Origin: an uncultured Clostridia bacterium | GTDB lineage: Bacteria > Bacillota > Clostridia > Christensenellales > Borkfalkiaceae | Assembly: GCA_944330115.1 (NCBI GenBank) | Contig: CALVIN010000001.1 | Span: forward strand, 124,001 to 188,000 | Length of the DNA stretch: 64,000 nucleotides | Reading direction: 5' to 3' | Part shown: piece by piece, positions 1 to 64,000 of the stretch | Numbering within the stretch: the stretch's first letter is position 1 | Layout of the letters: each line of letters begins with the position of its first letter | Made by a program: the position numbers and the translations under genes | Notes under the pieces: generated by a model | Database searches by the model: none | What the model was told of the DNA's origin: nothing | Seen by the model: only the letters and a program-made list of their open reading frames with translations

Positions 1-254
1 AACACCTGTGCGCCGCTCCTTTCGGCGCCCCTTTCAAAGGCGGCAACAAGTTCGGCAGCCGTTATGCGGCTGTCGTTGCCGAGTGCTATTTTAAGGGTAT
101 CCTTGCCCGTCTTGTCAGCCAGCCAGGTGCAGAATGCGCGCGCTATCAGCTCAACCGCCTCGCAGGTAAGCGTAACCTTCCTGCCGAGCAGCGGCGAGGC
201 CACGCCGCGCACGTCTGTCCCGCTCTTAAGTTTTTTGATATCCGAATTAGTCAT
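1..254 (-). CDS. Phosphoglucomutase/phosphomannomutase family protein, N-terminal part (cut by window edge)
   Basis: Only the first 84 codons are inside the window; the gene runs off the left edge. The translated start contains LKSGTDVRGVA and, further on, ALGNDSRIT. These match the N-terminal substrate-loop (KxGTDxRGxA) and GxDxR motifs of the alpha-D-phosphohexomutase superfamily, which moves phosphate between C1 and C6 of hexoses for envelope or glycogen precursors. The catalytic phosphoserine loop lies beyond the edge, so glucose, mannose or glucosamine specificity cannot be judged. No Shine-Dalgarno precedes the ATG. Two overlapping TATAAT hexamers sit 10 and 5 nt upstream, so the mRNA probably has almost no leader. 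It is divergent from proS. Confidence 0.8.
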   Translation of the reverse strand, partial: MTNSDIKKLKSGTDVRGVASPLLGRKVTLTCEAVELIARAFCTWLADKTGKDTLKIALGNDSRITAAELVAAFERGAERSGAQV

Positions 255-259
255 AAGCT

Positions 260-270
260 ATTATATTATA
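260..270 (-). promoter_or_regulatory. Overlapping -10 hexamers of the phosphohexomutase gene
   Basis: Reading the minus strand, two overlapping TATAAT hexamers (270-265 and 265-260) lie just before the ATG at 254. A TTGTGT -35-like hexamer stands 17 nt upstream of the first. Either start would give a leader of about 0-4 nt without a ribosome binding site. Confidence 0.5.
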
Positions 271-365
271 CATTTTTGGCCGCACAAACACAAGTATATT
301 GACCTAAAAATCTCGCCCGCGCCCAAAATCTTTTTGGTGCGTTTTTATATCCTGCCGCAAAACAT

Positions 366-394
366 TTGCCGTGCACGCGGCAGTGTGGTATAAT
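366..394 (+). promoter_or_regulatory. proS promoter
   Basis: TTGCCG and TATAAT are separated by exactly 17 nt. The -10 is extended (TGG before TATAAT). The start codon is 35 nt downstream, with an AGAGGT ribosome binding site at 416-421, so this transcript has a normal leader. Confidence 0.75.
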
Positions 395-429
395 CTTAAA
401 AGCGTAAAATCATTCAGAGGTAATTTCAG

Positions 430-1860
430 ATGGCAAACGACAATCAGTTTGTAAATCAGATAGCAGATATAGAGAGCGACTTTCCCCAGTGGTACACCGA
501 CGTGGTGTTAAAGACCAAGCTCGTCGACTACGGCCCCGTAAAGGGCACCATGGTCATCCGTCCCTACGGCTACGCCATATGGGAGAACATCCAGCGCGAA
601 CTCGACAGGCGCTTCAAAGAGACGGGGCACGAAAACGCCTACTTCCCCATGCTAATTCCCATGAGCTTCCTCACCAAGGAGAAGGAGCATGTAGAGGGCT
701 TCGCCCCCGAAGTCGCCGTGGTAACTCACGCGGGCGGCGAAGAGCTCGCCGAGCCCCTCGTCATCCGTCCCACTTCCGAAACTATAATAGGCAACATGTA
801 TTCCAAATGGCTTCAGTCCTACCGCGACCTGCCCATACTCATCAACCAGTGGGCAAACGTAATGCGCTGGGAAAAGACCACCCGCCCGTTTTTGCGCACC
901 TCCGAGTTCTTGTGGCAGGAGGGTCACACCGTGCACGCCACCGAGGAGGAGGCGCTCGAAGAGACCAAAAAGATGCTGGCAGTCTATAAGGAGTTTGCCG
1001 AAAATTGCCTTGCAATTCCCGTAATAACCGGACAGAAGACCGAAAAAGAGAAGTTCGCGGGCGCTGTTGCCACCTTCGGTATGGAGGCCATGATGCACGA
1101 CGGCAAGTCTCTTCAGGCGGGCACCTCGCACTACCTCGGCCAGAACTTCTCTAAGGCGTTCGAAATAAAGTTTTTGGATAAAGACGGCTCGCTCAAATAC
1201 GGCTATACTACCAGCTGGGGCGTATCTACAAGGCTCATCGGCGCTATAATAATGGCACACGGCGATCAGCGCGGCCTGTCGCTTCCCCCCGTTGTGGCGC
1301 CCATTCAGGTGGTAATCGTACCCATCGCCGCAAAAAAGGCGGGCGTAATGGAAAAGTGCGCGCAGGTAAAGGCAATGTTGGAGGAGGCGGGCGTGCGCGT
1401 AAAGCTCGACGACTCAGATAACTCCCCCGGTTGGAAGTTCAACGAGTGGGAGATGAAGGGCGTGCCCCTGAGGATAGAGCTCGGCCCCCGCGACATAGAG
1501 GCGGGCAAGGCGCTCATCTTCCGCCGCGATAAGCTCGAAAAGTGCGAGTGTCCTCTCGAGGGCATAGTATCCTCGGTAAAGGAGCTCTTAAAAACCGTGC
1601 AGGCCGACATGCTCGAGGCCGCAAGAGAGAGGAGAGATAAGCGCATCGTCTATGCTACCGACATGGCGGGCATCTTAAAGGGCGTCGAGGGCGGCAACTT
1701 CGTAAAGGCCGGCTGGTGCGGCTGCCGCGAGTGCGAAGATAAAATCAAGGCCGAAACGGCGGCCACCGCAAGGGTGTATGCCGAGGGCGAAAGCGCCGAA
1801 AAGTGCGCCGTGTGCGGCAAAAAGGCCGAGCACGTCGTAATATTTGCCCGCGCTTACTAA
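430..1860 (+). CDS. proS: Prolyl-tRNA synthetase, short archaeal/eukaryotic-like type
   Basis: This 476-residue class II aminoacyl-tRNA synthetase charges tRNA-Pro with proline in the cytoplasm. Visible hallmarks are the motif 2 region MRWEKTTRPFLRTSEFLWQEGHT, seen as FLRTSEFLWQEGHTVH near residue 157. There is also the GTSHYLGQNFSKAF segment, TTSWGVSTRLIGAIIMAHGD (motif 3 region), and an anticodon-binding domain starting near residue 290. The C-terminal domain carries CGCREC and CAVCGKK, a likely four-cysteine zinc site, and ends in the aromatic residue typical of this type. It lacks the editing insertion of the longer bacterial ProRS, which is the usual situation for type 3 enzymes in many Clostridia. 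A convincing promoter and Shine-Dalgarno support the start. Confidence 0.96.
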   Translation: MANDNQFVNQIADIESDFPQWYTDVVLKTKLVDYGPVKGTMVIRPYGYAIWENIQRELDRRFKETGHENAYFPMLIPMSFLTKEKEHVEGFAPEVAVVTHAGGEELAEPLVIRPTSETIIGNMYSKWLQSYRDLPILINQWANVMRWEKTTRPFLRTSEFLWQEGHTVHATEEEALEETKKMLAVYKEFAENCLAIPVITGQKTEKEKFAGAVATFGMEAMMHDGKSLQAGTSHYLGQNFSKAFEIKFLDKDGSLKYGYTTSWGVSTRLIGAIIMAHGDQRGLSLPPVVAPIQVVIVPIAAKKAGVMEKCAQVKAMLEEAGVRVKLDDSDNSPGWKFNEWEMKGVPLRIELGPRDIEAGKALIFRRDKLEKCECPLEGIVSSVKELLKTVQADMLEAARERRDKRIVYATDMAGILKGVEGGNFVKAGWCGCRECEDKIKAETAATARVYAEGESAEKCAVCGKKAEHVVIFARAY

Positions 1861-1957
1861 TAAAACTATGCAAAATACCTGCAATATGGTATATAATAGT
1901 CAATAAAACTTTGCAATTATATTATATCAGATATATAAATTTATATTTGCAAAATAT

Positions 1958-1986
1958 GGCGGCGGCGCAATTTTTGCGCCGCCGCC
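1958..1986. terminator. GC-rich perfect hairpin downstream of proS
   Basis: A 13-bp perfect inverted repeat has a TTT loop and no T-tract after the stem. It lies inside the 348-nt gap between proS and the lipoprotein gene. The gap otherwise holds AT-rich sequence and the promoter of the next gene. It is probably a 3'-end stabiliser or terminator; the lack of a U-tract makes intrinsic termination uncertain. Confidence 0.5.
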
Positions 1987-2075
1987 TGTCATATATCCGG
2001 CCGCCTGACTGCATCTGCATGTGCCCTTTTGCCACGCTTTTTATTTTTTGTGCCGCTTTTGTAATTTTCTTGATA

Positions 2076-2104
2076 TTGACAAGAGAGCCAATATATAATA
2101 TAAT
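2076..2104 (+). promoter_or_regulatory. Consensus sigma-A-type promoter of the lipoprotein gene
   Basis: A perfect TTGACA and a perfect TATAAT are separated by 17 nt, the best promoter in the window. It lies about 100 nt upstream of the lipoprotein start, which has a GGAG ribosome binding site. Confidence 0.85.
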
Positions 2105-2208
2105 TAAAGCAGAAGAATGTAAGTGTGTAGCTTGTCAAACTATGAGCTGCCGCGGGTAATATAATGCGCGGCGCGTAAAACAGCAGGTCAAAGGCATGGA
2201 GTGAAGAA

Positions 2209-3237
2209 ATGAAAAAGTCGTTAAAGTTATTGTTTGCATTTGCGGCGGCAACGCCGCTCATATTGTCCGCGGCGGCCATGTCGGCATGCGCAAGCGGGCG
2301 CCCTCCCATAGCCGATAACAAGTTTTCGCAAATCGCCACCGAGGAGCAGCTTGCCAAGGCGCGCTCATGCCTTGCGTCTACCGATCTTTCCGAGCTCTTC
2401 GGGGAGGACTTCGCTACATCGGGCTATTCGGCGCGGCTGTATGCCGAGGGCGAGTATGATATGGAAGTATACACCGAAAGTGCCGAAAATTCTGCCGGCA
2501 TAACGGTATGGTCGGATATCAAAGCCGACCATATAGTAGATTTATCGCAGGGCACGGGCGGGCTGTCAGGCCGCGGCACCGGCAGCGTAAATTACAGTGC
2601 GGGCAGCAAATTTCATGGCACTACCGCAGAGGACGGCGGCGAGATCGCAATGACGGCCTTGCTCGTGGGCAACTCTTACAGCGACGACGACTATTTCTAT
2701 GTCGACGGCAACGTGACTTCTAACCTCGGCGCCCTCACCGTTTCGTATGAAAAGGCCAAACTCGCGGCCGATGATACATTCCCGCAGCTGTTCATGAATC
2801 TTGTGTACCCTTCGTCGGATATCTATGTAAACCTCGGCATGTTCTCCGATATTCTCGACGTAGAGGGAGTAACGGTATATGCCGACAGCTCGTCCACTCT
2901 CAAATTAAAGGCCACAATCAATGTGCAGTCGTGGGCGACTGAAAACGCGTCTTTGCTGTTGTACTACGCCAACCTTGCGGGAATAAATATTACCTTCCAA
3001 CAGATAGTCGACAACACAAATTTCGGTAACTACGACTATTATATGGAGTTTGACGGGGATACGGGCGAGGTTCTCGCGCTCGGCTTAGATTGCAACGTCG
3101 ATTTCAATATTTCGGGCGAAAACGAAGGCGTGATGTACGGCGTAAGCTATCTTATCGATGCCGAAAGCTGGTTCTCCAAGAGCGACCGTTCGGCGGGCGA
3201 ACTTCCCTCCGATCTCGATGACTATGTAGGCCTGTAA
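2209..3237 (+). CDS. Putative lipoprotein of unknown function
   Basis: The 342-residue protein begins with a lysine pair, a hydrophobic stretch and MSAC ending at Cys27. This is a slightly non-canonical lipobox, so export and lipid anchoring are likely. The mature part is acidic, rich in Gly, Ser, Asp and Tyr, and has no motif I can assign. A Gly/Thr-rich stretch near residues 115-135 is followed by alternating hydrophobic and polar residues that suggest beta structure. It is monocistronic, with a strong consensus promoter and a hairpin after its stop, so it may be abundantly made. I do not recognise the family and assign no function. Confidence 0.75.
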   Translation: MKKSLKLLFAFAAATPLILSAAAMSACASGRPPIADNKFSQIATEEQLAKARSCLASTDLSELFGEDFATSGYSARLYAEGEYDMEVYTESAENSAGITVWSDIKADHIVDLSQGTGGLSGRGTGSVNYSAGSKFHGTTAEDGGEIAMTALLVGNSYSDDDYFYVDGNVTSNLGALTVSYEKAKLAADDTFPQLFMNLVYPSSDIYVNLGMFSDILDVEGVTVYADSSSTLKLKATINVQSWATENASLLLYYANLAGINITFQQIVDNTNFGNYDYYMEFDGDTGEVLALGLDCNVDFNISGENEGVMYGVSYLIDAESWFSKSDRSAGELPSDLDDYVGL

Positions 3238-3338
3238 GCAATGGTGCCAGCAGGCGGTAAAGCAATCGTACCTGTAAGCCGCAGTACTATGCGGACGATA
3301 ATAAAACAATGTATAATATGGTGATATGGTAATATGTG

Positions 3339-3365
3339 GCCGCCGCGAAGTTTCTTCGCGGCGGC
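3339..3365. terminator. GC-rich hairpin after the lipoprotein gene
   Basis: A 12-bp perfect inverted repeat with a TTT loop is followed by a short ATTTAA. It lies about 100 nt past the stop of the lipoprotein gene. Confidence 0.55.
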
Positions 3366-3440
3366 ATTTAACATATTTTGCACGGCACGGCAATTCTCTC
3401 GCCGTCCCTAAAGAGAAGGTGTCGCTATACCATACCATAT

Positions 3441-3490
3441 ACCTCCCCTTTGAGGGGAGGTGAGTTGAGCGAAGCGAAACTCGGAGGGGT
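3441..3490. repeat. Short intergenic palindromic element
   Basis: A 9-bp inverted repeat (ACCTCCCCT, 3 nt, AGGGGAGGT) is followed by GAGCGAAGCGAAACTCGGAG and GGGT. A related block in the opposite sense (CCCCTCCG, then GCCACCTCCC and CAAAGGGG) occurs at 62345-62430. This suggests a dispersed REP- or MITE-like family. No coding capacity was seen. Confidence 0.5.
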
Positions 3491-3535
3491 TTCACCCATA
3501 CGCAAAATATTTGCAGATATGCGCATACTGTATAT

Positions 3536-4477
3536 ATGTGTACCGCAATCACCTACTCACCCAAAAATTTTTACTTCGGGCGCACATTAGACGCCGATAC
3601 AAACTACTCCGCCGACGTGGTCACCACTCCGCGCGGTTTTTTATTTGAAAATATTGAGTGCCGCCATGCAATAATAGGCGCGGCGATAGTGTCGGGCGGC
3701 CGCCCGCTCTTTTTCGATGGCATGAACGAGTGCGGCGTGTGCATGGCGGGGTTAAATTTCGGTTCCGCCCGCTATTTTTCCGAAAGGGAGGGGATGCTCA
3801 ACCTCGCGCAGTACGAGCTGCTGCCCTACATTCTCGGCAACTGCACAAGCGCCGCCGAGGCCACCGCCGAACTCGGACGCATAAATATCACGACCAAGCG
3901 CTTTGCGCCCGATATGCCGCCCGCTCCGCTCCACTGGTTGGTGGCGGACAGAGAGAGCGCTTTCACCGCCGAATGTATGGAGGGCGGCATGCGCATATGC
4001 AAAAATACCGTCGGCGTGCTCACCAACGATCCGCCCTTTGCCTGCCATATGCGCGGCCTTTCAAACTACATGCACCTTACCGCCGCGCCGCCGCAAAATT
4101 TGTTCGGCGCAGAGGGGGCGGAGGAATACTGCGCCGGCCTGGGCGCCTTCGGCCTGCCTGGCGATATGTCGTCGCCCTCCCGCTTTATACGCGCCGCCTT
4201 TGTGCGGGCCAACGCTCCGTCGGGGCTTGCTGGCAATGCCGCCGTCAGTCAGTTTTTTGCCATGCTGTCGGCAGTAGCCGTGCCGTGCGGCGCGTGCAAT
4301 ACAGCGCGCGGTCGGTTTTTCACCCGCTACATGTGCTGCATGGACGCCGCGGAGGGGGTATACTACATCACCCCGCACACCTGCCGTGCGGCCACGGCTG
4401 TAAAAATTTCGCGCGGCGACGGGCTCACCGCCTACGCCGTGCACCGCGGCGAATGTATCTTAAAACTCAACTTTTAA
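3536..4477 (+). CDS. Choloylglycine hydrolase family protein, probable bile salt hydrolase
   Basis: This is a 313-residue N-terminal-nucleophile amidase. The protein starts Met-Cys, so removal of Met exposes Cys2 as nucleophile. Other family residues are in register: Arg16 and Asp19 (GRTLD), Asn74 (AGLNF), Asn164 (VLTNDPPF) and Arg216 in GLPGDMSSPSRF. That last motif is strongly associated with bile salt hydrolases rather than penicillin V acylases. Family members hydrolyse the amide of glycine- or taurine-conjugated bile acids in the cytoplasm. No export signal is present. No Shine-Dalgarno is visible; CATACT lies exactly 6 nt before the ATG. A penicillin acylase or N-acyl-homoserine-lactone acylase role is the alternative. 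Confidence 0.8.
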   Translation: MCTAITYSPKNFYFGRTLDADTNYSADVVTTPRGFLFENIECRHAIIGAAIVSGGRPLFFDGMNECGVCMAGLNFGSARYFSEREGMLNLAQYELLPYILGNCTSAAEATAELGRINITTKRFAPDMPPAPLHWLVADRESAFTAECMEGGMRICKNTVGVLTNDPPFACHMRGLSNYMHLTAAPPQNLFGAEGAEEYCAGLGAFGLPGDMSSPSRFIRAAFVRANAPSGLAGNAAVSQFFAMLSAVAVPCGACNTARGRFFTRYMCCMDAAEGVYYITPHTCRAATAVKISRGDGLTAYAVHRGECILKLNF

Positions 4478-4579
4478 GTCAAAATTCCAATTTTAGTGCT
4501 AAAAAACGCCCGCTGCCGCCTTAATTTATGCACAGTTTATCTTATGCGCATAATATAAGGTCATAAAGCAAGAAATTTG

Positions 4580-4608
4580 TTGAAAATCTTGTACAGATGT
4601 GCTATATT
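4580..4608 (+). promoter_or_regulatory. Promoter of the fakA operon
   Basis: TTGAAA and TATATT are separated by 17 nt, about 125 nt upstream of the chosen fakA start. It is the only good promoter before the three-gene fatty-acid set. Confidence 0.7.
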
Positions 4609-4732
4609 ATAAACAGAGTGCGCTTGCGCGCTCACCCATAAGGCAAATGCCTGAAAACTTTCGGCATCTGCCGTTCTTTTGCACCATAAAACAAGTGCGG
4701 CGTCTTTTATAAAATGTATTCCGGAGAAAGCC

Positions 4733-6400
4733 ATGTTACAAAGTGCCATCGGCGGAGCTGAATTTTCCGCCCTCCTTGCTGGCGGCCTGGCAAGTTTAAA
4801 GGCCTCTGCAGACGAGATCAACGAACTGAATGTATTTCCCATTCCCGACGGCGACACGGGCGACAATATGGTATCCACCCTCTCGGGCGGAGCCAAGCTC
4901 GCCAAGAGCTGCAGCGGCGGCGTGGGAGAGGTGGCCGAGCATGCGGCAAGGGGAATGGTCCTCGGCGCGCGCGGCAATTCGGGCGTAATTCTCTCGCAGA
5001 TGTTTGCGGGCATCGCGGCAAGCCTTTCGGGCAAGACAAGCGCGTCCGTTCACGACTTCATCGCGGCGTTCGATGCGGGCGTAAAGCAGGCGTATGCCTC
5101 GCTCTCCGATCCCGTCGAGGGCACAATGCTCACGGTAATGCGCCTTGCCGCCGACTATGCGCGCGAAAACAGCAACGAAAACACCTCTGTAGAGGAGTAT
5201 TTTAAACTGTATGAAGAGGGCGCTTCGCGCGCGCTCGAAAATACCCCCAACCTGCTCCCCGTGTTAAAGGAGGCGGGCACGGTCGATTCGGGCGGCGCAG
5301 GGCTTTTATGTATAGTGCGCGGCTTTCTCTCCGTGCTCCGCGGCGAATTTTCGGGCGAGGCTCATACAGAGAGCGCCGCTGCCGACGCTCACCCCGCGCC
5401 CGACATCTCGCTCTTCACCGAAGACAGCGAGCTTACATACGGCTACTGCACCGAGTTTTTGCTTCGCCTCACGCGCAAAAAGACCAATCTGGACGAGTTC
5501 TCGATAGACGACTTCCGCCAAAAGGTATCCTCTCTCGGCAACTCCGTGGTGGCGTTCAGGCAGGGCAGCATAGTAAAGGTGCACGTGCACATAATGGAGC
5601 CCTGGCAGGTGCTTCAGCTCGCACAGCGCTACGGCGAGTTCCTCACCGTAAAGATAGAGAATATGAATATCCAGCACAGCGAAGTGCAGCTCAAAAATGC
5701 GGGCGCCTCTCAGGCGGAGTTCAAAAAGCGCCCCGCGCACAAGACCTATGGCATAGTGACGGCTGCCGCCGGCGAAGGTATGTGCGCCGCCTTCCGAGAG
5801 CTGGGTGCGGATATAATAATCGACTGCGATAAATACGGCTCTCCCTCGGTGGAGCTGTTCGCCAAGGCCATAGAGGCCGCCAATGCCGACTGCGTGTTCG
5901 TCCTCCCAGACGATAAAAACGCCGTGGGCGCCGCCGAAGAGGCCGCAAGGCTGTGCTCCCTCGAGGTGCGCGTGCTGCCCACCCACAGCTTCGGCGAGGG
6001 GTATGTGGCGCTCTCCGCGCTCGACTGCGAGAGCGGCAACGCCGACGAGATCTTCTCCAACATGAACGATGAGGTATGCCACTCGGCGTGCGGCTCGGTC
6101 GCACGCGCCATACGCGACGCAAACATAAGCGGTGTCGACGTAAGCGAAAACGACTACATAGGCATCTCCAACAAAAAGCTGTTGTGCGCCTCTCACGATA
6201 AAACGGAGGCGGCTTTAAGCCTTGCCGAAGTGCTTGGCGCGGCCGAACGCGACTTTATAATAGTGTTCTGCGGAGCCGAAGCAACCGCGGAGGATCGCTC
6301 GTCGCTGCGCAAAAAGATACAGGATAAATTCCCCTCCGCCGAATATTACGAGATAGACGGCGGCCAAAAGACTTACGACTTTATAATAGTTCTGCAATAA
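4733..6400 (+). CDS. fakA: DAK-domain fatty acid kinase, ATP-binding subunit (FakA/YloV family)
   Basis: The 555-residue protein has the DAK/DhaL kinase signature near its N-terminus: LNVFPIPDGDTGDNM at residues 32-46, with Asp39, Asp41 and Asn45 as likely metal ligands. RGNSGVILSQ and VDSGGAGLL follow. A middle domain and a C-terminal DegV-like domain complete the FakA layout of about 550 residues. FakA phosphorylates fatty acids held by a FakB (DegV) partner, giving acyl-phosphate for phospholipid synthesis. A DegV gene follows 122 nt downstream. I chose the ATG at 4733 because GGAGA lies just upstream; the in-frame ATG 54 nt earlier has no such site. Confidence 0.88.
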   Translation: MLQSAIGGAEFSALLAGGLASLKASADEINELNVFPIPDGDTGDNMVSTLSGGAKLAKSCSGGVGEVAEHAARGMVLGARGNSGVILSQMFAGIAASLSGKTSASVHDFIAAFDAGVKQAYASLSDPVEGTMLTVMRLAADYARENSNENTSVEEYFKLYEEGASRALENTPNLLPVLKEAGTVDSGGAGLLCIVRGFLSVLRGEFSGEAHTESAAADAHPAPDISLFTEDSELTYGYCTEFLLRLTRKKTNLDEFSIDDFRQKVSSLGNSVVAFRQGSIVKVHVHIMEPWQVLQLAQRYGEFLTVKIENMNIQHSEVQLKNAGASQAEFKKRPAHKTYGIVTAAAGEGMCAAFRELGADIIIDCDKYGSPSVELFAKAIEAANADCVFVLPDDKNAVGAAEEAARLCSLEVRVLPTHSFGEGYVALSALDCESGNADEIFSNMNDEVCHSACGSVARAIRDANISGVDVSENDYIGISNKKLLCASHDKTEAALSLAEVLGAAERDFIIVFCGAEATAEDRSSLRKKIQDKFPSAEYYEIDGGQKTYDFIIVLQ

Positions 6401-6522
6401 AATTGCATTTTTATTACAAAATCATTTGCCGCATATGCGGCGTGCTAAACACATATATATTAAATAAATGCAAAAATGCGCACGCGCGGCGTGCGCCATA
6501 CAAAAGTTAAGCGAGGGTTAAA

Positions 6523-7425
6523 ATGAGAGATTTTGTTATAGTAAGCGATTCCTGCTGCGATCTTGACGCGAATTTAAGAAAGAGGTTCGGCATAGAGTAC
6601 ATTCCCATGCGCATAATTTACGGCGAAAAGGACATTCTCGCCAGCCTCGACTGGGAGCAGATAACATCAAAGCAGTTCTACGATCTTATGCGAAACGGCG
6701 TGCGCATACATACCGCGCAGATAACCACCGACGAGTATAAGGAGGTATTTACAAAATACCTCTCCGAGGGGCGCGACGTGCTGTATATAGCCTGCTCCTC
6801 GGCGCTTTCAAGCTCATACAGAAGCAGCCTCCCCGCCCGCGACGCGGTGAATGCCGCCGCGGCAGAGGGCAAGGTGATATGTATCGACAGCCGCAACGCC
6901 TGCTTAGGGCTGGGCATGATATGCATGACGGCCTCCGATCTGCGCGCGGAGGGCAAGTCGATCGACGAGACCGCCGACTATATCGAGGCGCACAAGCAGG
7001 AGGTAAACCAGTTCGCCACCGTCGAAAACCTCAACTACTTAAAGCGCGCGGGCAGGGTGAGCACCACCAGCGCGGTGTTCGGCGGGCTCCTTCAGGTAAA
7101 GCCCATAATAATCTCCGATGCCGACGGCCAGAACGTCGCCATAGAAAAGGTGAAGGGACGCAAAAATTCCATGGTGCGTCTTGCCGATATGTTCAAAGAG
7201 GCCTACCGTGAAAATCCTCACCAGCGCGTGTGCGTTGTGCATGCCGACGCCCCCGAGGCCGCCGAAGAGCTCAAAGCTCTCGTCGTCGAGCGCATGCCCG
7301 ATAAAAACATCGAGGTGATAACGGCGGGCATAGGCCCCATAATAGGCGCCACCACGGGCCCGGGCACCCTCGGCGTATACAGCTACGGCAAGGAAGTCAC
7401 CTACCGCGCGTCCGAGGTCAAGTGA
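6523..7425 (+). CDS. DegV family fatty-acid-binding protein (FakB-like)
   Basis: This is a 300-residue DegV protein. Conserved features are the N-terminal SDSCCDL, TAQITTDEY, the SSALSSSY loop, IDSRNACLGLGM, and NLNYLKRAGRVS followed by LLQVKPII. DegV proteins bind a fatty acid in a deep pocket and present its carboxylate to the FakA kinase. The gene directly follows fakA, which supports a FakB role. A GAGGG ribosome binding site precedes the ATG. Its stop is 2 nt before the next gene, so the two are probably translationally coupled. Chain-length preference cannot be read from sequence. Confidence 0.88.
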   Translation: MRDFVIVSDSCCDLDANLRKRFGIEYIPMRIIYGEKDILASLDWEQITSKQFYDLMRNGVRIHTAQITTDEYKEVFTKYLSEGRDVLYIACSSALSSSYRSSLPARDAVNAAAAEGKVICIDSRNACLGLGMICMTASDLRAEGKSIDETADYIEAHKQEVNQFATVENLNYLKRAGRVSTTSAVFGGLLQVKPIIISDADGQNVAIEKVKGRKNSMVRLADMFKEAYRENPHQRVCVVHADAPEAAEELKALVVERMPDKNIEVITAGIGPIIGATTGPGTLGVYSYGKEVTYRASEVK

Positions 7426-7427
7426 AG

Positions 7428-8138
7428 ATGAGGATAGAGTACGAGCCACCCAAAAAACGGCAGCCCGTCTTTGCCTGCTTCAAAGGACTGCTGCGCATCT
7501 TTATAAGAAAGGTGCGCGTGGTAACCATCGGCGGGGAGCTTACAGAGCCCTGCCTCTACCTTGCCAACCATGCAAACAAGATGGGCCCGATGATATACAG
7601 CATGTTCTTCCCCACATACCACGTAAAGTGGGGCGCAAGCCAGATGCTGGGCAACTACAGGGAGAGGTATAATTACCTGCGCGACGTTTTATATATACAA
7701 AAGAACCGCTCGGGTAAGGCGATAGCCTCCTTCAGAGCCTTCTTCGAGGCATTCTTCGCGCCTTTCGTGTATCGCGGCATGAAGCTTCTGCCCACCTATA
7801 CCGACGGCCGCCTGGCGCACACCGTAAAAAAGACGGTGAACCTGCTCGGCGAGGGGATCTCCATTATGATTTTCCCCGAAAATTCAAACGACGGCTATAA
7901 GGAAGAGCCCGAAAGTTTTTTCCCGGGCTTCGTGCTCGTGGCAAAGGGGTATAAAAAGGCATACGGCGAGGATATCCCCATGCGCCCCGTATATTACAAC
8001 AAAAAGAGAAGGCTCATACTCGTGGGCGAGCCCTGCCGCCTCTCCGACTTCGGTGCCGCCAAAAAGGAGGAGGTGGCCGAAATTTTGCGCAACAATGTAA
8101 ACGAACTTCACCGCCTCACCGAGAGCGGTAAGTATTGA
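7428..8138 (+). CDS. Lysophospholipid acyltransferase-like protein (PlsC/LPLAT superfamily) with altered HX4D motif
   Basis: The 236-residue protein has the LPLAT landmarks: LYLANHANKMGP near residues 45-56 (the NHX4D block), a central region rich in aromatic and basic residues, and IMIFPENSNDGY (the FPEG block). The aspartate of HX4D is replaced by glycine, so catalysis is uncertain. Family members move acyl chains onto lysophosphatidate at the membrane. Its place after fakA and fakB fits use of imported fatty acids. ATG 7428 is preferred over GTG 7422 because GAGGT is 9-10 nt upstream. Confidence 0.7.
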   Translation: MRIEYEPPKKRQPVFACFKGLLRIFIRKVRVVTIGGELTEPCLYLANHANKMGPMIYSMFFPTYHVKWGASQMLGNYRERYNYLRDVLYIQKNRSGKAIASFRAFFEAFFAPFVYRGMKLLPTYTDGRLAHTVKKTVNLLGEGISIMIFPENSNDGYKEEPESFFPGFVLVAKGYKKAYGEDIPMRPVYYNKKRRLILVGEPCRLSDFGAAKKEEVAEILRNNVNELHRLTESGKY

Positions 8139-8276
8139 ATTTGCCGTTCCGTGCAGGCCGCAGAGCGCAGGCGCGGCATTTTGTCGAAGCCGCAAAAGCT
8201 CCGCCAAAAATTGCAACAACCTGAAAGGCGCCGTATTTTTGGCAGTTTGTTTCTATATAGTTAAAGGTAAAATATA

Positions 8277-8312
8277 GGCCGCCGCGCGGGCAACATTGCC
8301 CGCGCGGCGGCC
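8277..8312. terminator. Bidirectional hairpin between convergent genes
   Basis: A 17-bp perfect GC-rich inverted repeat, followed on the plus strand by TGTTTGTTTATTT, separates the acyltransferase-like gene from the GNAT gene on the other strand. Confidence 0.7.
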
Positions 8313-8338
8313 TGTTTGTTTATTTAAGGTATGTATGT

Positions 8339-8839
8339 TTATTTAGTTCGCAAAGTCAGCCTCATCTGATGCCACACCGCGCCACCGTGCGATGAGGCGC
8401 ACACGCCCTCGTCGGCGTAGCCGTACTTTGCATAAAATGTCACAAGTTGCGGCTTGCAGGTGAGCACAAGGCCGAGCCTTCCCTCGCTTCCGGCAAGGCG
8501 CTCGAACTCCTTTAAAAGCCGCGCGGCATACCCCTTTCCGCGGAATGGCGGCAGTACGCCCAGGCCGAATATCATCTGCCACCCGCCGTTTTCGTCGTGC
8601 AGTGCGGCGTCTTCAAACATGTCGTCGGTGAGGTCTTTTTCCTTCGTCACCGCGCCGTCTATGTATGCGGCAAGTTTGCCGTCCTCAAACAGCAGCAAAA
8701 AGTGGCGGGGGAAGGCGGCAAGCCTCTGCGCTATCCTCTCCTCGTTCGCCCGCTCCGCTGTGTTAAAGCACTCCGCCTCGGCAAGTGCAAGCGCGGCGGC
8801 GTCGCTTTGCCGTGCGCATCTTATCTCAATTTTATTCAT
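8339..8839 (-). CDS. GNAT family N-acetyltransferase
   Basis: The 166-residue cytoplasmic protein has the GNAT core. A first strand with EIRCARQSDA is followed by an amphipathic helix. The acetyl-CoA pyrophosphate loop is seen as LGVLPPFRGKGYAARLLKEF (the V-x-x-x-x-R-G-x-G-x-A pattern), then LVLTCKPQLVTFYAKYGY. It transfers acetyl from acetyl-CoA to an unknown amine. I chose ATG 8839 over a GTG 18 nt upstream, because TATCAT (8851-8846) with TG extension lies 6 nt before the ATG. The mRNA would therefore begin at the start codon, and there is no Shine-Dalgarno. Confidence 0.85.
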   Translation of the reverse strand: MNKIEIRCARQSDAAALALAEAECFNTAERANEERIAQRLAAFPRHFLLLFEDGKLAAYIDGAVTKEKDLTDDMFEDAALHDENGGWQMIFGLGVLPPFRGKGYAARLLKEFERLAGSEGRLGLVLTCKPQLVTFYAKYGYADEGVCASSHGGAVWHQMRLTLRTK

Positions 8840-8992
8840 GGCGGTATGATACCACACCTTGCAAAAAATGGCAAGCGGCTTTTTTATGCCGCCCCGTTTC
8901 GGGCGGCATTTTTACGGCTGCAAGGCGCGGAGGGCACAGCCGGGCGCCGTAAATTGCGGGTGAGGCCGGGCGGTACGGTACGGCATGGCCGC

Positions 8993-9244
8993 TCACTTCT
9001 TTGCCTCGTCGCTGAATTTTATCTCCCGCGGCTGCGAATAGGTTGCTTTGCTCCGCGCCTTCTTCTTTTCCACAATATAATATACCGGCTGCGGCTCATT
9101 CTTCTTCTCTTCCTCGGCGGGCGGCTGTTCGGCTCTGTCCTTTTGCATGCTCTTAAAGCCCTGCACGGCGAGCCTGACCATACAGATGAACACGTAGCAG
9201 GCTATATACAGCAATATCAGATATAAAAGTCCTATCGCCTTCAT
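8993..9244 (-). CDS. Small single-pass membrane protein of unknown function
   Basis: The 83-residue protein has one N-terminal membrane segment (about residues 4-26). A charged tail follows, rich in Lys, Glu and Pro, that probably faces the cytoplasm. No family is recognised. TAGAAT on the minus strand ends 7 nt before the ATG and no ribosome binding site is visible. It is divergent from the DeoC-like gene. A short hairpin (about 8887-8906) lies between its stop and the GNAT gene, without a T-tract in its own direction. Confidence 0.6.
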   Translation of the reverse strand: MKAIGLLYLILLYIACYVFICMVRLAVQGFKSMQKDRAEQPPAEEEKKNEPQPVYYIVEKKKARSKATYSQPREIKFSDEAKK

Positions 9245-9317
9245 ATTAAAAATTCTATCCCGCCGCCGCGCGTATATTTTGCCTTTTGTTGGAGCATAAT
9301 GAAATAAAAGGTAAATT

Positions 9318-10139
9318 ATGGAATTTCAGAATAACGTATCAAAAGGCAAAGATCGTCCCGCAGACGGCGGCATGGAGGAGGTAAAAACATTCGTGCCCCC
9401 TCAGTCGGCAATAATATCCGCGCAGGAGCGGCAGGAGTTCGACGAGTTCAAGCGCCAGAAGCGGGTGGCAGAGGCGCGCGCCATAATAGGCAGAATAGAG
9501 CTTTCGGCAAGTTCTGCCACGTTCGAGCGCGCCGCTCTGCGGCGGGCGCTAAAAGAGTGCGAAAAGTTGGGCATAGGCGGCGTATGTCTCGCGCCCTATC
9601 TCGTAAGGGCGGCGCGCGGCATGCTCGGCGCACAGTCGCATATAGTTCTGTCCGCCCTCATATCTCCCTGCGGCGGCGTCGATACCACCGATATAAAGGT
9701 GAAGCAGGTCAAGCGCGCCCTGCGCGACGGCGCAAAGGCGGTGGAGGTCACCGTGCCCGTCCCCGCCGTAAAGGAGGGCAGTTGGGGGTATGTTAAGCGC
9801 GAGCTCAAAAAGCTCAAACGCGCCGCCCGCAAGGCAACGCTGCGCATAAATGTCGAAGCGCCCCTCCTAACCTCGCAGGAGCTCACGCGGCTCATCTCGC
9901 TTGTATTGGAAACGGGCATAACCTGTGTTCGCACGGCGGGCGGGCTGTTCGGCAGTGGCGCCGACGAGGAGGACTTAAAACTTTTAAAGGGCGCCGTAAA
10001 GGATAAGGCGATAATAAAGGCGGAGGGGGCCGAAGCCCCGGGAAGAATTGCCACGCTGTTTGAATGCGGTGCGCAGATAATCGGCAGCGAGGCGGCCATT
10101 CCCGTCGCGCAGGCCGTGCTTGCCGCCGCCGAAAAGTAA
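9318..10139 (+). CDS. DeoC-like (deoxyribose-phosphate aldolase superfamily) protein lacking the Schiff-base lysine
   Basis: Residues 50-273 follow the layout of DeoC TIM-barrel aldolases. GVCLAPYLVRAARGML (residues 88-103) matches the VCVNP block, and ALRDGAKAVEVTVP (134-147) the GAxEID block. INVEAPLLTSQELTRLI is followed by CVRTAGGLFGSG (203-214) where DeoC has VKTSTGF, then IIKAEGAEAPG where DeoC has KASGGI. The Schiff-base lysine is Arg205 and the acidic residue after GAxE is missing, while Lys234 of the KASGG position remains. About 50 extra N-terminal residues are charged. It is probably not a standard deoxyribose-5-phosphate aldolase. An AAAAGG site precedes the ATG. Confidence 0.65.
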   Translation: MEFQNNVSKGKDRPADGGMEEVKTFVPPQSAIISAQERQEFDEFKRQKRVAEARAIIGRIELSASSATFERAALRRALKECEKLGIGGVCLAPYLVRAARGMLGAQSHIVLSALISPCGGVDTTDIKVKQVKRALRDGAKAVEVTVPVPAVKEGSWGYVKRELKKLKRAARKATLRINVEAPLLTSQELTRLISLVLETGITCVRTAGGLFGSGADEEDLKLLKGAVKDKAIIKAEGAEAPGRIATLFECGAQIIGSEAAIPVAQAVLAAAEK

Positions 10140-10180
10140 TTTTTTGCATACAAAAGTCAAAAATCACGGCAAAAACGGTG

Positions 10181-10206
10181 AATTATATCACGCATAGTAC
10201 TATGCA
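10181..10206 (+). repeat. Copy A of a dispersed 26-nt repeat with AGTACT palindrome
   Basis: The copy ends in the 14-bp palindrome GCATAGTACTATGC (10192-10205). The full 26 nt recur identically at 50999-51024. Variants with 4-6 changes occur at 60483-60508 and 29110-29135. All four are intergenic. Confidence 0.7.
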
Positions 10207-10269
10207 ATTCGCGCTCTGTAGGGCTTGCTTTCCAAATCAAAACAAAAAATTGCAAACAAGATAAACGAG

Positions 10270-10300
10270 CTGCCGCCGCGCAAATTTTGCGCGGCGGCAG
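10270..10300. terminator. Terminator hairpin between convergent genes
   Basis: A perfect GC-rich inverted repeat of up to 15 bp is centred on AAATTTT. A T6 run begins about 6 nt after the stem on the plus strand. It lies between the DeoC-like gene and the second DegV gene, and the rest of this 286-nt gap holds the 26-nt repeat. Confidence 0.65.
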
Positions 10301-10425
10301 CCCAAGTTTTTTATTTAGGAGTGTATAATCAAATTTCATGTCGGCCGCATTATCTGCGGCCCTCTTTGCGCCCGGCCGGCGGCCCAAAACAGTTGGCGCA
10401 GTCTTTGGCAGAGCGGGAGAGGGTG

Positions 10426-11364
10426 TTACGCCCTGTTCTCCGCGCGTGCAGCCTTGCCCTCGGCCTTCTTTTCGGCGGGCCTTTCGGCGCCGCGCCTGTC
10501 TTTACCCATAAAGAATATTCCCAGCGATCCGGGGCCCACATGTGCGCCGCTCACTATGTCGAAGTACTCAATAACAACGTCGCGCGCGCCCAGCTCTCTC
10601 ACCATATCGGCAAGCGCAAGCGCCTCTTCCTCGCAGTTGCAGTGGCTTATGGCAACCGTCTGCCCCTCGGGGAAAACGGCGTACGTCTTATAGCAGTCGG
10701 CAAGTTCGGCCACCGACTTCTTCCTGCCGCGCACCTTGCCGCACATCGAAATTTTACCGTTTCCGTCGGCCTTTAAAATGGGCTTTATGTTCAGCAGCGT
10801 GCCGGCTATCGCCACAGCGCTCGATATTCTTCCGCCCTTTTTAAGATATTTAAGGTCGGCCACGGTGAAGTAAGAGTTCAGCCTGAACTTGTTGTTCTCC
10901 AGCCAGGCATAGCAGGTATCAATGTCCTCGCCCATGCCGCGAAGATTTGCCGCGCGCACGGCAAGCAGTCCCTCGCCGAAGCCTGAATTTGCCGAGTCGG
11001 ATATAAATATCTTTCTCTCGGGGTATTTGCGCCTCAATTCCTCGGCGGCAAGGTTGGCCTGATGGTTTGTGCCGCTTACCTGCGAAGATATGGTTATCAT
11101 AAGCACGTCGTTGCCCTGCGCAAGCGACTTTTCAAACGTCTCCTTTATCCTGTCCTCCGAAATGAGGGAGGTAGATACATCCGCGCCGCGGCTCATCGCG
11201 CCGTAAAACTCCTTAGCCGCCTCCGAAAAGGGCGTGCCGTTATAGCAAATAACTTCCTTTCCGTCGCATGTGCATACATAGGATATAACTTTTATGCCGC
11301 AGTCGGCTATCATCTGCTCTGTAAGGTTTGCCGACGAATCTACATATATGTCAAAATTTTTCAT
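10426..11364 (-). CDS. Second DegV family fatty-acid-binding protein
   Basis: The 312-residue DegV paralogue has IYVDSSANLTEQ, DVSTSLISEDRIKETF, ISSQVSGTNHQ, FISDSANSGFGEGLL and LKYLKKGGRISS followed by LLNIKPIL. It probably supplies another fatty-acid specificity to FakA, since genomes with FakA often keep several FakB proteins. About 30 C-terminal residues after FFMGKDRR are charged and Ala-rich, beyond the usual family length. AAGGAGG gives 9-nt spacing to ATG 11364, but only 3 nt to the ATG two codons earlier, so the later ATG is chosen. Confidence 0.87.
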   Translation of the reverse strand: MKNFDIYVDSSANLTEQMIADCGIKVISYVCTCDGKEVICYNGTPFSEAAKEFYGAMSRGADVSTSLISEDRIKETFEKSLAQGNDVLMITISSQVSGTNHQANLAAEELRRKYPERKIFISDSANSGFGEGLLAVRAANLRGMGEDIDTCYAWLENNKFRLNSYFTVADLKYLKKGGRISSAVAIAGTLLNIKPILKADGNGKISMCGKVRGRKKSVAELADCYKTYAVFPEGQTVAISHCNCEEEALALADMVRELGARDVVIEYFDIVSGAHVGPGSLGIFFMGKDRRGAERPAEKKAEGKAARAENRA

Positions 11365-11703
11365 TAACATTGTCCTCCTTGATTTTTATTTGGTGTAGTT
11401 TATGTAGAATTTTTTGTGTGTGCTGTATTTTTGCCTGCGCGCGCCGTGCTTCGTATTTCCGTATCCTGCGCTTACGCACAATTATTGGCGTCCGTTTTTT
11501 TGCGTGCTTCTGTTGTTGCGGTCGCGTTCAATGTCAGCCGCTCAATGCGGCCGCGGCTTTGATAATTCAATAATTTATGCCGCGCTTTTAATTTTGCAAT
11601 TTTGTATTTTCGCTCTATTTTTTATTTTGCATACTTTGCCTTGTTTTCATAAGTTATTATATACCATACCGCCGCCAAAAACACCCTATTGTTTTGCAAT
11701 CGG

Positions 11704-11783
11704 CTCTACGAATAAAAAATCGTACTATACCGCGCGGTAGAGCAACTCTACTGCAAAAATTTCACATTCTACTCACGGTAGAG
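11704..11783. promoter_or_regulatory. Candidate operator cluster of CTCTAC/GTAGAG half-sites
   Basis: Within the 468-nt gap upstream of the XRE regulator, the half-site recurs five times: CTCTAC at 11704-11709, GTAGAG at 11737-11742, CTCTAC at 11746-11751, TCTAC at 11768-11772 and GTAGAG at 11778-11783. Two pairs form inverted repeats, one being GTAGAG-CAA-CTCTAC. The cluster ends 15 nt upstream of the -35 of the regulator gene, as expected for autoregulation. The rest of the gap is AT-rich, with no gene seen. Confidence 0.6.
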
Positions 11784-11797
11784 TTGTATAAATTGCC

Positions 11798-11826
11798 TTG
11801 ATTTTATGCATAATTTGTGCTAAAAT
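11798..11826 (+). promoter_or_regulatory. Promoter of the XRE regulator, leaderless geometry
   Basis: TTGATT, 17 nt, then TAAAAT with a TGC extension. The -10 ends 6 nt before the ATG, so transcription should begin at the start codon. Confidence 0.7.
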
Positions 11827-11832
11827 CATGGT

Positions 11833-12432
11833 ATGTACGAAACCGACGATATAAAAGAGATAATTGCAGAAAATCTTTTGCGCTTTCGCACCAAGGCCAA
11901 CTTAACGCAGGCGCAGCTCGCCGAGCTGTTGAACTATTCCGATAAGGCCGTGTCGAAGTGGGAGCGGGGTGAGTCCATTCCAGATATCCGCGTGCTCATG
12001 CAGATAGCGGGGATATACAACATCACCCTCGACGACCTCGTCAGCCGCCCCAAGGAAAAGGAGGTGAAGCCCGTACTGCACAAGCGTAAAAAGCGGCTCT
12101 TGATAACGCTGCTCTCGTTCGCGCTCGTGTGGTTTATCGCCACGGGCATATTCGTCATACTCTGCTATGTGCCAAATTTAAATTACGAGTGGCTGTGCTT
12201 TGTTGCGGCGGCGCTCGTTTCCTCTATAGTACTCACCGTATTTTCGGCGCTGTGGGGCAACAGAATAACAAACGCCGTCACGTCCTCGCTCATTCTCTGG
12301 TCGTTTGCGGCGCTGCTCTACACGGTGCTCTATCTCTTCACGGCCATTCCCTCGCTGTGGCTGCTCTTTGTGGCGGCATGCCCGTTCGAGGTGCTCATAA
12401 TACTGTGGTTTGTATTCCGCAAAGTCAAATAA
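11833..12432 (+). CDS. Membrane-anchored XRE-family transcriptional regulator
   Basis: The 199-residue protein has an N-terminal XRE helix-turn-helix at about residues 8-65. LTQAQLAELLNYSDKAVSKWERGESIPD is its recognisable core, seen here as AVSKWERGESIPD. A basic linker (HKRKKR) is followed by four predicted membrane helices to the C-terminus (about 88-110, 117-138, 145-167 and 172-195). This architecture is common in Clostridia and suggests a DNA-binding domain held at the membrane, perhaps sensing membrane state or a peptide. No Shine-Dalgarno is present. It is followed by a terminator and is probably monocistronic and self-regulated. Confidence 0.88.
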   Translation: MYETDDIKEIIAENLLRFRTKANLTQAQLAELLNYSDKAVSKWERGESIPDIRVLMQIAGIYNITLDDLVSRPKEKEVKPVLHKRKKRLLITLLSFALVWFIATGIFVILCYVPNLNYEWLCFVAAALVSSIVLTVFSALWGNRITNAVTSSLILWSFAALLYTVLYLFTAIPSLWLLFVAACPFEVLIILWFVFRKVK

Positions 12433-12440
12433 TTTTTATG

Positions 12441-12468
12441 TATCGGCCGTCCGCGGCCGATATTTTTT
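12441..12468 (+). terminator. Intrinsic terminator of the XRE regulator
   Basis: A 9-bp stem TATCGGCCG/CGGCCGATA with a 4-nt loop is followed by T6. This is a textbook intrinsic terminator 9 nt after the stop codon. Confidence 0.88.
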
Positions 12469-12515
12469 ATACATTTTGTAATTATGTATGCCGCCGCGGC
12501 GCATATTTATAATCT

Positions 12516-13532
12516 ATGGCGCACTTTGCCGCGGGCGGCGTAAACAAAAAATTCAATACGGGCGGGCGGTTTTCCCTGCTTTTGCGCATGCTGGGCGGCG
12601 GGCTGGCAAGCGCCTGCTTTTGCGCATTCTTCGGCGGTGGAGGGGCGGAGGCCGCCGTATGCTTTATTTCCGGTTCGCTCGGCTGCGCTCTCGGCGGGCT
12701 GTTCCCGTCGTCCGAAGGCGCGCTCTGCTCCGCGGCGCGCGCCTTTTTTATCGCCGCGGCGTGCGGCTGTATCTCTCAGCTCGGCTGCCTGCTGTTTTCA
12801 TATATGGGCATATGCTGCTCTGCGGCGCACGTCGTTGCGGGCAGCATGATAACCAACGTGCCCGGGCTGCGCGTGTTCCTCGCCCTGCGAAAATTTTTCG
12901 GCGGCGGGCATAAAAAGGGCGCGCGCGGGCTGCTCTCTGGCATGGCGGCAAGCCTGGCTGTTTCGGCGGGGTATGCGCTCGCCTGCTCGCTCATTCCCGC
13001 GGCAAGCGGAGCAGGGGCGGGCTACTGCTTTGCCCTGCGCTGTGTTTTCTGCGCGGTCGGTGCGGCGGGCTTCGCCCTTATGTTCTCGCTCGGCGCCGCG
13101 GCTGCCGTCGCGGGCTCGCTGCTCTCCGCCCTGTCGTATTCGGTATACTGCCTGCTGCTCCCGTGCGGCATGTTTTTTTCCTGCCTCGCCGCCTCGTTCG
13201 CGTCCGGCATATTTTCCCGCGCGCTTTCGGCTATTTTCGGCTGCCCCGCCGACGACTTCCTCATTCCCGCGCTCATTCCGCTGCTTCCCGGCGCGCCGCT
13301 CTTCTATTCGGCATTTCTGCTGTTCGGTGGAGCGGGCGGGCTGTCGCTTTCGTATGCCGCCGACGCCGTCATCTTCTATGCCGCCATGCTGCTCGGAACT
13401 TGCCTCTCGTCTTGGTGTTCGTCCTTTTTAAGGCCGCGCATTGCCGCATATACGCGCTTTTCGGCGGCGGGGCGGGCGGCCGCCTGCGGCAGTTGTAAAA
13501 AATACAAAAAGCGGCGCAAAAAAGGTTACTAA
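12516..13532 (+). CDS. ThrE-family threonine/serine exporter-like membrane protein
   Basis: The 338-residue, very hydrophobic protein has about ten membrane segments and a basic C-terminal tail. The first half contains MITNVPGLRVFLALRKFFGG near residues 110-130, like the end of the ThrE domain. The second half contains FLIPALIPLLPGAPLFYSAF near residue 250, typical of the ThrE_2 (DUF3815) domain. It therefore looks like a one-chain fusion of two domains often encoded by adjacent genes. Family members export threonine, serine or small peptides. No Shine-Dalgarno is visible and TATAAT ends only 2 nt before the ATG, so the exact start is uncertain. Confidence 0.7.
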   Translation: MAHFAAGGVNKKFNTGGRFSLLLRMLGGGLASACFCAFFGGGGAEAAVCFISGSLGCALGGLFPSSEGALCSAARAFFIAAACGCISQLGCLLFSYMGICCSAAHVVAGSMITNVPGLRVFLALRKFFGGGHKKGARGLLSGMAASLAVSAGYALACSLIPAASGAGAGYCFALRCVFCAVGAAGFALMFSLGAAAAVAGSLLSALSYSVYCLLLPCGMFFSCLAASFASGIFSRALSAIFGCPADDFLIPALIPLLPGAPLFYSAFLLFGGAGGLSLSYAADAVIFYAAMLLGTCLSSWCSSFLRPRIAAYTRFSAAGRAAACGSCKKYKKRRKKGY

Positions 13533-13660
13533 TTCGCGCTCTTCCGTGTTATAATGTCGGTATAGCCGGCATAGCGTATGTTGCATGCGTCCTTCCGCAA
13601 AATCTATGGCGGCCATGCTGCATAATACTAAAAATAAAGTTATTCAAAGGTATAAATTTT

Positions 13661-15301
13661 ATGGATCTTAAAAAACTTGCCGCAAGGCTCATTCCCGATG
13701 AAAATCTCCCCTCTTTGGAGGAGTGTGAAAAGGCCTATCCTCCCCGCGTTTTAAAGGAGGGGGCTGAGGTAACAAGGCTTGCGCCCTCGCCCACGGGCTT
13801 CATTCACCTCGGCAACCTCTACAGCGCGCTTGCCGACGAGCGAACCGCCCACACCACGGGCGGCATATTCTATCTGCGCATAGAGGACACCGACGAAAAG
13901 CGCAAGGTAGACGGCGCTGTGGAGTCGGTAATACGCTCCTTAAAGTACTTCGGCATCAACTTCGACGAGGGCGCCGAGATAGAGGGTGAAAACGCCTACG
14001 GCCCCTACTACCAGCGCCGCCGCGCGCCCATATACCGCGCCTATGCGAAGGACCTTTTAGAGCGCGGCCTCGCCTATCCATGCTTCTGCACGGAGGAGGA
14101 GCTCGACGAGATAAGGCGCGTGCAGACTGAAAATAAGGAGATAACGGGCTACTACGGCAAGTACGCCGTGTGGCGCGATAAGTCGGAGGAGGAAATATAC
14201 GCCGCTCTGGATAGGGGCCTGCCCTATGTAATAAGGTTGCGCTCGCAGGGCGACGTAAATATAAAGCACGCCTTCCGCGACGCGATAAAGGGCAGCATCA
14301 CCGTCACCGAAAACGACCAGGACGTGGTAATTTTAAAGTCGGACGGCATACCCACCTATCACTTCGCGCACGCCATCGACGATCACTTCATGCGCACCAC
14401 GCTTGTAATAAGGGGCGAGGAGTGGCTCTCCAGCCTGCCCATCCACATCGAGCTCTTCAAAGTGCTCGGCTTTTCCCTTCCCCGCTACGGCCACACCTGC
14501 TCGCTGATGAAGGTAGACGGCGGCACCAAGCGCAAGCTCTCCAAGCGCAAGGACCCCGAGCTGTCGCTCGATTTCTACCGCGGCGCGGGCTACTATCCGC
14601 AGGCGGTAATAAAGTACCTCATGACCATTTTAAACTCCAACTTCGAGGAGTGGTCGGCAAAGAACCTCGAAAAGAGCTATAAAGAGTTCCCCTTCTCCGT
14701 TTCAAAGATGGGCAAGAGCGGCGCGCTGTTCGATCTGGATAAGCTCAACGACGTCTCGCGCGACGAGCTCTCTAAGCTCTCTCCCGAGGGCATGTATGAA
14801 TTTTTGAACGGCTGGGTGCAGGAATTCGGCACCGATGCCGACAGGGCCCACTTCAAAGAGAGGGAGTATATAATAAGCATCCTCGCGCTCATAATGGGTG
14901 CGGGGCAGAAGAAGCGCCGCAAGGATATCGAGCGCGCCGGGCAGGGCGTGCGCCTTATGGACTACTTCTTCGACGACATCTTCGCCCCCGCGTATTCCTT
15001 CCGCTTCGATAATGATACGGTAAATGCCATGCTCTCTGCCTTTGCGGCAACTTACAGCGAGGACGACGACAATTCGGCCTGGTTTGCAAAGGTAAAGGCG
15101 GCCGCGGCGGCCGCAGGCTTCGCCTCTGAAAATGCCGAATACAAGGCCAACCCCTCGGCATACAAGGGCAACGTCTCCGACGCCGCCGAGATAGTGCGCA
15201 TCGCCATAACGGGCAGCCCCAACTCGCCCGATCTGTGCACGGTGATGAAGATACTCGGGCGCGAGCGCTCGCTTGCGCGCATATCCGCCGCAAAGAGATA
15301 A
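13661..15301 (+). CDS. gltX: Glutamyl-tRNA synthetase
   Basis: This 546-residue class I synthetase charges tRNA-Glu. The HIGH-type motif is in RLAPSPTGFIHLGNLYSAL (residues 39-57, signature HLGN) and the KMSKS-type motif is KLSKRKDPE near residue 291. FYLRIEDTDEKR and HAIDDHFMRTTLVIRGEEW are the GluRS substrate regions. The protein is longer than the usual ~480-500 residues, with about 37 extra residues before the catalytic core. The APSPTG context favours GluRS over GlnRS. AAAGG lies 10 nt before the ATG. Confidence 0.9.
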   Translation: MDLKKLAARLIPDENLPSLEECEKAYPPRVLKEGAEVTRLAPSPTGFIHLGNLYSALADERTAHTTGGIFYLRIEDTDEKRKVDGAVESVIRSLKYFGINFDEGAEIEGENAYGPYYQRRRAPIYRAYAKDLLERGLAYPCFCTEEELDEIRRVQTENKEITGYYGKYAVWRDKSEEEIYAALDRGLPYVIRLRSQGDVNIKHAFRDAIKGSITVTENDQDVVILKSDGIPTYHFAHAIDDHFMRTTLVIRGEEWLSSLPIHIELFKVLGFSLPRYGHTCSLMKVDGGTKRKLSKRKDPELSLDFYRGAGYYPQAVIKYLMTILNSNFEEWSAKNLEKSYKEFPFSVSKMGKSGALFDLDKLNDVSRDELSKLSPEGMYEFLNGWVQEFGTDADRAHFKEREYIISILALIMGAGQKKRRKDIERAGQGVRLMDYFFDDIFAPAYSFRFDNDTVNAMLSAFAATYSEDDDNSAWFAKVKAAAAAAGFASENAEYKANPSAYKGNVSDAAEIVRIAITGSPNSPDLCTVMKILGRERSLARISAAKR

Positions 15302-15408
15302 AATATTTTGCCCGCATTGCCGTCAAATGCCGTGCAGGCGTTTTGCGCGGCGGTAAAAATGGTTAAAATATATCTGTAAATAAATTATTACAAAGGTATG
15401 AGTTAAAC

Positions 15409-16296
15409 ATGGGTCAGATCTTGCTCGAGCTCTGCTTTCTGTTCTTCGTGGGCAGCTGCCTGGGCTGGTGCGTGGAGGTGCTGTTCCGCAGGATATTCAC
15501 GGCAAAAAAATGGATAAACCCCGGCTTTTTAACGGGCCCCTATCTTCCGCTGTACGGCTTCGGCCTCACGTTTATGTACGGCGTAAGCTTCATTCCCGTG
15601 GATACCGGCGCGGAGTGGGCAGATAAGCTCATTCTCATACTCATTGCGGGCGTGCTGCTGACTGCGCTCGAATACGTGGCGGGGCTCATCTTCATAAAGG
15701 GCATGAAGATAAAGCTGTGGGACTATTCCAACCGCCCGGGCAACATTCAGGGCATAATCTGCCCGCTCTTTTCGCTCATCTGGACGGCCGCCGCGGCCGT
15801 ATACATAATCTTCATACACGGCTTTGTCACGGGCTGGGTGGCGTGGTTTGTAAATCACCTCGGCTTCGCCTTCTTCGTGGGGCTGTTCTTCGGCGTGTTC
15901 ATCGTCGACCTCGCTCACTCGCTCGACCTCTCCGTAAAGATACGCGCCTTCGCAAAGGAGCGCGGCATAGTCGTGGCGTATGAAAAGCTCAAAGAGAGCG
16001 TAAAGGAGAGCATAGAGCGCGGAAAGGACAACATAAGGGAGGGGCTGGAGCGCGGAAAGGAGCGTGCCGCCAAAAATATCCGCCGCTCGCGTGAAAGGGC
16101 AAAGCGCCGCAGGGCAAGCTTTTTGTTCGCATTCAAGTCGGGCAAGAGCGTGCAGGAGATGCTCTCCGACTATCTCGACAGGGCAAACAGCCAGCGCACC
16201 CCTTTAAAATATTCAAAAAAGGGCAAAAACAAGGCCGAAAAGGGCGATGCCGAAAGCTCGTCCGCTCCGTCGGAGGACGAAAAGGACGGTAAGTGA
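15409..16296 (+). CDS. CmpB-type putative ABC-transporter membrane protein (PF06541-like)
   Basis: In this 295-residue protein, LGWCVEVLFRRIFTAKKWINPGFLTGPYLPLYGFG, seen as INPGFLTGPYLPLYGFG near residue 38, matches the conserved N-x-G-F-L-x-G-P-x-x-P-x-Y-G-F-G block of the family. Five or so membrane segments span residues 1-180. The rest (about 190-295) is highly charged, with repeated ERGK/ERA patterns that suggest coiled coil, and ends in an acidic tail. The family is annotated as an ABC-transporter type IV membrane protein, but its transport role is unproven. It stands alone between gltX and the fused ABC transporter. Confidence 0.75.
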   Translation: MGQILLELCFLFFVGSCLGWCVEVLFRRIFTAKKWINPGFLTGPYLPLYGFGLTFMYGVSFIPVDTGAEWADKLILILIAGVLLTALEYVAGLIFIKGMKIKLWDYSNRPGNIQGIICPLFSLIWTAAAAVYIIFIHGFVTGWVAWFVNHLGFAFFVGLFFGVFIVDLAHSLDLSVKIRAFAKERGIVVAYEKLKESVKESIERGKDNIREGLERGKERAAKNIRRSRERAKRRRASFLFAFKSGKSVQEMLSDYLDRANSQRTPLKYSKKGKNKAEKGDAESSSAPSEDEKDGK

Positions 16297-16400
16297 CCGC
16301 AACGGGCCGCTTTAACGGGGCGTACGGCCGCAGATTTTGCGTATTTTTCACATTTGTTTTATAGTAAGTTTACAAGCGCGCACTATAATTGCTGATATTA

Positions 16401-16444
16401 TTATAATATGGTATATATCTTCTTATAATATGGTATATATCTTC
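16401..16444. repeat. Two tandem 22-bp AT-rich repeats upstream of the ABC transporter
   Basis: TTATAATATGGTATATATCT plus two bases is repeated exactly twice in a row. Each copy carries a TATAAT (16402-16407 and 16424-16429). The array could duplicate a -10 element or an operator. Confidence 0.75.
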
Positions 16445-16516
16445 CGCGCCCGCCGCACCGGCCTGCCGCGCCGCACATTCAGGTAAAGAGTTTTTTATTT
16501 CAAGGGAATTTTATAT

Positions 16517-19315
16517 ATGCTTCAGCTTTGCAACATCAAAAAGGACTACAAGGTAGGCGATTCTACCGTAGCCGCACTAAAGGGCGTAAGCCTTGCCTTC
16601 CGCCGCAACGAGTTTGTATCAATACTCGGCGCCTCGGGCTGCGGCAAGACCACCCTTTTGAACATCATCGGCGGCCTCGATCACTACACGTCGGGCGATC
16701 TCATCATCGAGGGCATCTCCACAAAGAACTATAACGACGGCGACTGGGATACCTACCGCAACCACCGCATAGGCTTTGTATTCCAGACTTACAACCTCAT
16801 TCCTCACCAAACCGTTCTGGGCAACGTAGAGCTCGCGCTCACTCTCTCGGGCGTAAGCCCCAAAGAGCGCAAAGAGCGCGCCACCGAGGCCCTCCGCAGG
16901 GTGGGGCTGGGCTCAGAGCTCAACAAGCGCCCCAACCAGCTCTCGGGCGGCCAGATGCAGAGGGTGGCGATAGCCCGCGCCCTCGTCAACAACCCCGAGA
17001 TACTTCTCGCCGACGAGCCCACCGGCGCGCTCGATACAAAGACAAGCGTGCAGATAATGGATCTTATCAAGGAGATCGCGGGCGAGCGCCTCGTAATAAT
17101 GGTGACGCACAACCCCGAGCTCGCCTATAAGTATTCCTCGAGGATAGTGGAGCTCAAAGACGGCCTCGTCGTGTCGGACAGCGCCCCCTATTCCCCCGAA
17201 GAGGAGAAGAAGGAGGCAGAGGAGCACCGCGCCGCGCAAGAGCGGGAGGCGGCCGAAAGGGCGCAGGAAAGAGAGGCAAGCTCTTCTGCTGCAGGCGGCA
17301 AAAAGGGCGCGCCCGTATATAAAAAGAAACATTCCTCCATGTCGCTGCTTACGGCGTTTGCGTTGAGCGGCAAAAACCTGCTCACCAAAAAGGGGCGCAC
17401 GTTAGTTACCGCCATAGCGGGCAGCATAGGCATAATTTCGGTATGCCTCGTGCTCGCGCTCTCCTCGGGCTTCAACAACTACATAGCCAAGACCGAGGAG
17501 GATATGCTCTCTTACTACCCCGTAAACGTCACCGAAACCTCGCTCGACCTCACTTCGGCGATGACCAGCTTCATGGACGGTTCAATTCACGCCGACCTGC
17601 CCACGGGCGACGAGATAGCCGATAAGGTAATAGTAAACTCCTTCCTCTCCAATCTCGCGCAGGGCATGACTACCTACAACGACCTCACCGAAGGCAACGT
17701 TGCAAACGTCAACGGGCAGGATGTGAACTACCTGCAATTCCTCGAGGCCATGCCCGAGGAGCTGTATAACGCCATAACCTACTCATACGGCGTATCCATA
17801 TCGGCAAACCTGTTCACCGACGTATACATCGGCTCGTCCTCGTCCGAGATGGCCACGCAGTATGTGAATATGTCGCTCGAAAGCCTGCGCAACTACTATA
17901 CGGCGCTGCTCACCTACAAGTCGGAGGAGTATTCCTCGCTCACGCAGTTCATACCCTTCTTCACGGATGTAGTCAGCGTAATGCCCGGCACTTCCGACCT
18001 TTCAGACGAAGCTTACGGCAGCTATGTGCTCTCGCAGTACGACGTGCTCGCCGGCCACTTCCCTCAAAGCACCGACGAGGTGGTGCTGGTAGTAGGCTCC
18101 AGCAACGACGTGATAGACTTAACGCTCGTTCAGCTCGGCTTCTTCACCGAGAGCGAGTTCTTAAATCTCTTCATCTCCGCCGACGAGGGCTCCGACATAG
18201 TTGTCGACCCCGACGACGTAAAGACGGAGATACCCTTCGACGAAGTCGTCGGCAAGGAATATACCCTCTTCTACAACGACGAGGTGTTTGTTGAAAATCC
18301 CACCGGCGTGGGCTATAAATATATCTACAGCGGCTCGCAGCCCATCGGCGAGGAGGGCCTCGGCGAAATAACCTCCGAGCAGGGCCGCACGCTCAAAATA
18401 AGCGGCGTTCTCCGCCTAAAGGATGGGCTCACATACGGCTGCCTCTCATCCGGCCTCTGCCTTACCGAGCAGCTCATTCAGGAATACATCGCGCAGAATA
18501 TGCAGTCGGCCGTCGTCCGCACCCTCAACGAGGCAACGGACGCGTCGATAATAAACACCATAGTCGGCCAGGCCTCCATTCAGACGGGCGGCGAAGGCGG
18601 CATAACCATGGGCTACAGTCCCAGGTTCAGCTCCACCTCAACTTCGCTTGAGGAGGTAATACGCGAGCTCGGCGGCAACGACAGGCCTTCGGCGCTCTCC
18701 ATCTACGCAAAGGATTTCGACAGCAAGAGCGGCCTTCTGGACTATCTCGACGAGTGGAATTCGGCAGTTTCGGCCGCGCGGCAGGACTACGAGGCAAACG
18801 GCGCAAATTCGGTGTATGCCGATGAAAACGGCGAGTATATCGGCCCTACCGAGATAAATTATTCCGATACCGTCGGCACTCTGATGGGCATGATGAACAC
18901 CATACTCAACGCCATAACATATGTGCTCATAGCGTTCACGGCAATATCGCTCGTCGTATCCACGGTAATGATAGGCGTAATAACCTACGTCTCCGTCGTC
19001 GAGCGCACCAAGGAGATAGGTATTCTCCGCTCTATCGGCGCGCGCAAGCGCGATATCCGCCACGTGTTCAACGCCGAAACGTTCATCATCGGCCTGTGCG
19101 CAGGCCTCATCGGCGTGCTGGTGGCATACCTGCTGCAGCTGCTCATAAACGTCATTCTCACGCCCCTCACGGGCATATCGGGGCTGGCCGCCCTGCCCGT
19201 ATATCAGGCGGTGATAATGGTGGTCATAAGCGTAGTGCTCACGCTCATATCCGGCCTCATCCCCGCGTCTGCCGCGGCCAAGAAGGACCCCGTGATAGCC
19301 CTCCGCACCGAGTGA
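16517..19315 (+). CDS. MacB-like ABC transporter, fused ATPase and FtsX-type permease
   Basis: This is a 932-residue fusion. Residues 1-225 form a LolD/MacB-type ATPase with Walker A GASGCGKT (38-45), signature LSGGQ (142-146) and Walker [13 protein letters not shown] charged Glu/Ala linker (about 200-270) leads to one membrane helix near 285-310. A large extracytoplasmic domain of about 480 residues follows, then three C-terminal helices with the FtsX signature ([20 protein letters not shown] near 825). Such proteins act as mechanotransducers exporting peptides or lipoproteins, or conferring peptide-antibiotic resistance; the substrate is unknown. AAGGGA precedes the ATG. No efflux adaptor or two-component system lies nearby. 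Confidence 0.88.
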
Positions 19316-19346
19316 TTTTCTGCAGCAAAGTTATAAATGTAAGTCC

Positions 19347-19373
19347 GCCGCGCCCGCAAAATGCGGGCGCGGC
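19347..19373. terminator. Hairpin after the ABC transporter gene
   Basis: A 12-bp perfect GC-rich stem with an AAA loop lies 31 nt after the stop, followed by AATTATAT without a clear T-tract. Confidence 0.55.
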
Positions 19374-19489
19374 AATTATATAGTGCGATATTGCGCTCAA
19401 AATTTGCGGGCGCGCCGCACAAAGTTGCGCGCATCGTCGCCTTTTGGTTTGCCTTTTTGCGGCAGTATAATGTATAATATTTCCCGTCT

Positions 19490-20692
19490 ATGATCAAAAA
19501 ACTTTTAGCAATTTCGGCATTTTCACTTATTTCCTGCTCCGCCCTTCTCGGCGGCTGCTCCGTGGGCAACAGCTTCGCCCGCTATTCCCGCTCATACACG
19601 TCCTTCGGCACCATTGCGGGGCTCGTCCTCGAGGGCGAGTTTCAAACGGACGAACAGCGCCAGGACGCCAAAGACGTCGGCGCGGGCGTGCTTGAAATAC
19701 TCACCGATATAGAGGGGGTGTTCAGCACCTCCGTAGCCTCCTCCGACGTGTGCCGCTTCAACGCCGCCGCGGCGGGAGAGACAGTTGAAATAAGCGAGCG
19801 CGCCTACACCGTGCTCTCGCTCGCTCTCGATATGTATGAGGAGACGGGCGGCAGTTACAACGCGGGGCTGTATTACTCCGTCGACCTGTACGGCTTCGCC
19901 GTCCGCGCCGATAAGGAAGAGATGCCCTACGACAGGCAAGATTTTTCAAAGCAGCTGCCCGACGAGCGCTATGTGCAGGCTTTCAAAGAGCTTTCGGCAA
20001 GTTTTAAGGATATCCGGCTCTATTCCGAGGGCGGCAGCTACTATGCGGTAAAGCCGCAGACCGTCGTCGAGGTGGAGGGCAGGCAATACAGCCTCGCAAT
20101 CGACCTTGGCGGCATAGCAAAGGGCTACGCCGTCGATATCGTCGACAAGTATATAGAGGAGAAGGGCTACACGCGCAGCAACTTTTCGTACGGAATGTCT
20201 AGCGTGGCGCTCAACCGCACATATGCCTCCGAAAGCGGCGAGTGGTATGTGACCTATCGCGATCCGCGCGGCGATGTAGACGACTACTACATGGCGGTGA
20301 ACGCCGCCGATATCGCCCTCTCCACCAGCGGCGACTACGAAAATTATTACGAGATAGAGGGAGTGCGCTACTGCCACATAATCGATCCCGCCACAGGCTC
20401 GCCCATACAAAACGGCATGGTGGCCGCCTGCTGCATGGGCGGCACCGCCGCAGAAGACGACGCCCGCACCACGGCAATAATGGCGATGGGGCTCGACGGC
20501 GCGCTCGAATATATCAACTCCTCCGCTGTAAAGGAGCAGGGGCTGAAAATTTCCTTCATATATCAGAATTCCGCAGGCGAATACCTGCTTATAACAAACA
20601 TTCCCGAGGGCGAATACGAGCTTTTGAACGAAAACTACAAGCTCGCAAGCCGCATAGAGGGCGGCAACGTTGTGTTCGACGGCGTGCGTTAA
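19490..20692 (+). CDS. apbE: FAD:protein FMN transferase lipoprotein (ApbE)
   Basis: The 400-residue protein has a lipoprotein signal ending in LLGGC (Cys23), so it works outside the membrane. ApbE hydrolyses FAD and links FMN covalently to Thr in target proteins. Family blocks seen are AIDLGGIAKGYAVDIV near residues 202-217, HIIDPATGSPIQNG near 297, and the metal-binding region AAEDDARTTAIMAMG. Its targets are probably RnfG and RnfD, encoded just downstream on the other strand. Two TATAAT hexamers lie at 19466-19471 and 19473-19478 and no Shine-Dalgarno is visible, so the leader would be only about 5-12 nt. Confidence 0.92.
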   Translation: MIKKLLAISAFSLISCSALLGGCSVGNSFARYSRSYTSFGTIAGLVLEGEFQTDEQRQDAKDVGAGVLEILTDIEGVFSTSVASSDVCRFNAAAAGETVEISERAYTVLSLALDMYEETGGSYNAGLYYSVDLYGFAVRADKEEMPYDRQDFSKQLPDERYVQAFKELSASFKDIRLYSEGGSYYAVKPQTVVEVEGRQYSLAIDLGGIAKGYAVDIVDKYIEEKGYTRSNFSYGMSSVALNRTYASESGEWYVTYRDPRGDVDDYYMAVNAADIALSTSGDYENYYEIEGVRYCHIIDPATGSPIQNGMVAACCMGGTAAEDDARTTAIMAMGLDGALEYINSSAVKEQGLKISFIYQNSAGEYLLITNIPEGEYELLNENYKLASRIEGGNVVFDGVR

Positions 20693-20724
20693 ATGCGTTA
20701 AAGCGCGCTTAAAAAGGGCGGCCT

Positions 20725-21222
20725 ATGTCACTTAAAAAGGTTGAGCAGGTAAAAAAGGACAGGTTCTTCAAAGTCTGGGACGTCCTCATATACGGCGTGA
20801 TAGCGGTGATAGTCGCCGCGCTCTTCCTCGTCATCTTTTTAACGGGCGACAGGCGCGCCCTTACGGAGGTGGAGGGGCAGTATAACAACGCGCTCGCCTT
20901 TTCATACAACTTCGATTCCGACGAGCTGTATATCGCCCTGCCCCAGAACGTTGCCGAGGCCGAAAATTCAGATGACGGCATAACGCTGATATTCTGCACC
21001 GACGGCGGCTCTTTTGAGGAGCCGAGCAGCTATAATATCATATATATCGATAAATCGGCGCGCACCGTCGCCGTGACCGAGAGCGACTGCTCCTCCCGCC
21101 GCGACTGCGTTCACACCCCCGCGATAACAAACAACTCGGGCGTGATAGTATGCACGCCGCACTCCCTGCAGATAGTGCCCGCGGGCTTTTCAGATCCCGA
21201 CGGCGTCTTCCCCGCAGGTTAA
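20725..21222 (+). CDS. NusG domain II-containing membrane-anchored protein
   Basis: The 165-residue protein has one membrane helix at about residues 22-42 and an extracytoplasmic domain. It ends with SDCSSRRDCVHTPAI, then GVIVCTPHSLQIVPAG. This C-x5-C ... I-V-C-x-P-H pattern is typical of the NusG_II domain proteins found beside Rnf and ApbE in Clostridia. It lacks the RNA polymerase-binding NusG domain, so a transcription role is unlikely. It starts 32 nt after apbE with AAGGGCGG upstream, so the two form an operon. The role is unknown; a part in Rnf assembly or flavinylation is inferred from context only. Confidence 0.8.
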   Translation: MSLKKVEQVKKDRFFKVWDVLIYGVIAVIVAALFLVIFLTGDRRALTEVEGQYNNALAFSYNFDSDELYIALPQNVAEAENSDDGITLIFCTDGGSFEEPSSYNIIYIDKSARTVAVTESDCSSRRDCVHTPAITNNSGVIVCTPHSLQIVPAGFSDPDGVFPAG

Positions 21223-21302
21223 AAATACTTTACATCACGGCAAAAAATGTTTTGCGGCACGAAAGCATCACGGCATTTGTAAAATTAAATTATTATAATA
21301 AA

Positions 21303-21340
21303 ATGGCAGCGCCTGCGGAATTTTCCGCAGGCGCTGCCAT
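21303..21340. terminator. Bidirectional terminator between the apbE operon and rnfB
   Basis: An 18-bp perfect inverted repeat with a TT centre is flanked by T-rich sequence in both reading directions (TTTTTAT on plus, TTTTATTATAAT on minus). It separates two convergent operons. Confidence 0.88.
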
Positions 21341-21372
21341 TTTTATATCGCCGTAATTTATAGCTCTAAAAG

Positions 21373-22203
21373 TTATCTTACAAGTATTATCTTTCTCGGG
21401 CACTTCGAAACGCAGGTCAGGCAGCCGGTGCACTTCGTGTAGTCAAATACGGGCAGGTTGTTCACCATTGTTATTGCGCCGTGCGGGCAGCTGCGAGCGC
21501 ACATGCCGCAGCCTATGCAGCCCACCTTGCACTGCCCCATAACTTCCTTTGCCTTGCAGTGTGAGGAGCACGCCACATAAACGGGCGCCTTGGCGGGTAT
21601 GCGCTCAATTATGTGCTTGGGGCAGGCGTTTATGCACGCCCCGCACGATATGCACCTTTCAGGCTTTACCTTTGCAAGCCTTCCCTCAACGGTTATGGCC
21701 TTTTCGGGGCAAACCGCTGCGCAGTCGCCGCAGCCCAGGCAGGCCGTCTTGCACAGCTTGTTGCCCTGATATAGCGAGTTGCACGCCTTGCAGGTGGGGT
21801 TGCCCTTGTATTCAAATGCGTCGGGCGCGTTCAAAGCGCCGCCGTTGCACTTTACTATCGCCACGGTGGGCTCTTCTTCCTTGACTTCTATGCCCAAAAG
21901 CTTGGCTATCTCGGCCTTCTTTTCGGGCGAGGTGACGTGGCAGTCCGAAAGGTCGCCCTTGCCGCTCGCAAGCTTCTGCGCAAAGCCGCTGCAGCCCGAA
22001 CAGCCGCAGCCGCCGCAGTTTGCACCGGCAAGATTTTCAAGTATGGCCGTCACCTTTTCGTCTACGTCCACCTTGAACACCTTTCCCACAACGAGTATGG
22101 CTATCACCAGCACGAGGGCTATTCCCGCGAGTATTCCCGCAACTATGCCCACCGTCTTCCATGTTTCGGCGTCTACAGTACCTAATGTAACAAGTAAATT
22201 CAT
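21373..22203 (-). CDS. rnfB: Rnf complex subunit B, iron-sulfur protein
   Basis: This 276-residue subunit of the ferredoxin:NAD+ oxidoreductase has an N-terminal membrane anchor (about residues 16-42). The Fe-S domain begins NCGGCGCSGCSGFA, followed by a later Cys. Further 4Fe-4S motifs are CLGCGDCAAVCP, CISCGACINACP, CIGCGMCARSCP and CTGCLTCVSKCP. It faces the cytoplasm and takes electrons from reduced ferredoxin. It is the last gene of the minus-strand operon, 10 nt after rnfA, with AAGGAGGG before its ATG. Confidence 0.95.
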   Translation of the reverse strand: MNLLVTLGTVDAETWKTVGIVAGILAGIALVLVIAILVVGKVFKVDVDEKVTAILENLAGANCGGCGCSGCSGFAQKLASGKGDLSDCHVTSPEKKAEIAKLLGIEVKEEEPTVAIVKCNGGALNAPDAFEYKGNPTCKACNSLYQGNKLCKTACLGCGDCAAVCPEKAITVEGRLAKVKPERCISCGACINACPKHIIERIPAKAPVYVACSSHCKAKEVMGQCKVGCIGCGMCARSCPHGAITMVNNLPVFDYTKCTGCLTCVSKCPRKIILVR

Positions 22204-22213
22204 AGCGCCCTCC

Positions 22214-22828
22214 TTAAAGCTGAATATAGCTGAACACGTTGAACGCCATGCAGATTATGCTGGCAGTTATCATGGCTATGGGGAAGCCCTTTATGGCCTT
22301 GGGCATCTCGCCGTAGTTGCCTATGCGCTCCCTCAGTCCGCTCATTATTATCATAACGAGTGTAAAGCCCAGGCCCGCGAACACGGCGTATAAAACCGCC
22401 CAGCCTGTGTTCATCGCGGCCGCCGCCGTCTGGCCGATTATGCTGCTCATGTCGCCTATCACCAGCTCGCACACGCCCAAAACGGCGCAGTTGGTGGTTA
22501 TCAGCGGCAGGTATATGCCCATCGCGCTGTAGAGAGGGGGAGAGAGTTTTTCTATCACCTTTTCTATCATCTGCACGAGCGCGGCGATTATAAAGATGAA
22601 GAATATTATCTCCAAAAATTCTATGCCGAGCGGCACCATCACATACTCATAGAGGGGGTAGGTGACGGCGGTGGCTATCGCCATTACTATTGTAACGGCC
22701 ACGCCCATGCCCACGGCGGAATTTGTCTTTTTAGATACGCCCAAAAAGGGGCATATGCCGTATGTGCGCACCGTTATAAAGTTATTCGTGAGCACGGCGG
22801 CAAGAACTATAGCTATAAAAGTTCCCAT
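22214..22828 (-). CDS. rnfA: Rnf complex subunit A, membrane protein
   Basis: This is a 204-residue protein with six predicted membrane helices. LTNNFITVRTYGICPFLGVSKK near the N-terminus and LITTNCAVLGVCEL near residue 108 each carry the conserved cysteine of the RnfA/RnfE (NqrE/NqrD) pair, which holds a membrane-embedded Fe-S centre. It starts immediately after the rnfE stop codon (TAAATG), with GGAGGTG inside the end of rnfE, so the two are translationally coupled. Confidence 0.95.
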   Translation of the reverse strand: MGTFIAIVLAAVLTNNFITVRTYGICPFLGVSKKTNSAVGMGVAVTIVMAIATAVTYPLYEYVMVPLGIEFLEIIFFIFIIAALVQMIEKVIEKLSPPLYSAMGIYLPLITTNCAVLGVCELVIGDMSSIIGQTAAAAMNTGWAVLYAVFAGLGFTLVMIIMSGLRERIGNYGEMPKAIKGFPIAMITASIICMAFNVFSYIQL

Positions 22829-23479
22829 TTACGCCACCTCCTTAACAAGCGATTCGTGCGTGAGCGGCCTGTATTTCCTTTCCCTGCGCACGCGCTCTAT
22901 CGTGTCCATAACATATACAAACACGGCTATGCATGTGCCATATACGAGGAACGAGCCCGCGGGCGATGCAAACGCGCCTATGGTAAAATCCATTATCTGC
23001 AGGCCGAATATCGAGCCGGAGCCCAAAAACTCGCAGATTATACCCATTATGGTGAGCGCCGCCGTAAAGCCGAGGCCGGTGGATACGCCGTCGAGCGCCG
23101 ATTCTATCACGGTGTGCTTGCTTGCAAACGCCTCGGCCCTGCCCAAGATTATGCAGTTTACCACAATCAGCGCCAAAAAGCCGCCCAGGCTGTCATACAA
23201 ATCGGGCACGAACTTTTCAAGCACCATGCGCGCAAGGGTTACAAGCGTTGCAATTATAACTATATAGGCGGGTATGCGCACCTCGTTGGGTATCAGCTTT
23301 CTCAGCGCCGATATCAGCATGTTGCTCAGCGTGAGTATAACAACGACCGTAAGTCCCATGCCCGCCGCGCTCGAAGCCGAGGATATCAGGCCGAGGGTGG
23401 GGCAGGTGCCCAGCACCAACATAAATGTGGGATTTTGAAAAATAAGTCCGTCAAGCGTTATCTTAGCATATTTATTCAT
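22829..23479 (-). CDS. rnfE: Rnf complex subunit E, membrane protein
   Basis: The 216-residue protein has six predicted membrane helices. NPTFMLVLGTCPTLGLISSA (residues 17-36) and VVNCIILGRAEAFAS contain the paired cysteines shared with RnfA. It forms part of the ion-translocating core. It overlaps the end of rnfG by 4 nt (ATGA) with an AGGAGGT site upstream. The C-terminal tail after VRRERKYRPLTHE is short and charged, as usual. Confidence 0.95.
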   Translation of the reverse strand: MNKYAKITLDGLIFQNPTFMLVLGTCPTLGLISSASSAAGMGLTVVVILTLSNMLISALRKLIPNEVRIPAYIVIIATLVTLARMVLEKFVPDLYDSLGGFLALIVVNCIILGRAEAFASKHTVIESALDGVSTGLGFTAALTIMGIICEFLGSGSIFGLQIMDFTIGAFASPAGSFLVYGTCIAVFVYVMDTIERVRRERKYRPLTHESLVKEVA

Positions 23480-25791
23480 TGCGCACCTCCTGCCTGGCCG
23501 AGTGCAATATCATAGTTAGCCGCCGCAAACAGCGCCGCGTACGTGCAGAGGAAGTTCGACCTCGTTGCGCCCGTTGTGAGGCTTCCGTCCACGCTTCCGA
23601 ACGAGCCGTCGTCGTTGAGCGAAAGGAGGGAGAGTATCTCATCCGCGTTCTTGCCTACAAACAAACTGCCGTCCAAAACATTATCTGCCATGAGGTCGCC
23701 GTAGTTTTGGTCGGGCATAACGGAGGAGCCGTTGGCCACTATCTTGTAGGCCTTTATTATGCCGCCCTTGCCCACGGTGACGGAGATCTTGAATTGTCCC
23801 CATATAAGGCCGTTTGCATTGCTGGCAATAGAGTATGTCACGTCCTCGCCGTTCACGGCAATAGTGGTGTTCTCCATATCTATATAATTTGTATAGATAT
23901 AGTCGGTCTGTTCGGGTTCGTCGGGCTGCTCGGGGGCTTCGCCCTGCTCGGCATTTTCAAGTGCATACTCATAGTTGGCCGCCGCAAACAGCGCCGCGTA
24001 TGTGCAGAGGAAGTTTGAGTAAGTGGCGCCCGTCGTAAGATTTCCGTCCACGCTTCCGAATGTGCCGTCCTCATTGAGCGAAAGGAGGGAGAGTATCTCA
24101 TCCGCGCCCTTGCCTATATACAAGCTGCCGTCCTTTACTTCGGGTGCCATCGAATCTATATAGCTCTGCGAGGTGGAGCCGTTCGTCACAATCTCGTAGG
24201 CGGTTATCACGCCGCCTTCGCTAACGGTAATATCTATGGTAAACACTTGTGCTTGGTTTAAACTTGTTGTGGTTATGCTGTAATATACTTCGCTGCCGTT
24301 TTTAGAAACGCTGGTGAGGTAGCTGTTTATATAGTTTGTGTAGCTGTAGCCCGCCAGCGGATCGGTCACGGTGTTTTCGGCGAGTTCCTCTCTTGCGAAG
24401 GAGAGTGCGGTGTTCACCGCGCCTGCAATGGCCGTGAGTGACATAGTCGCGCCCGTGCCCGACCACGCCGAAACTTCCTCGCCGTTGCTGAACGTGCCTT
24501 CAAACTGCTGTAAAACATCGTCCCTGTTCACCTTGCTTATATACGACTGTCCGACGTTGCTCTCTATAACAACTCTGTCAACGCCCTCAACCGAGCCGTC
24601 GTTCATCGCAACGACCACCCAGCAGGTGACTGTGCCGCCCGAAAAGCCGCCCGTACCCGTGGCGTTCACAAGGTAGTTGCCGTCGTCCTCTATATAATAG
24701 GCGCTGTTGACGCTGCCTCCCGTGTACTGAGTGTTGCGGCTGCCGCGCACGGTTATATTCAGGGTAAACGCGCCCGCCCTGCCGTAGTCGGTGGTAACTA
24801 TCGTATAGTATATTTCGTCGTCGCCGACTTGCGCTGAGCTGTTTGCAAGGTCAATATACTGCGTATATTCAAGCTCGGCGCCCTCGGCTATCTGCGTGCC
24901 TCCGTAAACTGCGTCGTAGTTGGCAAGCGCAAACAGCGCGGCGTAGGTGCACAAAAAGTTGGAGTAGGTCGCGCCCGTGGCTATCACGTTGTCGGCGCCG
25001 TCTGCCGAAAGTCCGTTCTCGGGGAACAGCGCCAAAACGCCGCTCGCGTCCTTGCCGACGTACAGCGAGCCGTCCTTGACGTTTTCTGCCATATTGTCTG
25101 CAAACGAAGCGGGGGAGGAGCCGTTTACCGTAATGGCATACTCGCTTATCTTGCCGTCTGCGCCTACCGTTATTTCAACGGTGAACGCTCCCGCGCGCGA
25201 ATAGTCGGTGGTCACCACCGTAAATTTCACCGCGCCAGCATCCGAGGTGTAGCTCGTATTTTCGGTATCTATATATTTGGTGCGCTCAAACGAAGATATA
25301 TCTTCGCCCGCCGCGGCGCGGCTGTAATTTACCGTTGCAAACAGTGCCGCGTATGTGCACAAAAAGTTCGAGTAAGTCGCGCCCGTAGCAAGAGTGCCGT
25401 CGAGGTTGCCCGTCGTAAACTCGCCGTCGGGGTTGAGTACAGAGAGTATGTCGCTCTCCGTCTTGCGCAAAAACATCGAGCCGTCCTTTATCTCATCGGC
25501 CATAGAGTCGCCGTAGCCTGCGGTAGAGCCGTCCTCGGCTATCTCAAAGCTCGAAATATTGCGCTCGTTCAGGCTTACTTCCCTTGCCGTAACTTCCTTG
25601 CCGTATATGTCCGAAAGCACTCGCTGCAGCCTCTCCTCGTCGGAAACGTAAAACAGGCTGTTGCATATGGTGAGCAGTATGCCCGATATCAGCACTATTG
25701 CAAGCAGCACGGCTATGCACTTAAAGGAGGTACTCTTAAAAAAGCCCTTAACGGTAAACGGCTTTTTAGCTTTTCCGTTCTCTTCGCTCAT
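23476..25791 (-). CDS. rnfG: Expanded RnfG with five FMN-binding/flavinylation repeats
   Basis: RnfG normally has about 200 residues and carries one covalent FMN; this one has 771. A membrane helix at about 24-47 is followed by five repeats. Each ends in a TGAT motif whose Thr is the expected FMN acceptor: Thr139, Thr275, Thr449, Thr590 and Thr743. Repeats 1, 2, 4 and 5 share TGAT(Y/R)SNFLCTYAALFA, with an Asp eight residues before the Thr. Repeat 3 (about 355-470, SGTGATMSLTAIAGAV) is closest to ordinary RnfG. Repeats 4 and 5 are nearly identical in DNA over about 130 nt (23515-23650 versus 23973-24110), so they duplicated recently. It overlaps rnfD by 4 nt and rnfE by 4 nt, so it is part of the complex. 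Confidence 0.93.
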   Translation of the reverse strand: MSEENGKAKKPFTVKGFFKSTSFKCIAVLLAIVLISGILLTICNSLFYVSDEERLQRVLSDIYGKEVTAREVSLNERNISSFEIAEDGSTAGYGDSMADEIKDGSMFLRKTESDILSVLNPDGEFTTGNLDGTLATGATYSNFLCTYAALFATVNYSRAAAGEDISSFERTKYIDTENTSYTSDAGAVKFTVVTTDYSRAGAFTVEITVGADGKISEYAITVNGSSPASFADNMAENVKDGSLYVGKDASGVLALFPENGLSADGADNVIATGATYSNFLCTYAALFALANYDAVYGGTQIAEGAELEYTQYIDLANSSAQVGDDEIYYTIVTTDYGRAGAFTLNITVRGSRNTQYTGGSVNSAYYIEDDGNYLVNATGTGGFSGGTVTCWVVVAMNDGSVEGVDRVVIESNVGQSYISKVNRDDVLQQFEGTFSNGEEVSAWSGTGATMSLTAIAGAVNTALSFAREELAENTVTDPLAGYSYTNYINSYLTSVSKNGSEVYYSITTTSLNQAQVFTIDITVSEGGVITAYEIVTNGSTSQSYIDSMAPEVKDGSLYIGKGADEILSLLSLNEDGTFGSVDGNLTTGATYSNFLCTYAALFAAANYEYALENAEQGEAPEQPDEPEQTDYIYTNYIDMENTTIAVNGEDVTYSIASNANGLIWGQFKISVTVGKGGIIKAYKIVANGSSVMPDQNYGDLMADNVLDGSLFVGKNADEILSLLSLNDDGSFGSVDGSLTTGATRSNFLCTYAALFAAANYDIALGQAGGAQ

Positions 25792-26933
25792 TTTTCGGCC
25801 TCCTTGTTCTTCTTTTCCTTAACATATCCAAAAGGCCTGCGCCTTATAAAGTTGTCCAAAAGGGGTACTATCAGGTTCATCACGACTATAACGAAGGATA
25901 CCACCTCGATGGGCGTCACCTGCCTTAAAACTGCGGTGAGAATGCCGCCGACTGCGTAATAAACTATCTGCGCATACAGCCCTTTGGGCGAGGTGACGTA
26001 GTCGGTCATCATAAATATGCCGCCGAACATCAGTCCGCCCGAAAGAATGTAGGGCAAAAAGAGCGTAAAGTCGAAGCCGTTGAGCGCAACCGACATAAGC
26101 CCGGCCACGCCGATGTAAAGTACCGGCTGCCACCACTTTATCACGCGCCTTATAACGAGGTATAAATATCCCACTATAAGCGCAAGTTTGCAGGTCTCGC
26201 CTATGCAGCCCGCAAGTCCCGTGCCGAGGAAGAGGTCCAAAAGCGACATGGCGTCGGGGTTGCCGTCCTTTAAGGGGCCGGTGAGGTAGGTGGCGCCCGC
26301 CGCAACGGTGCCGCCGTCTATCGCGCCGAAGTGCGCCGCCGTGTATGTGGTCATCGCCGTAAAGGAGAGCATCATGAACACCCTGCCCACGGCCGCGGGG
26401 TTGGCAATGTTCTTGCCCGTGCCGCCGAACACCATCTTTACCACAACTATGGCAAACACCGCACCTATCGCCGCCTCGTACCAGTGGGTGGCGGGGGAGA
26501 TGATGAGCGCAAGTATGAGGCCGGTCACTACCGACGTAAAGTCGAACTGACACGCCCACTTCTTGCATACATTCCCCGACTTTGCAAACGCCTGCTTTCT
26601 CAGCTCTGCGCGCAGCGCTGTAAGCTGCTTCTGTTCCTCATTATAGGGCTGGCCCTGCTTTTTGAGCTGCCTTATCTTCTTTGCAAGCTCGCGCGTGTCT
26701 CTGTTTGCAAAGCGCACGTTCAGGCCGCCCTTTGCTATAAAGAAGTACACGAATTCGGCCAGCACGGCAAACGCCACGCAGGTTATTTCAAGTATCAGCG
26801 CGTCGAGTAAAAAGTATACTATGCCGCATATCGCCGCCGGGGCGAGCGCTATCAGCACGTCGAGCATTATCTTCTTTGTGGTGCGCTTGGATTTGATGTG
26901 GGGAGGGGTGGATATAACTATCGAGCTGTTCAT
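25788..26933 (-). CDS. rnfD: Rnf complex subunit D, flavinylated membrane protein
   Basis: From ATG 26933 the protein has 381 residues: STPPHIKSKRTTKKIMLDVLIALAP at the start, many membrane helices, and GGTGKNIANPAAVGRVFM, the NqrB/RnfD block. GGTVAAGATYLTGPL holds the likely FMN-acceptor Thr of RnfD. TDYVTSPKG is conserved near the C-terminus. About 60 charged residues (LAKKIRQLKKQGQPYNEEQK and onward) are inserted after the third helix, making it longer than usual. AGGAGG lies 6 nt before this ATG, which is why it is preferred over the adjacent upstream ATG. The gene overlaps rnfC by one base and rnfG by four. Confidence 0.93.
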   Translation of the reverse strand: MNSSIVISTPPHIKSKRTTKKIMLDVLIALAPAAICGIVYFLLDALILEITCVAFAVLAEFVYFFIAKGGLNVRFANRDTRELAKKIRQLKKQGQPYNEEQKQLTALRAELRKQAFAKSGNVCKKWACQFDFTSVVTGLILALIISPATHWYEAAIGAVFAIVVVKMVFGGTGKNIANPAAVGRVFMMLSFTAMTTYTAAHFGAIDGGTVAAGATYLTGPLKDGNPDAMSLLDLFLGTGLAGCIGETCKLALIVGYLYLVIRRVIKWWQPVLYIGVAGLMSVALNGFDFTLFLPYILSGGLMFGGIFMMTDYVTSPKGLYAQIVYYAVGGILTAVLRQVTPIEVVSFVIVVMNLIVPLLDNFIRRRPFGYVKEKKNKEAEK

Positions 26934-28240
26934 CATTTGCCTCCTTTTTCGCGCGCACGCACGGCCGCCTTGGTGTTTCTTATGGCCTGAATGAGCGGCC
27001 TCTTTGCGGGGCATACATATTCGCACACGCCGCACTCTATGCAATACATCGTGCCGCCCAGCTTTACGGCGTTGTCGATATCCCCCGCAGAGGAGTAGAA
27101 CGCCGTGTTCATGGGCATGAGGTGCATGGGGCAGTTGTCGGCGCACAGCCCGCAGTTCAGGCAGGCGGTGGGCTCATCTGCGGCTGCCTCCTTCTCGGTA
27201 AGCAGCAGCACCCCGCTCGAAGTTTTCTTTATATACAGGTCATAGCTCTTTACGGCGACGCCCGTCATGGGCCCGCCGAGCACCGCCTTTTTGGGGGCCT
27301 CGGCCTCGCCGCCGCATTGCTCGACTATATACGAGATGGGCGTGCCCACGGGTACGCAGACGTTGGCGGGGCGGGCTATCGACCTGCCCGAAACGGTGAG
27401 TATTGCCTCGCAGTCGGGCTTGCCGAGCTCCACGGCCTCGCACACGGCAAGGCAGGTGGCGGCGTTGTTTACTATAACGCCCGCGTCTGCGGGCAGCTGC
27501 CCCAGCTTTACCTTGCGCTTTGTGGCGCTGTAAATGAGCTGCTTTTCACCGCCCATGGGGTATATCTTTCTCAGCGCCACAACTTTTATGTCGTCATACT
27601 TTTCAAACGCCTCTATGCAGTCGGGCTTGTTGAGCTCTATGCCTATCATTATGTTTTCAACGCCCAGCGCCTTTGCCATATAGCGCGCGCCGCGCACCAC
27701 CTCGTCGGTGTGCTCCTTCATTATGCGGTAGTCGCGCGTAAGGTAGGGCTCGCACTCGGCTCCGTTTATAATAAAGGTGTCGACTTTCATCTTGGGCGTA
27801 AGTTTAACGGCGGTGGGGAAGCCCGCGCCGCCCAGGCCCACTATGCCTGCGTCGCGCACCCTCTTTACTATCTCCTCGGGCGAGGGGTCTGAAAGAGGGG
27901 GGAGATATTGTTCCCTGCCCTCGCCGTCGCCGCGTATTGCAACAAAGGTATCGGTATTGCCGCACTCGTTTGCAAGCGTTTCAATGCCCGTCACCTCGCC
28001 GCTTATGCTTGCGAACACGTCGGAAGATATCGCCCCGTCGCCCCGCGCGATAAGCTGGCCCTTGGCCACTTTGTCGCCCGCGCTCACGCAGGGAACTGCC
28101 GGCCTTCCCAGCGACTGCGACATGGCGATCTTAACTTCGGGCGGTTCGGGCAGTCTTTCGATGGATGCATCTTTAGAAAGCGACTTGTTGTCGCGTATAT
28201 GCACTCCGCCGAAAAAGAATGAGCCTTTAACAGCTTTCAA
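26933..28240 (-). CDS. rnfC: Rnf complex subunit C, NADH/FMN and iron-sulfur protein
   Basis: This 435-residue peripheral subunit passes electrons to NAD+. Domains in order: an N-terminal barrel-sandwich domain (about 30-100), and the flavin/NADH-binding region with GLGGAGFPTAVKL (about 133-145) and NGAECEPYLTRDYR. A SLBB-like domain follows (about 280-340). Two 4Fe-4S motifs close it, CLNCGLCADNCP and CIECGVCEYVCP. The first gene of the operon starts with TTG at 28240, with a strong GGAGG 6 nt upstream. Between it and the Gx-transporter gene lies an inverted repeat (28314-28330, AACCTTA/TAAGGTT). Confidence 0.95.
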   Translation of the reverse strand: MKAVKGSFFFGGVHIRDNKSLSKDASIERLPEPPEVKIAMSQSLGRPAVPCVSAGDKVAKGQLIARGDGAISSDVFASISGEVTGIETLANECGNTDTFVAIRGDGEGREQYLPPLSDPSPEEIVKRVRDAGIVGLGGAGFPTAVKLTPKMKVDTFIINGAECEPYLTRDYRIMKEHTDEVVRGARYMAKALGVENIMIGIELNKPDCIEAFEKYDDIKVVALRKIYPMGGEKQLIYSATKRKVKLGQLPADAGVIVNNAATCLAVCEAVELGKPDCEAILTVSGRSIARPANVCVPVGTPISYIVEQCGGEAEAPKKAVLGGPMTGVAVKSYDLYIKKTSSGVLLLTEKEAAADEPTACLNCGLCADNCPMHLMPMNTAFYSSAGDIDNAVKLGGTMYCIECGVCEYVCPAKRPLIQAIRNTKAAVRAREKGGK

Positions 28241-28341
28241 AATTGACCTCCAAAAAAAGTATTTACGCGCGGGGGAGCGCCGCCGCGCCCTCTCGCATCT
28301 TTTGCCTGTATTAAAACCTTACTTTAAGGTTATAGCCTTAA

Positions 28342-28974
28342 TTATTCTTTGTTATCTGTGCAGCCTGCGCCGTTTTCTGCGCCGCCCGCTTCGGCATTGC
28401 CGCTCTCGGCAGCGGTATTTGCGGCCGCGGCGCTCTTCTGCGCATGTGTATCGTACGCCGCGCGCAAAAATACGCTCTGGGGCACCTTTTTAAATATAAG
28501 CGTCACCACCGCGCCCACTATCGCGCCCGAAAGTATGCCGATAAGCGCAAGGTATGGCATGTATGAAAACATCAGCTCCGTGCCCGTTATAAGCACATAC
28601 ACGATGTTCTGCACGATATTGTGCGTCACCGCCGCCGCTATGCTGATTGCCATAACGCTCACCTTGGGATAGGCGGCATACATCAGCACCGCCGAAAGGG
28701 CAAGGGAGATCACCCCGCCCGTAAAGCTGAACATAAGCACTGATATGTTCCCCATGAACAGCGAGCCGAGCACTGTGCGCACGGCAACCACAACCAACGC
28801 CTCAACGGGTCCGTACAATATGAGCGCCGAGAGGGAGAAGATGTTTGCAAGCCCCATCTTTGCCCCCGGCACAAACAGCGGCGGGAACTGATTTTCGATC
28901 ACAAACACTATCAGCCCCAGCGCCGAAAACAGCGCCAGCACGGCTATCTTTTTTGCGGGAAAGCGGCTTTTCAT
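28342..28974 (-). CDS. Gx transporter family protein (Hpre_diP_synt_I-like)
   Basis: The 210-residue protein has five to six membrane helices. PPLFVPGAKMGLANIFSLSAL (seen as PGAKMGLANI) and VRTVLGSLFMG then THNIVQNIVYVLI match the family once called heptaprenyl diphosphate synthase component I and now annotated as a Gx/ECF-S-like transporter. It commonly neighbours Rnf/ApbE/NusG_II genes in Clostridia. The C-terminal 40 residues are low-complexity Ala/Glu/Asn. ATG 28974 is chosen over a TTG two codons earlier. A TATAAT (28988-28983) with TTTACT 17 nt upstream leaves only about 2 nt of leader, with no Shine-Dalgarno. Confidence 0.8.
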   Translation of the reverse strand: MKSRFPAKKIAVLALFSALGLIVFVIENQFPPLFVPGAKMGLANIFSLSALILYGPVEALVVVAVRTVLGSLFMGNISVLMFSFTGGVISLALSAVLMYAAYPKVSVMAISIAAAVTHNIVQNIVYVLITGTELMFSYMPYLALIGILSGAIVGAVVTLIFKKVPQSVFLRAAYDTHAQKSAAAANTAAESGNAEAGGAENGAGCTDNKE

Positions 28975-29109
28975 ATGCAATCATTATAAAACATTTCGGC
29001 AATTTAGTAAATATTTATCGCACAGTTTTTTGCCGCAAAAGTTCAATTTTTTTTAAATTTTACCCAAACTTTTACTTATAATAGTGTCGCGTGCACGAAA
29101 AAAATCGGG

Positions 29110-29135
29110 TGTTATGTCACGCATAATACTTCGCA
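29110..29135 (+). repeat. Copy D of the dispersed 26-nt repeat (variant)
   Basis: This diverged copy carries CACGCATAATACTTCGCA in place of the palindromic centre of copies A and B. It lies in the 257-nt gap between the Gx-transporter gene and the downstream end of the next minus-strand gene. An imperfect GC-rich hairpin at about 29147-29180 follows. Confidence 0.6.
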
Positions 29136-29231
29136 TAAACAATAAATGCGGGTGGCCCGCAAGTTTTGCAGGCCGCCCGCGCCGCGCGTATACCGCGCAA
29201 AAGATATTTATTTTTATACGCTGCCGCACGA

Positions 29232-30263
29232 TCAGTCGGTAGTCCTCAGCCTGAACGAATATATGTGTTCCAGCTTCTCGCGCACGAAGGGGCGGTATTT
29301 CACGCTCGCCGATTCAAACAGCACGTATATCCTGTCCCCGTCCGAGCACATTCCCTCGCTCATGCATGGTATCTCGTAGTCGGCAACAAGGTTTGCGCTG
29401 TCGAGGAAGTACACGTCTACGTCCTGGCCGTCTATCTCCAGCCCGTCGCTGTCGTGCGCGGTGGAGCTGTCTAACGAATAGGTGAGTATGTGCGAATTTG
29501 TAAGCCCGTAGCTCTGCGAAAGTATTATGCGGTCGCCCGCCTCGTTCATCGCCATGCCCTGGATCTGCCCGGTTATGCTGTATGCCCTGACGGGAACGGA
29601 GGGGGTGTTTGTCGTGCCCGAGAAGCGCAGTATTATCGCCGTGTTTTCGTCGCCGGCGGGGGTGGTAAGTCGGTGCTCCAAGTCTGTTTCATAGTTGCCC
29701 GCGCGGTAAAATTCGCCCACATAGATATACCCCGAGCGGTAGTAGCAGAACGAGGCGTTGCAATGCGCGTCCCACGACGAAGTGACCTCTACCGAGCCGT
29801 TCTCTTCGGCGGTGCTCATCACCTGCGAATAGCTTAAAACATACATCTTTCCGCCGGAAGCTACCCAAACCCTACTCGTGCCGTTGCTTGCCACGCCGCC
29901 CATGTGCCCGTCGAAGTCCGAGCCGTCGTCGAGCGTTATCGTCACATAGCCCGTCGGCTGCCCGTCCTCCAGAACGTATATGCGCGAGGGGCTGCCGTCG
30001 TTCATATAGCCGCTTATAAACTGCACGTCGTTCGAGCCGTTGCCCAGCCCCTGCGGTATAAAGCCCTCGTCCAGGGCGGGTATGGCGGCCTCCTGCCTGA
30101 ATCTCGCATCAAAGTCGTCGTATCTGTCGCCCAAATACCACACCATCAAAAATATGCCGAGCGCCGCTATCACGCTGACTATCACGGCTATTGCCGTCAC
30201 AAGTTTTCCGCCGCGCTTTTTTTCGGGCTGTACGCCTGCGGCGTTCTCTGTATTGCCTTTCAA
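29232..30263 (-). CDS. Membrane-anchored extracytoplasmic protein, beta-propeller-like, unknown function
   Basis: The 343-residue protein has a short basic cytoplasmic N-terminus, one membrane helix at about 22-45, and an extracytoplasmic domain to the end. The domain repeats short segments such as RIYVLEDG, RVWVASGGKMYVLSY, YIYVGEF and RIYVLFESA, separated by Gly/Asp-rich turns, as in beta-propellers. No catalytic motif is evident. Start is TTG 30263, because GGAGA lies 7 nt upstream. A longer frame reaches further upstream, but its N-terminal 20 residues have no usable start context. Confidence 0.65.
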   Translation of the reverse strand: MKGNTENAAGVQPEKKRGGKLVTAIAVIVSVIAALGIFLMVWYLGDRYDDFDARFRQEAAIPALDEGFIPQGLGNGSNDVQFISGYMNDGSPSRIYVLEDGQPTGYVTITLDDGSDFDGHMGGVASNGTSRVWVASGGKMYVLSYSQVMSTAEENGSVEVTSSWDAHCNASFCYYRSGYIYVGEFYRAGNYETDLEHRLTTPAGDENTAIILRFSGTTNTPSVPVRAYSITGQIQGMAMNEAGDRIILSQSYGLTNSHILTYSLDSSTAHDSDGLEIDGQDVDVYFLDSANLVADYEIPCMSEGMCSDGDRIYVLFESASVKYRPFVREKLEHIYSFRLRTTD

Positions 30264-30366
30264 GGTTAGTTCTCCAAAAAATTTTTTCCTAAATAGTTTA
30301 GCAGATTTCACCGCCAAAGGCAATACTTTTTTTGCAAAATGTTTGCGCGCGGCGTGGCGCCTGCCC

Positions 30367-30729
30367 TCATTGCCCGAAGATGCCGCGCAGTATCAGGCCG
30401 AACACAAAGGTGGCCACGGCGCCCAAAAACGCCAGCGCTATTTTAAACATAACGTCGCGCCTGCGCTGCGTCCTGTTCCGTCTGAACGCAAAGCCGCTCT
30501 CTTTCAGCGTTATAACATACATTCTCTCGCCCTTTCTTTCTGAGGTTATCAGGTCGAAGTACCCGTCCACCTGCAGCGCAAACAGCATGTCGTCCAAATT
30601 CCTGCCGTTCATCTCCGCCTTTTTGGGCAGCAGTGAAAGTATGTCGGAGCGCGAAATAAGGCAGCAGTCGGTGCCGTCGCACAGTTCGTACACGGCCTTC
30701 ATCACCATATTTTCCCTGCGCGTGAGCAT
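30367..30729 (-). CDS. Winged-helix-like protein with C-terminal membrane anchor (second of a pair)
   Basis: The N-terminal 85 of 120 residues resemble a winged helix: LTRRENMVMKAVYELC, LISRSDILSLLP, LDDMLFALQVDGYFDLI, then a wing SERKGERMYVITL. A basic linker (RRNRTQRRRD) leads to a single C-terminal membrane helix with GLILRGIFGQ at the end. DNA binding is not shown, and a protein-interaction role is equally possible. The ATG starts one base after the stop of the upstream gene, so translation is coupled. A family seen in gut Clostridia, function unknown. Confidence 0.65.
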   Translation of the reverse strand: MLTRRENMVMKAVYELCDGTDCCLISRSDILSLLPKKAEMNGRNLDDMLFALQVDGYFDLITSERKGERMYVITLKESGFAFRRNRTQRRRDVMFKIALAFLGAVATFVFGLILRGIFGQ

Positions 30730-30730
30730 T

Positions 30731-31117
30731 TCACACCGCCGCAAATATCGCGCATATCACCGCGCTCCCTGCCGCGCCGCCCAAAAAGGCCGCCAGCGCA
30801 TAAAGTCCCGCGGCAAACAGGTTGAGTTTTTCCTTCACCTCGATAACGGTGGGGGAGGGCTCTCTCTTTTCCGGCTGCGCGGGCTCTGTTATCTGCGTCT
30901 TCAAGGCCGCTACGCAGTAGGTGCCCCCGCGCGCGTACTTTAAGTCGATGTACCCCTTGCCCTGCAGTTTTTTAAGCGCGCCCTCTATCTCGCCCGCTGC
31001 GCGCCGCTCGCCGTCGGGCAGCGCGTCGGCAAACTCCTCGCCGTCTATTATTGCGTACCCGCCGTCTTTGCAGCAGGCGGTTATCTTGTCGAATACAGCT
31101 CTTTCAATGGCTTCCAT
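30731..31117 (-). CDS. Winged-helix-like protein with C-terminal membrane anchor (first of a pair)
   Basis: The 128-residue protein has the same plan as its downstream neighbour: an N-terminal helical/wing domain (AIERAVFDKITACC, EEFADALP, IEGALKKLQGKGYIDLKYARGGTYCVA), a Pro/Glu linker, and a C-terminal membrane helix (LYALAAFLGGAAGSAVICAIFAAV, last ~25 residues). The two are probably ancient paralogues acting together. TATAAT on the minus strand ends just 2 nt before the ATG and no Shine-Dalgarno is visible, so the true transcription or translation start is unclear. Confidence 0.6.
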   Translation of the reverse strand: MEAIERAVFDKITACCKDGGYAIIDGEEFADALPDGERRAAGEIEGALKKLQGKGYIDLKYARGGTYCVAALKTQITEPAQPEKREPSPTVIEVKEKLNLFAAGLYALAAFLGGAAGSAVICAIFAAV

Positions 31118-31203
31118 TTATTATAAAATTGAGCCAATTCCGCCATTTTTATACAGCCCCGCTAAAATGCCCCGCCCGCGCGCAATAAAATTTCGCATAA
31201 GAT

Positions 31204-31236
31204 AAGCGGCGGGGCTTTTGTTTCACCCCGCCGCTT
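31204..31236. terminator. Hairpin after the small membrane protein gene
   Basis: An 11-bp perfect stem AAGCGGCGGGG/CCCCGCCGCTT with an 11-nt loop lies about 35 nt past the stop of the minus-strand gene. The T-richness after it is weak. Confidence 0.6.
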
Positions 31237-31270
31237 AAAAACTTTATATGGTATAAAATTGCACTTCACT

Positions 31271-31603
31271 TTATCCCTGCTGCAGCGAGGCCCAGATTAT
31301 GCCGCCTATCATAAAGGCGACGCCGAGCGCCAGCAGAACGCAGCAGGCGATATAAACTGCTTTCGCCCAAAACAGCGGGCGCTTCTTTTGCTGCGTGCGC
31401 AGCAGCCCGCATGCCGCTATCTCGCACACTATGCCGCCTATCAGCCCGTAAATCGCAACGGGCGTCACAAGCGAGAGCACATATAAAATTATGCCCAGCC
31501 CGCCCGCAACTGCGCCGCACACCGCGTATGCACTCGTTGTGGTCTGCGGCGTTTCGGGTGCTTCGGGCATCTCTTCTATCTTATTTTTTCTCTTATTGCT
31601 CAT
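31271..31603 (-). CDS. Small membrane protein of unknown function
   Basis: The 110-residue protein has a charged, Pro/Thr-rich N-terminal 25 residues followed by three predicted membrane helices (about 27-48, 51-70 and 80-105). No family is recognised. Its ATG overlaps the last 11 nt of rqcH in another frame, so it is probably translated by coupling with that gene. Confidence 0.65.
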   Translation of the reverse strand: MSNKRKNKIEEMPEAPETPQTTTSAYAVCGAVAGGLGIILYVLSLVTPVAIYGLIGGIVCEIAACGLLRTQQKKRPLFWAKAVYIACCVLLALGVAFMIGGIIWASLQQG

Positions 31604-33266
31604 CGTCGCACCTCAGTTCGGCGTGTCCGTCCGGCGCGGCGAGCGCCGTCTTATAGTCTGTATAGGTCACAAACCCCGTCTTTCCGCCCGAAGGCTTCTT
31701 CACGAATTTTTTGAATGTGTAGTCCACGGGCACCTTGGCGCCCCCGCGCGCCTCCGAATACCACGCGCATATCTCGGCGGCCGTCTTTATCACGTCGTCG
31801 GGCACGTCGCGCCCCTCGGTCATTATGCCCACGTGGGAGGAGTGATAGCGCTGCGCGTGCAGCCACACGTCCCTTTCGGCAAGCCCCTTGGTGAGGCGCT
31901 CGTTCTGCATGTTGTTCCTGCCGGCAACTATGGTGAACCCGCCGTATAAATACCTTCTGAAGGGCGCGCGCGGCGTCTCCTTTTTCTTGTTTTTGGGGGT
32001 ATTTTCGGCCTTTATCACGCCTAGGGTAATAAGTTCGGTCTCGGCCTCCTCAAAGTCGGATATGTCGTCGGCGCCGTCCAGCGAACAGCGTATGCTCTCA
32101 AGGTAGGCCTTTTCCTCCTCGGTGTCCCTCTTCTGCACGGCGAGCGCCTCCAGCGTGCGCTTTAGTTTTGCATACCTCTTATAATATTTCTGCGCGTTCT
32201 GTGCGGGAGTGAGCTGCGCATCGAGCGCTATCTTCACCTCGGGCATGTTTTCGTCGTAGTAGTTGACCGCCGTCAGACTGTCGTCGCCCTTCTTTATCGC
32301 ATATATGTTGGCAGTTATCAGCTCGCCCTTCAGCTTCACGTCCTCAATGTCGCGGCACTCGGCAAGCCTGTTCAAAATTATGCCCAGCCTCTTTTCGCAC
32401 TTCTTTTCTGCCGAGCGCAGCGCCGAATCGAGCTTTCGCTTCTTGTCGTCGAACGCCTTTTTCTTGCATACATAGTCGTAGTATGCCGTCTGCGCCTCCA
32501 AAAGGGAGGGGCAGGGCCTCTTTTCGCCGTAAAAGCAGCACACCTTAAAGTCGGAAGGGGAGCCGTTTTTATAGCTTACGCAGGGCGCGTAAAATTTGCC
32601 GCCCACATACTCGTATATGTCATTTGCGCCCGCCTTGCCTGCAAATGCTGCCTCTATGTCGAGCGCGGTGGCATAGCTTATGCCCGTTACGTGCGCGGCG
32701 ATAAAGTCGGCGTCGGCGCCGTCCGTCATTGCCCTTTCAAGCGCCGCAAGGTCGGTGGGGTCGGCCTTGTCCTGCGGTTCGGGCAGCTCGTACTGCGCGC
32801 CCGTAAACAGTATGCGCTTTGCGCCGCTCTCCAAAGAGGTGGTCTTCATCGCGCCGAGTATCCTGCCGTTTTCGGTAAGTATTACGTTGCTGTACTTTCC
32901 CATTATTTCGCAATACAGCACGCGCTCGGCCCTGTCGAAGTCGCCCGCGCAGTCGAGCGTTATCGCCGCTATCCTCTCAAACCCCGGCTGCGCGACCGAT
33001 TTTATTACCGCGCCGGTGAGGTGTTTTCTCAGCAGCATGCAAAAAGAGAGCGCCGCCTGCTGCACGTGCGCGCCTCCTTCGGCGATATTCAGCCTGCAAT
33101 TTTGCGCGTGCGCGCATATTTCAAGTTTAACCGTGCCCTTTTGTGTGTATATAAATAGAGTAAGCTCATCTTTGGCAGGCTGATTTATGCGCGAAACTTT
33201 ACCTCCGCGCAGCCTCTCGTCGAGCTCGCGTATCACATATCTCAGCGTAAATGCGTCCTGCGGCAT
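31593..33266 (-). CDS. rqcH: NFACT-family ribosome quality control protein RqcH
   Basis: This is a 557-residue NFACT (FbpA/Rqc2) protein. The N-terminal NFACT-N domain (about 1-200) contains RYVIRELDERLRGGKVSRINQP and VLYCEIMGKYSNVILT. A helical/coiled-coil region follows (about 270-420). The NFACT-R domain has FTIVAGRNNMQNERLTK, DVWLHAQRYHSSHVGI and VPVDYTFKKFVKKP. RqcH binds stalled 50S-nascent-chain complexes with peptidyl-tRNA and recruits tRNA-Ala to add C-terminal alanine tags, marking chains for ClpXP-type degradation. Older annotations call it fibronectin-binding. AAGAAGG precedes the ATG. It is divergent from trigger factor. Confidence 0.93.
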   Translation of the reverse strand: MPQDAFTLRYVIRELDERLRGGKVSRINQPAKDELTLFIYTQKGTVKLEICAHAQNCRLNIAEGGAHVQQAALSFCMLLRKHLTGAVIKSVAQPGFERIAAITLDCAGDFDRAERVLYCEIMGKYSNVILTENGRILGAMKTTSLESGAKRILFTGAQYELPEPQDKADPTDLAALERAMTDGADADFIAAHVTGISYATALDIEAAFAGKAGANDIYEYVGGKFYAPCVSYKNGSPSDFKVCCFYGEKRPCPSLLEAQTAYYDYVCKKKAFDDKKRKLDSALRSAEKKCEKRLGIILNRLAECRDIEDVKLKGELITANIYAIKKGDDSLTAVNYYDENMPEVKIALDAQLTPAQNAQKYYKRYAKLKRTLEALAVQKRDTEEEKAYLESIRCSLDGADDISDFEEAETELITLGVIKAENTPKNKKKETPRAPFRRYLYGGFTIVAGRNNMQNERLTKGLAERDVWLHAQRYHSSHVGIMTEGRDVPDDVIKTAAEICAWYSEARGGAKVPVDYTFKKFVKKPSGGKTGFVTYTDYKTALAAPDGHAELRCDDEQ

Positions 33267-33384
33267 ACAAAACCTTCTTTGCTAAAATAAAGTACAAATT
33301 TGCTGCGGCTTGCGGCCGCCTTTGTCCATTATACAGCAAAGCGGGGCAAAAGTAAATTATTTGCAGGCAAACAGTTTAAAACGC

Positions 33385-33413
33385 TTTTCAAAAGCAAACT
33401 ATTGTGTTAAAAT
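33385..33413 (+). promoter_or_regulatory. Candidate tig promoter
   Basis: TTTTCA, 17 nt, then TAAAAT, about 120 nt upstream of the trigger factor ATG. The leader contains GAAAATTTT ... AAATTTTC around a GCCGCC-rich hairpin (about 33457-33515). That hairpin could fold over the region before the GGAG site. Confidence 0.5.
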
Positions 33414-33533
33414 ATTTTCTACGCGAGATGTATATATAACCAAATTATATATAGCGACGAAAATTTTACTCATGAAAGTTGCCGCCCCGCATGCGGCGGA
33501 AATTTTCGTGAAATAAACATATGGAGATATTTC

Positions 33534-34856
33534 ATGAACTACAAAACAGCACCCGCAGAAAAAAGCACAGTAAAAATTTCCATCACCTATTCCAAGGAGG
33601 AGTGGGAGGACGCCATAAATAAGGCCTATGCCCGCACGAGGGGCAAATACAGCGTGCCCGGCTTCAGAAAGGGCAAGGCGCCCAAGCCCGTGCTCGAAAA
33701 TTTCTACGGCAAGGGCGTGTTCTTTGACGAGGCTTTCAATATCCTCTTCTCCGATTCCTATCCCGGCATAATCGACAAGGAAAAGGAAAACTTCACCGTC
33801 GTGGGCGATCCCTCGCTCTCCGTCGACGATATCTCCGGCGATAACGGCGTAACGCTCACCGCGACCGTTCCCGTAAAGCCCGATGTTGAGATAGGCGCAT
33901 ATAAAGGTTTAAAAATAAGAAGTTATGAGTATAATGTTACCGACGGGGACGTTGAAAAGGAAGCAAAGAAGATCCTTTTGAGCAAGGCCGAGGACGCGGC
34001 TGTCACCGACCGTCCCTGCAAGGGCGGCGATACCGTTAAGATCGACTTCTCGGGCAGCGTAGACGGCGTAAAATTCCCCGGCGGCACGGCAGAGGACTAT
34101 GACCTCGAGCTCGGCAGCGGCGCATTTATCCCCGGCTTTGAAGAGCAGGTGGAGGGCATGAGCATCGGCGAGGAAAAGAACATCACCGTAAAGTTCCCCG
34201 ACGACTACCAGGCCGACGACTTAAAGGGCAAGGAGGCCGTGTTCGAGATCAAGCTCAAGGGCATCACCGAAAAGAAGTATCCCGAGCTCACCGATGAATT
34301 CGTAAAGGCAAACGCCGGCTGCGAAACGGTGGACGAGTATAAGAATAAGTGCCGCGAAAGGCTCGAGCGCCAGGCTGCATCCAAGAGCCTCAACGAAACG
34401 GAGAACAGCATCATAAAGGCTATCTGCGCGACCGCCAAGGCCGAGATCCCCGACGCCATGATAGAGCAGGAGATCGACAAGATGGTCCAGGATTTCACCT
34501 ACAGGCTCATGTATCAGGGCCTCAAGCTCGACGACTATTTGAAGTATATGGGCGCCACCATGGAGCAGTTCCGCGCGCAGTTCAAGGGCAGCGCGACCGA
34601 GCGCGTCATGTCTACGCTGGTCATCGATAAGATAGTCCGCACCGAGAACATCAAGGCCGAGCCTGAAGAGGTAGAGGCCAAGATAGCCGAGCAGGCTCAG
34701 TCGGTCGGCAAAACTGCCGAGGAGTATAAGAAGAACCTCGATCCCCGCCAGAGGGAGTATATCGAGAGCGACATCGTCGTAACTAAGCTCTTCGACTTCT
34801 TAAAGGCCAACAACGAGCTCTCCGCAGAGGCTCCCGAGGCAGGCGAGCAGAAGTAA
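33534..34856 (+). CDS. tig: Trigger factor, ribosome-associated chaperone
   Basis: The 440-residue protein holds the ribosome-docking signature GFRKGKAP at residues 43-50. An FKBP-type prolyl isomerase domain (about 150-245, with GDTVKIDFSGSVDG and LGSGAFIPGFEEQVEGMS) and a long helical C-terminal chaperone domain complete it. It binds near the peptide exit tunnel and shields nascent chains. The order tig-clpP-clpX-lon is conserved in many bacteria. An ATGGAGATA region supplies the ribosome binding site. The length and domain set are normal. Confidence 0.96.
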   Translation: MNYKTAPAEKSTVKISITYSKEEWEDAINKAYARTRGKYSVPGFRKGKAPKPVLENFYGKGVFFDEAFNILFSDSYPGIIDKEKENFTVVGDPSLSVDDISGDNGVTLTATVPVKPDVEIGAYKGLKIRSYEYNVTDGDVEKEAKKILLSKAEDAAVTDRPCKGGDTVKIDFSGSVDGVKFPGGTAEDYDLELGSGAFIPGFEEQVEGMSIGEEKNITVKFPDDYQADDLKGKEAVFEIKLKGITEKKYPELTDEFVKANAGCETVDEYKNKCRERLERQAASKSLNETENSIIKAICATAKAEIPDAMIEQEIDKMVQDFTYRLMYQGLKLDDYLKYMGATMEQFRAQFKGSATERVMSTLVIDKIVRTENIKAEPEEVEAKIAEQAQSVGKTAEEYKKNLDPRQREYIESDIVVTKLFDFLKANNELSAEAPEAGEQK

Positions 34857-34953
34857 GCCCGCCAAAGGCATAACGCTCATGCAGCGCCGCGCGGGCGCCC
34901 GGCAACAGCCCGAATGCCGCGCAAAATAAGTATACAAAAAGGAGTATACGCAC

Positions 34954-35553
34954 ATGAAAATAAATGAAAGGGGCGCGCTTGTGCCCTATATAGTGGAGCA
35001 GACTTCCCGCGGGGAGCGCTCGTATGATATATACAGCCGCCTTCTCGAAGACAGAATAGTTTTCTTGAGCGGCGAGATCGACGACGCCACCGCCAACACG
35101 GTAGTCGCCCAGCTCATCTACCTCGAGGCAAAGGATCCCTCAAAGGATATATCGCTCTATATCAACAGCCCCGGCGGCAGCGTTTCGGCGGGCCTCGCCA
35201 TTTACGACACTATGAACTACGTAAAGTGCGATGTATCCACCATCTGCATAGGCATGGCGGCCTCGATGGGAGCATTCCTGCTCTCGAGCGGCGCAAGGGG
35301 CAAGAGGTACGCTCTCCCCAACAGCGAAATAATGATCCATCAGCCTCTCGGCGGGGCGCAGGGTCAGGCGAGCGACATAAAGATAGCCGCCGAGCACATA
35401 CTCCGCACCAAGCGCAAGCTCAACGAAATACTTGCCGCCAACTGCGGCAGGCCGGTAGAGCAGCTCGAGCGCGACACCGACAGAGATAATTATCTCTCTG
35501 CAAACGAGGCCCTTGCATACGGCCTCATCGATAAAGTATTCACTAAGAGGTAA
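34954..35553 (+). CDS. clpP: ATP-dependent Clp protease proteolytic subunit
   Basis: This 199-residue serine protease forms tetradecameric rings and works with ClpX. The catalytic triad is visible: Ser104 in [11 protein letters not shown], His129 in [10 protein letters not shown], and Asp178 in [11 protein letters not shown]. The oligomer/handle region (about 130-160) is intact. AAAAAGGAGT lies upstream of the ATG, 98 nt after tig. A strong hairpin follows the stop, so clpX may need its own promoter or read-through. Confidence 0.97.
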
Positions 35554-35570
35554 GGTTACGCACCTTTAAT

Positions 35571-35604
35571 TTGCGCGCGCCCGCCGCGCGGCGGGCGCGC
35601 GCAA
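35571..35604 (+). terminator. Terminator after clpP
   Basis: A 15-bp perfect GC-rich stem with a GCGC loop, starting 17 nt after the clpP stop, is followed by ATTTTATATTTT. The rest of the 214-nt clpP-clpX gap shows no further gene. Confidence 0.82.
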
Positions 35605-35767
35605 ATTTTATATTTTCCCTTACCGCAATATTTTGTACAGCCATACCGCCGCAAATAGTCATCTGCGGCAGGGCGCCGCACAGTTTTTTCATACATAACA
35701 GAGTGCGACAGTGCCGGCGCGGGCCGTACATATCGTCTGCGGAGATATCCGCGGGCGAGGAGGTATT

Positions 35768-37000
35768 ATGAAAGAAAAGAGATATTGTTCCTTTTGCGGC
35801 AAGCCCGAGGACCTCGTGCGCAAGCTGATAACGGGGCAGAACGGCGCCTGCATATGCGACGAATGCCTTGAGATCGGCTACGACATGATAAAGGAGGAGG
35901 GCGGCGGCGATAAGTTCACCCCCGTTCCCTTAAAAAAGCCGGCCGAAATAAAGGCCGAGCTCGATAAGTATATCGTCGGCCAGGACGAGGCAAAAAAAGT
36001 GCTCTCCGTCGCGGTATACAACCATTACAAGCGCATAAACAACGCTGCTTCCCCCACGCATAAGGACGACGATATAGAGATAGAAAAGAGCAACATTCTT
36101 CTTTTGGGCCCCACGGGCTGCGGCAAAACGCTGCTCGCCCGCACGCTCGCAAAGATACTCAACGTTCCCTTCGCCACCACAGACGCGACCACCCTCACCG
36201 AGGCGGGCTACGTCGGCGAGGACGTGGAGAACATACTTTTAAAACTCATTCAAAACGCAGATTATAATATAGAGCGCGCCCAGCGCGGCATCATCTACAT
36301 CGACGAGATAGATAAGATAGCGCGCAAGGGCGAAAACGTATCCATCACCCGCGACGTCTCGGGCGAGGGCGTGCAGCAGGCGCTTTTAAAAATAATAGAG
36401 AGCACCGTGGCAAACGTTCCCCCCCAGGGCGGCAGAAAGCACCCCCAACAGGAGTGCCTGAGGATAGACACTACCGATATCCTCTTCATCTGCGGCGGCG
36501 CATTCGTGGGGCTGGATAAGATAGTGCAGAAGCGCAAGGATACGACCTCCCTCGGCTTCGGCGGCCAGGTAAAGCTCTCCGATAACGAGGTATCGTACGA
36601 GATGCTCGCCGACGTAAAGCCCCAGGACCTAACAAAATACGGCCTCATACCCGAATTTGTGGGCAGGGTGCCCATAGTGGTAAGCCTGCATCCCCTCGAC
36701 GAGGACGCGCTCGTAAACATACTCACTCAGCCCAAAAACGCCATAATAAAGCAGTATCAGAAGCTCATCGCTCTCGACGGGGTAAAGCTCACCGTAGAGG
36801 ACGCCGCCGTGCGCGAGATAGCCAATACCGCCATAAGGTTAAAGACGGGCGCGAGGGGCCTGCGCACCATAATAGAGAGCTTTATGACTCCCGTAATGTA
36901 TAAGCTCCCCTCCGAGCCCAACGTGGAGGAAGTGATAGTCACCAAAGACTGCGTCACCGACCACGCCGAGCCGAGGATAGTATATAAAAAATCAGCATAA
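35768..37000 (+). CDS. clpX: Clp protease ATP-binding unfoldase ClpX
   Basis: This 410-residue AAA+ unfoldase feeds substrates to ClpP. The N-terminal zinc-binding domain has CSFCGK and CICDEC. Walker A is GPTGCGKT (114-121), Walker B is [11 protein letters not shown], and the pore and sensor regions follow ([29 protein letters not shown]). I chose ATG 35768 because GAGGAGG lies just upstream; an in-frame ATG 57 nt earlier would add an unrelated leader peptide. Confidence 0.97.
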
Positions 37001-37004
37001 AAAA

Positions 37005-37037
37005 AGCCCGCGCGCAAGTCATGCCGCGCCGCGGGCT
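37005..37037. terminator. Hairpin just after clpX
   Basis: An 8-bp stem AGCCCGCG/CGCGGGCT with a long GC-rich loop begins 5 nt after the clpX stop, followed by ACGGCAAAAATTT. Confidence 0.55.
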
Positions 37038-37073
37038 ACGGCAAAAATTTCAAGCGGCAATGCCGCCTTTAAA

Positions 37074-37101
37074 AGGGGAGCGTTGTGCTCCCCTGTTTTT
37101 T
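37074..37101 (+). terminator. Intrinsic terminator or attenuator directly before lon
   Basis: AGGGGAGC, a 5-nt loop, GCTCCCCT, then GT6. It ends 17 nt before the lon ATG, leaving room only for the AAAAGGGG ribosome binding site. A lon promoter must lie upstream of it, so this hairpin sits in the lon leader or ends clpX transcripts. Confidence 0.82.
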
Positions 37102-37118
37102 AACAAAAGGGGAACGCT

Positions 37119-39428
<2,310 letters not shown>

Positions 39429-39440
39429 GGAGTGTGCGCC

Positions 39441-40112
39441 ATGCTTAAAATAGGCGACGTCACATTTATAACGAGCGCGGCCTCAAAGTCGCAGTTCATC
39501 GCGTCGGAAAAGCCGATAATAGCTGTGTGCGGCAAGTCCAACGTCGGCAAGTCGAGCTTTATAAACATGCTCGCCAACCGCAAAAAGCTGGCAAGGGTGT
39601 CGAAGGACCCCGGCCGCACCCGCCTTGTAAACTACTTCGATTTCGGCGCGTTCATTCTCGCCGATCTGCCCGGCTACGGCTTTGCCAAGGTGTCAAAGGC
39701 GGAGAAGGCGCGCTGGGCGCGGCTCATGGAAGATTTCTTTGCCGACCGCAAAAACTGCGCACACGCCTTTTCGCTCGTCGATATCCGCCACGATCCCACC
39801 GCCGACGACGTGAACATGGTAAACTTTTTATACGCGGGGCTGATGCCCTTCACTGTGGTGGCCACCAAGGCCGATAAGCTCTCGCGCATGGCGGCAAACA
39901 ACAACGTAAAAAAGATAGCCGCCGTATTAAAGTGCGGCGCCGGCGACGTAATACTCACCTCCGCGCAGACGCGCCAAGGGCTCGAGCAGGTGCTCGGGCG
40001 CATAGAGGGAGTAATAGAGCTGCACTCCCGGCAGAATACGGCCGAGGACGCATCGGAAGAAATATGCGAAGATATATCTGAAGTTTCAGAGGGGAATACA
40101 GAGGGAGAATAA
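39441..40112 (+). CDS. engB: Ribosome biogenesis GTPase EngB/YsxC
   Basis: The 223-residue TrmE-Era-EngA-EngB-type GTPase has G1 GKSNVGKSSF, G2 with GRTRLVNYF, G3 DLPGYGFA and G4 TKADKLS. It is needed for late 50S assembly. ATG 39441 is chosen because AAGGAG at the lon stop lies 8 nt upstream; a GTG at 39432 is too close. The last ~25 residues are acidic (DASEEICEDISEVSEGNTEGE) and extend beyond most family members. The stop overlaps the next start by one base. Confidence 0.95.
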   Translation: MLKIGDVTFITSAASKSQFIASEKPIIAVCGKSNVGKSSFINMLANRKKLARVSKDPGRTRLVNYFDFGAFILADLPGYGFAKVSKAEKARWARLMEDFFADRKNCAHAFSLVDIRHDPTADDVNMVNFLYAGLMPFTVVATKADKLSRMAANNNVKKIAAVLKCGAGDVILTSAQTRQGLEQVLGRIEGVIELHSRQNTAEDASEEICEDISEVSEGNTEGE

Positions 40113-40858
40113 TGGAAGGGTTCGCAAAGTTTATGGCTTCGCCCGCGGGCATAGCCATATTTGCCGTAGTCGCTTTTGCGGTGCTTGTGCTCATTCTGGC
40201 GCTCAACTACCGCTTTTTTGCCAAGGCGCTGTTAGATTTTCTGTTCGGCGTCATATTTGTTATAGTACTCTCGCCGCTCTTTGCGGTGTGCGCAGTCATA
40301 GTAAAGAGGCGCGCGGGCAGGGTGCTTGACGAGGAGTGGGTAGTGGGCAAGGGCGGCAAGCCCGTAAAGGTGCATGTCTTTGCCCCCTTCGAGCGCGAAG
40401 GTAGGCCGGGTTACATAAGCCGCAGCGCGCTCATGTATCTGCCGCTCCTGTTCGGCGTGCTCTGCGGCAGGCTGTCCATCGTCGGCCCCGTGCCTCTGTC
40501 GCTTGCCGACGGCACCCTCCTTTCCGAGGAGTTCGAGCCTCGCTTTGCCGTGCGCCCGGGCATAATTTCCCCCGCCGCCAACGCGTATGCCGTGCGCCCC
40601 TCGTACGAGGAGATGTTTGCCGCAGACTGCGAGTATGAAAAGAGGCGTTCGCTGTTCTTCGATATACGCGCGTTCGTAGCGGTGGCGCTGCGCACCGTCC
40701 GCGGTGAAAAGGGCAAGTTTTTAGAGCTGGGCAGGGGAGGCTATGGTGCCGAACTGCTTGCTGACGGCAAAATTACCGGGCAGCAGCTCGCCGATGCAAA
40801 GAGTTTGGGCGAACAGTCGCTCGGCGACTTCATGCGTTCTTCCAATCGCGTGGGTTGA
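40112..40858 (+). CDS. Bacterial sugar transferase (undecaprenyl-phosphate sugar phosphotransferase family)
   Basis: The 248-residue protein has two N-terminal membrane helices (about 12-32 and 40-62). The cytoplasmic part has CGRLSIVGPVPLSLADG near residue 125, matching the G-x-(M/L)-S-x-V-G-P-x-P block. RFAVRPGIISPAA and a late SLFFDIRAFVAVALRTV resemble the D-I-x-I-x-x-x-T end. Family members load a sugar-1-phosphate onto undecaprenyl phosphate to start polysaccharide or glycan synthesis. Several motif positions are altered (VGPVP instead of VGPRP), so substrate and activity are uncertain. Its overlap with engB makes it the last gene of that operon. Confidence 0.75.
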   Translation: MEGFAKFMASPAGIAIFAVVAFAVLVLILALNYRFFAKALLDFLFGVIFVIVLSPLFAVCAVIVKRRAGRVLDEEWVVGKGGKPVKVHVFAPFEREGRPGYISRSALMYLPLLFGVLCGRLSIVGPVPLSLADGTLLSEEFEPRFAVRPGIISPAANAYAVRPSYEEMFAADCEYEKRRSLFFDIRAFVAVALRTVRGEKGKFLELGRGGYGAELLADGKITGQQLADAKSLGEQSLGDFMRSSNRVG

Positions 40859-40895
40859 ACGTGCATCATATAAAAAGGTTATAAAAATATAAATT

Positions 40896-40932
40896 GCGCG
40901 GCAGCGCGGAAAAAATTTCCGCGCTGCCGCGC
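40896..40932. terminator. Bidirectional hairpin between convergent genes
   Basis: A 17-bp perfect stem GCGCGGCAGCGCGGAAA with a 3-nt A loop and its complement lies between the sugar transferase and CDF genes. T-rich sequence follows on the minus strand. Confidence 0.75.
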
Positions 40933-40988
40933 TTCTCATATTATATGCCTGCTATATGTCGCCGCGCCGTTTAAAGCTGCGGCCAAAT

Positions 40989-42152
40989 TCAGCTCTCGAT
41001 AAAGGGGTGCTCTATGTGCACAACTGCGTTAAATCCGCTCTTTTCGGCTATCTGTTCCTTAATTTTTTTGTTTATCTCGCCGTCGGACAGCTCCATTCCG
41101 TAGGGGAATATCGCGTCGAAGTACACGTTGCGTATCTTATCCCAGTTGGCTATGCGCAGGTCGTGCACGGTGGCGTCGGGGTGTATGGCCTTTACAACGC
41201 CCTCCACAAGTTCGCGCATCTCCTCGGTGTCGCCGTCCACAACTATGGGGTCCATATGTATCACGGCCTCTATGCCGAACTTCTCGCGTATCTCGCGCTC
41301 GATGTGGTCTATAAGTTCGTGCGTGCTCATAAGGTCGCCGTCGGCGGGCACCTCGGCGTGAAAGCTCACTATCGCGCGCCCGGGGCCGTAGTCGTGGTAA
41401 ATAAGGTCGTGTATGCCGAGTATATTCTCGTGCTCGAGCGCAAGCTTATCTATCGCGTCGGCCAGCTCCTTGCTCATCGGCCTGCCCAAAAGGGGCGCCT
41501 GCGTCGCCTTTACCGCGCCCCAGCCCGACTTGAATATGAATATCGCCACTATCACGCCCGCAATGCCGTCTATCGGCCAGTCGGTATACTGCCCCGCTAT
41601 CAGCGAAATGAGTACCACGCCCGTTGCTATCACGTCGGAGAGCGAGTCGGTGGCGGTGGCGGCTATCGATGCCGAGTTTATGCGCTTTGCTATCTTTCTG
41701 TTGAAGTAGAACATCCAGAACTTTACGAGTATGGCGGCAATCAGCACGCCCATCGCCGCATACGAAAATTCGGCGGGCTCGGGCGTGATTATCTTCTCTA
41801 TCGAGCTCCACGCCAGCTCAAAACCCATAAATATTATCAGCACCGAAACTATCAGTCCGGCCACATACTCTATCCTGCCGTGGCCGAAGGGGTGCTCCTT
41901 GTCGGGCTTCTGCCCCGCAAGTTTAAAGCCGGCGAGCGTTATCACCGAGGAGGCGGCGTCGGAAAAGTTGTTTATCGCGTCGGCGATTATGGCCACCGAC
42001 CCCGCTATTATTCCCACGGTAAGTTTGCCCGCAACGAGCAGTATGTTAAGTATTATTCCCGTTATGCCCGAAAGCAGTCCGCACCGCGTGCGCACCTTTA
42101 CGTCGTCGGCGCCGCCTTTGGGCACAAACAGCCTTAAAAGCAGTTCGCTCAT
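40989..42152 (-). CDS. Cation diffusion facilitator family transporter
   Basis: The 387-residue CDF antiporter has six membrane helices in the first 220 residues. AIIADAINNFSDAASSVITL carries the HD/ND-type metal site (here N-x-x-D: NNFSD), and KEHPFGHGRIEYVAGLIVS is the conserved histidine loop. ATDSLSDVIATGVVLI holds the second D-x-x-x-D pair. A long cytoplasmic C-terminal domain (about 225-387) contains an extra dimerisation/metal region with HDLIYHDYGPGRAIVSFH. Asn in the first site is common in Mn2+/Fe2+ exporters, so that substrate is possible. ATG 42152 follows a GAGGG region. It is divergent from lspA. Confidence 0.9.
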   Translation of the reverse strand: MSELLLRLFVPKGGADDVKVRTRCGLLSGITGIILNILLVAGKLTVGIIAGSVAIIADAINNFSDAASSVITLAGFKLAGQKPDKEHPFGHGRIEYVAGLIVSVLIIFMGFELAWSSIEKIITPEPAEFSYAAMGVLIAAILVKFWMFYFNRKIAKRINSASIAATATDSLSDVIATGVVLISLIAGQYTDWPIDGIAGVIVAIFIFKSGWGAVKATQAPLLGRPMSKELADAIDKLALEHENILGIHDLIYHDYGPGRAIVSFHAEVPADGDLMSTHELIDHIEREIREKFGIEAVIHMDPIVVDGDTEEMRELVEGVVKAIHPDATVHDLRIANWDKIRNVYFDAIFPYGMELSDGEINKKIKEQIAEKSGFNAVVHIEHPFIES

Positions 42153-42293
42153 ATCTCTCACCCTCGTAAATTTCAGTTTTTCGTAATTTATATATTATGT
42201 ATGTCCGTATATTTTATCACGGGCACAAAAAAATGTAAAGCGCGCCCCGCGCCATTTTTATTATCTCAACTCAAAAATTTTGCGTCAAAACGG

Positions 42294-42322
42294 TTAAGTT
42301 TTTTTTGCCGCTATGTTATAAT
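42294..42322 (+). promoter_or_regulatory. Promoter of lspA
   Basis: TTAAGT, 17 nt, then TATAAT with a TG extension, about 98 nt upstream of the lspA ATG. No Shine-Dalgarno is evident in the leader, which contains CGGCCTCGGCCG-type short self-complementary sequence. Confidence 0.7.
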
Positions 42323-42419
42323 GATTTCGTAACTGCGCAGCATGCGGTCTCATTCTGCGGCCTCGGCCGATCTGTTCCCCGTGCCGCTGCGCCATTCTTC
42401 GTTACGCTTGTTGTAAATT

Positions 42420-43238
42420 ATGAAAGTAAAAGAATTTTTTGTTAAACTCGGCAGGCGCATAAAGTCGTGCTTCGGCGTAAAGAGCGCCATATTTTTGCTC
42501 GTCTGCCTGCTCCTTTTGGCCGCCGACCTTCTCACCAAGCACTTTGCCGAGTCTGACGGCTGGAGCTTCACCGTCATCCCCGGCTTTATAAGGGTGGTGC
42601 ATGTGCAGTATAACGACGGCGCCGCGCTCGAATCGTTCAGCGGGGCGGTGCCCTTTCTCATAACGCTCACCTGCATAGCCATACCGGTGTTCATTGCCGT
42701 GGTGCTGCTCCTGCCCGAGCGCTTTCCTTTGCTCAAATTCTGCATGTATATGGTAATTGCGGGCGCTGTGGGCAACCTTGTCGACAGAATTGCCTTCGGC
42801 CATGTGCGCGACTTTATTGCCATGGACTTCGGCTTTATCAGCTTCGTATGCAACTTTGCCGATATCTGGCTGGTTGTAGGCGTGATAATAATGATAATCG
42901 ACCTGCTGTTCCTCAACGAGTGGGCGGCATTCCCCCTCACAAAAAAGGCGCGCGCCGCCCAGGCCGAACGTAAGCGCAAAGAGGAGCTCGAAAAGCGCCA
43001 AAAGGAGGAGGAGCTCGACATGCTCGCCCCCTATGTGCCCGGATCTGAAACCGATAAAAACAGCGACGGGGACGCCGAAGATAGCGCCGATACAACGGAG
43101 GAGGCGAATAAGGCCGACGATATAAAAGAGTCCGCACCCTCCGAAAGTGAGCCCGCATCTTCAAAAACCGATAAGCCGGAAGATAATAACGAGCCAAAAG
43201 ACAGACCCGAAGATAAAAAAGAGGGCGGCGATGAGTGA
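42420..43238 (+). CDS. lspA: Lipoprotein signal peptidase with acidic C-terminal extension
   Basis: This membrane aspartyl protease cleaves lipoprotein signal peptides before the lipidated Cys. It has four membrane helices in residues 22-168. Catalytic Asp131 lies in GNLVDRIAFGHVRDF and Asp148 in CNFADIWLV, and VVHVQYNDGAAL is the conserved N-terminal block. The enzyme core ends near residue 175. The remaining ~95 residues are first basic/coiled (KARAAQAERKRKEELEKRQK), then strongly acidic, and are absent from standard LspA (~160 residues). The last 8 nt overlap rluD. Several lipoproteins in this window would be its substrates. Confidence 0.93.
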   Translation: MKVKEFFVKLGRRIKSCFGVKSAIFLLVCLLLLAADLLTKHFAESDGWSFTVIPGFIRVVHVQYNDGAALESFSGAVPFLITLTCIAIPVFIAVVLLLPERFPLLKFCMYMVIAGAVGNLVDRIAFGHVRDFIAMDFGFISFVCNFADIWLVVGVIIMIIDLLFLNEWAAFPLTKKARAAQAERKRKEELEKRQKEEELDMLAPYVPGSETDKNSDGDAEDSADTTEEANKADDIKESAPSESEPASSKTDKPEDNNEPKDRPEDKKEGGDE

Positions 43239-44151
43239 GGGCGAGTCGTTCACATTCACGGCAGATGCCGCCTATCCGCGTGCAGACAGCTATTTGAATA
43301 GTACTATGCCACACATAACACGCTCCGCATTGAAAAAAATATTCGAAGGCGGCGGCGTTGTCATTAACGGAAAGTCGGCAAAGGCCTCTCAGCGCGTAAA
43401 GGAGGGCGACGAGGTAAAAATAACAGTGCCCCCCGCCGAGGAGTATTCCGTCCGCCCCGAGGCGATACCGCTCGACATCGTCTATCAGGACGGCGACATA
43501 GCCGTCATAAACAAGCCGCATGGCATGACTGTGCACATGGGCAACGGCAATAAAGACGGCACTCTCGTAAACGCCCTTTTATACAATCTCGATAATCTGA
43601 GCGGCATAAACGGCGTCATCAGGCCGGGCATAGTGCATCGCATAGACAAGGATACTTCCGGCCTCCTCGTAGTCGCCAAAAACGACCGTGCCCATCTGTC
43701 GCTTTCAGAGCAGATAGCCGAAAAGACTTGCAAGCGCCAATACGTCGCCCTGCTGGAGGGAAACCTCAAGGAGGACGGCGGCACGGTGACGACATATATC
43801 GGCCGCGACCCCAAGGACAGGCTCAAAATGGCGGTGGTGCCCGAGGGGCACGGCAAGCTCGCCATAACGGAGTTTGAAGTTTTGGAGCGGTTCGAGGGCT
43901 ACACGCTCTGCCGTTTCAATTTAAAGACGGGGCGCACCCATCAGATAAGGGTGCACGCAAAATATCTCGGCCACCCCGTGGTGGGCGATCGGGTATACGG
44001 CATAAAAAAGCAGAAGTTTGCCCTTTCCGGGCAGCTGCTGCACGCCGAGCGGCTGGAACTTACTCACCCCGTCACGGGCGAGCGCATGGTATTCACCGCG
44101 CCCCTGCCCGACTACTTTGTAAACGTACTCAAAAAGTTGAAAAAAATATGA
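43231..44151 (+). CDS. RluD-family 23S rRNA/tRNA pseudouridine synthase
   Basis: The 306-residue protein has an N-terminal S4 RNA-binding domain (about 12-75, RSALKKIFEGGGVVINGK). The catalytic domain contains GIVHRIDKDTSGLLVVAKND near residue 132, with the catalytic Asp in HRIDKDTSG, then FNLKTGRTHQIRVHAKYLGHPVVGD. Clostridia usually have several such paralogues, so rluD, rluC or yjbO roles cannot be separated here. I chose ATG 43231, overlapping the lspA stop; a longer in-frame ATG would reach deep into lspA. Confidence 0.9.
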   Translation: MSEGESFTFTADAAYPRADSYLNSTMPHITRSALKKIFEGGGVVINGKSAKASQRVKEGDEVKITVPPAEEYSVRPEAIPLDIVYQDGDIAVINKPHGMTVHMGNGNKDGTLVNALLYNLDNLSGINGVIRPGIVHRIDKDTSGLLVVAKNDRAHLSLSEQIAEKTCKRQYVALLEGNLKEDGGTVTTYIGRDPKDRLKMAVVPEGHGKLAITEFEVLERFEGYTLCRFNLKTGRTHQIRVHAKYLGHPVVGDRVYGIKKQKFALSGQLLHAERLELTHPVTGERMVFTAPLPDYFVNVLKKLKKI

Positions 44152-44159
44152 CCTGCCCG

Positions 44160-44188
44160 TTGAAATTTCCGCTGCGCGGTGGTATAAT
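44160..44188 (+). promoter_or_regulatory. Promoter of the small membrane protein gene
   Basis: TTGAAA, 17 nt, then TATAAT with a TGG extension. A strong AGGAGGT ribosome binding site precedes ATG 44222. Confidence 0.82.
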
Positions 44189-44221
44189 GTGAACTGTGGA
44201 AAATGCTCAGGAGGTAATTCT

Positions 44222-44548
44222 ATGGCAGACAACAGCAAAAACAGCAAAAAGACCACAAAGCGCCGCACTACCCACAGGGAGAGTGTCGATATCGTAAAGG
44301 TATGCGCATTTTGGGGCATCTTTCTGGCGGCGGCACTATTTATCGCGAGCGGCATACTCAACTTAATAAACGTCAGCTTCACCATCATAAGCATACTCGA
44401 CCTCATCGCAAAGCTCGCCCTCTTGGTGGCGGTGGCCTTCCCCGCATACAGCTATGTGCGCGGCAAGGGCAAAGTGTGGAAGATAATCTATTGGGTGGCG
44501 ATGATAATCTACATATTGGGCTGCGTATTCAGCGTCATTCGCCTTTAA
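44222..44548 (+). CDS. Small membrane protein of unknown function
   Basis: The 108-residue protein has a basic, Lys/Thr-rich N-terminal 22 residues and three predicted membrane helices (about 27-45, 52-75 and 84-106). No motif is recognised. It has its own near-consensus promoter, a strong ribosome binding site and a terminator, so it is a well-defined single-gene unit and probably well expressed. Confidence 0.75.
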   Translation: MADNSKNSKKTTKRRTTHRESVDIVKVCAFWGIFLAAALFIASGILNLINVSFTIISILDLIAKLALLVAVAFPAYSYVRGKGKVWKIIYWVAMIIYILGCVFSVIRL

Positions 44549-44558
44549 AAATAACTAT

Positions 44559-44595
44559 AAAACGGCTTGCTTCAAAGGCAGGCCGTTTTTTCTTT
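44559..44595 (+). terminator. Intrinsic terminator after the small membrane protein gene
   Basis: AAAACGGCTTGC pairs, with G-U wobbles, to GGCAGGCCGTTTT and is followed by a run of T. It is a clear factor-independent terminator. Confidence 0.85.
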
Positions 44596-44657
44596 ACAAA
44601 ACGGGCGCAATTAACTATAATATATCTGTATACAAAAATTTTTACGGCAGGTAACAA

Positions 44658-45974
44658 ATGGCTAAACCACTCGTCGCTATAGTCGGCAGACCAAACGTAG
44701 GCAAGAGCACCTTCTTCAACAGGGTAGCCGGCAGGAAAATTTCAATAACGGAAGACAGGCCGGGCGTCACGCGCGACCGCCTCTATGCCGACGCCGAGTG
44801 GCGGGGGCGCGCCTTCTCGATGGTGGATACGGGCGGCATAGAGATACGCTCGCAGGATACCATGTGGCGCGAAATAAAAAAGCAGGCCGAAGTGGCAATA
44901 GATACGGCACAGGTTATCTTATTCTTCGTCGACGGGCGCGAGGGGCTCACCTCCTCCGACTATGACGTGGCCGATATGCTCCGCCGCAGCAAAAAGCCGG
45001 TGATCCTCGTCGTCAACAAGGTGGACGAATATTCCGAGGAAAAGATATTCGAGTTTTATTCCCTCGGCCTCGGCGAGCCCTATCCCATATCCTCCGAGCA
45101 CGGCACGGGCATAGGCGACCTGCTCGACGAGGTAGTCTCCTACTTTGAAAAGATACCCGCCGAAGACGACAACAGCATAAAGATAGCCGTGGTGGGCAAG
45201 CCCAACGCAGGCAAGTCGAGCCTCGTAAACAAGCTTCTTGGCTTCGACCGCTCGATAGTCACCGATATCGCCGGCACCACGCGCGACGCGATAGACACCC
45301 GCTTCACCGCGCCCGACGGCTCCGACTATACAATAATCGACACGGCGGGCATACGCAAAAAGAGCAAGGTGGAGGACGACGTGGAGTATTACTCGGTAAT
45401 GCGCGCTTTCGACGCCGTTCGCCGCGCCGACGTGTGCGTGCTCGTGGTAGACAGCACCGAGGGCCTCACCGAGCAGGATACCAAAATAATAGGCTACGTG
45501 CACGAGCAGGGCAAGCCCTCGCTCATTCTCATGAACAAGTGGGATCTCGTCGAAAAGGACACAAACACCATAAACACCTTCCAAAACAAGCTCAAGGAAG
45601 ACCTCAAATTCATGGACTATTTCCGCTCGCTCTACATCTCGGCAAAGACGGGGCAGAGGGTGGATAAGATACTTTCGGCGGTAAAGGAGGTATACGCCAA
45701 CGCGCACAGGCGCATACAGACGGGCATATTGAACGACGTTATAAGTTCGGCGGTGCGCGCCAACGAGCCGCCCTCCTACAACGGCCGCAGGCTTAAGATA
45801 TATTACGCCACGCAGGTAGCGGAAGCTCCGCCCTCGTTTGCGCTCTTCGTGAACGACGGCAGGCTGATGCACTTCTCCTACGAGAGGTTTTTAGAGAACA
45901 CTCTCCGCGCCTCCTTCGATTTTTCGGGCACGCCCATAAAGATACTCACGCGCGACAAAAAGGAAGAGAACTGA
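44658..45974 (+). CDS. der: Ribosome biogenesis GTPase Der (EngA)
   Basis: The 438-residue double GTPase is needed for 50S assembly. The first G domain has GRPNVGKST (10-18), TEDRPGVTRDR, DTGG and NKVDEY. The second has GKPNAGKSSL near 180, DIAGTTRDAIDT, DTAGIR and NKWDLVEK. A C-terminal KH-like domain (about 355-438) contains PPSYNGRRLKIYYATQV and PPSFALFVND. A CAGG site precedes the ATG. plsY follows after 20 nt, an order common in Bacillota. Confidence 0.97.
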   Translation: MAKPLVAIVGRPNVGKSTFFNRVAGRKISITEDRPGVTRDRLYADAEWRGRAFSMVDTGGIEIRSQDTMWREIKKQAEVAIDTAQVILFFVDGREGLTSSDYDVADMLRRSKKPVILVVNKVDEYSEEKIFEFYSLGLGEPYPISSEHGTGIGDLLDEVVSYFEKIPAEDDNSIKIAVVGKPNAGKSSLVNKLLGFDRSIVTDIAGTTRDAIDTRFTAPDGSDYTIIDTAGIRKKSKVEDDVEYYSVMRAFDAVRRADVCVLVVDSTEGLTEQDTKIIGYVHEQGKPSLILMNKWDLVEKDTNTINTFQNKLKEDLKFMDYFRSLYISAKTGQRVDKILSAVKEVYANAHRRIQTGILNDVISSAVRANEPPSYNGRRLKIYYATQVAEAPPSFALFVNDGRLMHFSYERFLENTLRASFDFSGTPIKILTRDKKEEN

Positions 45975-45994
45975 GCGGTTAAGGAATTTTAACT

Positions 45995-46729
45995 ATGACG
46001 GAATTCTATATATCTGAAAAGTGGTACTATCTTGTAATAGCCGCGGCGGTGTGCTACCTTGTGGGCTGCTTCAACTTCGCGGTGATAATCTCGCAGTTCA
46101 AAAACCGCGATATCCGCGGCGTGGGCAGCGGCAACCCGGGCACCATGAATATGATGCGCACCTTCGGCTTAAAGGTGGGCATAATAAACTTCTTCTGCGA
46201 CGCGTTAAAGGGCGGCCTGCCCGTGCTGGCGGTATATTTTATCTTCCGCAACAGCGTGTTTGCAGGCACAAACGTGAACGTCGCCGACTTCATGCGCTAC
46301 TTCTGCGGGCTGTTCGTGGTAATAGGCCACATCTTCCCCGTCACGATGAAGTTCAAGGGCGGCAAGGGCATAGCCTCCACGCTCGGCCTCTTTTGGGTGG
46401 CGCTCTCGTGCGAGCAGTGGTGGTATGTGTTTATCGGCCTCGGCGTCTGCCTCCTGGTGTTTTTATATATCGCCATATCGGAGTGGGGCTCCATGGGCTC
46501 GCTCCTCGGCGTTTCGGCATTCTCAATATGGCAGGCGGTAGAGTTCTTCGTACGCTACAGCGGCGAGATGACCAACGGCTGGGTGATAGCCTGCTTCGCG
46601 CTGCTGCTTGCAATAAACCTCTTCACATGGATAGCTCACCACAAAAATCTGTATAAGCTTCTGGGCGGCGAGGAGCACCGCACATCGATAAAGCGCATGA
46701 TAAACAAAAAACTTAAAAAATCTTCTTAA
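45995..46729 (+). CDS. plsY: Acyl-phosphate:glycerol-3-phosphate acyltransferase
   Basis: This 244-residue multi-pass membrane enzyme transfers an acyl chain from acyl-phosphate to glycerol-3-phosphate, the first step of phospholipid synthesis. Motif 1 is GSGNPGTMNMMRTFG (residues 44-58) and motif 2 is GHIFPVTMKFKGGKGIAST near 113. Acyl-phosphate is also the product of FakA/FakB elsewhere in the window, so the two functions meet here. AAGGA lies upstream. It is longer than the usual ~200 residues, through loops and a basic tail. Confidence 0.94.
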   Translation: MTEFYISEKWYYLVIAAAVCYLVGCFNFAVIISQFKNRDIRGVGSGNPGTMNMMRTFGLKVGIINFFCDALKGGLPVLAVYFIFRNSVFAGTNVNVADFMRYFCGLFVVIGHIFPVTMKFKGGKGIASTLGLFWVALSCEQWWYVFIGLGVCLLVFLYIAISEWGSMGSLLGVSAFSIWQAVEFFVRYSGEMTNGWVIACFALLLAINLFTWIAHHKNLYKLLGGEEHRTSIKRMINKKLKKSS

Positions 46730-46739
46730 AACATAAGGG

Positions 46740-46770
46740 CGGGCGCGGCGGAAATTTTCCGCCGCGCCCG
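46740..46770. terminator. Bidirectional hairpin between plsY and the PH-like gene
   Basis: A 15-bp perfect stem CGGGCGCGGCGGAAA is centred on a single T, with GC-rich flanks and a T-run about 25 nt further on. Confidence 0.7.
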
Positions 46771-46797
46771 CGCCGATATATAGCTGTTTTTAAATTT

Positions 46798-47283
46798 TTA
46801 CGCGTTCTTTTCGTCGTCGTTCGTGCTCGTCTTAGACTTTATCGTGTATTCTATCTTGGGATTTACGTCGAGTATGGCCTGCACGAAGTCCTCGTACCAT
46901 TCCTCTTTTACCACTATCACTATAAAGTGCTCGTCCTCAAACACCACGGTAAGTTTGTTTGTAGTCCTGTCGAGCATCACCGTGTCGATAGTCTTTATGT
47001 CGTAAGAGCTCTTTATAAAGCCGAAGCTCGTCTTTATCGTCTTGCTCTTTTTATCCACCGCATAGTAGGAGGAGATGAGCAGCGATATGAGTATGACTAT
47101 CAGCGCTATCGTCACTATAAACATCAGAATATATCTTATTATGGTAAAGGTGGGGTTGGCGGTGTCTATGCCGAAGTCTATCACCTGCCACAGCGTTATG
47201 GCAAAGCCTGCCACGCTCAGCACGAGTATAACGCCTATCAGCGCGTAGATAAGTTTGGTAAATTTGTACTTAAATATTTTCAT
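46798..47283 (-). CDS. Membrane protein with two helices and a PH-like cytoplasmic domain
   Basis: The 161-residue protein has two membrane helices (about 9-32 and 48-72). A soluble domain follows with YYAVDKKSKTIKTSFGFIKSSYDIKTIDTVMLDR and TNKLTVVFEDEHFIVIVV. This is the pattern of bacterial PH domains, where a strand-rich barrel reads I-x-Y-x-D-I. Function is unknown. ATG 47283 is chosen because TATAAT (47295-47290) ends 6 nt before it, with TTGCTT 18 nt further upstream. No Shine-Dalgarno is present, so the mRNA is probably leaderless. Confidence 0.7.
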   Translation of the reverse strand: MKIFKYKFTKLIYALIGVILVLSVAGFAITLWQVIDFGIDTANPTFTIIRYILMFIVTIALIVILISLLISSYYAVDKKSKTIKTSFGFIKSSYDIKTIDTVMLDRTTNKLTVVFEDEHFIVIVVKEEWYEDFVQAILDVNPKIEYTIKSKTSTNDDEKNA

Positions 47284-47456
47284 GCCATGATTATACAACA
47301 AAGCGGCGGCAAAAAGCAAGGTTATTTTGCGCCAAAAGGGCGGCGCGGGCAGTATTTTTGTATGTATTGCCCCGTCTCGCGCGTGCTGAGCCGGAATTTA
47401 GTGTTTGTCCTTAAATAAAAATTGCGGCAAATTGCAATTAAGTTGCGGCAAAAACC

Positions 47457-47486
47457 TTGAACAACGGCGGCGTTTTGTGGTATAAT
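47457..47486 (+). promoter_or_regulatory. Promoter of the aconitase-family hydratase gene
   Basis: TTGAAC, 18 nt, then TATAAT with a TGG extension, 55 nt before the ATG, which has an AAAGGGG site. Confidence 0.78.
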
Positions 47487-47541
47487 CGAATTTGTAATAC
47501 AAATCAAAGCTGTAAATATAAATTTTCAAAGGGGTATTCAC

Positions 47542-49773
47542 ATGATAAAGCTCATCAAGGGCGGCGTGTATTATATGGAAGACAAGCTCTTCAAAGAGAG
47601 CGCCGCATTTATGGTCGAAGAAAAAAAGCGCAGGGCAATCAAGGGCACCATGGCCTATAAGATACTTTCGGCGCACAACAAGGGTGACGACGAAAACCTT
47701 AAAATAAAGTTCGACGCCCTCGCCTCGCACGATATCACGTACGTAGGCATAATCCAGACGGCCAAGGCCTCGGGCTTAAAGCAGTTTCCCCTCTCATACA
47801 CATTAACAAACTGCCACAACTCGCTGTGCGCTGTCGGCGGCACCATAAACGAGGACGACCACGTCTTCGGCCTTTCGGCCGCAAAAAAATATGGCGGCAA
47901 CTACGTTCCCCCTCACCTTGCGGTAATTCACCAGTACATGAGGGAGGTAGAGGCCAAGTGCGGCGCTATGATACTCGGCTCCGACAGTCACACCCGCTAC
48001 GGCGCTCTCGGCACGATGGCTGTGGGCGAGGGCGGCCCCGAGCTCGTAAAGCAACTGCTCGGCCAGACTTACGATGTAAAGCGCCCCGAGGTGATAGCCG
48101 TATATCTTCGCGGCAAGCCCAAAAAGGGAGTGGGCCCGCAGGACGTCGCGATAGCGCTTGTCGGCGCCACCTTCAAAAAGGGATTTGTGAAGAATAAGGT
48201 GCTCGAATTCATCGGCCCCGGCATAAAGAACCTCTCCATGGACTACCGCCTCGGCATCGACGTAATGACCACCGAAACGACCTGTCTTTCGAGCATCTGG
48301 GAGACAGACGAAACCACTCGCGAATTCTTCAAAATACACGGCAGGGAGGGCGACTTCAAGGAGCTCCGCCCCGAGCAGCCCGCCTATTACGACGGCGCGG
48401 TAGTCATCGACCTCTCGCGCATAGAGCCCATGATAGCTCTGCCTTTCCACCCCTCCAACGCATACACGATAAGGGAGGTCATCGAAAACGCAAAGGATAT
48501 CCTCGGCGAGGTGCAGGAGCGCGGCAACAAGCTCAAGGGCTCGAATACTTTCCACCTCACCGATAAGATAAAGGACGGCAAAATATATGTCGACCAGGGC
48601 ATAATCGCAGGCTGCGCGGGCGGTATGTATGAAAATATCGCCGAGGCCGCCGAAATTTTAAAGGGCGGCAGCTGCGGAAACGGCGAGTTCGCTCTCAGCG
48701 TATATCCCCAGAGCCAGCCCGTATATAAGTGCCTCGTAGATAACGGCTATGTGTCCACACTGATGGGTGCGGGCGCAATAGTAAAGACGGCGTTCTGCGG
48801 CCCCTGTTTCGGCGCGGGCGATACTCCCGCCGATAACGGTCTCTCCATACGCCACACCACGCGCAACTTCGAAAACAGAGAGGGCTCCAAGCTCGGCGAG
48901 GGTCAGCTTGCCGCAGTCGCGCTCATGGACGCCCGTTCCATAGCGGCCACCGCCGCAAACGGCGGCGTGCTTACCCCGGGCACAGAGGCCGAATACACCA
49001 AAAAGGTCAAAAAGTATTACTTCGACGGCTCCATCTATGAAAAGAGGGTGTACCGCGGCTGGGGAAATCCTCAGCCCGATGCCGAGCTTGTATACGGCAA
49101 CAACATTGCCGACTGGCCTCAGCAGATCCCCATTGCCAACAGCGTGCTCATGAAGGCGGTATCCGTGCTCACCGATCCCGTGACCACCACCGACGAGCTC
49201 ATTCCCTCGGGTGAAACGTCGTCATACCGCTCCAACCCCATGAGGCTCGCGCAGTTCGCGCTCTCCCGCAAGGATCCCGGCTATGTTGAAAGGGCAAAGG
49301 CTGTTATGGCCGACGAAAAGGTGCGCCGCGAGAGCGGTTCCCTCCCCGAAGAGGTGCTCAAAGAGGTTGGCATCAAGCTCGACGAAAACACCATGTACGG
49401 CAGCTGCGTAGTGGCAAGAAAGCCGGGCGACGGTTCGGCGCGCGAACAGGCTGCATCCTGCCAGAGGGTGCTCGGCGGCGTGGCAAACATTGCCTGCGAA
49501 TACGCCACCAAGCGCTACCGCTCCAACCTCATAAATTGGGGCATGCTGCCCCTCGTGTGCAGGAACTTCGACTATAAGCTCGGCGACTATATCTACATTC
49601 AGGATATCGTCGGCCTCCTCAAGGAGGGTGCGGAGGTGGTGCCCGCAAAGCACATCTCGGGCGGCAAAGTAAAAAATATCCAGCTCGAACTCGGCTTCCT
49701 CACGCCCGAAGAAAAGCAGATAATTCTTGCCGGCTGCCTTATAAACTACAACAGGCAGAAGGCGGGACTTTGA
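47542..49773 (+). CDS. Aconitase-family hydratase (YbhJ-like)
   Basis: The 743-residue member of the aconitase superfamily has a three-domain catalytic part and a C-terminal swivel domain. The probable 4Fe-4S ligands are Cys358 (IIAGCAGG), Cys419 and Cys422 (TAFCGPCFGAGD), matching the aconitase spacing. GSDSHTRYGALGTMAVGEGG and the swivel-domain segment GDGSAREQAASC (the S-R-E-x-A region, here with Ala before Arg) are recognisable. Family members hydrate and dehydrate citrate-like acids. Overall form resembles the uncharacterised YbhJ hydratases rather than AcnA or LeuC, so the substrate is not certain. No citrate synthase or isocitrate dehydrogenase lies nearby. Confidence 0.85.
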   Translation: MIKLIKGGVYYMEDKLFKESAAFMVEEKKRRAIKGTMAYKILSAHNKGDDENLKIKFDALASHDITYVGIIQTAKASGLKQFPLSYTLTNCHNSLCAVGGTINEDDHVFGLSAAKKYGGNYVPPHLAVIHQYMREVEAKCGAMILGSDSHTRYGALGTMAVGEGGPELVKQLLGQTYDVKRPEVIAVYLRGKPKKGVGPQDVAIALVGATFKKGFVKNKVLEFIGPGIKNLSMDYRLGIDVMTTETTCLSSIWETDETTREFFKIHGREGDFKELRPEQPAYYDGAVVIDLSRIEPMIALPFHPSNAYTIREVIENAKDILGEVQERGNKLKGSNTFHLTDKIKDGKIYVDQGIIAGCAGGMYENIAEAAEILKGGSCGNGEFALSVYPQSQPVYKCLVDNGYVSTLMGAGAIVKTAFCGPCFGAGDTPADNGLSIRHTTRNFENREGSKLGEGQLAAVALMDARSIAATAANGGVLTPGTEAEYTKKVKKYYFDGSIYEKRVYRGWGNPQPDAELVYGNNIADWPQQIPIANSVLMKAVSVLTDPVTTTDELIPSGETSSYRSNPMRLAQFALSRKDPGYVERAKAVMADEKVRRESGSLPEEVLKEVGIKLDENTMYGSCVVARKPGDGSAREQAASCQRVLGGVANIACEYATKRYRSNLINWGMLPLVCRNFDYKLGDYIYIQDIVGLLKEGAEVVPAKHISGGKVKNIQLELGFLTPEEKQIILAGCLINYNRQKAGL

Positions 49774-49807
49774 TTTCTCTTTTGTAAAGCAATTATAAAT
49801 AAAGGTA

Positions 49808-49840
49808 ATGCCGCGTGCGCAAGTTTTGCGCACGCGGCAT
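49808..49840. terminator. Terminator hairpin after the hydratase gene
   Basis: A 15-bp perfect stem ATGCCGCGTGCGCAA with a 3-nt loop is followed by TTTAAATTAT. It separates convergent genes. Confidence 0.72.
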
Positions 49841-49911
49841 TTTAAATTATATTTCTCCGTGTGGTGTGTGGGCAATTTGTTGCGCGTTGCGCCTTGCCGC
49901 AGTCTCTTTTC

Positions 49912-50535
49912 TCAGCCTATGGCATTTTTGGGTGCGGCAGGCATGTTCTTCCTTTGGCCGTGCTTTCTCATTTTTCTGCCGCCTGGTTTTGTGTTTCCCT
50001 TGTTATCTGTGCCGCTGTCTTGGGCCGATTTTGCAGCTGTGCCGTTTTCCGCACCTTCGTCTGTGTCGTCGTCAGCGGGAGGGGGAGGTATGGGCATCGG
50101 CCTGCGTGGTTTAAAGTTGCCGTTCGGCGAAAACAGGCCGAACTTTCTTCTGCCGCTTCCCGTCTTTCCGCCCATCTTGTCGCCGTCGAATTCAAATTTG
50201 TCCATGCCGTCGGTGTGTTCGTCGCGCGGCTCATTGTGGCCGTGGCGGTGCCTTCCAAAGCGCCCGCGCCCCTCGCCGATCGCGCCGTCATCTTCATTGC
50301 CGTCATGCGCGCCGCCCTCGCCGTTCTGTCTGCAGTCGCAGTCCGTTCCGCAGTTGCAGTTTTCACCGCATTTTCCCTTGCAGTTGCAGTCATCGCCGCA
50401 GCCGCAGTCGTAACTTTTTTCGTATGCGCTCAAGGTCGTGTTTCCGCCGCCCGTCTGCCCCTTAGAGCACGCTGCCGCTCCGCAGCAACCCGCGGCTATC
50501 GCCGCCGTAAGTAAAATAATTATCAACTTTTTCAT
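49912..50535 (-). CDS. Cysteine-rich putative lipoprotein with metallothionein-like cluster
   Basis: The 207-residue protein starts with a signal sequence, with AAGC at Cys17 as a possible lipobox. Residues 44-68 hold nine cysteines in C-x-C and C-x3-C spacing (CGCGDDCNCKGKCGENC and onward), which resembles metallothionein-like metal binding. The rest is disordered-looking: Gly, Asp, His and Arg in the middle (GRFGRHRHGHNEP), a Pro run near 146, and basic residues at the end. No enzyme motif is seen. CATACT (50547-50542) ends 6 nt before the ATG and there is no Shine-Dalgarno. An extracytoplasmic metal-binding role is inferred from composition only. Confidence 0.65.
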   Translation of the reverse strand: MKKLIIILLTAAIAAGCCGAAACSKGQTGGGNTTLSAYEKSYDCGCGDDCNCKGKCGENCNCGTDCDCRQNGEGGAHDGNEDDGAIGEGRGRFGRHRHGHNEPRDEHTDGMDKFEFDGDKMGGKTGSGRRKFGLFSPNGNFKPRRPMPIPPPPADDDTDEGAENGTAAKSAQDSGTDNKGNTKPGGRKMRKHGQRKNMPAAPKNAIG

Positions 50536-50575
50536 ATCCGCAGTATGTGAAAGTTAACAAAGGTTATTCAACCGC

Positions 50576-50604
50576 TTGCCTTTTTTTGTGCGCTGTGCTA
50601 AACT
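50576..50604 (+). promoter_or_regulatory. Promoter of the TM1266-family gene
   Basis: TTGCCT, 17 nt, then TAAACT with a TGC extension. It predicts a transcript start near 50611 and a leader of about 115 nt. Confidence 0.7.
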
Positions 50605-50610
50605 AAATAT

Positions 50611-50725
50611 TGCCTGAGCGGAAAGGCGCATGCCTGACTGTAAAGGGGTGAATAGGTTATTTAAGGCGGCGCAAACTGTTCCGCCCCGTCATTCTCCCCG
50701 TCCGCTTTCGGCAGGGAGTTTTTTT
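50611..50725 (+). promoter_or_regulatory. Attenuator-like structured leader of the TM1266-family gene
   Basis: The leader ends in a terminator-like hairpin: CTCCC (50694-50698) pairs with GGGAG (50714-50718), with an inner CCG/CGG pair, followed directly by seven T and the ATG. The GGGAG arm is also the ribosome binding site. An alternative pairing of GGGGTGAAT (50645-50653) with ATTCTCCCC (50691-50699), 8 of 9 positions, would open the terminator. Between them lies a GGCGG/CCGCC hairpin (50665-50685). This has the form of a riboswitch or protein-controlled attenuator. I cannot match it to a known class. Confidence 0.6.
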
Positions 50726-50974
50726 ATGAGCGAAAACAGAGTGGCAGTTATAAGCATAATAGTGGAGGACCGCTCGTCCTCGGCGCAGATAAACGCGCTC
50801 CTCTCCGAATATGCCGACTACATCGTCGGCCGCATGGGCGTGCCCTACAAGGCAAAGCATATCTCTGTGATGTGCGTAATAGCCGATGCTCCCGCAGAGG
50901 TGCTCAACACCCTCACTGGCAAGATAGGTCAGCTGCACGGCGTTTCGGCAAAGACGCTCATGAGCAAGGTATAG
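50726..50974 (+). CDS. TM1266-family iron-only hydrogenase system regulator
   Basis: The 82-residue protein has an ACT/ferredoxin-like fold pattern: RVAVISIIVEDRSSSAQINALLSEYADYIVGRMGVPY, seen here as EYADYIVGRMGVPY, then HISVMCVIADAPAEVLNTL and LHGVSAKTLMSK. These match the short putative regulators encoded with [FeFe]-hydrogenase maturation genes in anaerobes. It is likely cytoplasmic and could bind a small ligand at a dimer interface. No hyd genes are in the window. ATG 50726 is preferred over an upstream ATG because AGGGAG and the leader structure end there. Confidence 0.82.
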   Translation: MSENRVAVISIIVEDRSSSAQINALLSEYADYIVGRMGVPYKAKHISVMCVIADAPAEVLNTLTGKIGQLHGVSAKTLMSKV

Positions 50975-50998
50975 CCCTGTTTTTTATTAAAATCCGGC

Positions 50999-51024
50999 AA
51001 TTATATCACGCATAGTACTATGCA
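50999..51024 (+). repeat. Copy B of the dispersed 26-nt repeat
   Basis: It is identical over 26 nt to copy A (10181-10206), including the 14-bp palindrome at 51010-51023. It lies in the 114-nt gap before the ABC importer operon, about 65 nt upstream of its first ATG, so it may act on that promoter. Confidence 0.72.
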
Positions 51025-51088
51025 ATTTGTCCTTTTGCGGCATTTTTGCCGCTCAAACCAAGATCTTTATTTAAAAAGGAGAACATGT

Positions 51089-52168
51089 ATGAATACAAAA
51101 AGTTTAAAAACGGCCGTCGTGGCAATACTGTGTGCGGCAACGGCGGCGGTGTGCGGCTTCGGGCTTTCGGCCTGCGATAACGGCCCCGAACCCGGCCCCG
51201 ACGATACAAACCCCGAAACGCCCGTCGAAGAGAGCTTTTCATATACGGTAGCCATGCCCGACGGCGCTCCCGCGCTTGCGGCTGCGCAGTTAATGATAGA
51301 GGACATGCAGTTCGGCGGCGAAGTCAACTATACCGTGGTAAATTCCAACGCCATAGCGGCGCAGGTCTCGGGCGGCGTAGCCGACGTGTGCATACTCCCC
51401 GTAAATGCCGCTGTGCAGCTTGCCGGCAGCGGCGAGCAGTATAAACTTCTCGGCACGGTCACGCACGGAAATTTATACATGCTCTCATCAAAACATCCCG
51501 ATACGCAGATAACTGCGCAAAATTTAAACACGCTCGTCGGCTCCACGGTGGGCTGCATACAGCTCTCGAGCTTCGTCGGCAACGTGTTTAAAATGATACT
51601 TGCAAACAACGATATCCCCTATGAAGTGGTGGAGAGCGTCGAGGTCGCCAAGGAGGGAGTGGTAAACCTCATAAACATAGCCGATCCCGCCACAGGCATC
51701 TCGCCCGCCGCCGAGTTCGACTACATGGTGGGCGCGGAGCCGGTAGTTACCGCCAAAATAAACGGTTCGGCAAGCGCCGCATCGCCCTTAAAGCTTGTGG
51801 GCGACCTGCAGGAGCTCTACGGCGAAGAGGGCTATCCCCAGGCGGTGATGGTGGCTAAGTGCGAAGTGATTAACGAGAGCCCCGAATTTATCGCCGCCCT
51901 CACCGAAGCTGTCGGGGACAACGCCGAATGGATAGTTTCGGAGAGCGCTGTTATGTCTGACATAGTAGCTGCCATAAACGCCAATTACGACGGCGCCACA
52001 AGTACCCTCACCGAAAAGAATCTGAACGCCACCGTCATCTCGCGCTGCGCGATAGAGTTCGTTCCCGCCTCCGGGTGCAAGCAGGAGGTAACCGATTTTA
52101 TAACCTCGCTCGAGTCGGTCACCGGCGCGTCGCTCACCCTTTCGGATAACTTCTTCTATATGGGCTAA
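51089..52168 (+). CDS. NitT/TauT-type ABC transporter substrate-binding lipoprotein
   Basis: The 359-residue protein has a lipoprotein signal with LSAC (Cys29), a Pro/Glu linker, and a periplasmic-binding-protein type II fold. YTVAMPDGAPALAAAQLM, GGVADVCILPVNAAVQL and GSTVGCIQLSSFVGNVFKMILANND are typical of the NMT1/TauA/SsuA class. Substrates in this class include sulfonates, nitrate, thiamine precursors and purine-like compounds; none can be chosen from sequence. GGAGAAC lies before ATG 51089. Permease and ATPase genes follow. Confidence 0.85.
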   Translation: MNTKSLKTAVVAILCAATAAVCGFGLSACDNGPEPGPDDTNPETPVEESFSYTVAMPDGAPALAAAQLMIEDMQFGGEVNYTVVNSNAIAAQVSGGVADVCILPVNAAVQLAGSGEQYKLLGTVTHGNLYMLSSKHPDTQITAQNLNTLVGSTVGCIQLSSFVGNVFKMILANNDIPYEVVESVEVAKEGVVNLINIADPATGISPAAEFDYMVGAEPVVTAKINGSASAASPLKLVGDLQELYGEEGYPQAVMVAKCEVINESPEFIAALTEAVGDNAEWIVSESAVMSDIVAAINANYDGATSTLTEKNLNATVISRCAIEFVPASGCKQEVTDFITSLESVTGASLTLSDNFFYMG

Positions 52169-52320
52169 AGCGCCCCAAGACTATATGTGTTAAAGCGCCA
52201 AAGGCGCAGCCGCACCCTGCCTTCCGCAAGGGGGGAGGCGGCGCAAAGCGGTATGTTTTTACCAATGTAAACAGCCGCACTCTGAATGCAAAAACATCTC
52301 AAAAATAAAACACGACGGCG

Positions 52321-53112
52321 GTGGCCAGATTGAAAGCAAAATTTGCCGGCAGGGCGTGCAACTTAATAATTTCGGTGTGCGCCATAGCGGCAATGTGGCT
52401 GGTCTGGCTGATTGCCTGGGCCGTCACAGACGACGGCTTTGTCGTGCCGTCGGTAGGCGGCACGCTCTCAAGTCTTGCGTCGCTTCTCGGCACGTCGTCG
52501 TTCTGGGCGGCGTTCGGAATGACGCTCGTGCGCTCCGTCATCGCGTGGCTCATATCGCTCGCGCTTGCGGCGGCGCTCTCATCTGTAAGTGCGGCATTTA
52601 CCGTTGCGCGCAGGTTCATAGCGCCCTTTATCGCCGTGTTCCGCACCGTGCCCACCATGGCGATAACGCTTATGCTGCTCATATGGTCGTCGCCGAGGGT
52701 GGCGCCCGCCATTGTCTCTGTGCTCATGGTCTTTCCGCTATCATACAATCAGATGATGGCGGCGTTCGACGGCGCCGACAGCGGCCTTGCGGAAATGGCG
52801 ATCCTCTACGGAGTGCCGCTCAAAGACAGGCTGTTTAAAATATATATCCCGCAGATGCTTCCGCCCCTTCTCTCGCAGGTGGGCGCAAATCTTTCGCTCA
52901 CGCTCAAAGTTATGATATCGGCGGAGGTGTTGTGCAGCACTTTCAACTCGCTCGGCGGGCTGATATACCAGTCGAACGTCCTTCTCGATACCGCGCAGAT
53001 GTTTGCGCTCACGATAAGCGCACTGGTCGCGGGCGGCGTACTCGAGTGGGCGCTCTCCAAGCTCGTAATGCTCACCGATAAATGGACCGGCAGGAGGGGA
53101 GGCGCAAAATGA
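52321..53112 (+). CDS. ABC transporter permease (NitT/TauT type)
   Basis: The 263-residue integral membrane protein has about six helices. The EAA-like loop is AEMAILYGVPLKDRLFKIYIPQMLPPL near residue 160, which contacts the ATPase. It resembles SsuC/TauC permeases. The likely start is GTG 52321, since an in-frame stop lies 15 nt upstream and no ATG is available; the ribosome binding site is weak. The 152-nt gap before it holds a GC-rich hairpin region. It overlaps the ATPase gene by 4 nt. Confidence 0.88.
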   Translation: MARLKAKFAGRACNLIISVCAIAAMWLVWLIAWAVTDDGFVVPSVGGTLSSLASLLGTSSFWAAFGMTLVRSVIAWLISLALAAALSSVSAAFTVARRFIAPFIAVFRTVPTMAITLMLLIWSSPRVAPAIVSVLMVFPLSYNQMMAAFDGADSGLAEMAILYGVPLKDRLFKIYIPQMLPPLLSQVGANLSLTLKVMISAEVLCSTFNSLGGLIYQSNVLLDTAQMFALTISALVAGGVLEWALSKLVMLTDKWTGRRGGAK

Positions 53113-53780
53113 TACAATTCAAAAACGTAACAAAAAAATACGGCTCTCTCACCGTATACGAAAATTTTAACCTCGGCATAGAGGAGGGCGAAATAACCTG
53201 CATACTCGGCGAGAGCGGCTCGGGCAAGACCACTCTTTTAAACATGCTTGCGGGCGTAACGCCATACAGCGGCACCATCACGCCCAAAAAGAAGGTTTCG
53301 TATATCTTCCAGCAACCGCGGCTCGTGTCCAGCCTTACCGTGCGCGGCAACCTGAAGCTCATCTGTAAAGACGATGGCAAGGTTGATGAAATGCTCGCCG
53401 CCGTGGGGCTCACCCAAAAGGCGGGGGCGTATCCCGTCGCGCTCTCGGGCGGGCAGGCGCAGCGTGTGTCCATAGCGCGCGCGTTTTTAAACCCCTCCGA
53501 TCTCATTCTCATGGACGAGCCGTTTTCCTCGCTCGACCTCGCTCTCAAACTCAAGATAGCGCAGCTCTTTCTCGAGCTGTGGAGGGTGGAGGAGCGCACG
53601 GCGGTATTCGTAACTCATGACGTCGACGAGGCGGCAATGCTCTCCAACAGGGTGGTGATCTTAAAGAGCGGCAAAGTGGCGGCGGATATGCGCGCCGAGG
53701 GCAGCCCTTCGGCCGATCTATACGCTCGCCCCATGCTGCGCAAAAAGCTCATCGATGCGCTCATAAGCAGCGCAAGCTGA
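53109..53780 (+). CDS. ABC transporter ATP-binding protein (NitT/TauT type)
   Basis: The 223-residue ATPase has Walker A GESGSGKTTLLN (about 36-47), Q-loop FQQPRLV, signature LSGGQAQRVSIARAF, Walker B LILMDEPFSSLD and the switch histidine in FVTHDVDEA. It powers the importer formed with the two genes before it. ATG 53109 overlaps the permease stop (ATGA), with GGGGAGG upstream. It is slightly shorter than SsuB/TauB. Confidence 0.92.
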   Translation: MIQFKNVTKKYGSLTVYENFNLGIEEGEITCILGESGSGKTTLLNMLAGVTPYSGTITPKKKVSYIFQQPRLVSSLTVRGNLKLICKDDGKVDEMLAAVGLTQKAGAYPVALSGGQAQRVSIARAFLNPSDLILMDEPFSSLDLALKLKIAQLFLELWRVEERTAVFVTHDVDEAAMLSNRVVILKSGKVAADMRAEGSPSADLYARPMLRKKLIDALISSAS

Positions 53781-53812
53781 ACTATAACAATATTATATTA
53801 CAATTATCAAGC

Positions 53813-53854
53813 AGCCGCGGTGCGGCGCAGCATTTCCTGCGCCGCACCGCGGCT
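53813..53854. terminator. 18-bp perfect hairpin after the ABC importer operon
   Basis: AGCCGCGGTGCGGCGCAG and its exact complement surround a 6-nt loop. Only ACCCTTTCTTTC follows, so it has no clean U-tract. Confidence 0.7.
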
Positions 53855-53952
53855 ACCCTTTCTTTCGCGTAACCTTCGAGACCCGCCTTTCACGCGGTCA
53901 AAAAAATGTAAAAAACTTCTCTCAAACGTTTTTCTTTATGCCGCGTTTGTGA

Positions 53953-53958
53953 TATAAT
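53953..53958 (+). promoter_or_regulatory. Extended -10 element reading toward purE
   Basis: TGATATAAT is an extended -10 with a poor -35 (TTTTCT, 17 nt upstream). A transcript from here would run antisense across the DUF1294 gene before reaching purE. No better plus-strand promoter was found for purE. Confidence 0.45.
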
Positions 53959-54019
53959 CGGTTTGTAAAGTAAAATAGGGCGAAAGTTTTTTGTCGCGCA
54001 TTTTTTGCCTTGCGCACGT

Positions 54020-54325
54020 TCAGCCGACGATAAAAAATGTGGCGCCCGATTTGAAAGCTACATAAAAAAAGTATATGTTCACGACGGCTATAACGGGCAT
54101 AAGTATCATAAACAGCAGGTTTTTAAGCCTGTAGCGCATGGCAAACATCGCGCAGTATATGCCTATCGCCCCGCCGAGCAGCGCGGTGAGTATTATCTTT
54201 CCGTCGCTGCGGTGCGCGGTCTTTCCGTCGTCGCCCTCGTCGTCGCGCTGCGACCTTATCAGCATCACGGCGTAAAAGTTTACGGCGGCGATATATACGG
54301 CCATTATTATATACAACAGCACCAT
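54020..54325 (-). CDS. DUF1294-like small membrane protein
   Basis: The 101-residue protein has three predicted membrane helices: YIIMAVYIAAVNFYAVML at the start, a middle helix with ILTALLGGAIGIYCAMFAMRYRLKN, and a C-terminal helix. The G-G-x-x-G-x-x-x-x-M-x-x-x-R-x-K pattern is typical of DUF1294 proteins. Function is unknown. CATACT (54337-54332) ends 6 nt before the ATG with TTGGCT 18 nt upstream, and no Shine-Dalgarno is present, so the mRNA is probably leaderless. It is divergent from purE by 49 nt. Confidence 0.75.
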   Translation of the reverse strand: MVLLYIIMAVYIAAVNFYAVMLIRSQRDDEGDDGKTAHRSDGKIILTALLGGAIGIYCAMFAMRYRLKNLLFMILMPVIAVVNIYFFYVAFKSGATFFIVG

Positions 54326-54374
54326 ACTTTAAGTATGTTCCAAAAACTTAAGTTTAGCCAAAGGAGGATGGTTT

Positions 54375-54872
54375 ATGGCAAAGGTTGCCGTGCTTATGGG
54401 CTCCAAGTCCGATTTTCAGGTAGTAAAACCCGCCGTAAAGGTATTAAAAGATTTCGGCGTGGAGGCAGAGGTGCGCGTCATCTCCGCTCACCGCACGCCG
54501 GGCGAGGCGCATGATTTCGCCGCAAACGCAAAGGATAACGGCATAGAGGTAATAATCTGCGCCGCAGGCAAGGCCGCACACCTCGGCGGCGTCATAGCGG
54601 CATACACCACGCTCCCCGTGATAGGGCTGCCCGTAAAGACCGACATGATGGGCGGGCTCGACAGCCTCCTTTCGATAGTTCAGATGCCCTCCGGCATACC
54701 CGTTGCCACCGTCGGCGTAAACGGCGGCGAAAACGCAGGCCTTCTCGCCCTGCAGATACTCGGCGTAAAGTATCCCGAAATTGCCGAAAAACTCGCGGCA
54801 TACAAGCAGGCTATGAGGGACAAGATAAACGCCGACGACGCTGCCCTTGCAGCCGAACTCAAAGATATGTAA
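54375..54872 (+). CDS. purE: N5-carboxyaminoimidazole ribonucleotide mutase
   Basis: The 165-residue class I PurE converts N5-CAIR to CAIR in purine synthesis. VLMGSKSDFQVV at the start, ISAHRTPGEAHDFA and ICAAGKAAHLGGVIAAYTTLPVIGLPV contain the substrate-binding Ser/Asp and His residues. purK is not in the window. AAAGGAGG precedes the ATG. It is the first gene of the pur operon, and the 198-nt gap to purC holds several short hairpins. Confidence 0.95.
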   Translation: MAKVAVLMGSKSDFQVVKPAVKVLKDFGVEAEVRVISAHRTPGEAHDFAANAKDNGIEVIICAAGKAAHLGGVIAAYTTLPVIGLPVKTDMMGGLDSLLSIVQMPSGIPVATVGVNGGENAGLLALQILGVKYPEIAEKLAAYKQAMRDKINADDAALAAELKDM

Positions 54873-55070
54873 AAAACTCTACCCGCAAAGCCGCGCGCCT
54901 GCGGGTATTTGCGTTATTTAAAGGCAAGCTGTTAAATAAACCGCCTTTAAGTTATTTATAAATGGCGGGTCCCTGCGGGGCGGCTCCCGCGGAGGCAATG
55001 CCGCATATTGCTGCAAAGTCCCCGCTATACAAAATCAGGTAAAATAAATTTTTAAGGAGAAAGTTCACAT

Positions 55071-55796
55071 ATGGAAAAAAAGGAACAGCTTTACGAAGGC
55101 AAGGCAAAGAAGGTATTTGCTACCGAAAACCCCGACTACGTCATCGTGTCGTATAAGGACGACGCCACGGCGTTCAACGGCCAGAAGAAGGGAACCATAG
55201 TAGGCAAGGGCGTCATCAACAACAAGATGAGCAACATGCTCATGGCTATGCTCGAAAAGAAGGGCGTGCCCACACACTTCGTCGAGCAGCTCTCCGACAG
55301 AGACACCGTCGTTAAAAAGGTGCAGATAGTTCCCTTAGAGGTAATTATAAGAAACGTTGCCGCAGGCAGCTTTTCCAAGCGCTACGGCGTAAAGGAGGGC
55401 ACCAAGCTCTCAATCCCCACGATAGAATTTTCGTATAAGTGCGACGAGCTCGACGATCCCCTTATCAACGACTATCACGCGCTCGCATTGAACCTTGCCA
55501 CCGAAAAGGAGATAGCAAGGATAAAGGAGCTCGCGTTCAAGGTGAACGACATCCTCATCGAGTTCTTCAAGCACCTCAACATCGACCTCATCGACTTCAA
55601 GCTCGAGTTCGGCCGTTTCCACGGCGAAATAATCCTCGCCGACGAGATCTCTCCCGATACCTGCCGCTTCTGGGAGGCGGGCACCTGGGATACTGAAAAG
55701 CACGTCAGCCTCGATAAAGACAGGTTCCGCCGCGACCTCGGCGGCGTCGAGGACGCATACAACGAAGTATTCAAGCGCCTCACCGAGGGAGAGTAA
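55071..55796 (+). CDS. purC: Phosphoribosylaminoimidazole-succinocarboxamide synthase
   Basis: The 241-residue SAICAR synthetase couples CAIR and aspartate with [33 protein letters not shown] at the start, seen as [11 protein letters not shown], is the glycine-rich ATP-binding block. [20 protein letters not shown] (seen as [15 protein letters not shown]) and [11 protein letters not shown] then [13 protein letters not shown] are also diagnostic. AAGGAG lies upstream. Only 6 nt separate it from the next gene. Confidence 0.96.
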
Positions 55797-55802
55797 GCGC
55801 GG

Positions 55803-57224
55803 ATGGGCGGATTTTTTGGCTCGGTAAAGAGAAGCAGTGCCGTCTTCGACGTCTTCATTGGTACCGACTATCATTCACATCTCGGCACAAAGCGCGGAGG
55901 CATGGCGGCGTTTGACCCCGAAATCGGCCTTCAGCGCGAGATACACAATATCGAAAACGCTCCCTTCCGCACCAAGTTCGAGCGCGTTCTGTCCGAAATG
56001 CGCGGCAACGCGGCGATAGGCTGCATAAGCGACACCGATCCTCAGCCCCTTTTGATGGTATCGAGGATAGGCAAATACGCCATCAGCACGATAGGCATAA
56101 TAAACAACGCCGAGGAGCTCACCCGCGAGGTGCTCTCCTACGGCGGCTACTTCGACGCCATGACGGGCAGCAAGGTAAACTCCAACGAGCTCGTCGCGGC
56201 GCTCATAAACAGCAAAGATTCCTATGTGGAGGGCATACGCTACGCGCAGGATCGTATAGACGGCACGGCCTCCATACTCATTCTCACCGACCGCGGGACG
56301 CTCATCGCCGCAAGGGATAAGGTGGGCAGATTGCCCGTGCAGATAGGCAAGGGGGAGGAGGGCTATTGCGTCTCCTTCGAAAGTTTTGCCTATAAAAAGC
56401 TGGGCTATGCCGACTTCCGCGAGCTCGGTCCGGGCGAGATAGTAGAGATAACGGCCGACGGCGTAACGCAGCTCTCGCCTCCCGGCGACAAGATGCGCAT
56501 CTGCGCCTTCCTTTGGTCGTACTACGGCTACCCCACGTCCTCGTACGAGGGCGTAAACGTCGAGATGATGCGCTGCCGCAACGGCGAAATATTTGCCCGC
56601 AACGACGCAAAGACGCACGACGTGCACGAGATTGACTATGTGGGCGGCGTACCCGATTCGGGCACTCCCCATGCCATAGGCTATGCAAACGCCTGCAAGG
56701 TACCCTTTGCGCGCCCCTATATAAAGTATACGCCCACCTGGTCGAGGAGCTTCATGCCCGTAAACCAGTCCGAGCGCAACAAAGTTGCAAAGATGAAGCT
56801 CATCCCCGTGCACGAACTCATCGACGGCAAGCGCCTTCTGCTTGTGGACGACTCGATAGTGCGCGGCACGCAGCTCAAAGAGACGGTGGAGTTTTTGTAT
56901 TCCCACGGCGCCAAGGCGGTGCACATGCGCTCTGCCTGCCCGCCCATAATGTACGGCTGCAAATTCCTCAATTTCTCGCGCTCTTCGGGCGACATGGACC
57001 TCATCACCCGCCGCACGATGGCCGAGCTCGAGGGCGATAAAGCTCTCGAACACCTCGAGGAATACAGCAATTCAAATACCGAGCGCGGCAGGGCTATGCG
57101 CAAGGCCATATGCGATAAATTCAAGTTCGAATCGCTCGAATTCCAGTCGATAGAGGGGCTTATAGAGGCCATAGGCATCGACCCCTGCAAGCTCTGCACC
57201 TATTGCTGGACGGGCAAGGAATAA
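55803..57224 (+). CDS. PurF-like amidophosphoribosyltransferase paralogue lacking the N-terminal cysteine
   Basis: The 473-residue protein aligns along its length with PurF, but begins MGGFFGSV where active PurF has Cys-Gly-x-Phe-Gly, so the glutaminase nucleophile is replaced by Gly2. GTDYHSHLGTKRGGMAAFD replaces the usual HRGQESxG block. The phosphoribosyl half is intact, with LLLVDDSIVRGTQLKETVEF as the PRPP-binding motif and GVPDSGTPHAIGYA. The C-terminal CKLCTYCWTGKE resembles the PurF end. It may use free ammonia, pair with the true PurF, or have another role. Similar Cys-less paralogues are known in Clostridia. It lies 6 nt after purC. Confidence 0.82.
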   Translation: MGGFFGSVKRSSAVFDVFIGTDYHSHLGTKRGGMAAFDPEIGLQREIHNIENAPFRTKFERVLSEMRGNAAIGCISDTDPQPLLMVSRIGKYAISTIGIINNAEELTREVLSYGGYFDAMTGSKVNSNELVAALINSKDSYVEGIRYAQDRIDGTASILILTDRGTLIAARDKVGRLPVQIGKGEEGYCVSFESFAYKKLGYADFRELGPGEIVEITADGVTQLSPPGDKMRICAFLWSYYGYPTSSYEGVNVEMMRCRNGEIFARNDAKTHDVHEIDYVGGVPDSGTPHAIGYANACKVPFARPYIKYTPTWSRSFMPVNQSERNKVAKMKLIPVHELIDGKRLLLVDDSIVRGTQLKETVEFLYSHGAKAVHMRSACPPIMYGCKFLNFSRSSGDMDLITRRTMAELEGDKALEHLEEYSNSNTERGRAMRKAICDKFKFESLEFQSIEGLIEAIGIDPCKLCTYCWTGKE

Positions 57225-57360
57225 AATGCGGTACGTTTTGTATCGCCTGCTAAACGCAAGTTATTGTCATACGCAAAACAAAATGCGCGTCTGATATCAA
57301 ATTTTATATGGCTCGGGGCGGCGCGCCCCGCAGCGGTACTGTCACGGAGTTATCAATTTA

Positions 57361-58773
57361 ATGGACGAAATTCATGACGAGATCCACGACGAATGCGGTG
57401 TGTTCGGCGTATATTCCTCCGAAAACCGCACCGTCGCACACACAGTGTATTACGGGCTCTACGCACTTCAGCACAGGGGGCAGGAGAGCGGCGGCATAGC
57501 CGTCGCCTTTGCCGATAAGATAGTGTATCACAAGGGCATGGGGCTCATTCCCGAGATATTCTCCGAGGAGGAGCTCGAAAGGCTCCCCGAAGGCGACATA
57601 GCCATAGGCCACGTGCGCTATTCCACTACGGGCGCAAGCCAGCTTTTAAACGCCCAGCCCGTGGTATTCACAGGCAAGTGCGGCAAAATGGCGCTTGCGC
57701 ACAACGGCAATCTCACAAACACCAAACAGCTCAGGGAGGAGCTCATCAAGCGCAACGCCGTGTTCCAGACGACCATCGATTCCGAGGTCATGGCGGTGAT
57801 GATAAACGACCTCTCCGACGGCGACATCTTAAAGGGCGTAAAGAGGGCGTGCCCTCACTTCAAGGGCGCCTATGCGCTCGTCATCATGACGACAGAACAG
57901 CTCATCGCCGTGCGTGATCCTTACGGCATACGCCCGCTCTGCATAGGCACCGTCGACGACGACGTGGTGGTGGCCAGCGAGAGCTGCGCGCTCGACGCGG
58001 TGGGCGCAAACTTTCTGCGCGACGTAAAGCCGGGCGAGATAGTTGTGATAGATTCAAACGGCATACAGTCGTATATGATGGACGACATACCAAAGGAGAG
58101 CCGCATGTGCATCTTCGAGTATGTGTACTTTGCCCGCCCCGACTCTATAATCGACGGCTGCAGCGTATATGCCGCCCGCATTGAGGCGGGCAGGCTGCTT
58201 GCCAGGTATTACGGAGTTGAGGCCGATATAGTGGCGGGCGTGCCCGACAGCGCAAACGTCGCCGCGCGCGCCTATGCGGAGGAGAGCGGCATACCCTTTG
58301 CCGAGGCCCTCGCAAAGAACAGGTATGTGGGCAGGACGTTCATCCAGCCCGATCAGCGCCAGCGCGAAAATTCCCTCAATGTAAAGATGAACGCCCTGCG
58401 CGCCAACATACGCGGCAAGCGCCTCATCATAATAGACGACTCTATCGTGCGCGGCACCACGATGCGAAAGATCGTAAAGATGCTGCGCGACGCGGGTGCA
58501 AGCGAAGTGCACGTGCGCGTGTGCTCGCCCATAATAAAGCATCCCTGCCATCTCGGCATAGACTTCCAGACCTATTCACAGCTTATAGGCGCATACAGAA
58601 ACGAGGAGCAGATATCCGAGATAATCGGCGCCGACAGCGTGCGCTATCTCTCGGTGGAACATCTCGTGGAGTCGTGCAAAAGCGCAAACTTAAACTTCTG
58701 CCTCGGTTGCTTTACGGGCAAATACCCCTATCCGATGGAGAGTTACGAAACCGATAAATACAAATTTGAATAA
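57361..58773 (+). CDS. purF: Amidophosphoribosyltransferase
   Basis: The 470-residue enzyme makes phosphoribosylamine from PRPP and glutamine, the first committed purine step. An 11-residue propeptide precedes Cys12-Gly-Val-Phe-Gly, so self-cleavage would expose the nucleophile. LQHRGQESGGIAV, HVRYSTTG and NGNLTN are glutaminase motifs. IIIDDSIVRGTTMRKIVKML is the PRPP loop. The C-terminal CLGCFTGKYP fits the Fe-S/structural type. purM follows after 15 nt. The 135-nt gap before it contains a short GGGGC/GCCCC hairpin and a distant GGAG. Confidence 0.95.
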   Translation: MDEIHDEIHDECGVFGVYSSENRTVAHTVYYGLYALQHRGQESGGIAVAFADKIVYHKGMGLIPEIFSEEELERLPEGDIAIGHVRYSTTGASQLLNAQPVVFTGKCGKMALAHNGNLTNTKQLREELIKRNAVFQTTIDSEVMAVMINDLSDGDILKGVKRACPHFKGAYALVIMTTEQLIAVRDPYGIRPLCIGTVDDDVVVASESCALDAVGANFLRDVKPGEIVVIDSNGIQSYMMDDIPKESRMCIFEYVYFARPDSIIDGCSVYAARIEAGRLLARYYGVEADIVAGVPDSANVAARAYAEESGIPFAEALAKNRYVGRTFIQPDQRQRENSLNVKMNALRANIRGKRLIIIDDSIVRGTTMRKIVKMLRDAGASEVHVRVCSPIIKHPCHLGIDFQTYSQLIGAYRNEEQISEIIGADSVRYLSVEHLVESCKSANLNFCLGCFTGKYPYPMESYETDKYKFE

Positions 58774-58788
58774 GCGAGGTAAAATTTT

Positions 58789-59811
58789 ATGGCGATATCT
58801 TATAAAGACAGCGGCGTAGACGTTGAAAGGGGCTATCAGGCAGTGCGCCTCATGAAGCAGCACGTGCAGTCCACCTATAACGAGCACGTTTTGGGCGACA
58901 TAGGCTCTTTCGGCGGCTTTTACGAGCTCTCGAAGGGCATGAAGGAACCCGTCCTCGTTGCCGGCACCGACGGCGTGGGCACCAAGCTCAAATATGCCTT
59001 CATTGCAGACAAGCACGACACGATAGGCATCGACGCCGTCGCGATGTGCGTGAACGACATAGTCTGCCAGGGCGCAAAGCCGCTCTTTTTCCTCGATTAT
59101 TTTGCAACGGGCAAGCTCTCGCCCGAAACGGTGGCAACCGTGGTGTCGGGCGTAGCCGAGGGCTGCAGGCAGTCGGGCGCGGCGCTCATCGGCGGCGAAA
59201 CTGCCGAAATGCCGGGCTTTTATGCCGACGGCGAGTATGATATCGCAGGTTTTGCCGTGGGCATCGTCGATAAAAAGAAAATTATAAACGGCAGCAAGAT
59301 AAAGCCTGGCGACGTGCTCATCGGCATAAAGTCGAGCGGCATACACTCCAACGGCTATTCGCTCGTGCGCAAGCTCTTCGGCGAGGACAAGGAGACGCTC
59401 GAAACTTTCGACGCCCGCCTCGGCGCAAGGCCAATCGACGTGCTGCTCACGCCCACAAAGATATATGTGCGCACCATCTTAAACCTTATCGAAAAGGTAA
59501 AGGTAAAGGGCATCGCCCACATCACGGGCGGCGGCTTTATCGAAAATATCCCCCGCATCTTCCCCGAGGGCGTCGGCTGCGAAATACGCACGCGCTCCTA
59601 CGAGGTGCCTCCCGTATTCAAGTTAATGCAGGAGATGGCGGGTATTTCCGACGAGCAGATATACAACACCTTCAACATGGGCATAGGCATGGTGGTGTGC
59701 GTAAACAAGCGCGACGCCGAAAAGACCATGCAGGCGCTCGCCGACGAGGGCGAAGAGTGCGTTCTGCTCGGCAAGACGGTAAAGGGCAGCGGGGTAAAAC
59801 TTGTAAAATGA
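58789..59811 (+). CDS. purM: Phosphoribosylformylglycinamidine cyclo-ligase
   Basis: The 340-residue AIR synthetase closes the imidazole ring with ATP. YKDSGVDVERGYQAV, LVAGTDGVGTKLKYAF, MCVNDIVCQGAKPLFFLDY and GGETAEMPGFY are characteristic. GIKSSGIHSNGYSLVR and THITGGG-like AHITGGGFIENIPR follow. AGCGAGGT lies upstream. Its stop overlaps the purN start (ATGA). Confidence 0.96.
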   Translation: MAISYKDSGVDVERGYQAVRLMKQHVQSTYNEHVLGDIGSFGGFYELSKGMKEPVLVAGTDGVGTKLKYAFIADKHDTIGIDAVAMCVNDIVCQGAKPLFFLDYFATGKLSPETVATVVSGVAEGCRQSGAALIGGETAEMPGFYADGEYDIAGFAVGIVDKKKIINGSKIKPGDVLIGIKSSGIHSNGYSLVRKLFGEDKETLETFDARLGARPIDVLLTPTKIYVRTILNLIEKVKVKGIAHITGGGFIENIPRIFPEGVGCEIRTRSYEVPPVFKLMQEMAGISDEQIYNTFNMGIGMVVCVNKRDAEKTMQALADEGEECVLLGKTVKGSGVKLVK

Positions 59812-60425
59812 AGCGCATAGCCGTATTTGCCTCGGGAGGGGGGACCGACTTTCAGTCGGTCATCGACGCCAACGAAAGGCAGCCTTTCTGTGAGATAGCC
59901 GTTCTCATCGCCTCAAAGCACGGCATTGGCGCGATAGACAGGGCTAAAAGGCACGGCATACGCGCCGAAGTCTTTGCAAAGGCCGACTGGCCCGACTTGG
60001 AGGAGCTGTATTCCTCGCTCACAAAGCTCTTAAACGAGCTCAAAGTCGACTACATAGTGCTCGCCGGCTGGCTCAAGATAATACCCGAAAGTTTTATAAA
60101 ACAGTTCGAGGACAGGATAATAAACATTCACCCTTCGCTCATTCCCGCCTTCTGCGGCGGCGGCTTTTACGGGCTGCGCGTGCACAGGGCCGTTATAGAG
60201 TACGGCGCAAAGATATCGGGCTGCACGGTGCACTTTGTAAACGAGGTGCCCGACGGCGGCGCGATAATCGCTCAGCGCGCGGTGGACGTGGAGGAGGGCG
60301 ACACGCCCGAAACTCTGCAGGCGCGCATCTTGGAGGTGGAGCATATGCTGCTTCCTTACTGCGTCAAAAAGCTGTGCGAGGGCAAGATAATAAAGCAGGG
60401 CCGCAAAGTCACCGTATTGGACTGA
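59808..60425 (+). CDS. purN: Phosphoribosylglycinamide formyltransferase
   Basis: The 205-residue GAR transformylase uses 10-formyl-tetrahydrofolate. IAVFASGGGTDFQSVIDA is the N-terminal loop (usually SGNGSN, here SGGGTD). VLAGWLKIIPESFIKQF and IINIHPSLIPAF hold the catalytic His, and the Asp region DGGAIIAQRAVDV follows. ATG 59808 overlaps the purM stop. A longer in-frame start would lie deep inside purM and is not credible. Confidence 0.94.
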   Translation: MKRIAVFASGGGTDFQSVIDANERQPFCEIAVLIASKHGIGAIDRAKRHGIRAEVFAKADWPDLEELYSSLTKLLNELKVDYIVLAGWLKIIPESFIKQFEDRIINIHPSLIPAFCGGGFYGLRVHRAVIEYGAKISGCTVHFVNEVPDGGAIIAQRAVDVEEGDTPETLQARILEVEHMLLPYCVKKLCEGKIIKQGRKVTVLD

Positions 60426-60482
60426 GCGGGCAGAATACCGCAATTTTTAAAAATCTGGCACAAATTTGCCGCAAAAACGGGC

Positions 60483-60528
60483 AATTATGTTACGTATAGT
60501 ACTTCGCAAACGGCGTTATAGTACTATA
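60483..60528 (+). repeat. Copy C of the dispersed 26-nt repeat plus a second palindrome, upstream of purH
   Basis: The variant copy (60483-60508) is followed by the 12-bp palindrome TATAGTACTATA (60517-60528). Both share the AGTACT core. They lie 54-99 nt before the purH ATG and may be a regulatory site or a -10-like element. Confidence 0.62.
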
Positions 60529-60581
60529 CAAACGCCTATTTTGTCGGCTATATACAATAATTTATTTAAAGAGGTTTTAAC

Positions 60582-62201
60582 ATGGAGATGAAAAAGAGGG
60601 CGCTCGTCAGCGTATCGGATAAGACGGGCATTGTCGATTTTTGCAAGGGACTTGTTGCAAACGGCTTTGAAATAATTTCTACGGGCGGCACGGCAAAGGC
60701 GCTCAAAGAGGCGGGAGTAAGCGTTATAGGCATATCCGAAATAACGGGCTTCCCCGAGTGCCTCGACGGCAGGGTAAAGACTCTTCACCCCAACGTGCAC
60801 GCAGGGCTACTTGCCATGCGCTCCAACCCCGAGCACATGAAGCAGCTCGAGGAGCTGGGCATCAACACCATCGATATTGTGGCGGTAAACCTCTATCCCT
60901 TCAAGGCCACCCTTGCGCGCGGCGCCGACTTTGCCGAGTGCATCGAAAATATCGATATCGGCGGCCCCACAATGATAAGGGCTGCCGCTAAAAACTATCA
61001 GGACGTTGCGGTCATCGTCGATCCCAATGACTATAACAAGGTGCTCGAAGAGCTCGCCGCGGGCGGCGTAACGCTTGAAACCAAGAAGTATCTGCAGTAT
61101 AAGGTATTCGCCCACACCGCCGAGTACGACAGCCTCATCTCCAACTATCTCGCCGATCAGCTCGGGATAGAATATCCCGACACCATAACTTTCGCCTACG
61201 AAAAGGCGCAGGACCTGCGTTACGGCGAAAATCCTCAGCAGTCGGCCATGTTCTATAACGAGCCGTTCATCCGCAAGGGCTCGCTCTCCTCGGCAAAACA
61301 GCTCTGGGGCAAGGAACTCTCATATAACAATATAAACGACGCCAACGGCGCGCTCGAACTGTTAAAGGAGTTCGGCTCTACGCCAGCTGTAGTCGCCTGC
61401 AAGCACGCAAACCCCTGCGGCGTGGGCACCGGCAAGGATATATACGAGGCGTACATGCGCGCATATACCTCCGATCCCGTATCGGTGTTCGGCGGCATAC
61501 TCGCCATAAACGGCACGGTTGACGAAAAGACGGCCGCAGAGATAAACAAGATATTCATTGAAATAGTAATGGCTCCCGCCTACACGGAGGAGGCGCTCAG
61601 GATATTGGAGGGCAAAAAGAATATCCGCCTTCTTCAGATAGACGATATCTCCGCCCGCCGCAGCCCGTCTGCACGCGATATGAAAAAGGTTTACGGCGGC
61701 CTGTTGGTCCAGCAGTATGACGAGTGCCTCATCAAGGACGAGGACATGAGTCTGTTCACCCGCAAGGCCGAAGTCACCGTGACCACCACGCCCTCGGGCA
61801 AGGAAAAGACCGTCTACGGTCTCGGCATAGTTACCGACCGCGTTCCCACCGCCGAAGAGGTGGAGGCAATGATGTTCGCCTGGCGCGTGGTGAAGCACAC
61901 CAAGTCCAATGCTATAGTTATCGGCAAGCCCGGCCGCACTACGGGCATCGGCATGGGCCAGACCAACCGCATATGGGCGGCACAGCAGGCCATCGAGCAT
62001 GCCGGCGAAGAGGCAAAGGGCTCCGTTATGGCGTCCGACGCATTCTTCCCCTTCTCCGACTGCGTGGAGGAGTGCGCAAAGGCGGGCATCACCGCAATAA
62101 TCCAGCCGGGCGGCTCCATTCGCGACAAAGAGTCTGTAGAGGCAGCCAACAAGGCGGGCATCGCCATGGTATTCGTAGGCGAGCGCCATTTCAAACACTA
62201 A
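60582..62201 (+). CDS. purH: Bifunctional AICAR transformylase/IMP cyclohydrolase
   Basis: The 539-residue enzyme carries out the last two steps to IMP. The N-terminal cyclohydrolase domain (about 1-200) has [38 protein letters not shown] and [14 protein letters not shown]. The transformylase domain has [20 protein letters not shown] and [17 protein letters not shown] precedes the ATG. A 630-nt gap follows, far larger than elsewhere in the operon. Confidence 0.96.
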
Positions 62202-62344
62202 AAGTATTTTAATATCGCACAATCTATCCCCCCGAGTTGAGGTAGCGTAAGATGCGGCAAATAATTGTCAAAACAAATAGTGCGCAAGGCTGAATTTATT
62301 TCAGCTGTAAGGTGCGCACCGAGTACCCGTTCATTGCCAAGCGG

Positions 62345-62430
62345 TGAAGCCCCTCCGTCGTGCTTCGTTGCACTTCGCACGCCACCTCCCGCTCAAAGGG
62401 GATGTAAGCCGAAGGCGAAAGAGGGGTTGT
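62345..62430. repeat. Dispersed palindromic element in the purH-purD gap
   Basis: CCCCTCCGTCGTGC, TTCGTTGCACTTCGCACG, CCACCTCCCGCTC and AAAGGGGATG, then GAGGGGTTG, form a loose long hairpin. It is related, in reverse sense, to the block at 3441-3490. It precedes the two tandem structured units. The first ~140 nt of the gap (62202-62344) show nothing identifiable. Confidence 0.5.
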
Positions 62431-62439
62431 TCTAAATAA

Positions 62440-62620
62440 CTTACGTCGCAAGGCGGGTTTCCCGCCGCCGCAGGACTCAATTTGCGCCGGCAGGCGGCTC
62501 ATCAAAGGGGGAATTGCCCCGATTATATGATATGTGAGCCCCTAAAATCGGGGCAAGGGGGAGCTGGCTCCCCAAAACTCACGGAAATTGTTCGGCGGCA
62601 CCAGCCGAACAATTTCGTGA
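62440..62620 (+). ncRNA. Candidate structured RNA upstream of purD, copy 1
   Basis: The unit begins with a 41-nt block (62445-62485) identical to copy 2, holding the hairpin GGCGGG-TTT-CCCGCC. A short hairpin and GGCTCA follow. Next comes an 11-bp stem (62514-62524 with 62546-62556) around a 21-nt loop containing GTGAGCCCCTAA. A 6-bp stem (GGGGAG/CTCCCC, 62558-62563/62568-62573), then ACTCAC, leads to a long stem (62580-62596 with 62604-62619) with one bulged G. No reading frame of note is present. The class is not recognised. Confidence 0.72.
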
Positions 62621-62630
62621 ATTCAAATAG

Positions 62631-62810
62631 CTTATGTCGCAAGGCGGGTTTCCCGCCGCCGCAGGACTCAATTTGCTGCGGTCAGCAGGCTCACTGGAGG
62701 TGAATGGCGGCATTTCTAATAATCGTGGGCCCTAAAAAATGCCGCCAGAGGAACTTAGTTCCTCAAACTCACGAAATTTTTTGCGCGCGGCTCGCGCAAA
62801 AAATTTGTGA
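62631..62810 (+). ncRNA. Candidate structured RNA upstream of purD, copy 2
   Basis: It has the same order as copy 1: the identical block (62636-62676), hairpin GCTG/CAGC (62675-62686), then GGCTCA. An 11-bp stem (62705-62715 with 62737-62747) has a 21-nt loop containing GTGGGCCCTAAA. The next stem is GAGGAAC/GTTCCTC (62748-62754/62758-62764), then ACTCAC and a long stem (62769-62787 with 62793-62810) with a bulged G in the same place. The stems differ in sequence from copy 1 but keep pairing, while the loops are conserved. It ends 8 nt before the TGGAG ribosome binding site of purD. Confidence 0.72.
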
Positions 62811-62831
62811 ACTATCACGTGGAGTATTTTT

Positions 62832-64000
62832 ATGAATGTATTGGTTATAGGTAACGGCGGCAGAGAGCACGCCATACTTCTCGCTCTCAAAAAGAGCAGC
62901 CGCGTCGATAAGCTCTATTGCATGAAGGGCAACGCGGGCACGGCTCAGATCGCCGAAAACGTCGACGTCGACTACATGAACATTCCCGCAGTGGTGGAGT
63001 ACGCAAAGGCCCACCCCGAGATAGATTATTATGTTGTCGCTCCCGACGATCCCCTTGCGATAGGCCTTGTGGACGCGCTCGAAGATATAGGAAAGCGCTG
63101 CTTCGGCCCCCGCAAAAATGCCGCCATAATAGAGGCCAGCAAGGCCTTTTCTAAAAACCTCATGAAAAAGTACGGCATTCCCACGGCCGAGTCGGAGATT
63201 TTCGATAACTACGACGCCGCACTCTCCTACATAAGGGAAAAGGGAGCGCCCATAGTTTTAAAGGCCGACGGCCTGGCTCTCGGCAAGGGCGTGCTCGTAT
63301 GCTCCACTTTAAAAGAGGCGGAGGAGGGTTTGAAGAGCATCATGCTCGACAAGGCCTTCGGCTCCGCGGGCAACAAAGTTGTTATAGAGGAGTGCATGCG
63401 CGGCCTCAAATATACCCCCGGCGAGGAGGTCTCGGTACTCTCCTTCACCGACGGCAAGACGATAGTCCCCATGATAACCTCGTGCGACCACAAGCGCGCA
63501 TTGGACGGCGACAAGGGCCTCAACACGGGCGGCATGGGCACTTTCTCTCCCTGCCCCTTCTGGACGAAGGAGCTCGAGGAGGAGGTAATGAACACCATAA
63601 TGATCCCCACGATGAACGCCATGAATGCCGAGGGTCGCACCTTTAAGGGCTGCCTCTACTTCGGCCTCATGCGCACCGACAAGGGTATGAAGGTGGTGGA
63701 ATACAACTCCCGCTTCGGCGATCCCGAAACGCAGGTGGTGCTCCCCATGCTCAAGACCGACCTCATGGACATATTCGAGGCGGTAACCGACGGCAGGCTT
63801 TCCGATATAAAGATAGAGTGGGATAAGGGCGCATGCGTGTGCGTCGTGCTCGCCTCGGGCGGCTATCCCGCCCACTACGAAAAGGGCAAGGAGATAACCA
63901 TAGGCGACGTGGGCGACTGCCAGATAGTGCACGCCGGCACGGCCATAAAGGACGGCAAGCTGGTAACTAACGGCGGCAGGGTGCTCGGCGTTGTTGCAAA
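62832..64000 (+). CDS. purD: Phosphoribosylamine-glycine ligase, N-terminal part (cut by window edge)
   Basis: The visible 389 codons encode an ATP-grasp GAR synthetase joining phosphoribosylamine and glycine. MNVLVIGNGGREHAILLAL is the N-terminal block. KADGLALGKGVLV is the ATP-binding loop, LNTGGMGTFSP and EYNSRFGDPETQVVLPML the catalytic region. The C-terminus lies beyond the window. TGGAG lies 8 nt before the ATG. It is separated from purH by two tandem structured elements. Confidence 0.95.
   Translation, partial: MNVLVIGNGGREHAILLALKKSSRVDKLYCMKGNAGTAQIAENVDVDYMNIPAVVEYAKAHPEIDYYVVAPDDPLAIGLVDALEDIGKRCFGPRKNAAIIEASKAFSKNLMKKYGIPTAESEIFDNYDAALSYIREKGAPIVLKADGLALGKGVLVCSTLKEAEEGLKSIMLDKAFGSAGNKVVIEECMRGLKYTPGEEVSVLSFTDGKTIVPMITSCDHKRALDGDKGLNTGGMGTFSPCPFWTKELEEEVMNTIMIPTMNAMNAEGRTFKGCLYFGLMRTDKGMKVVEYNSRFGDPETQVVLPMLKTDLMDIFEAVTDGRLSDIKIEWDKGACVCVVLASGGYPAHYEKGKEITIGDVGDCQIVHAGTAIKDGKLVTNGGRVLGVVA

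Follow-up and report, generated by a model that had tools for sequence, protein, structure and literature searches.

A structured, interspersed and probably mobile repeat occupies the purH-purD spacer of an uncultured Clostridia bacterium

The stretch of DNA that we analysed, 64,000 nucleotides from an uncultured Clostridia bacterium and hereafter called the window, carries on its forward strand two open reading frames that we take to be purH (60582-62201) and purD (62832-63998, continuing past the end of the window). The spacer between them holds, on the same strand, two structured units arranged head to tail (62435-62623 and 62626-62813), the second of which ends 18 nt before the purD ATG. 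We scored both with a covariance model, R1, built on 36 full copies that were taken by script from 49 loci of the same genome; copy 1 reached 201.9 bits (E 6.6e-70) and copy 2 206.5 bits (E 1.5e-71), each being itself a training sequence of the model. One further R1 match in the window, weak and degenerate, lies on the reverse strand at 35568-35692 (27.7 bits, E 4.8e-8) and was not recovered by a core model, R2, which describes the 5' domain only and was made from 27 sequences, including some from sister genera. At 62202-62433 of the window, and at many other loci of this genome, other repeat modules occupy the spacer 5' of the element, namely CCTCCCC-TCGA-GGGGAGG hairpins and a module GCGCAAGGCTGAA...TTCAGCC..GCGC that resembles a P1/P2 domain standing alone.

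The element is composed of a 5' domain (helices P1 and P2, the motif CAATTTG and helix P3), a middle part that may be absent (P4, whose loop has 21 nt, and P5) and a 3' hairpin with GTGA-A-C at its end. Copy 1 opens with an AT-rich linker, TTCTAAATAACTTAC (62430-62444), which is the conserved 5' edge of the element: information content climbs from about 20 nt 5' of the CAAG motif in 40 copies of the own genome and 62 of relatives, and the linker is where flank identity stops in eight pairs of similar own copies. The core 5' domain of copy 1 (62445-62496) comprises P1 (GTCGC.. / ..GCAGGAC), P2 (GGCGGG TTT CCCGCC, inside 62452-62466), CAATTTG (62478-62484) and P3 (CGCC/GGCG, 62485-62496); R2, whose alignment includes copy 1, matches it at 62442-62498 with 69.4 bits. 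There follow P4 (62514-62556; inverted-repeat search), the P5 hairpin GGGGAGC/GCTCCCC (62558-62573; predicted fold) and the terminal hairpin (62579-62620; inverted-repeat search), in which TCAC, a bulged G, 13 bp and GTGA succeed one another. In copy 2, P4 (TGGCGGCATTT/AAATGCCGCCA with its 21-nt loop, 62705-62747) was recognised by reading of the sequence and in the predicted fold, and the terminal hairpin with its bulged G and closing TCAC/GTGA (62769-62810) by inverted-repeat search.

Most of what the initial annotation had described in these two units was recovered. Their offset of 191 nt appears as a direct repeat of 57 nt (93%), the 41-nt block GTCGC...TTTGC is, by reading, identical in both, and the remaining differences fall mostly in stems. 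The stem of 11 bp with a 21-nt loop is present in each copy (62514-62524/62546-62556 and 62705-62715/62737-62747), with arms that differ and still pair, and the long 3' stem contains a single unpaired G after TCAC at the same place (62583 and 62773). One element of the description has to be revised: ACTCAC had been listed as a single-stranded piece, and its TCAC instead closes the 3' stem by pairing to the final GTGA; each of the four TCAC/GTGA pairs persists in 76 or 77 of the 77 distinct copies from relatives.

Both copies are predicted to fold stably (copy 1: -83.5 kcal/mol, z -4.50; copy 2: -77.1 kcal/mol, z -4.57), in each case better than 200 of 200 shuffles. We assessed covariation in the 36 own copies on a MAFFT alignment that was not fitted to the fold and found 93.5% of cells paired, 26 of 56 pairs changed on both sides, and a covariation score of 0.376, compared with 0.145 when shuffled and 0.06-0.11 when slid. 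The 77 distinct copies from relatives were aligned with the model, so this alignment leans towards it; here 94.1% of cells were paired, 45 of 49 pairs had changed on both sides (744 cells), and the score was 0.553 (shuffled, 0.165; slid, 0.04-0.11). This relatives' alignment was drawn from matches with E<=1e-36 at 77 hand-chosen loci, a choice that favours intact copies, and five of its 82 rows are duplicates; the sets of relative loci overlap in part, with the same genomes occurring under different names, and the P1 register in R1 is one that suits the own subfamily. A cross-genus alignment of the 5' domain showed double changes in 13 of 14 pairs (score 0.627 against 0.244). Helix by helix, all 11 pairs of P4 had changed on both sides in the relatives (96.3% of cells paired), P5 was paired in 81.4% of cells, and helices 6 and 7, which form the terminal hairpin, in 97.7% and 92.3%; across these 77 copies the inner helices covary as well as the end helices. 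The number of pair types was not above chance in the own copies (489 of 500 shuffles as high) or in the 5' domain (497 of 500), and the number of double-change pairs was reached by 9 of 500 and 35 of 500 shuffles, respectively; only in the alignment of 77 relative copies did all measures exceed every shuffle. The covariation in the 36 own and 77 relative copies upholds the earlier view that a folded strand is strictly maintained.

Other features of the fold qualify this picture. Conserved unpaired motifs include CAAG, ATTTG, GAAT and TCACG, and 29 of 89 unpaired columns are at least 90% conserved, with a mean conservation in unpaired columns (0.77) no higher than that in paired ones (0.75). 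The 3726 pair cells comprise 3411 Watson-Crick, 97 G-T and 27 A-C pairs, and 49 G-T against 20 A-C are left when the two richest columns are removed; this excess of G-T over A-C is a hint that the strand given here is the folded one. For comparison, tRNAs gave 5 G-U in 105 cells, a figure from five distinct tRNAs only. GGCTCA(C) could pair with GTG(A/G)GCC of the 21-nt loop in both window copies, forming a pseudoknot; none of its six pairs had changed on both sides among the 36 own copies, and the GGCTCA/GTGAGCC pairing is plausible in the own subfamilies and lacks genus-wide support. At L143 and L183, the 3' half of the reverse copy has been swapped for that of another subfamily while the 5' domain is common to both, which indicates that whole hairpins can be exchanged between subfamilies; such exchange may lie behind part of the covariation. 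Sister genera carry a short form of about 105 nt, in which almost nothing separates the 5' domain from the 3' hairpin, as well as long forms with a different middle. In two sister-genus genomes the short form stands directly before a match to the ribosomal protein L10 leader RNA, with slight overlap (L236:2247-2469 and L246:1281-1510).

The units at purD are two of many. With both units as BLAST queries, the own genome (1.77 Mb in 15 contigs) returned 86 rows with E<=1, some of which are fragments of a single interrupted copy or match a hairpin in inverted form. Of the 86, 43 have E<=4.6e-21, and these are spread over nine contigs and both orientations; R2 gave at least 45 matches, and we estimate the copy number at about 50 or more. 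A single contig of 265 kb, about 15% of the genome, carries 23 of the 43 best BLAST rows. Copies on this contig lie in both orientations. The most alike pair of copies on different contigs (L037 and L038) is 99.5% identical, and 8 of 630 pairs reach at least 95%; in the eight pairs compared, relatedness ends with TTCTAAAA at the left and, at the right, with GTGA and one or two further bases, the flanks beyond being unrelated. Some copies in this genome look recent. The element contains no open reading frame and is intergenic, and its neighbours are many unrelated genes, to which copies lie both sense and antisense. Dispersal of this kind fits the alternative that the initial annotation had offered, a mobile structured element. 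No known transposable palindrome was matched, and the window has no Rfam family match. With relaxed thresholds, six Rfam rows appeared in the region upstream of purD, all under their family cut-offs. Further relaxed Rfam searches over the elements likewise gave only rows under the cut-offs; cow-rumen-4, seen in one of them (21.3 bits against a cut-off of 48.5), did not recur on a repeat search and was discarded.

R1 matched 69 of 131 genomes, and all of these belong to the same genus (69 of 79 genomes, compared with 0 of 52 others). A search with a DNA pattern returned 59 stretches, every one from Candidatus Coproplasma or from an uncultured Clostridia bacterium. Draws at the level of the order (347 genomes) and class (291 genomes) gave at least 19 and at least 3 matches, those listed all being from the same family, in three genera for the order-level draw. 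R2 matched at least 31 of 121 genomes of the family, in 5 of its 18 genera, and the matches listed from a phylum-level set of 398 genomes came from the own genome alone; these wide searches used strict filters and scored a limited number of candidates, so weak members may have been missed. Phage records yielded just a 33-nt match (E 0.4, in three records), plasmid records none, and the core pattern had no match in viral contigs. Within this sampling, the element is restricted to a single bacterial family, to which Candidatus Coproplasma belongs, and searches of an open-access library with the terms that we used listed no prior description of it.

The presence of the element at a given site varies between relatives. 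Relatives of purD occur in 73 of 81 genomes. Between purH and purD, a match with E<=0.01 was found in 5 of 29 relatives, the other 24 (one of them truncated by a contig end) having none. One match is in the sense orientation (G032), one lies in the opposite orientation adjoining the purH stop (G029), and three are weaker or cut (G108, G102 and G015). For six further insertion sites of the own genome, nine close relatives supplied 30 orthologous loci, taken from 74 matches; three of nine queried gene edges gave no locus. Intact copies were found at one of these loci (L208) and a decayed copy at one (L231), and the other matches in these loci lie away from the orthologous site. A clean empty site for the 185-nt element itself was not obtained. 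Some insertion sites are common to different species. At L150 and L154, between genes that, from their first residues, are presumably dnaK-like and dnaJ-like, about 270 nt of spacer plus element (L150:6597-6870) are identical save for an insert and its edge, with coding flanks that are only 85-86% identical. This identity points to function or constraint, or to recent transfer, at that site, and no other observation speaks as strongly for a host role at some sites.

The insert at this locus is one of two kinds that we noticed inside the element. A hairpin of about 54 nt (ATCTGCCG...CCCTCGCG) sits right after P3 in L154 and is missing from L150, so that comparison of L154:2914-3149 with L150:6686-6870 provides a near-clean empty site for it in another species. 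By reading, a like insert occupies the same place in the own copies L022, L023, L031, L034 and L037; it resembles another mobile element, of very small size, for which the first serves as target. A longer structured insert (GTCACCG...CTCATCTCA...hairpin...) lies in the P5 loop of other own copies at L030, L037 and L045 and in the P2 loop of L021 and L034, in either orientation.

We recorded the position of the element relative to genes with a home-made open-reading-frame caller, for 49 own copies (distinct R1 matches of at least 60 bits) and 72 copies from relatives, the latter hand-picked from 126 matches with omission of same-genome repeats, of matches near locus ends and of most below about 75 bits. 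The gene on the 5' side was uncalled for six own and five relative copies, and some copies share one intergenic region. Among stop-side cases, the 3' end was found -3 to 8 nt from the stop codon for 21 of 29 own copies and 23 of 38 from relatives; among start-side cases, it was at most 30 nt from the start for 12 of 20 own copies and 17 of 34 from relatives. The corresponding counts for the 5' end were 0 of 27 and 2 of 40 at stop codons and 0 of 16 and 0 of 27 at starts. Placement is polar: the 3' end, with its hairpin and GTGA-A-C, is often at a stop codon or ribosome-binding site, and the 5' end almost never is. Overlaps with called genes never exceeded 60 nt (0 of 49 own, 0 of 72 relative copies). 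Between co-directional neighbours, the element was sense in 19 and antisense in 15 own cases (relatives: 29 and 25). Besides single copies, there are several intergenic regions in which two copies stand head to head with both 3' ends towards the genes, and tandem sets of two to four copies occur (four at L242; three at L248 and L235; two at L240, L241, L243, L238 and in the window). Of 28 measurable purH-purD spacers, 15 are just 13-46 nt long, and none of these 15 has an R1 match. Landing in short spacers can account for closeness to gene edges; alone, it gives no reason for the 5' side to be the distant one, and we infer that further modules pile up on that side.

Taken together, these data make it very probable that we are dealing with a dispersed repeat of mobile type, and they favour with fair confidence the reading that the two window units are copies of a non-autonomous, structured, interspersed mobile element of one family. 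Its association with purD is accidental, and a purine-specific role there is probably absent. The strongest competing explanation is that the copies, however they spread, are retained as domesticated elements for the action of their hairpins in operon mRNAs. Many copies lie near stop codons or ribosome-binding sites, two species have an identical copy amid diverged coding DNA, the short form adjoins the L10 leader at two sister-genus loci, and there are precedents in ERIC and NEMIS, whose hairpins are proposed to act in processing or stability of operon mRNAs (PMC2229807). The nearly equal numbers of sense and antisense placements and the high turnover at orthologous sites speak against it, and as a general account it seems to us possible and distinctly the lesser prospect. 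By analogy, a role in host mRNA is possible at retained sites, and if the element is part of a read-through operon mRNA at purD, it may affect transcript processing there.

The ends of the element bear on whether it could be a classical MITE, with terminal inverted repeats, a DDE transposase acting in trans and an inner fold that is incidental. Size and intergenic habit agree with this, and, by reading, the start of copy 1 (ATAACTTAC) and the end of copy 2 (GTGAACTAT) share 7 of 9 inverted matches. However, positions 3' of GTGA-A-C hold little information and this tail is unconserved, so that the element lacks the terminal inverted repeats that usually mark small intergenic repeats, and no clear target duplication was detected either in the own copies (longest shared word 4.53, shuffled 4.47) or in those of relatives (5.18, compared with 4.87 and a shuffle maximum of 5.23). 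An incidental inner fold is also hard to reconcile with inner helices that covary as well as the ends, and we regard a MITE as improbable.

We searched with protein profiles for enzymes that could move the element. The Y1 transposase profile PF01797 and the reverse transcriptase profile PF00078 (RVT_1) had no match in the own genome and are patchy across the genus (22 of 81 and 27 of 81 genomes overall, respectively), and the TnpB profile PF07282 was found in 0 of 61 genomes. No candidate mobiliser emerged from these three profiles; with the assembly 95.6% complete, a gene may have been missed, and absence of a profile is no proof. An RNA-borne element, derived from a ribozyme or retroelement and copied by reverse transcription, would suit the multi-helix fold with some conserved unpaired motifs and the tandem copies. 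It sits badly with a copy-rich genome that lacks an RVT_1 match and with the finding of no Rfam ribozyme or intron over the elements, and we consider it very unlikely. The tandem riboswitch or other purine-responsive purD leader that the location and tandem layout had first suggested can virtually be dismissed, given dozens of copies beside unrelated genes in both orientations with no fixed sense position before regulated genes, a sporadic presence that leaves 24 of 29 relatives without a purH-purD match and places one of the five others in reverse, and no Rfam match.

Returning to the non-autonomous mobile element, its fold, spread, turnover, end polarity and clustering are matters of direct observation. 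How it moves we infer: recognition of a folded strand appears the most likely route, because helices are kept along the whole length and the 3' end is polar and bounded by a hairpin, and we put the chance of folded-strand rather than double-stranded recognition at about even. Granted such recognition, a single-stranded DNA intermediate is somewhat favoured over an RNA one. A putative enzyme would recognise the element as a folded single strand, one end of which would be marked by the 3' hairpin and GTGA-A-C, and new copies would land in short intergenic spacers or directly beside an older copy, the latter giving rise to tandem and head-to-head sets. More speculatively, the element might belong to a novel class of replicators made of structured nucleic acid: a multi-helix strand, kept by covariation in five genera, that inserts with its 3' hairpin against gene ends or its own kind and owes its movement to its own catalysis or to an enzyme outside known types of mobile element. 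We think this doubtful.

Small structured repeats of bacteria have mostly been described as simple palindromes with inferred mobilisers. Here a complex fold is kept while stem sequences are replaced across genus-level distances, and the combination of fold upkeep with recent-looking copies makes possible a direct test of which form is recognised, folded strand or duplex. The locus also carries a warning: clear covariation next to a suggestive gene does not make a riboswitch, and genome-wide copy number and orientation should be checked first.

Several known systems invite comparison. Hairpins with a bulged base are features of REP/REPIN and of IS200/IS605-type single-strand elements, HEARO and TnpB guide RNAs are structured RNAs tied to a mobile element and often present in many copies, and BIMEs are intergenic mosaics of several repeat modules. 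Unlike with HEARO or TnpB guide RNAs, there was no Rfam HEARO row even at E<=10, nor PF07282 in the 61 genomes. Intergenic mosaics of modules also recall BIMEs (named in tables of PMC2267715), but the core here is a 185-nt multi-helix unit. With REP/REPIN-RAYT and IS200/IS605 elements (PMC3116915, PMC8266576 and PMC6006769), the element shares a hairpin beside a short conserved end and clustered copies, and its hairpin, too, carries a bulged base. It is longer than REPs, which measure 20-40 bp (PMC3733652), and its own genome is without the Y1 transposase profile. The comparison with ERIC, NEMIS (Correia), RUP, CIR and YPAL follows the review PMC2229807, where most of these repeats have terminal inverted repeats, several have target duplications, and the structure is one long stem, or two arms in CIR. 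Unlike that group, the element has five or six helices, cross-genus covariation, no clear duplication, polarity of its 3' end to gene edges and tandem sets of 2-4 copies. Like that group as described there (PMC2229807), it is about 100-200 nt long, non-autonomous, mostly intergenic and present in many copies with strongly paired transcripts, and NEMIS likewise occurs in a form lengthened by an extra internal stretch. The element works like these known small intergenic repeats, but its fold is more complex and covaries widely.
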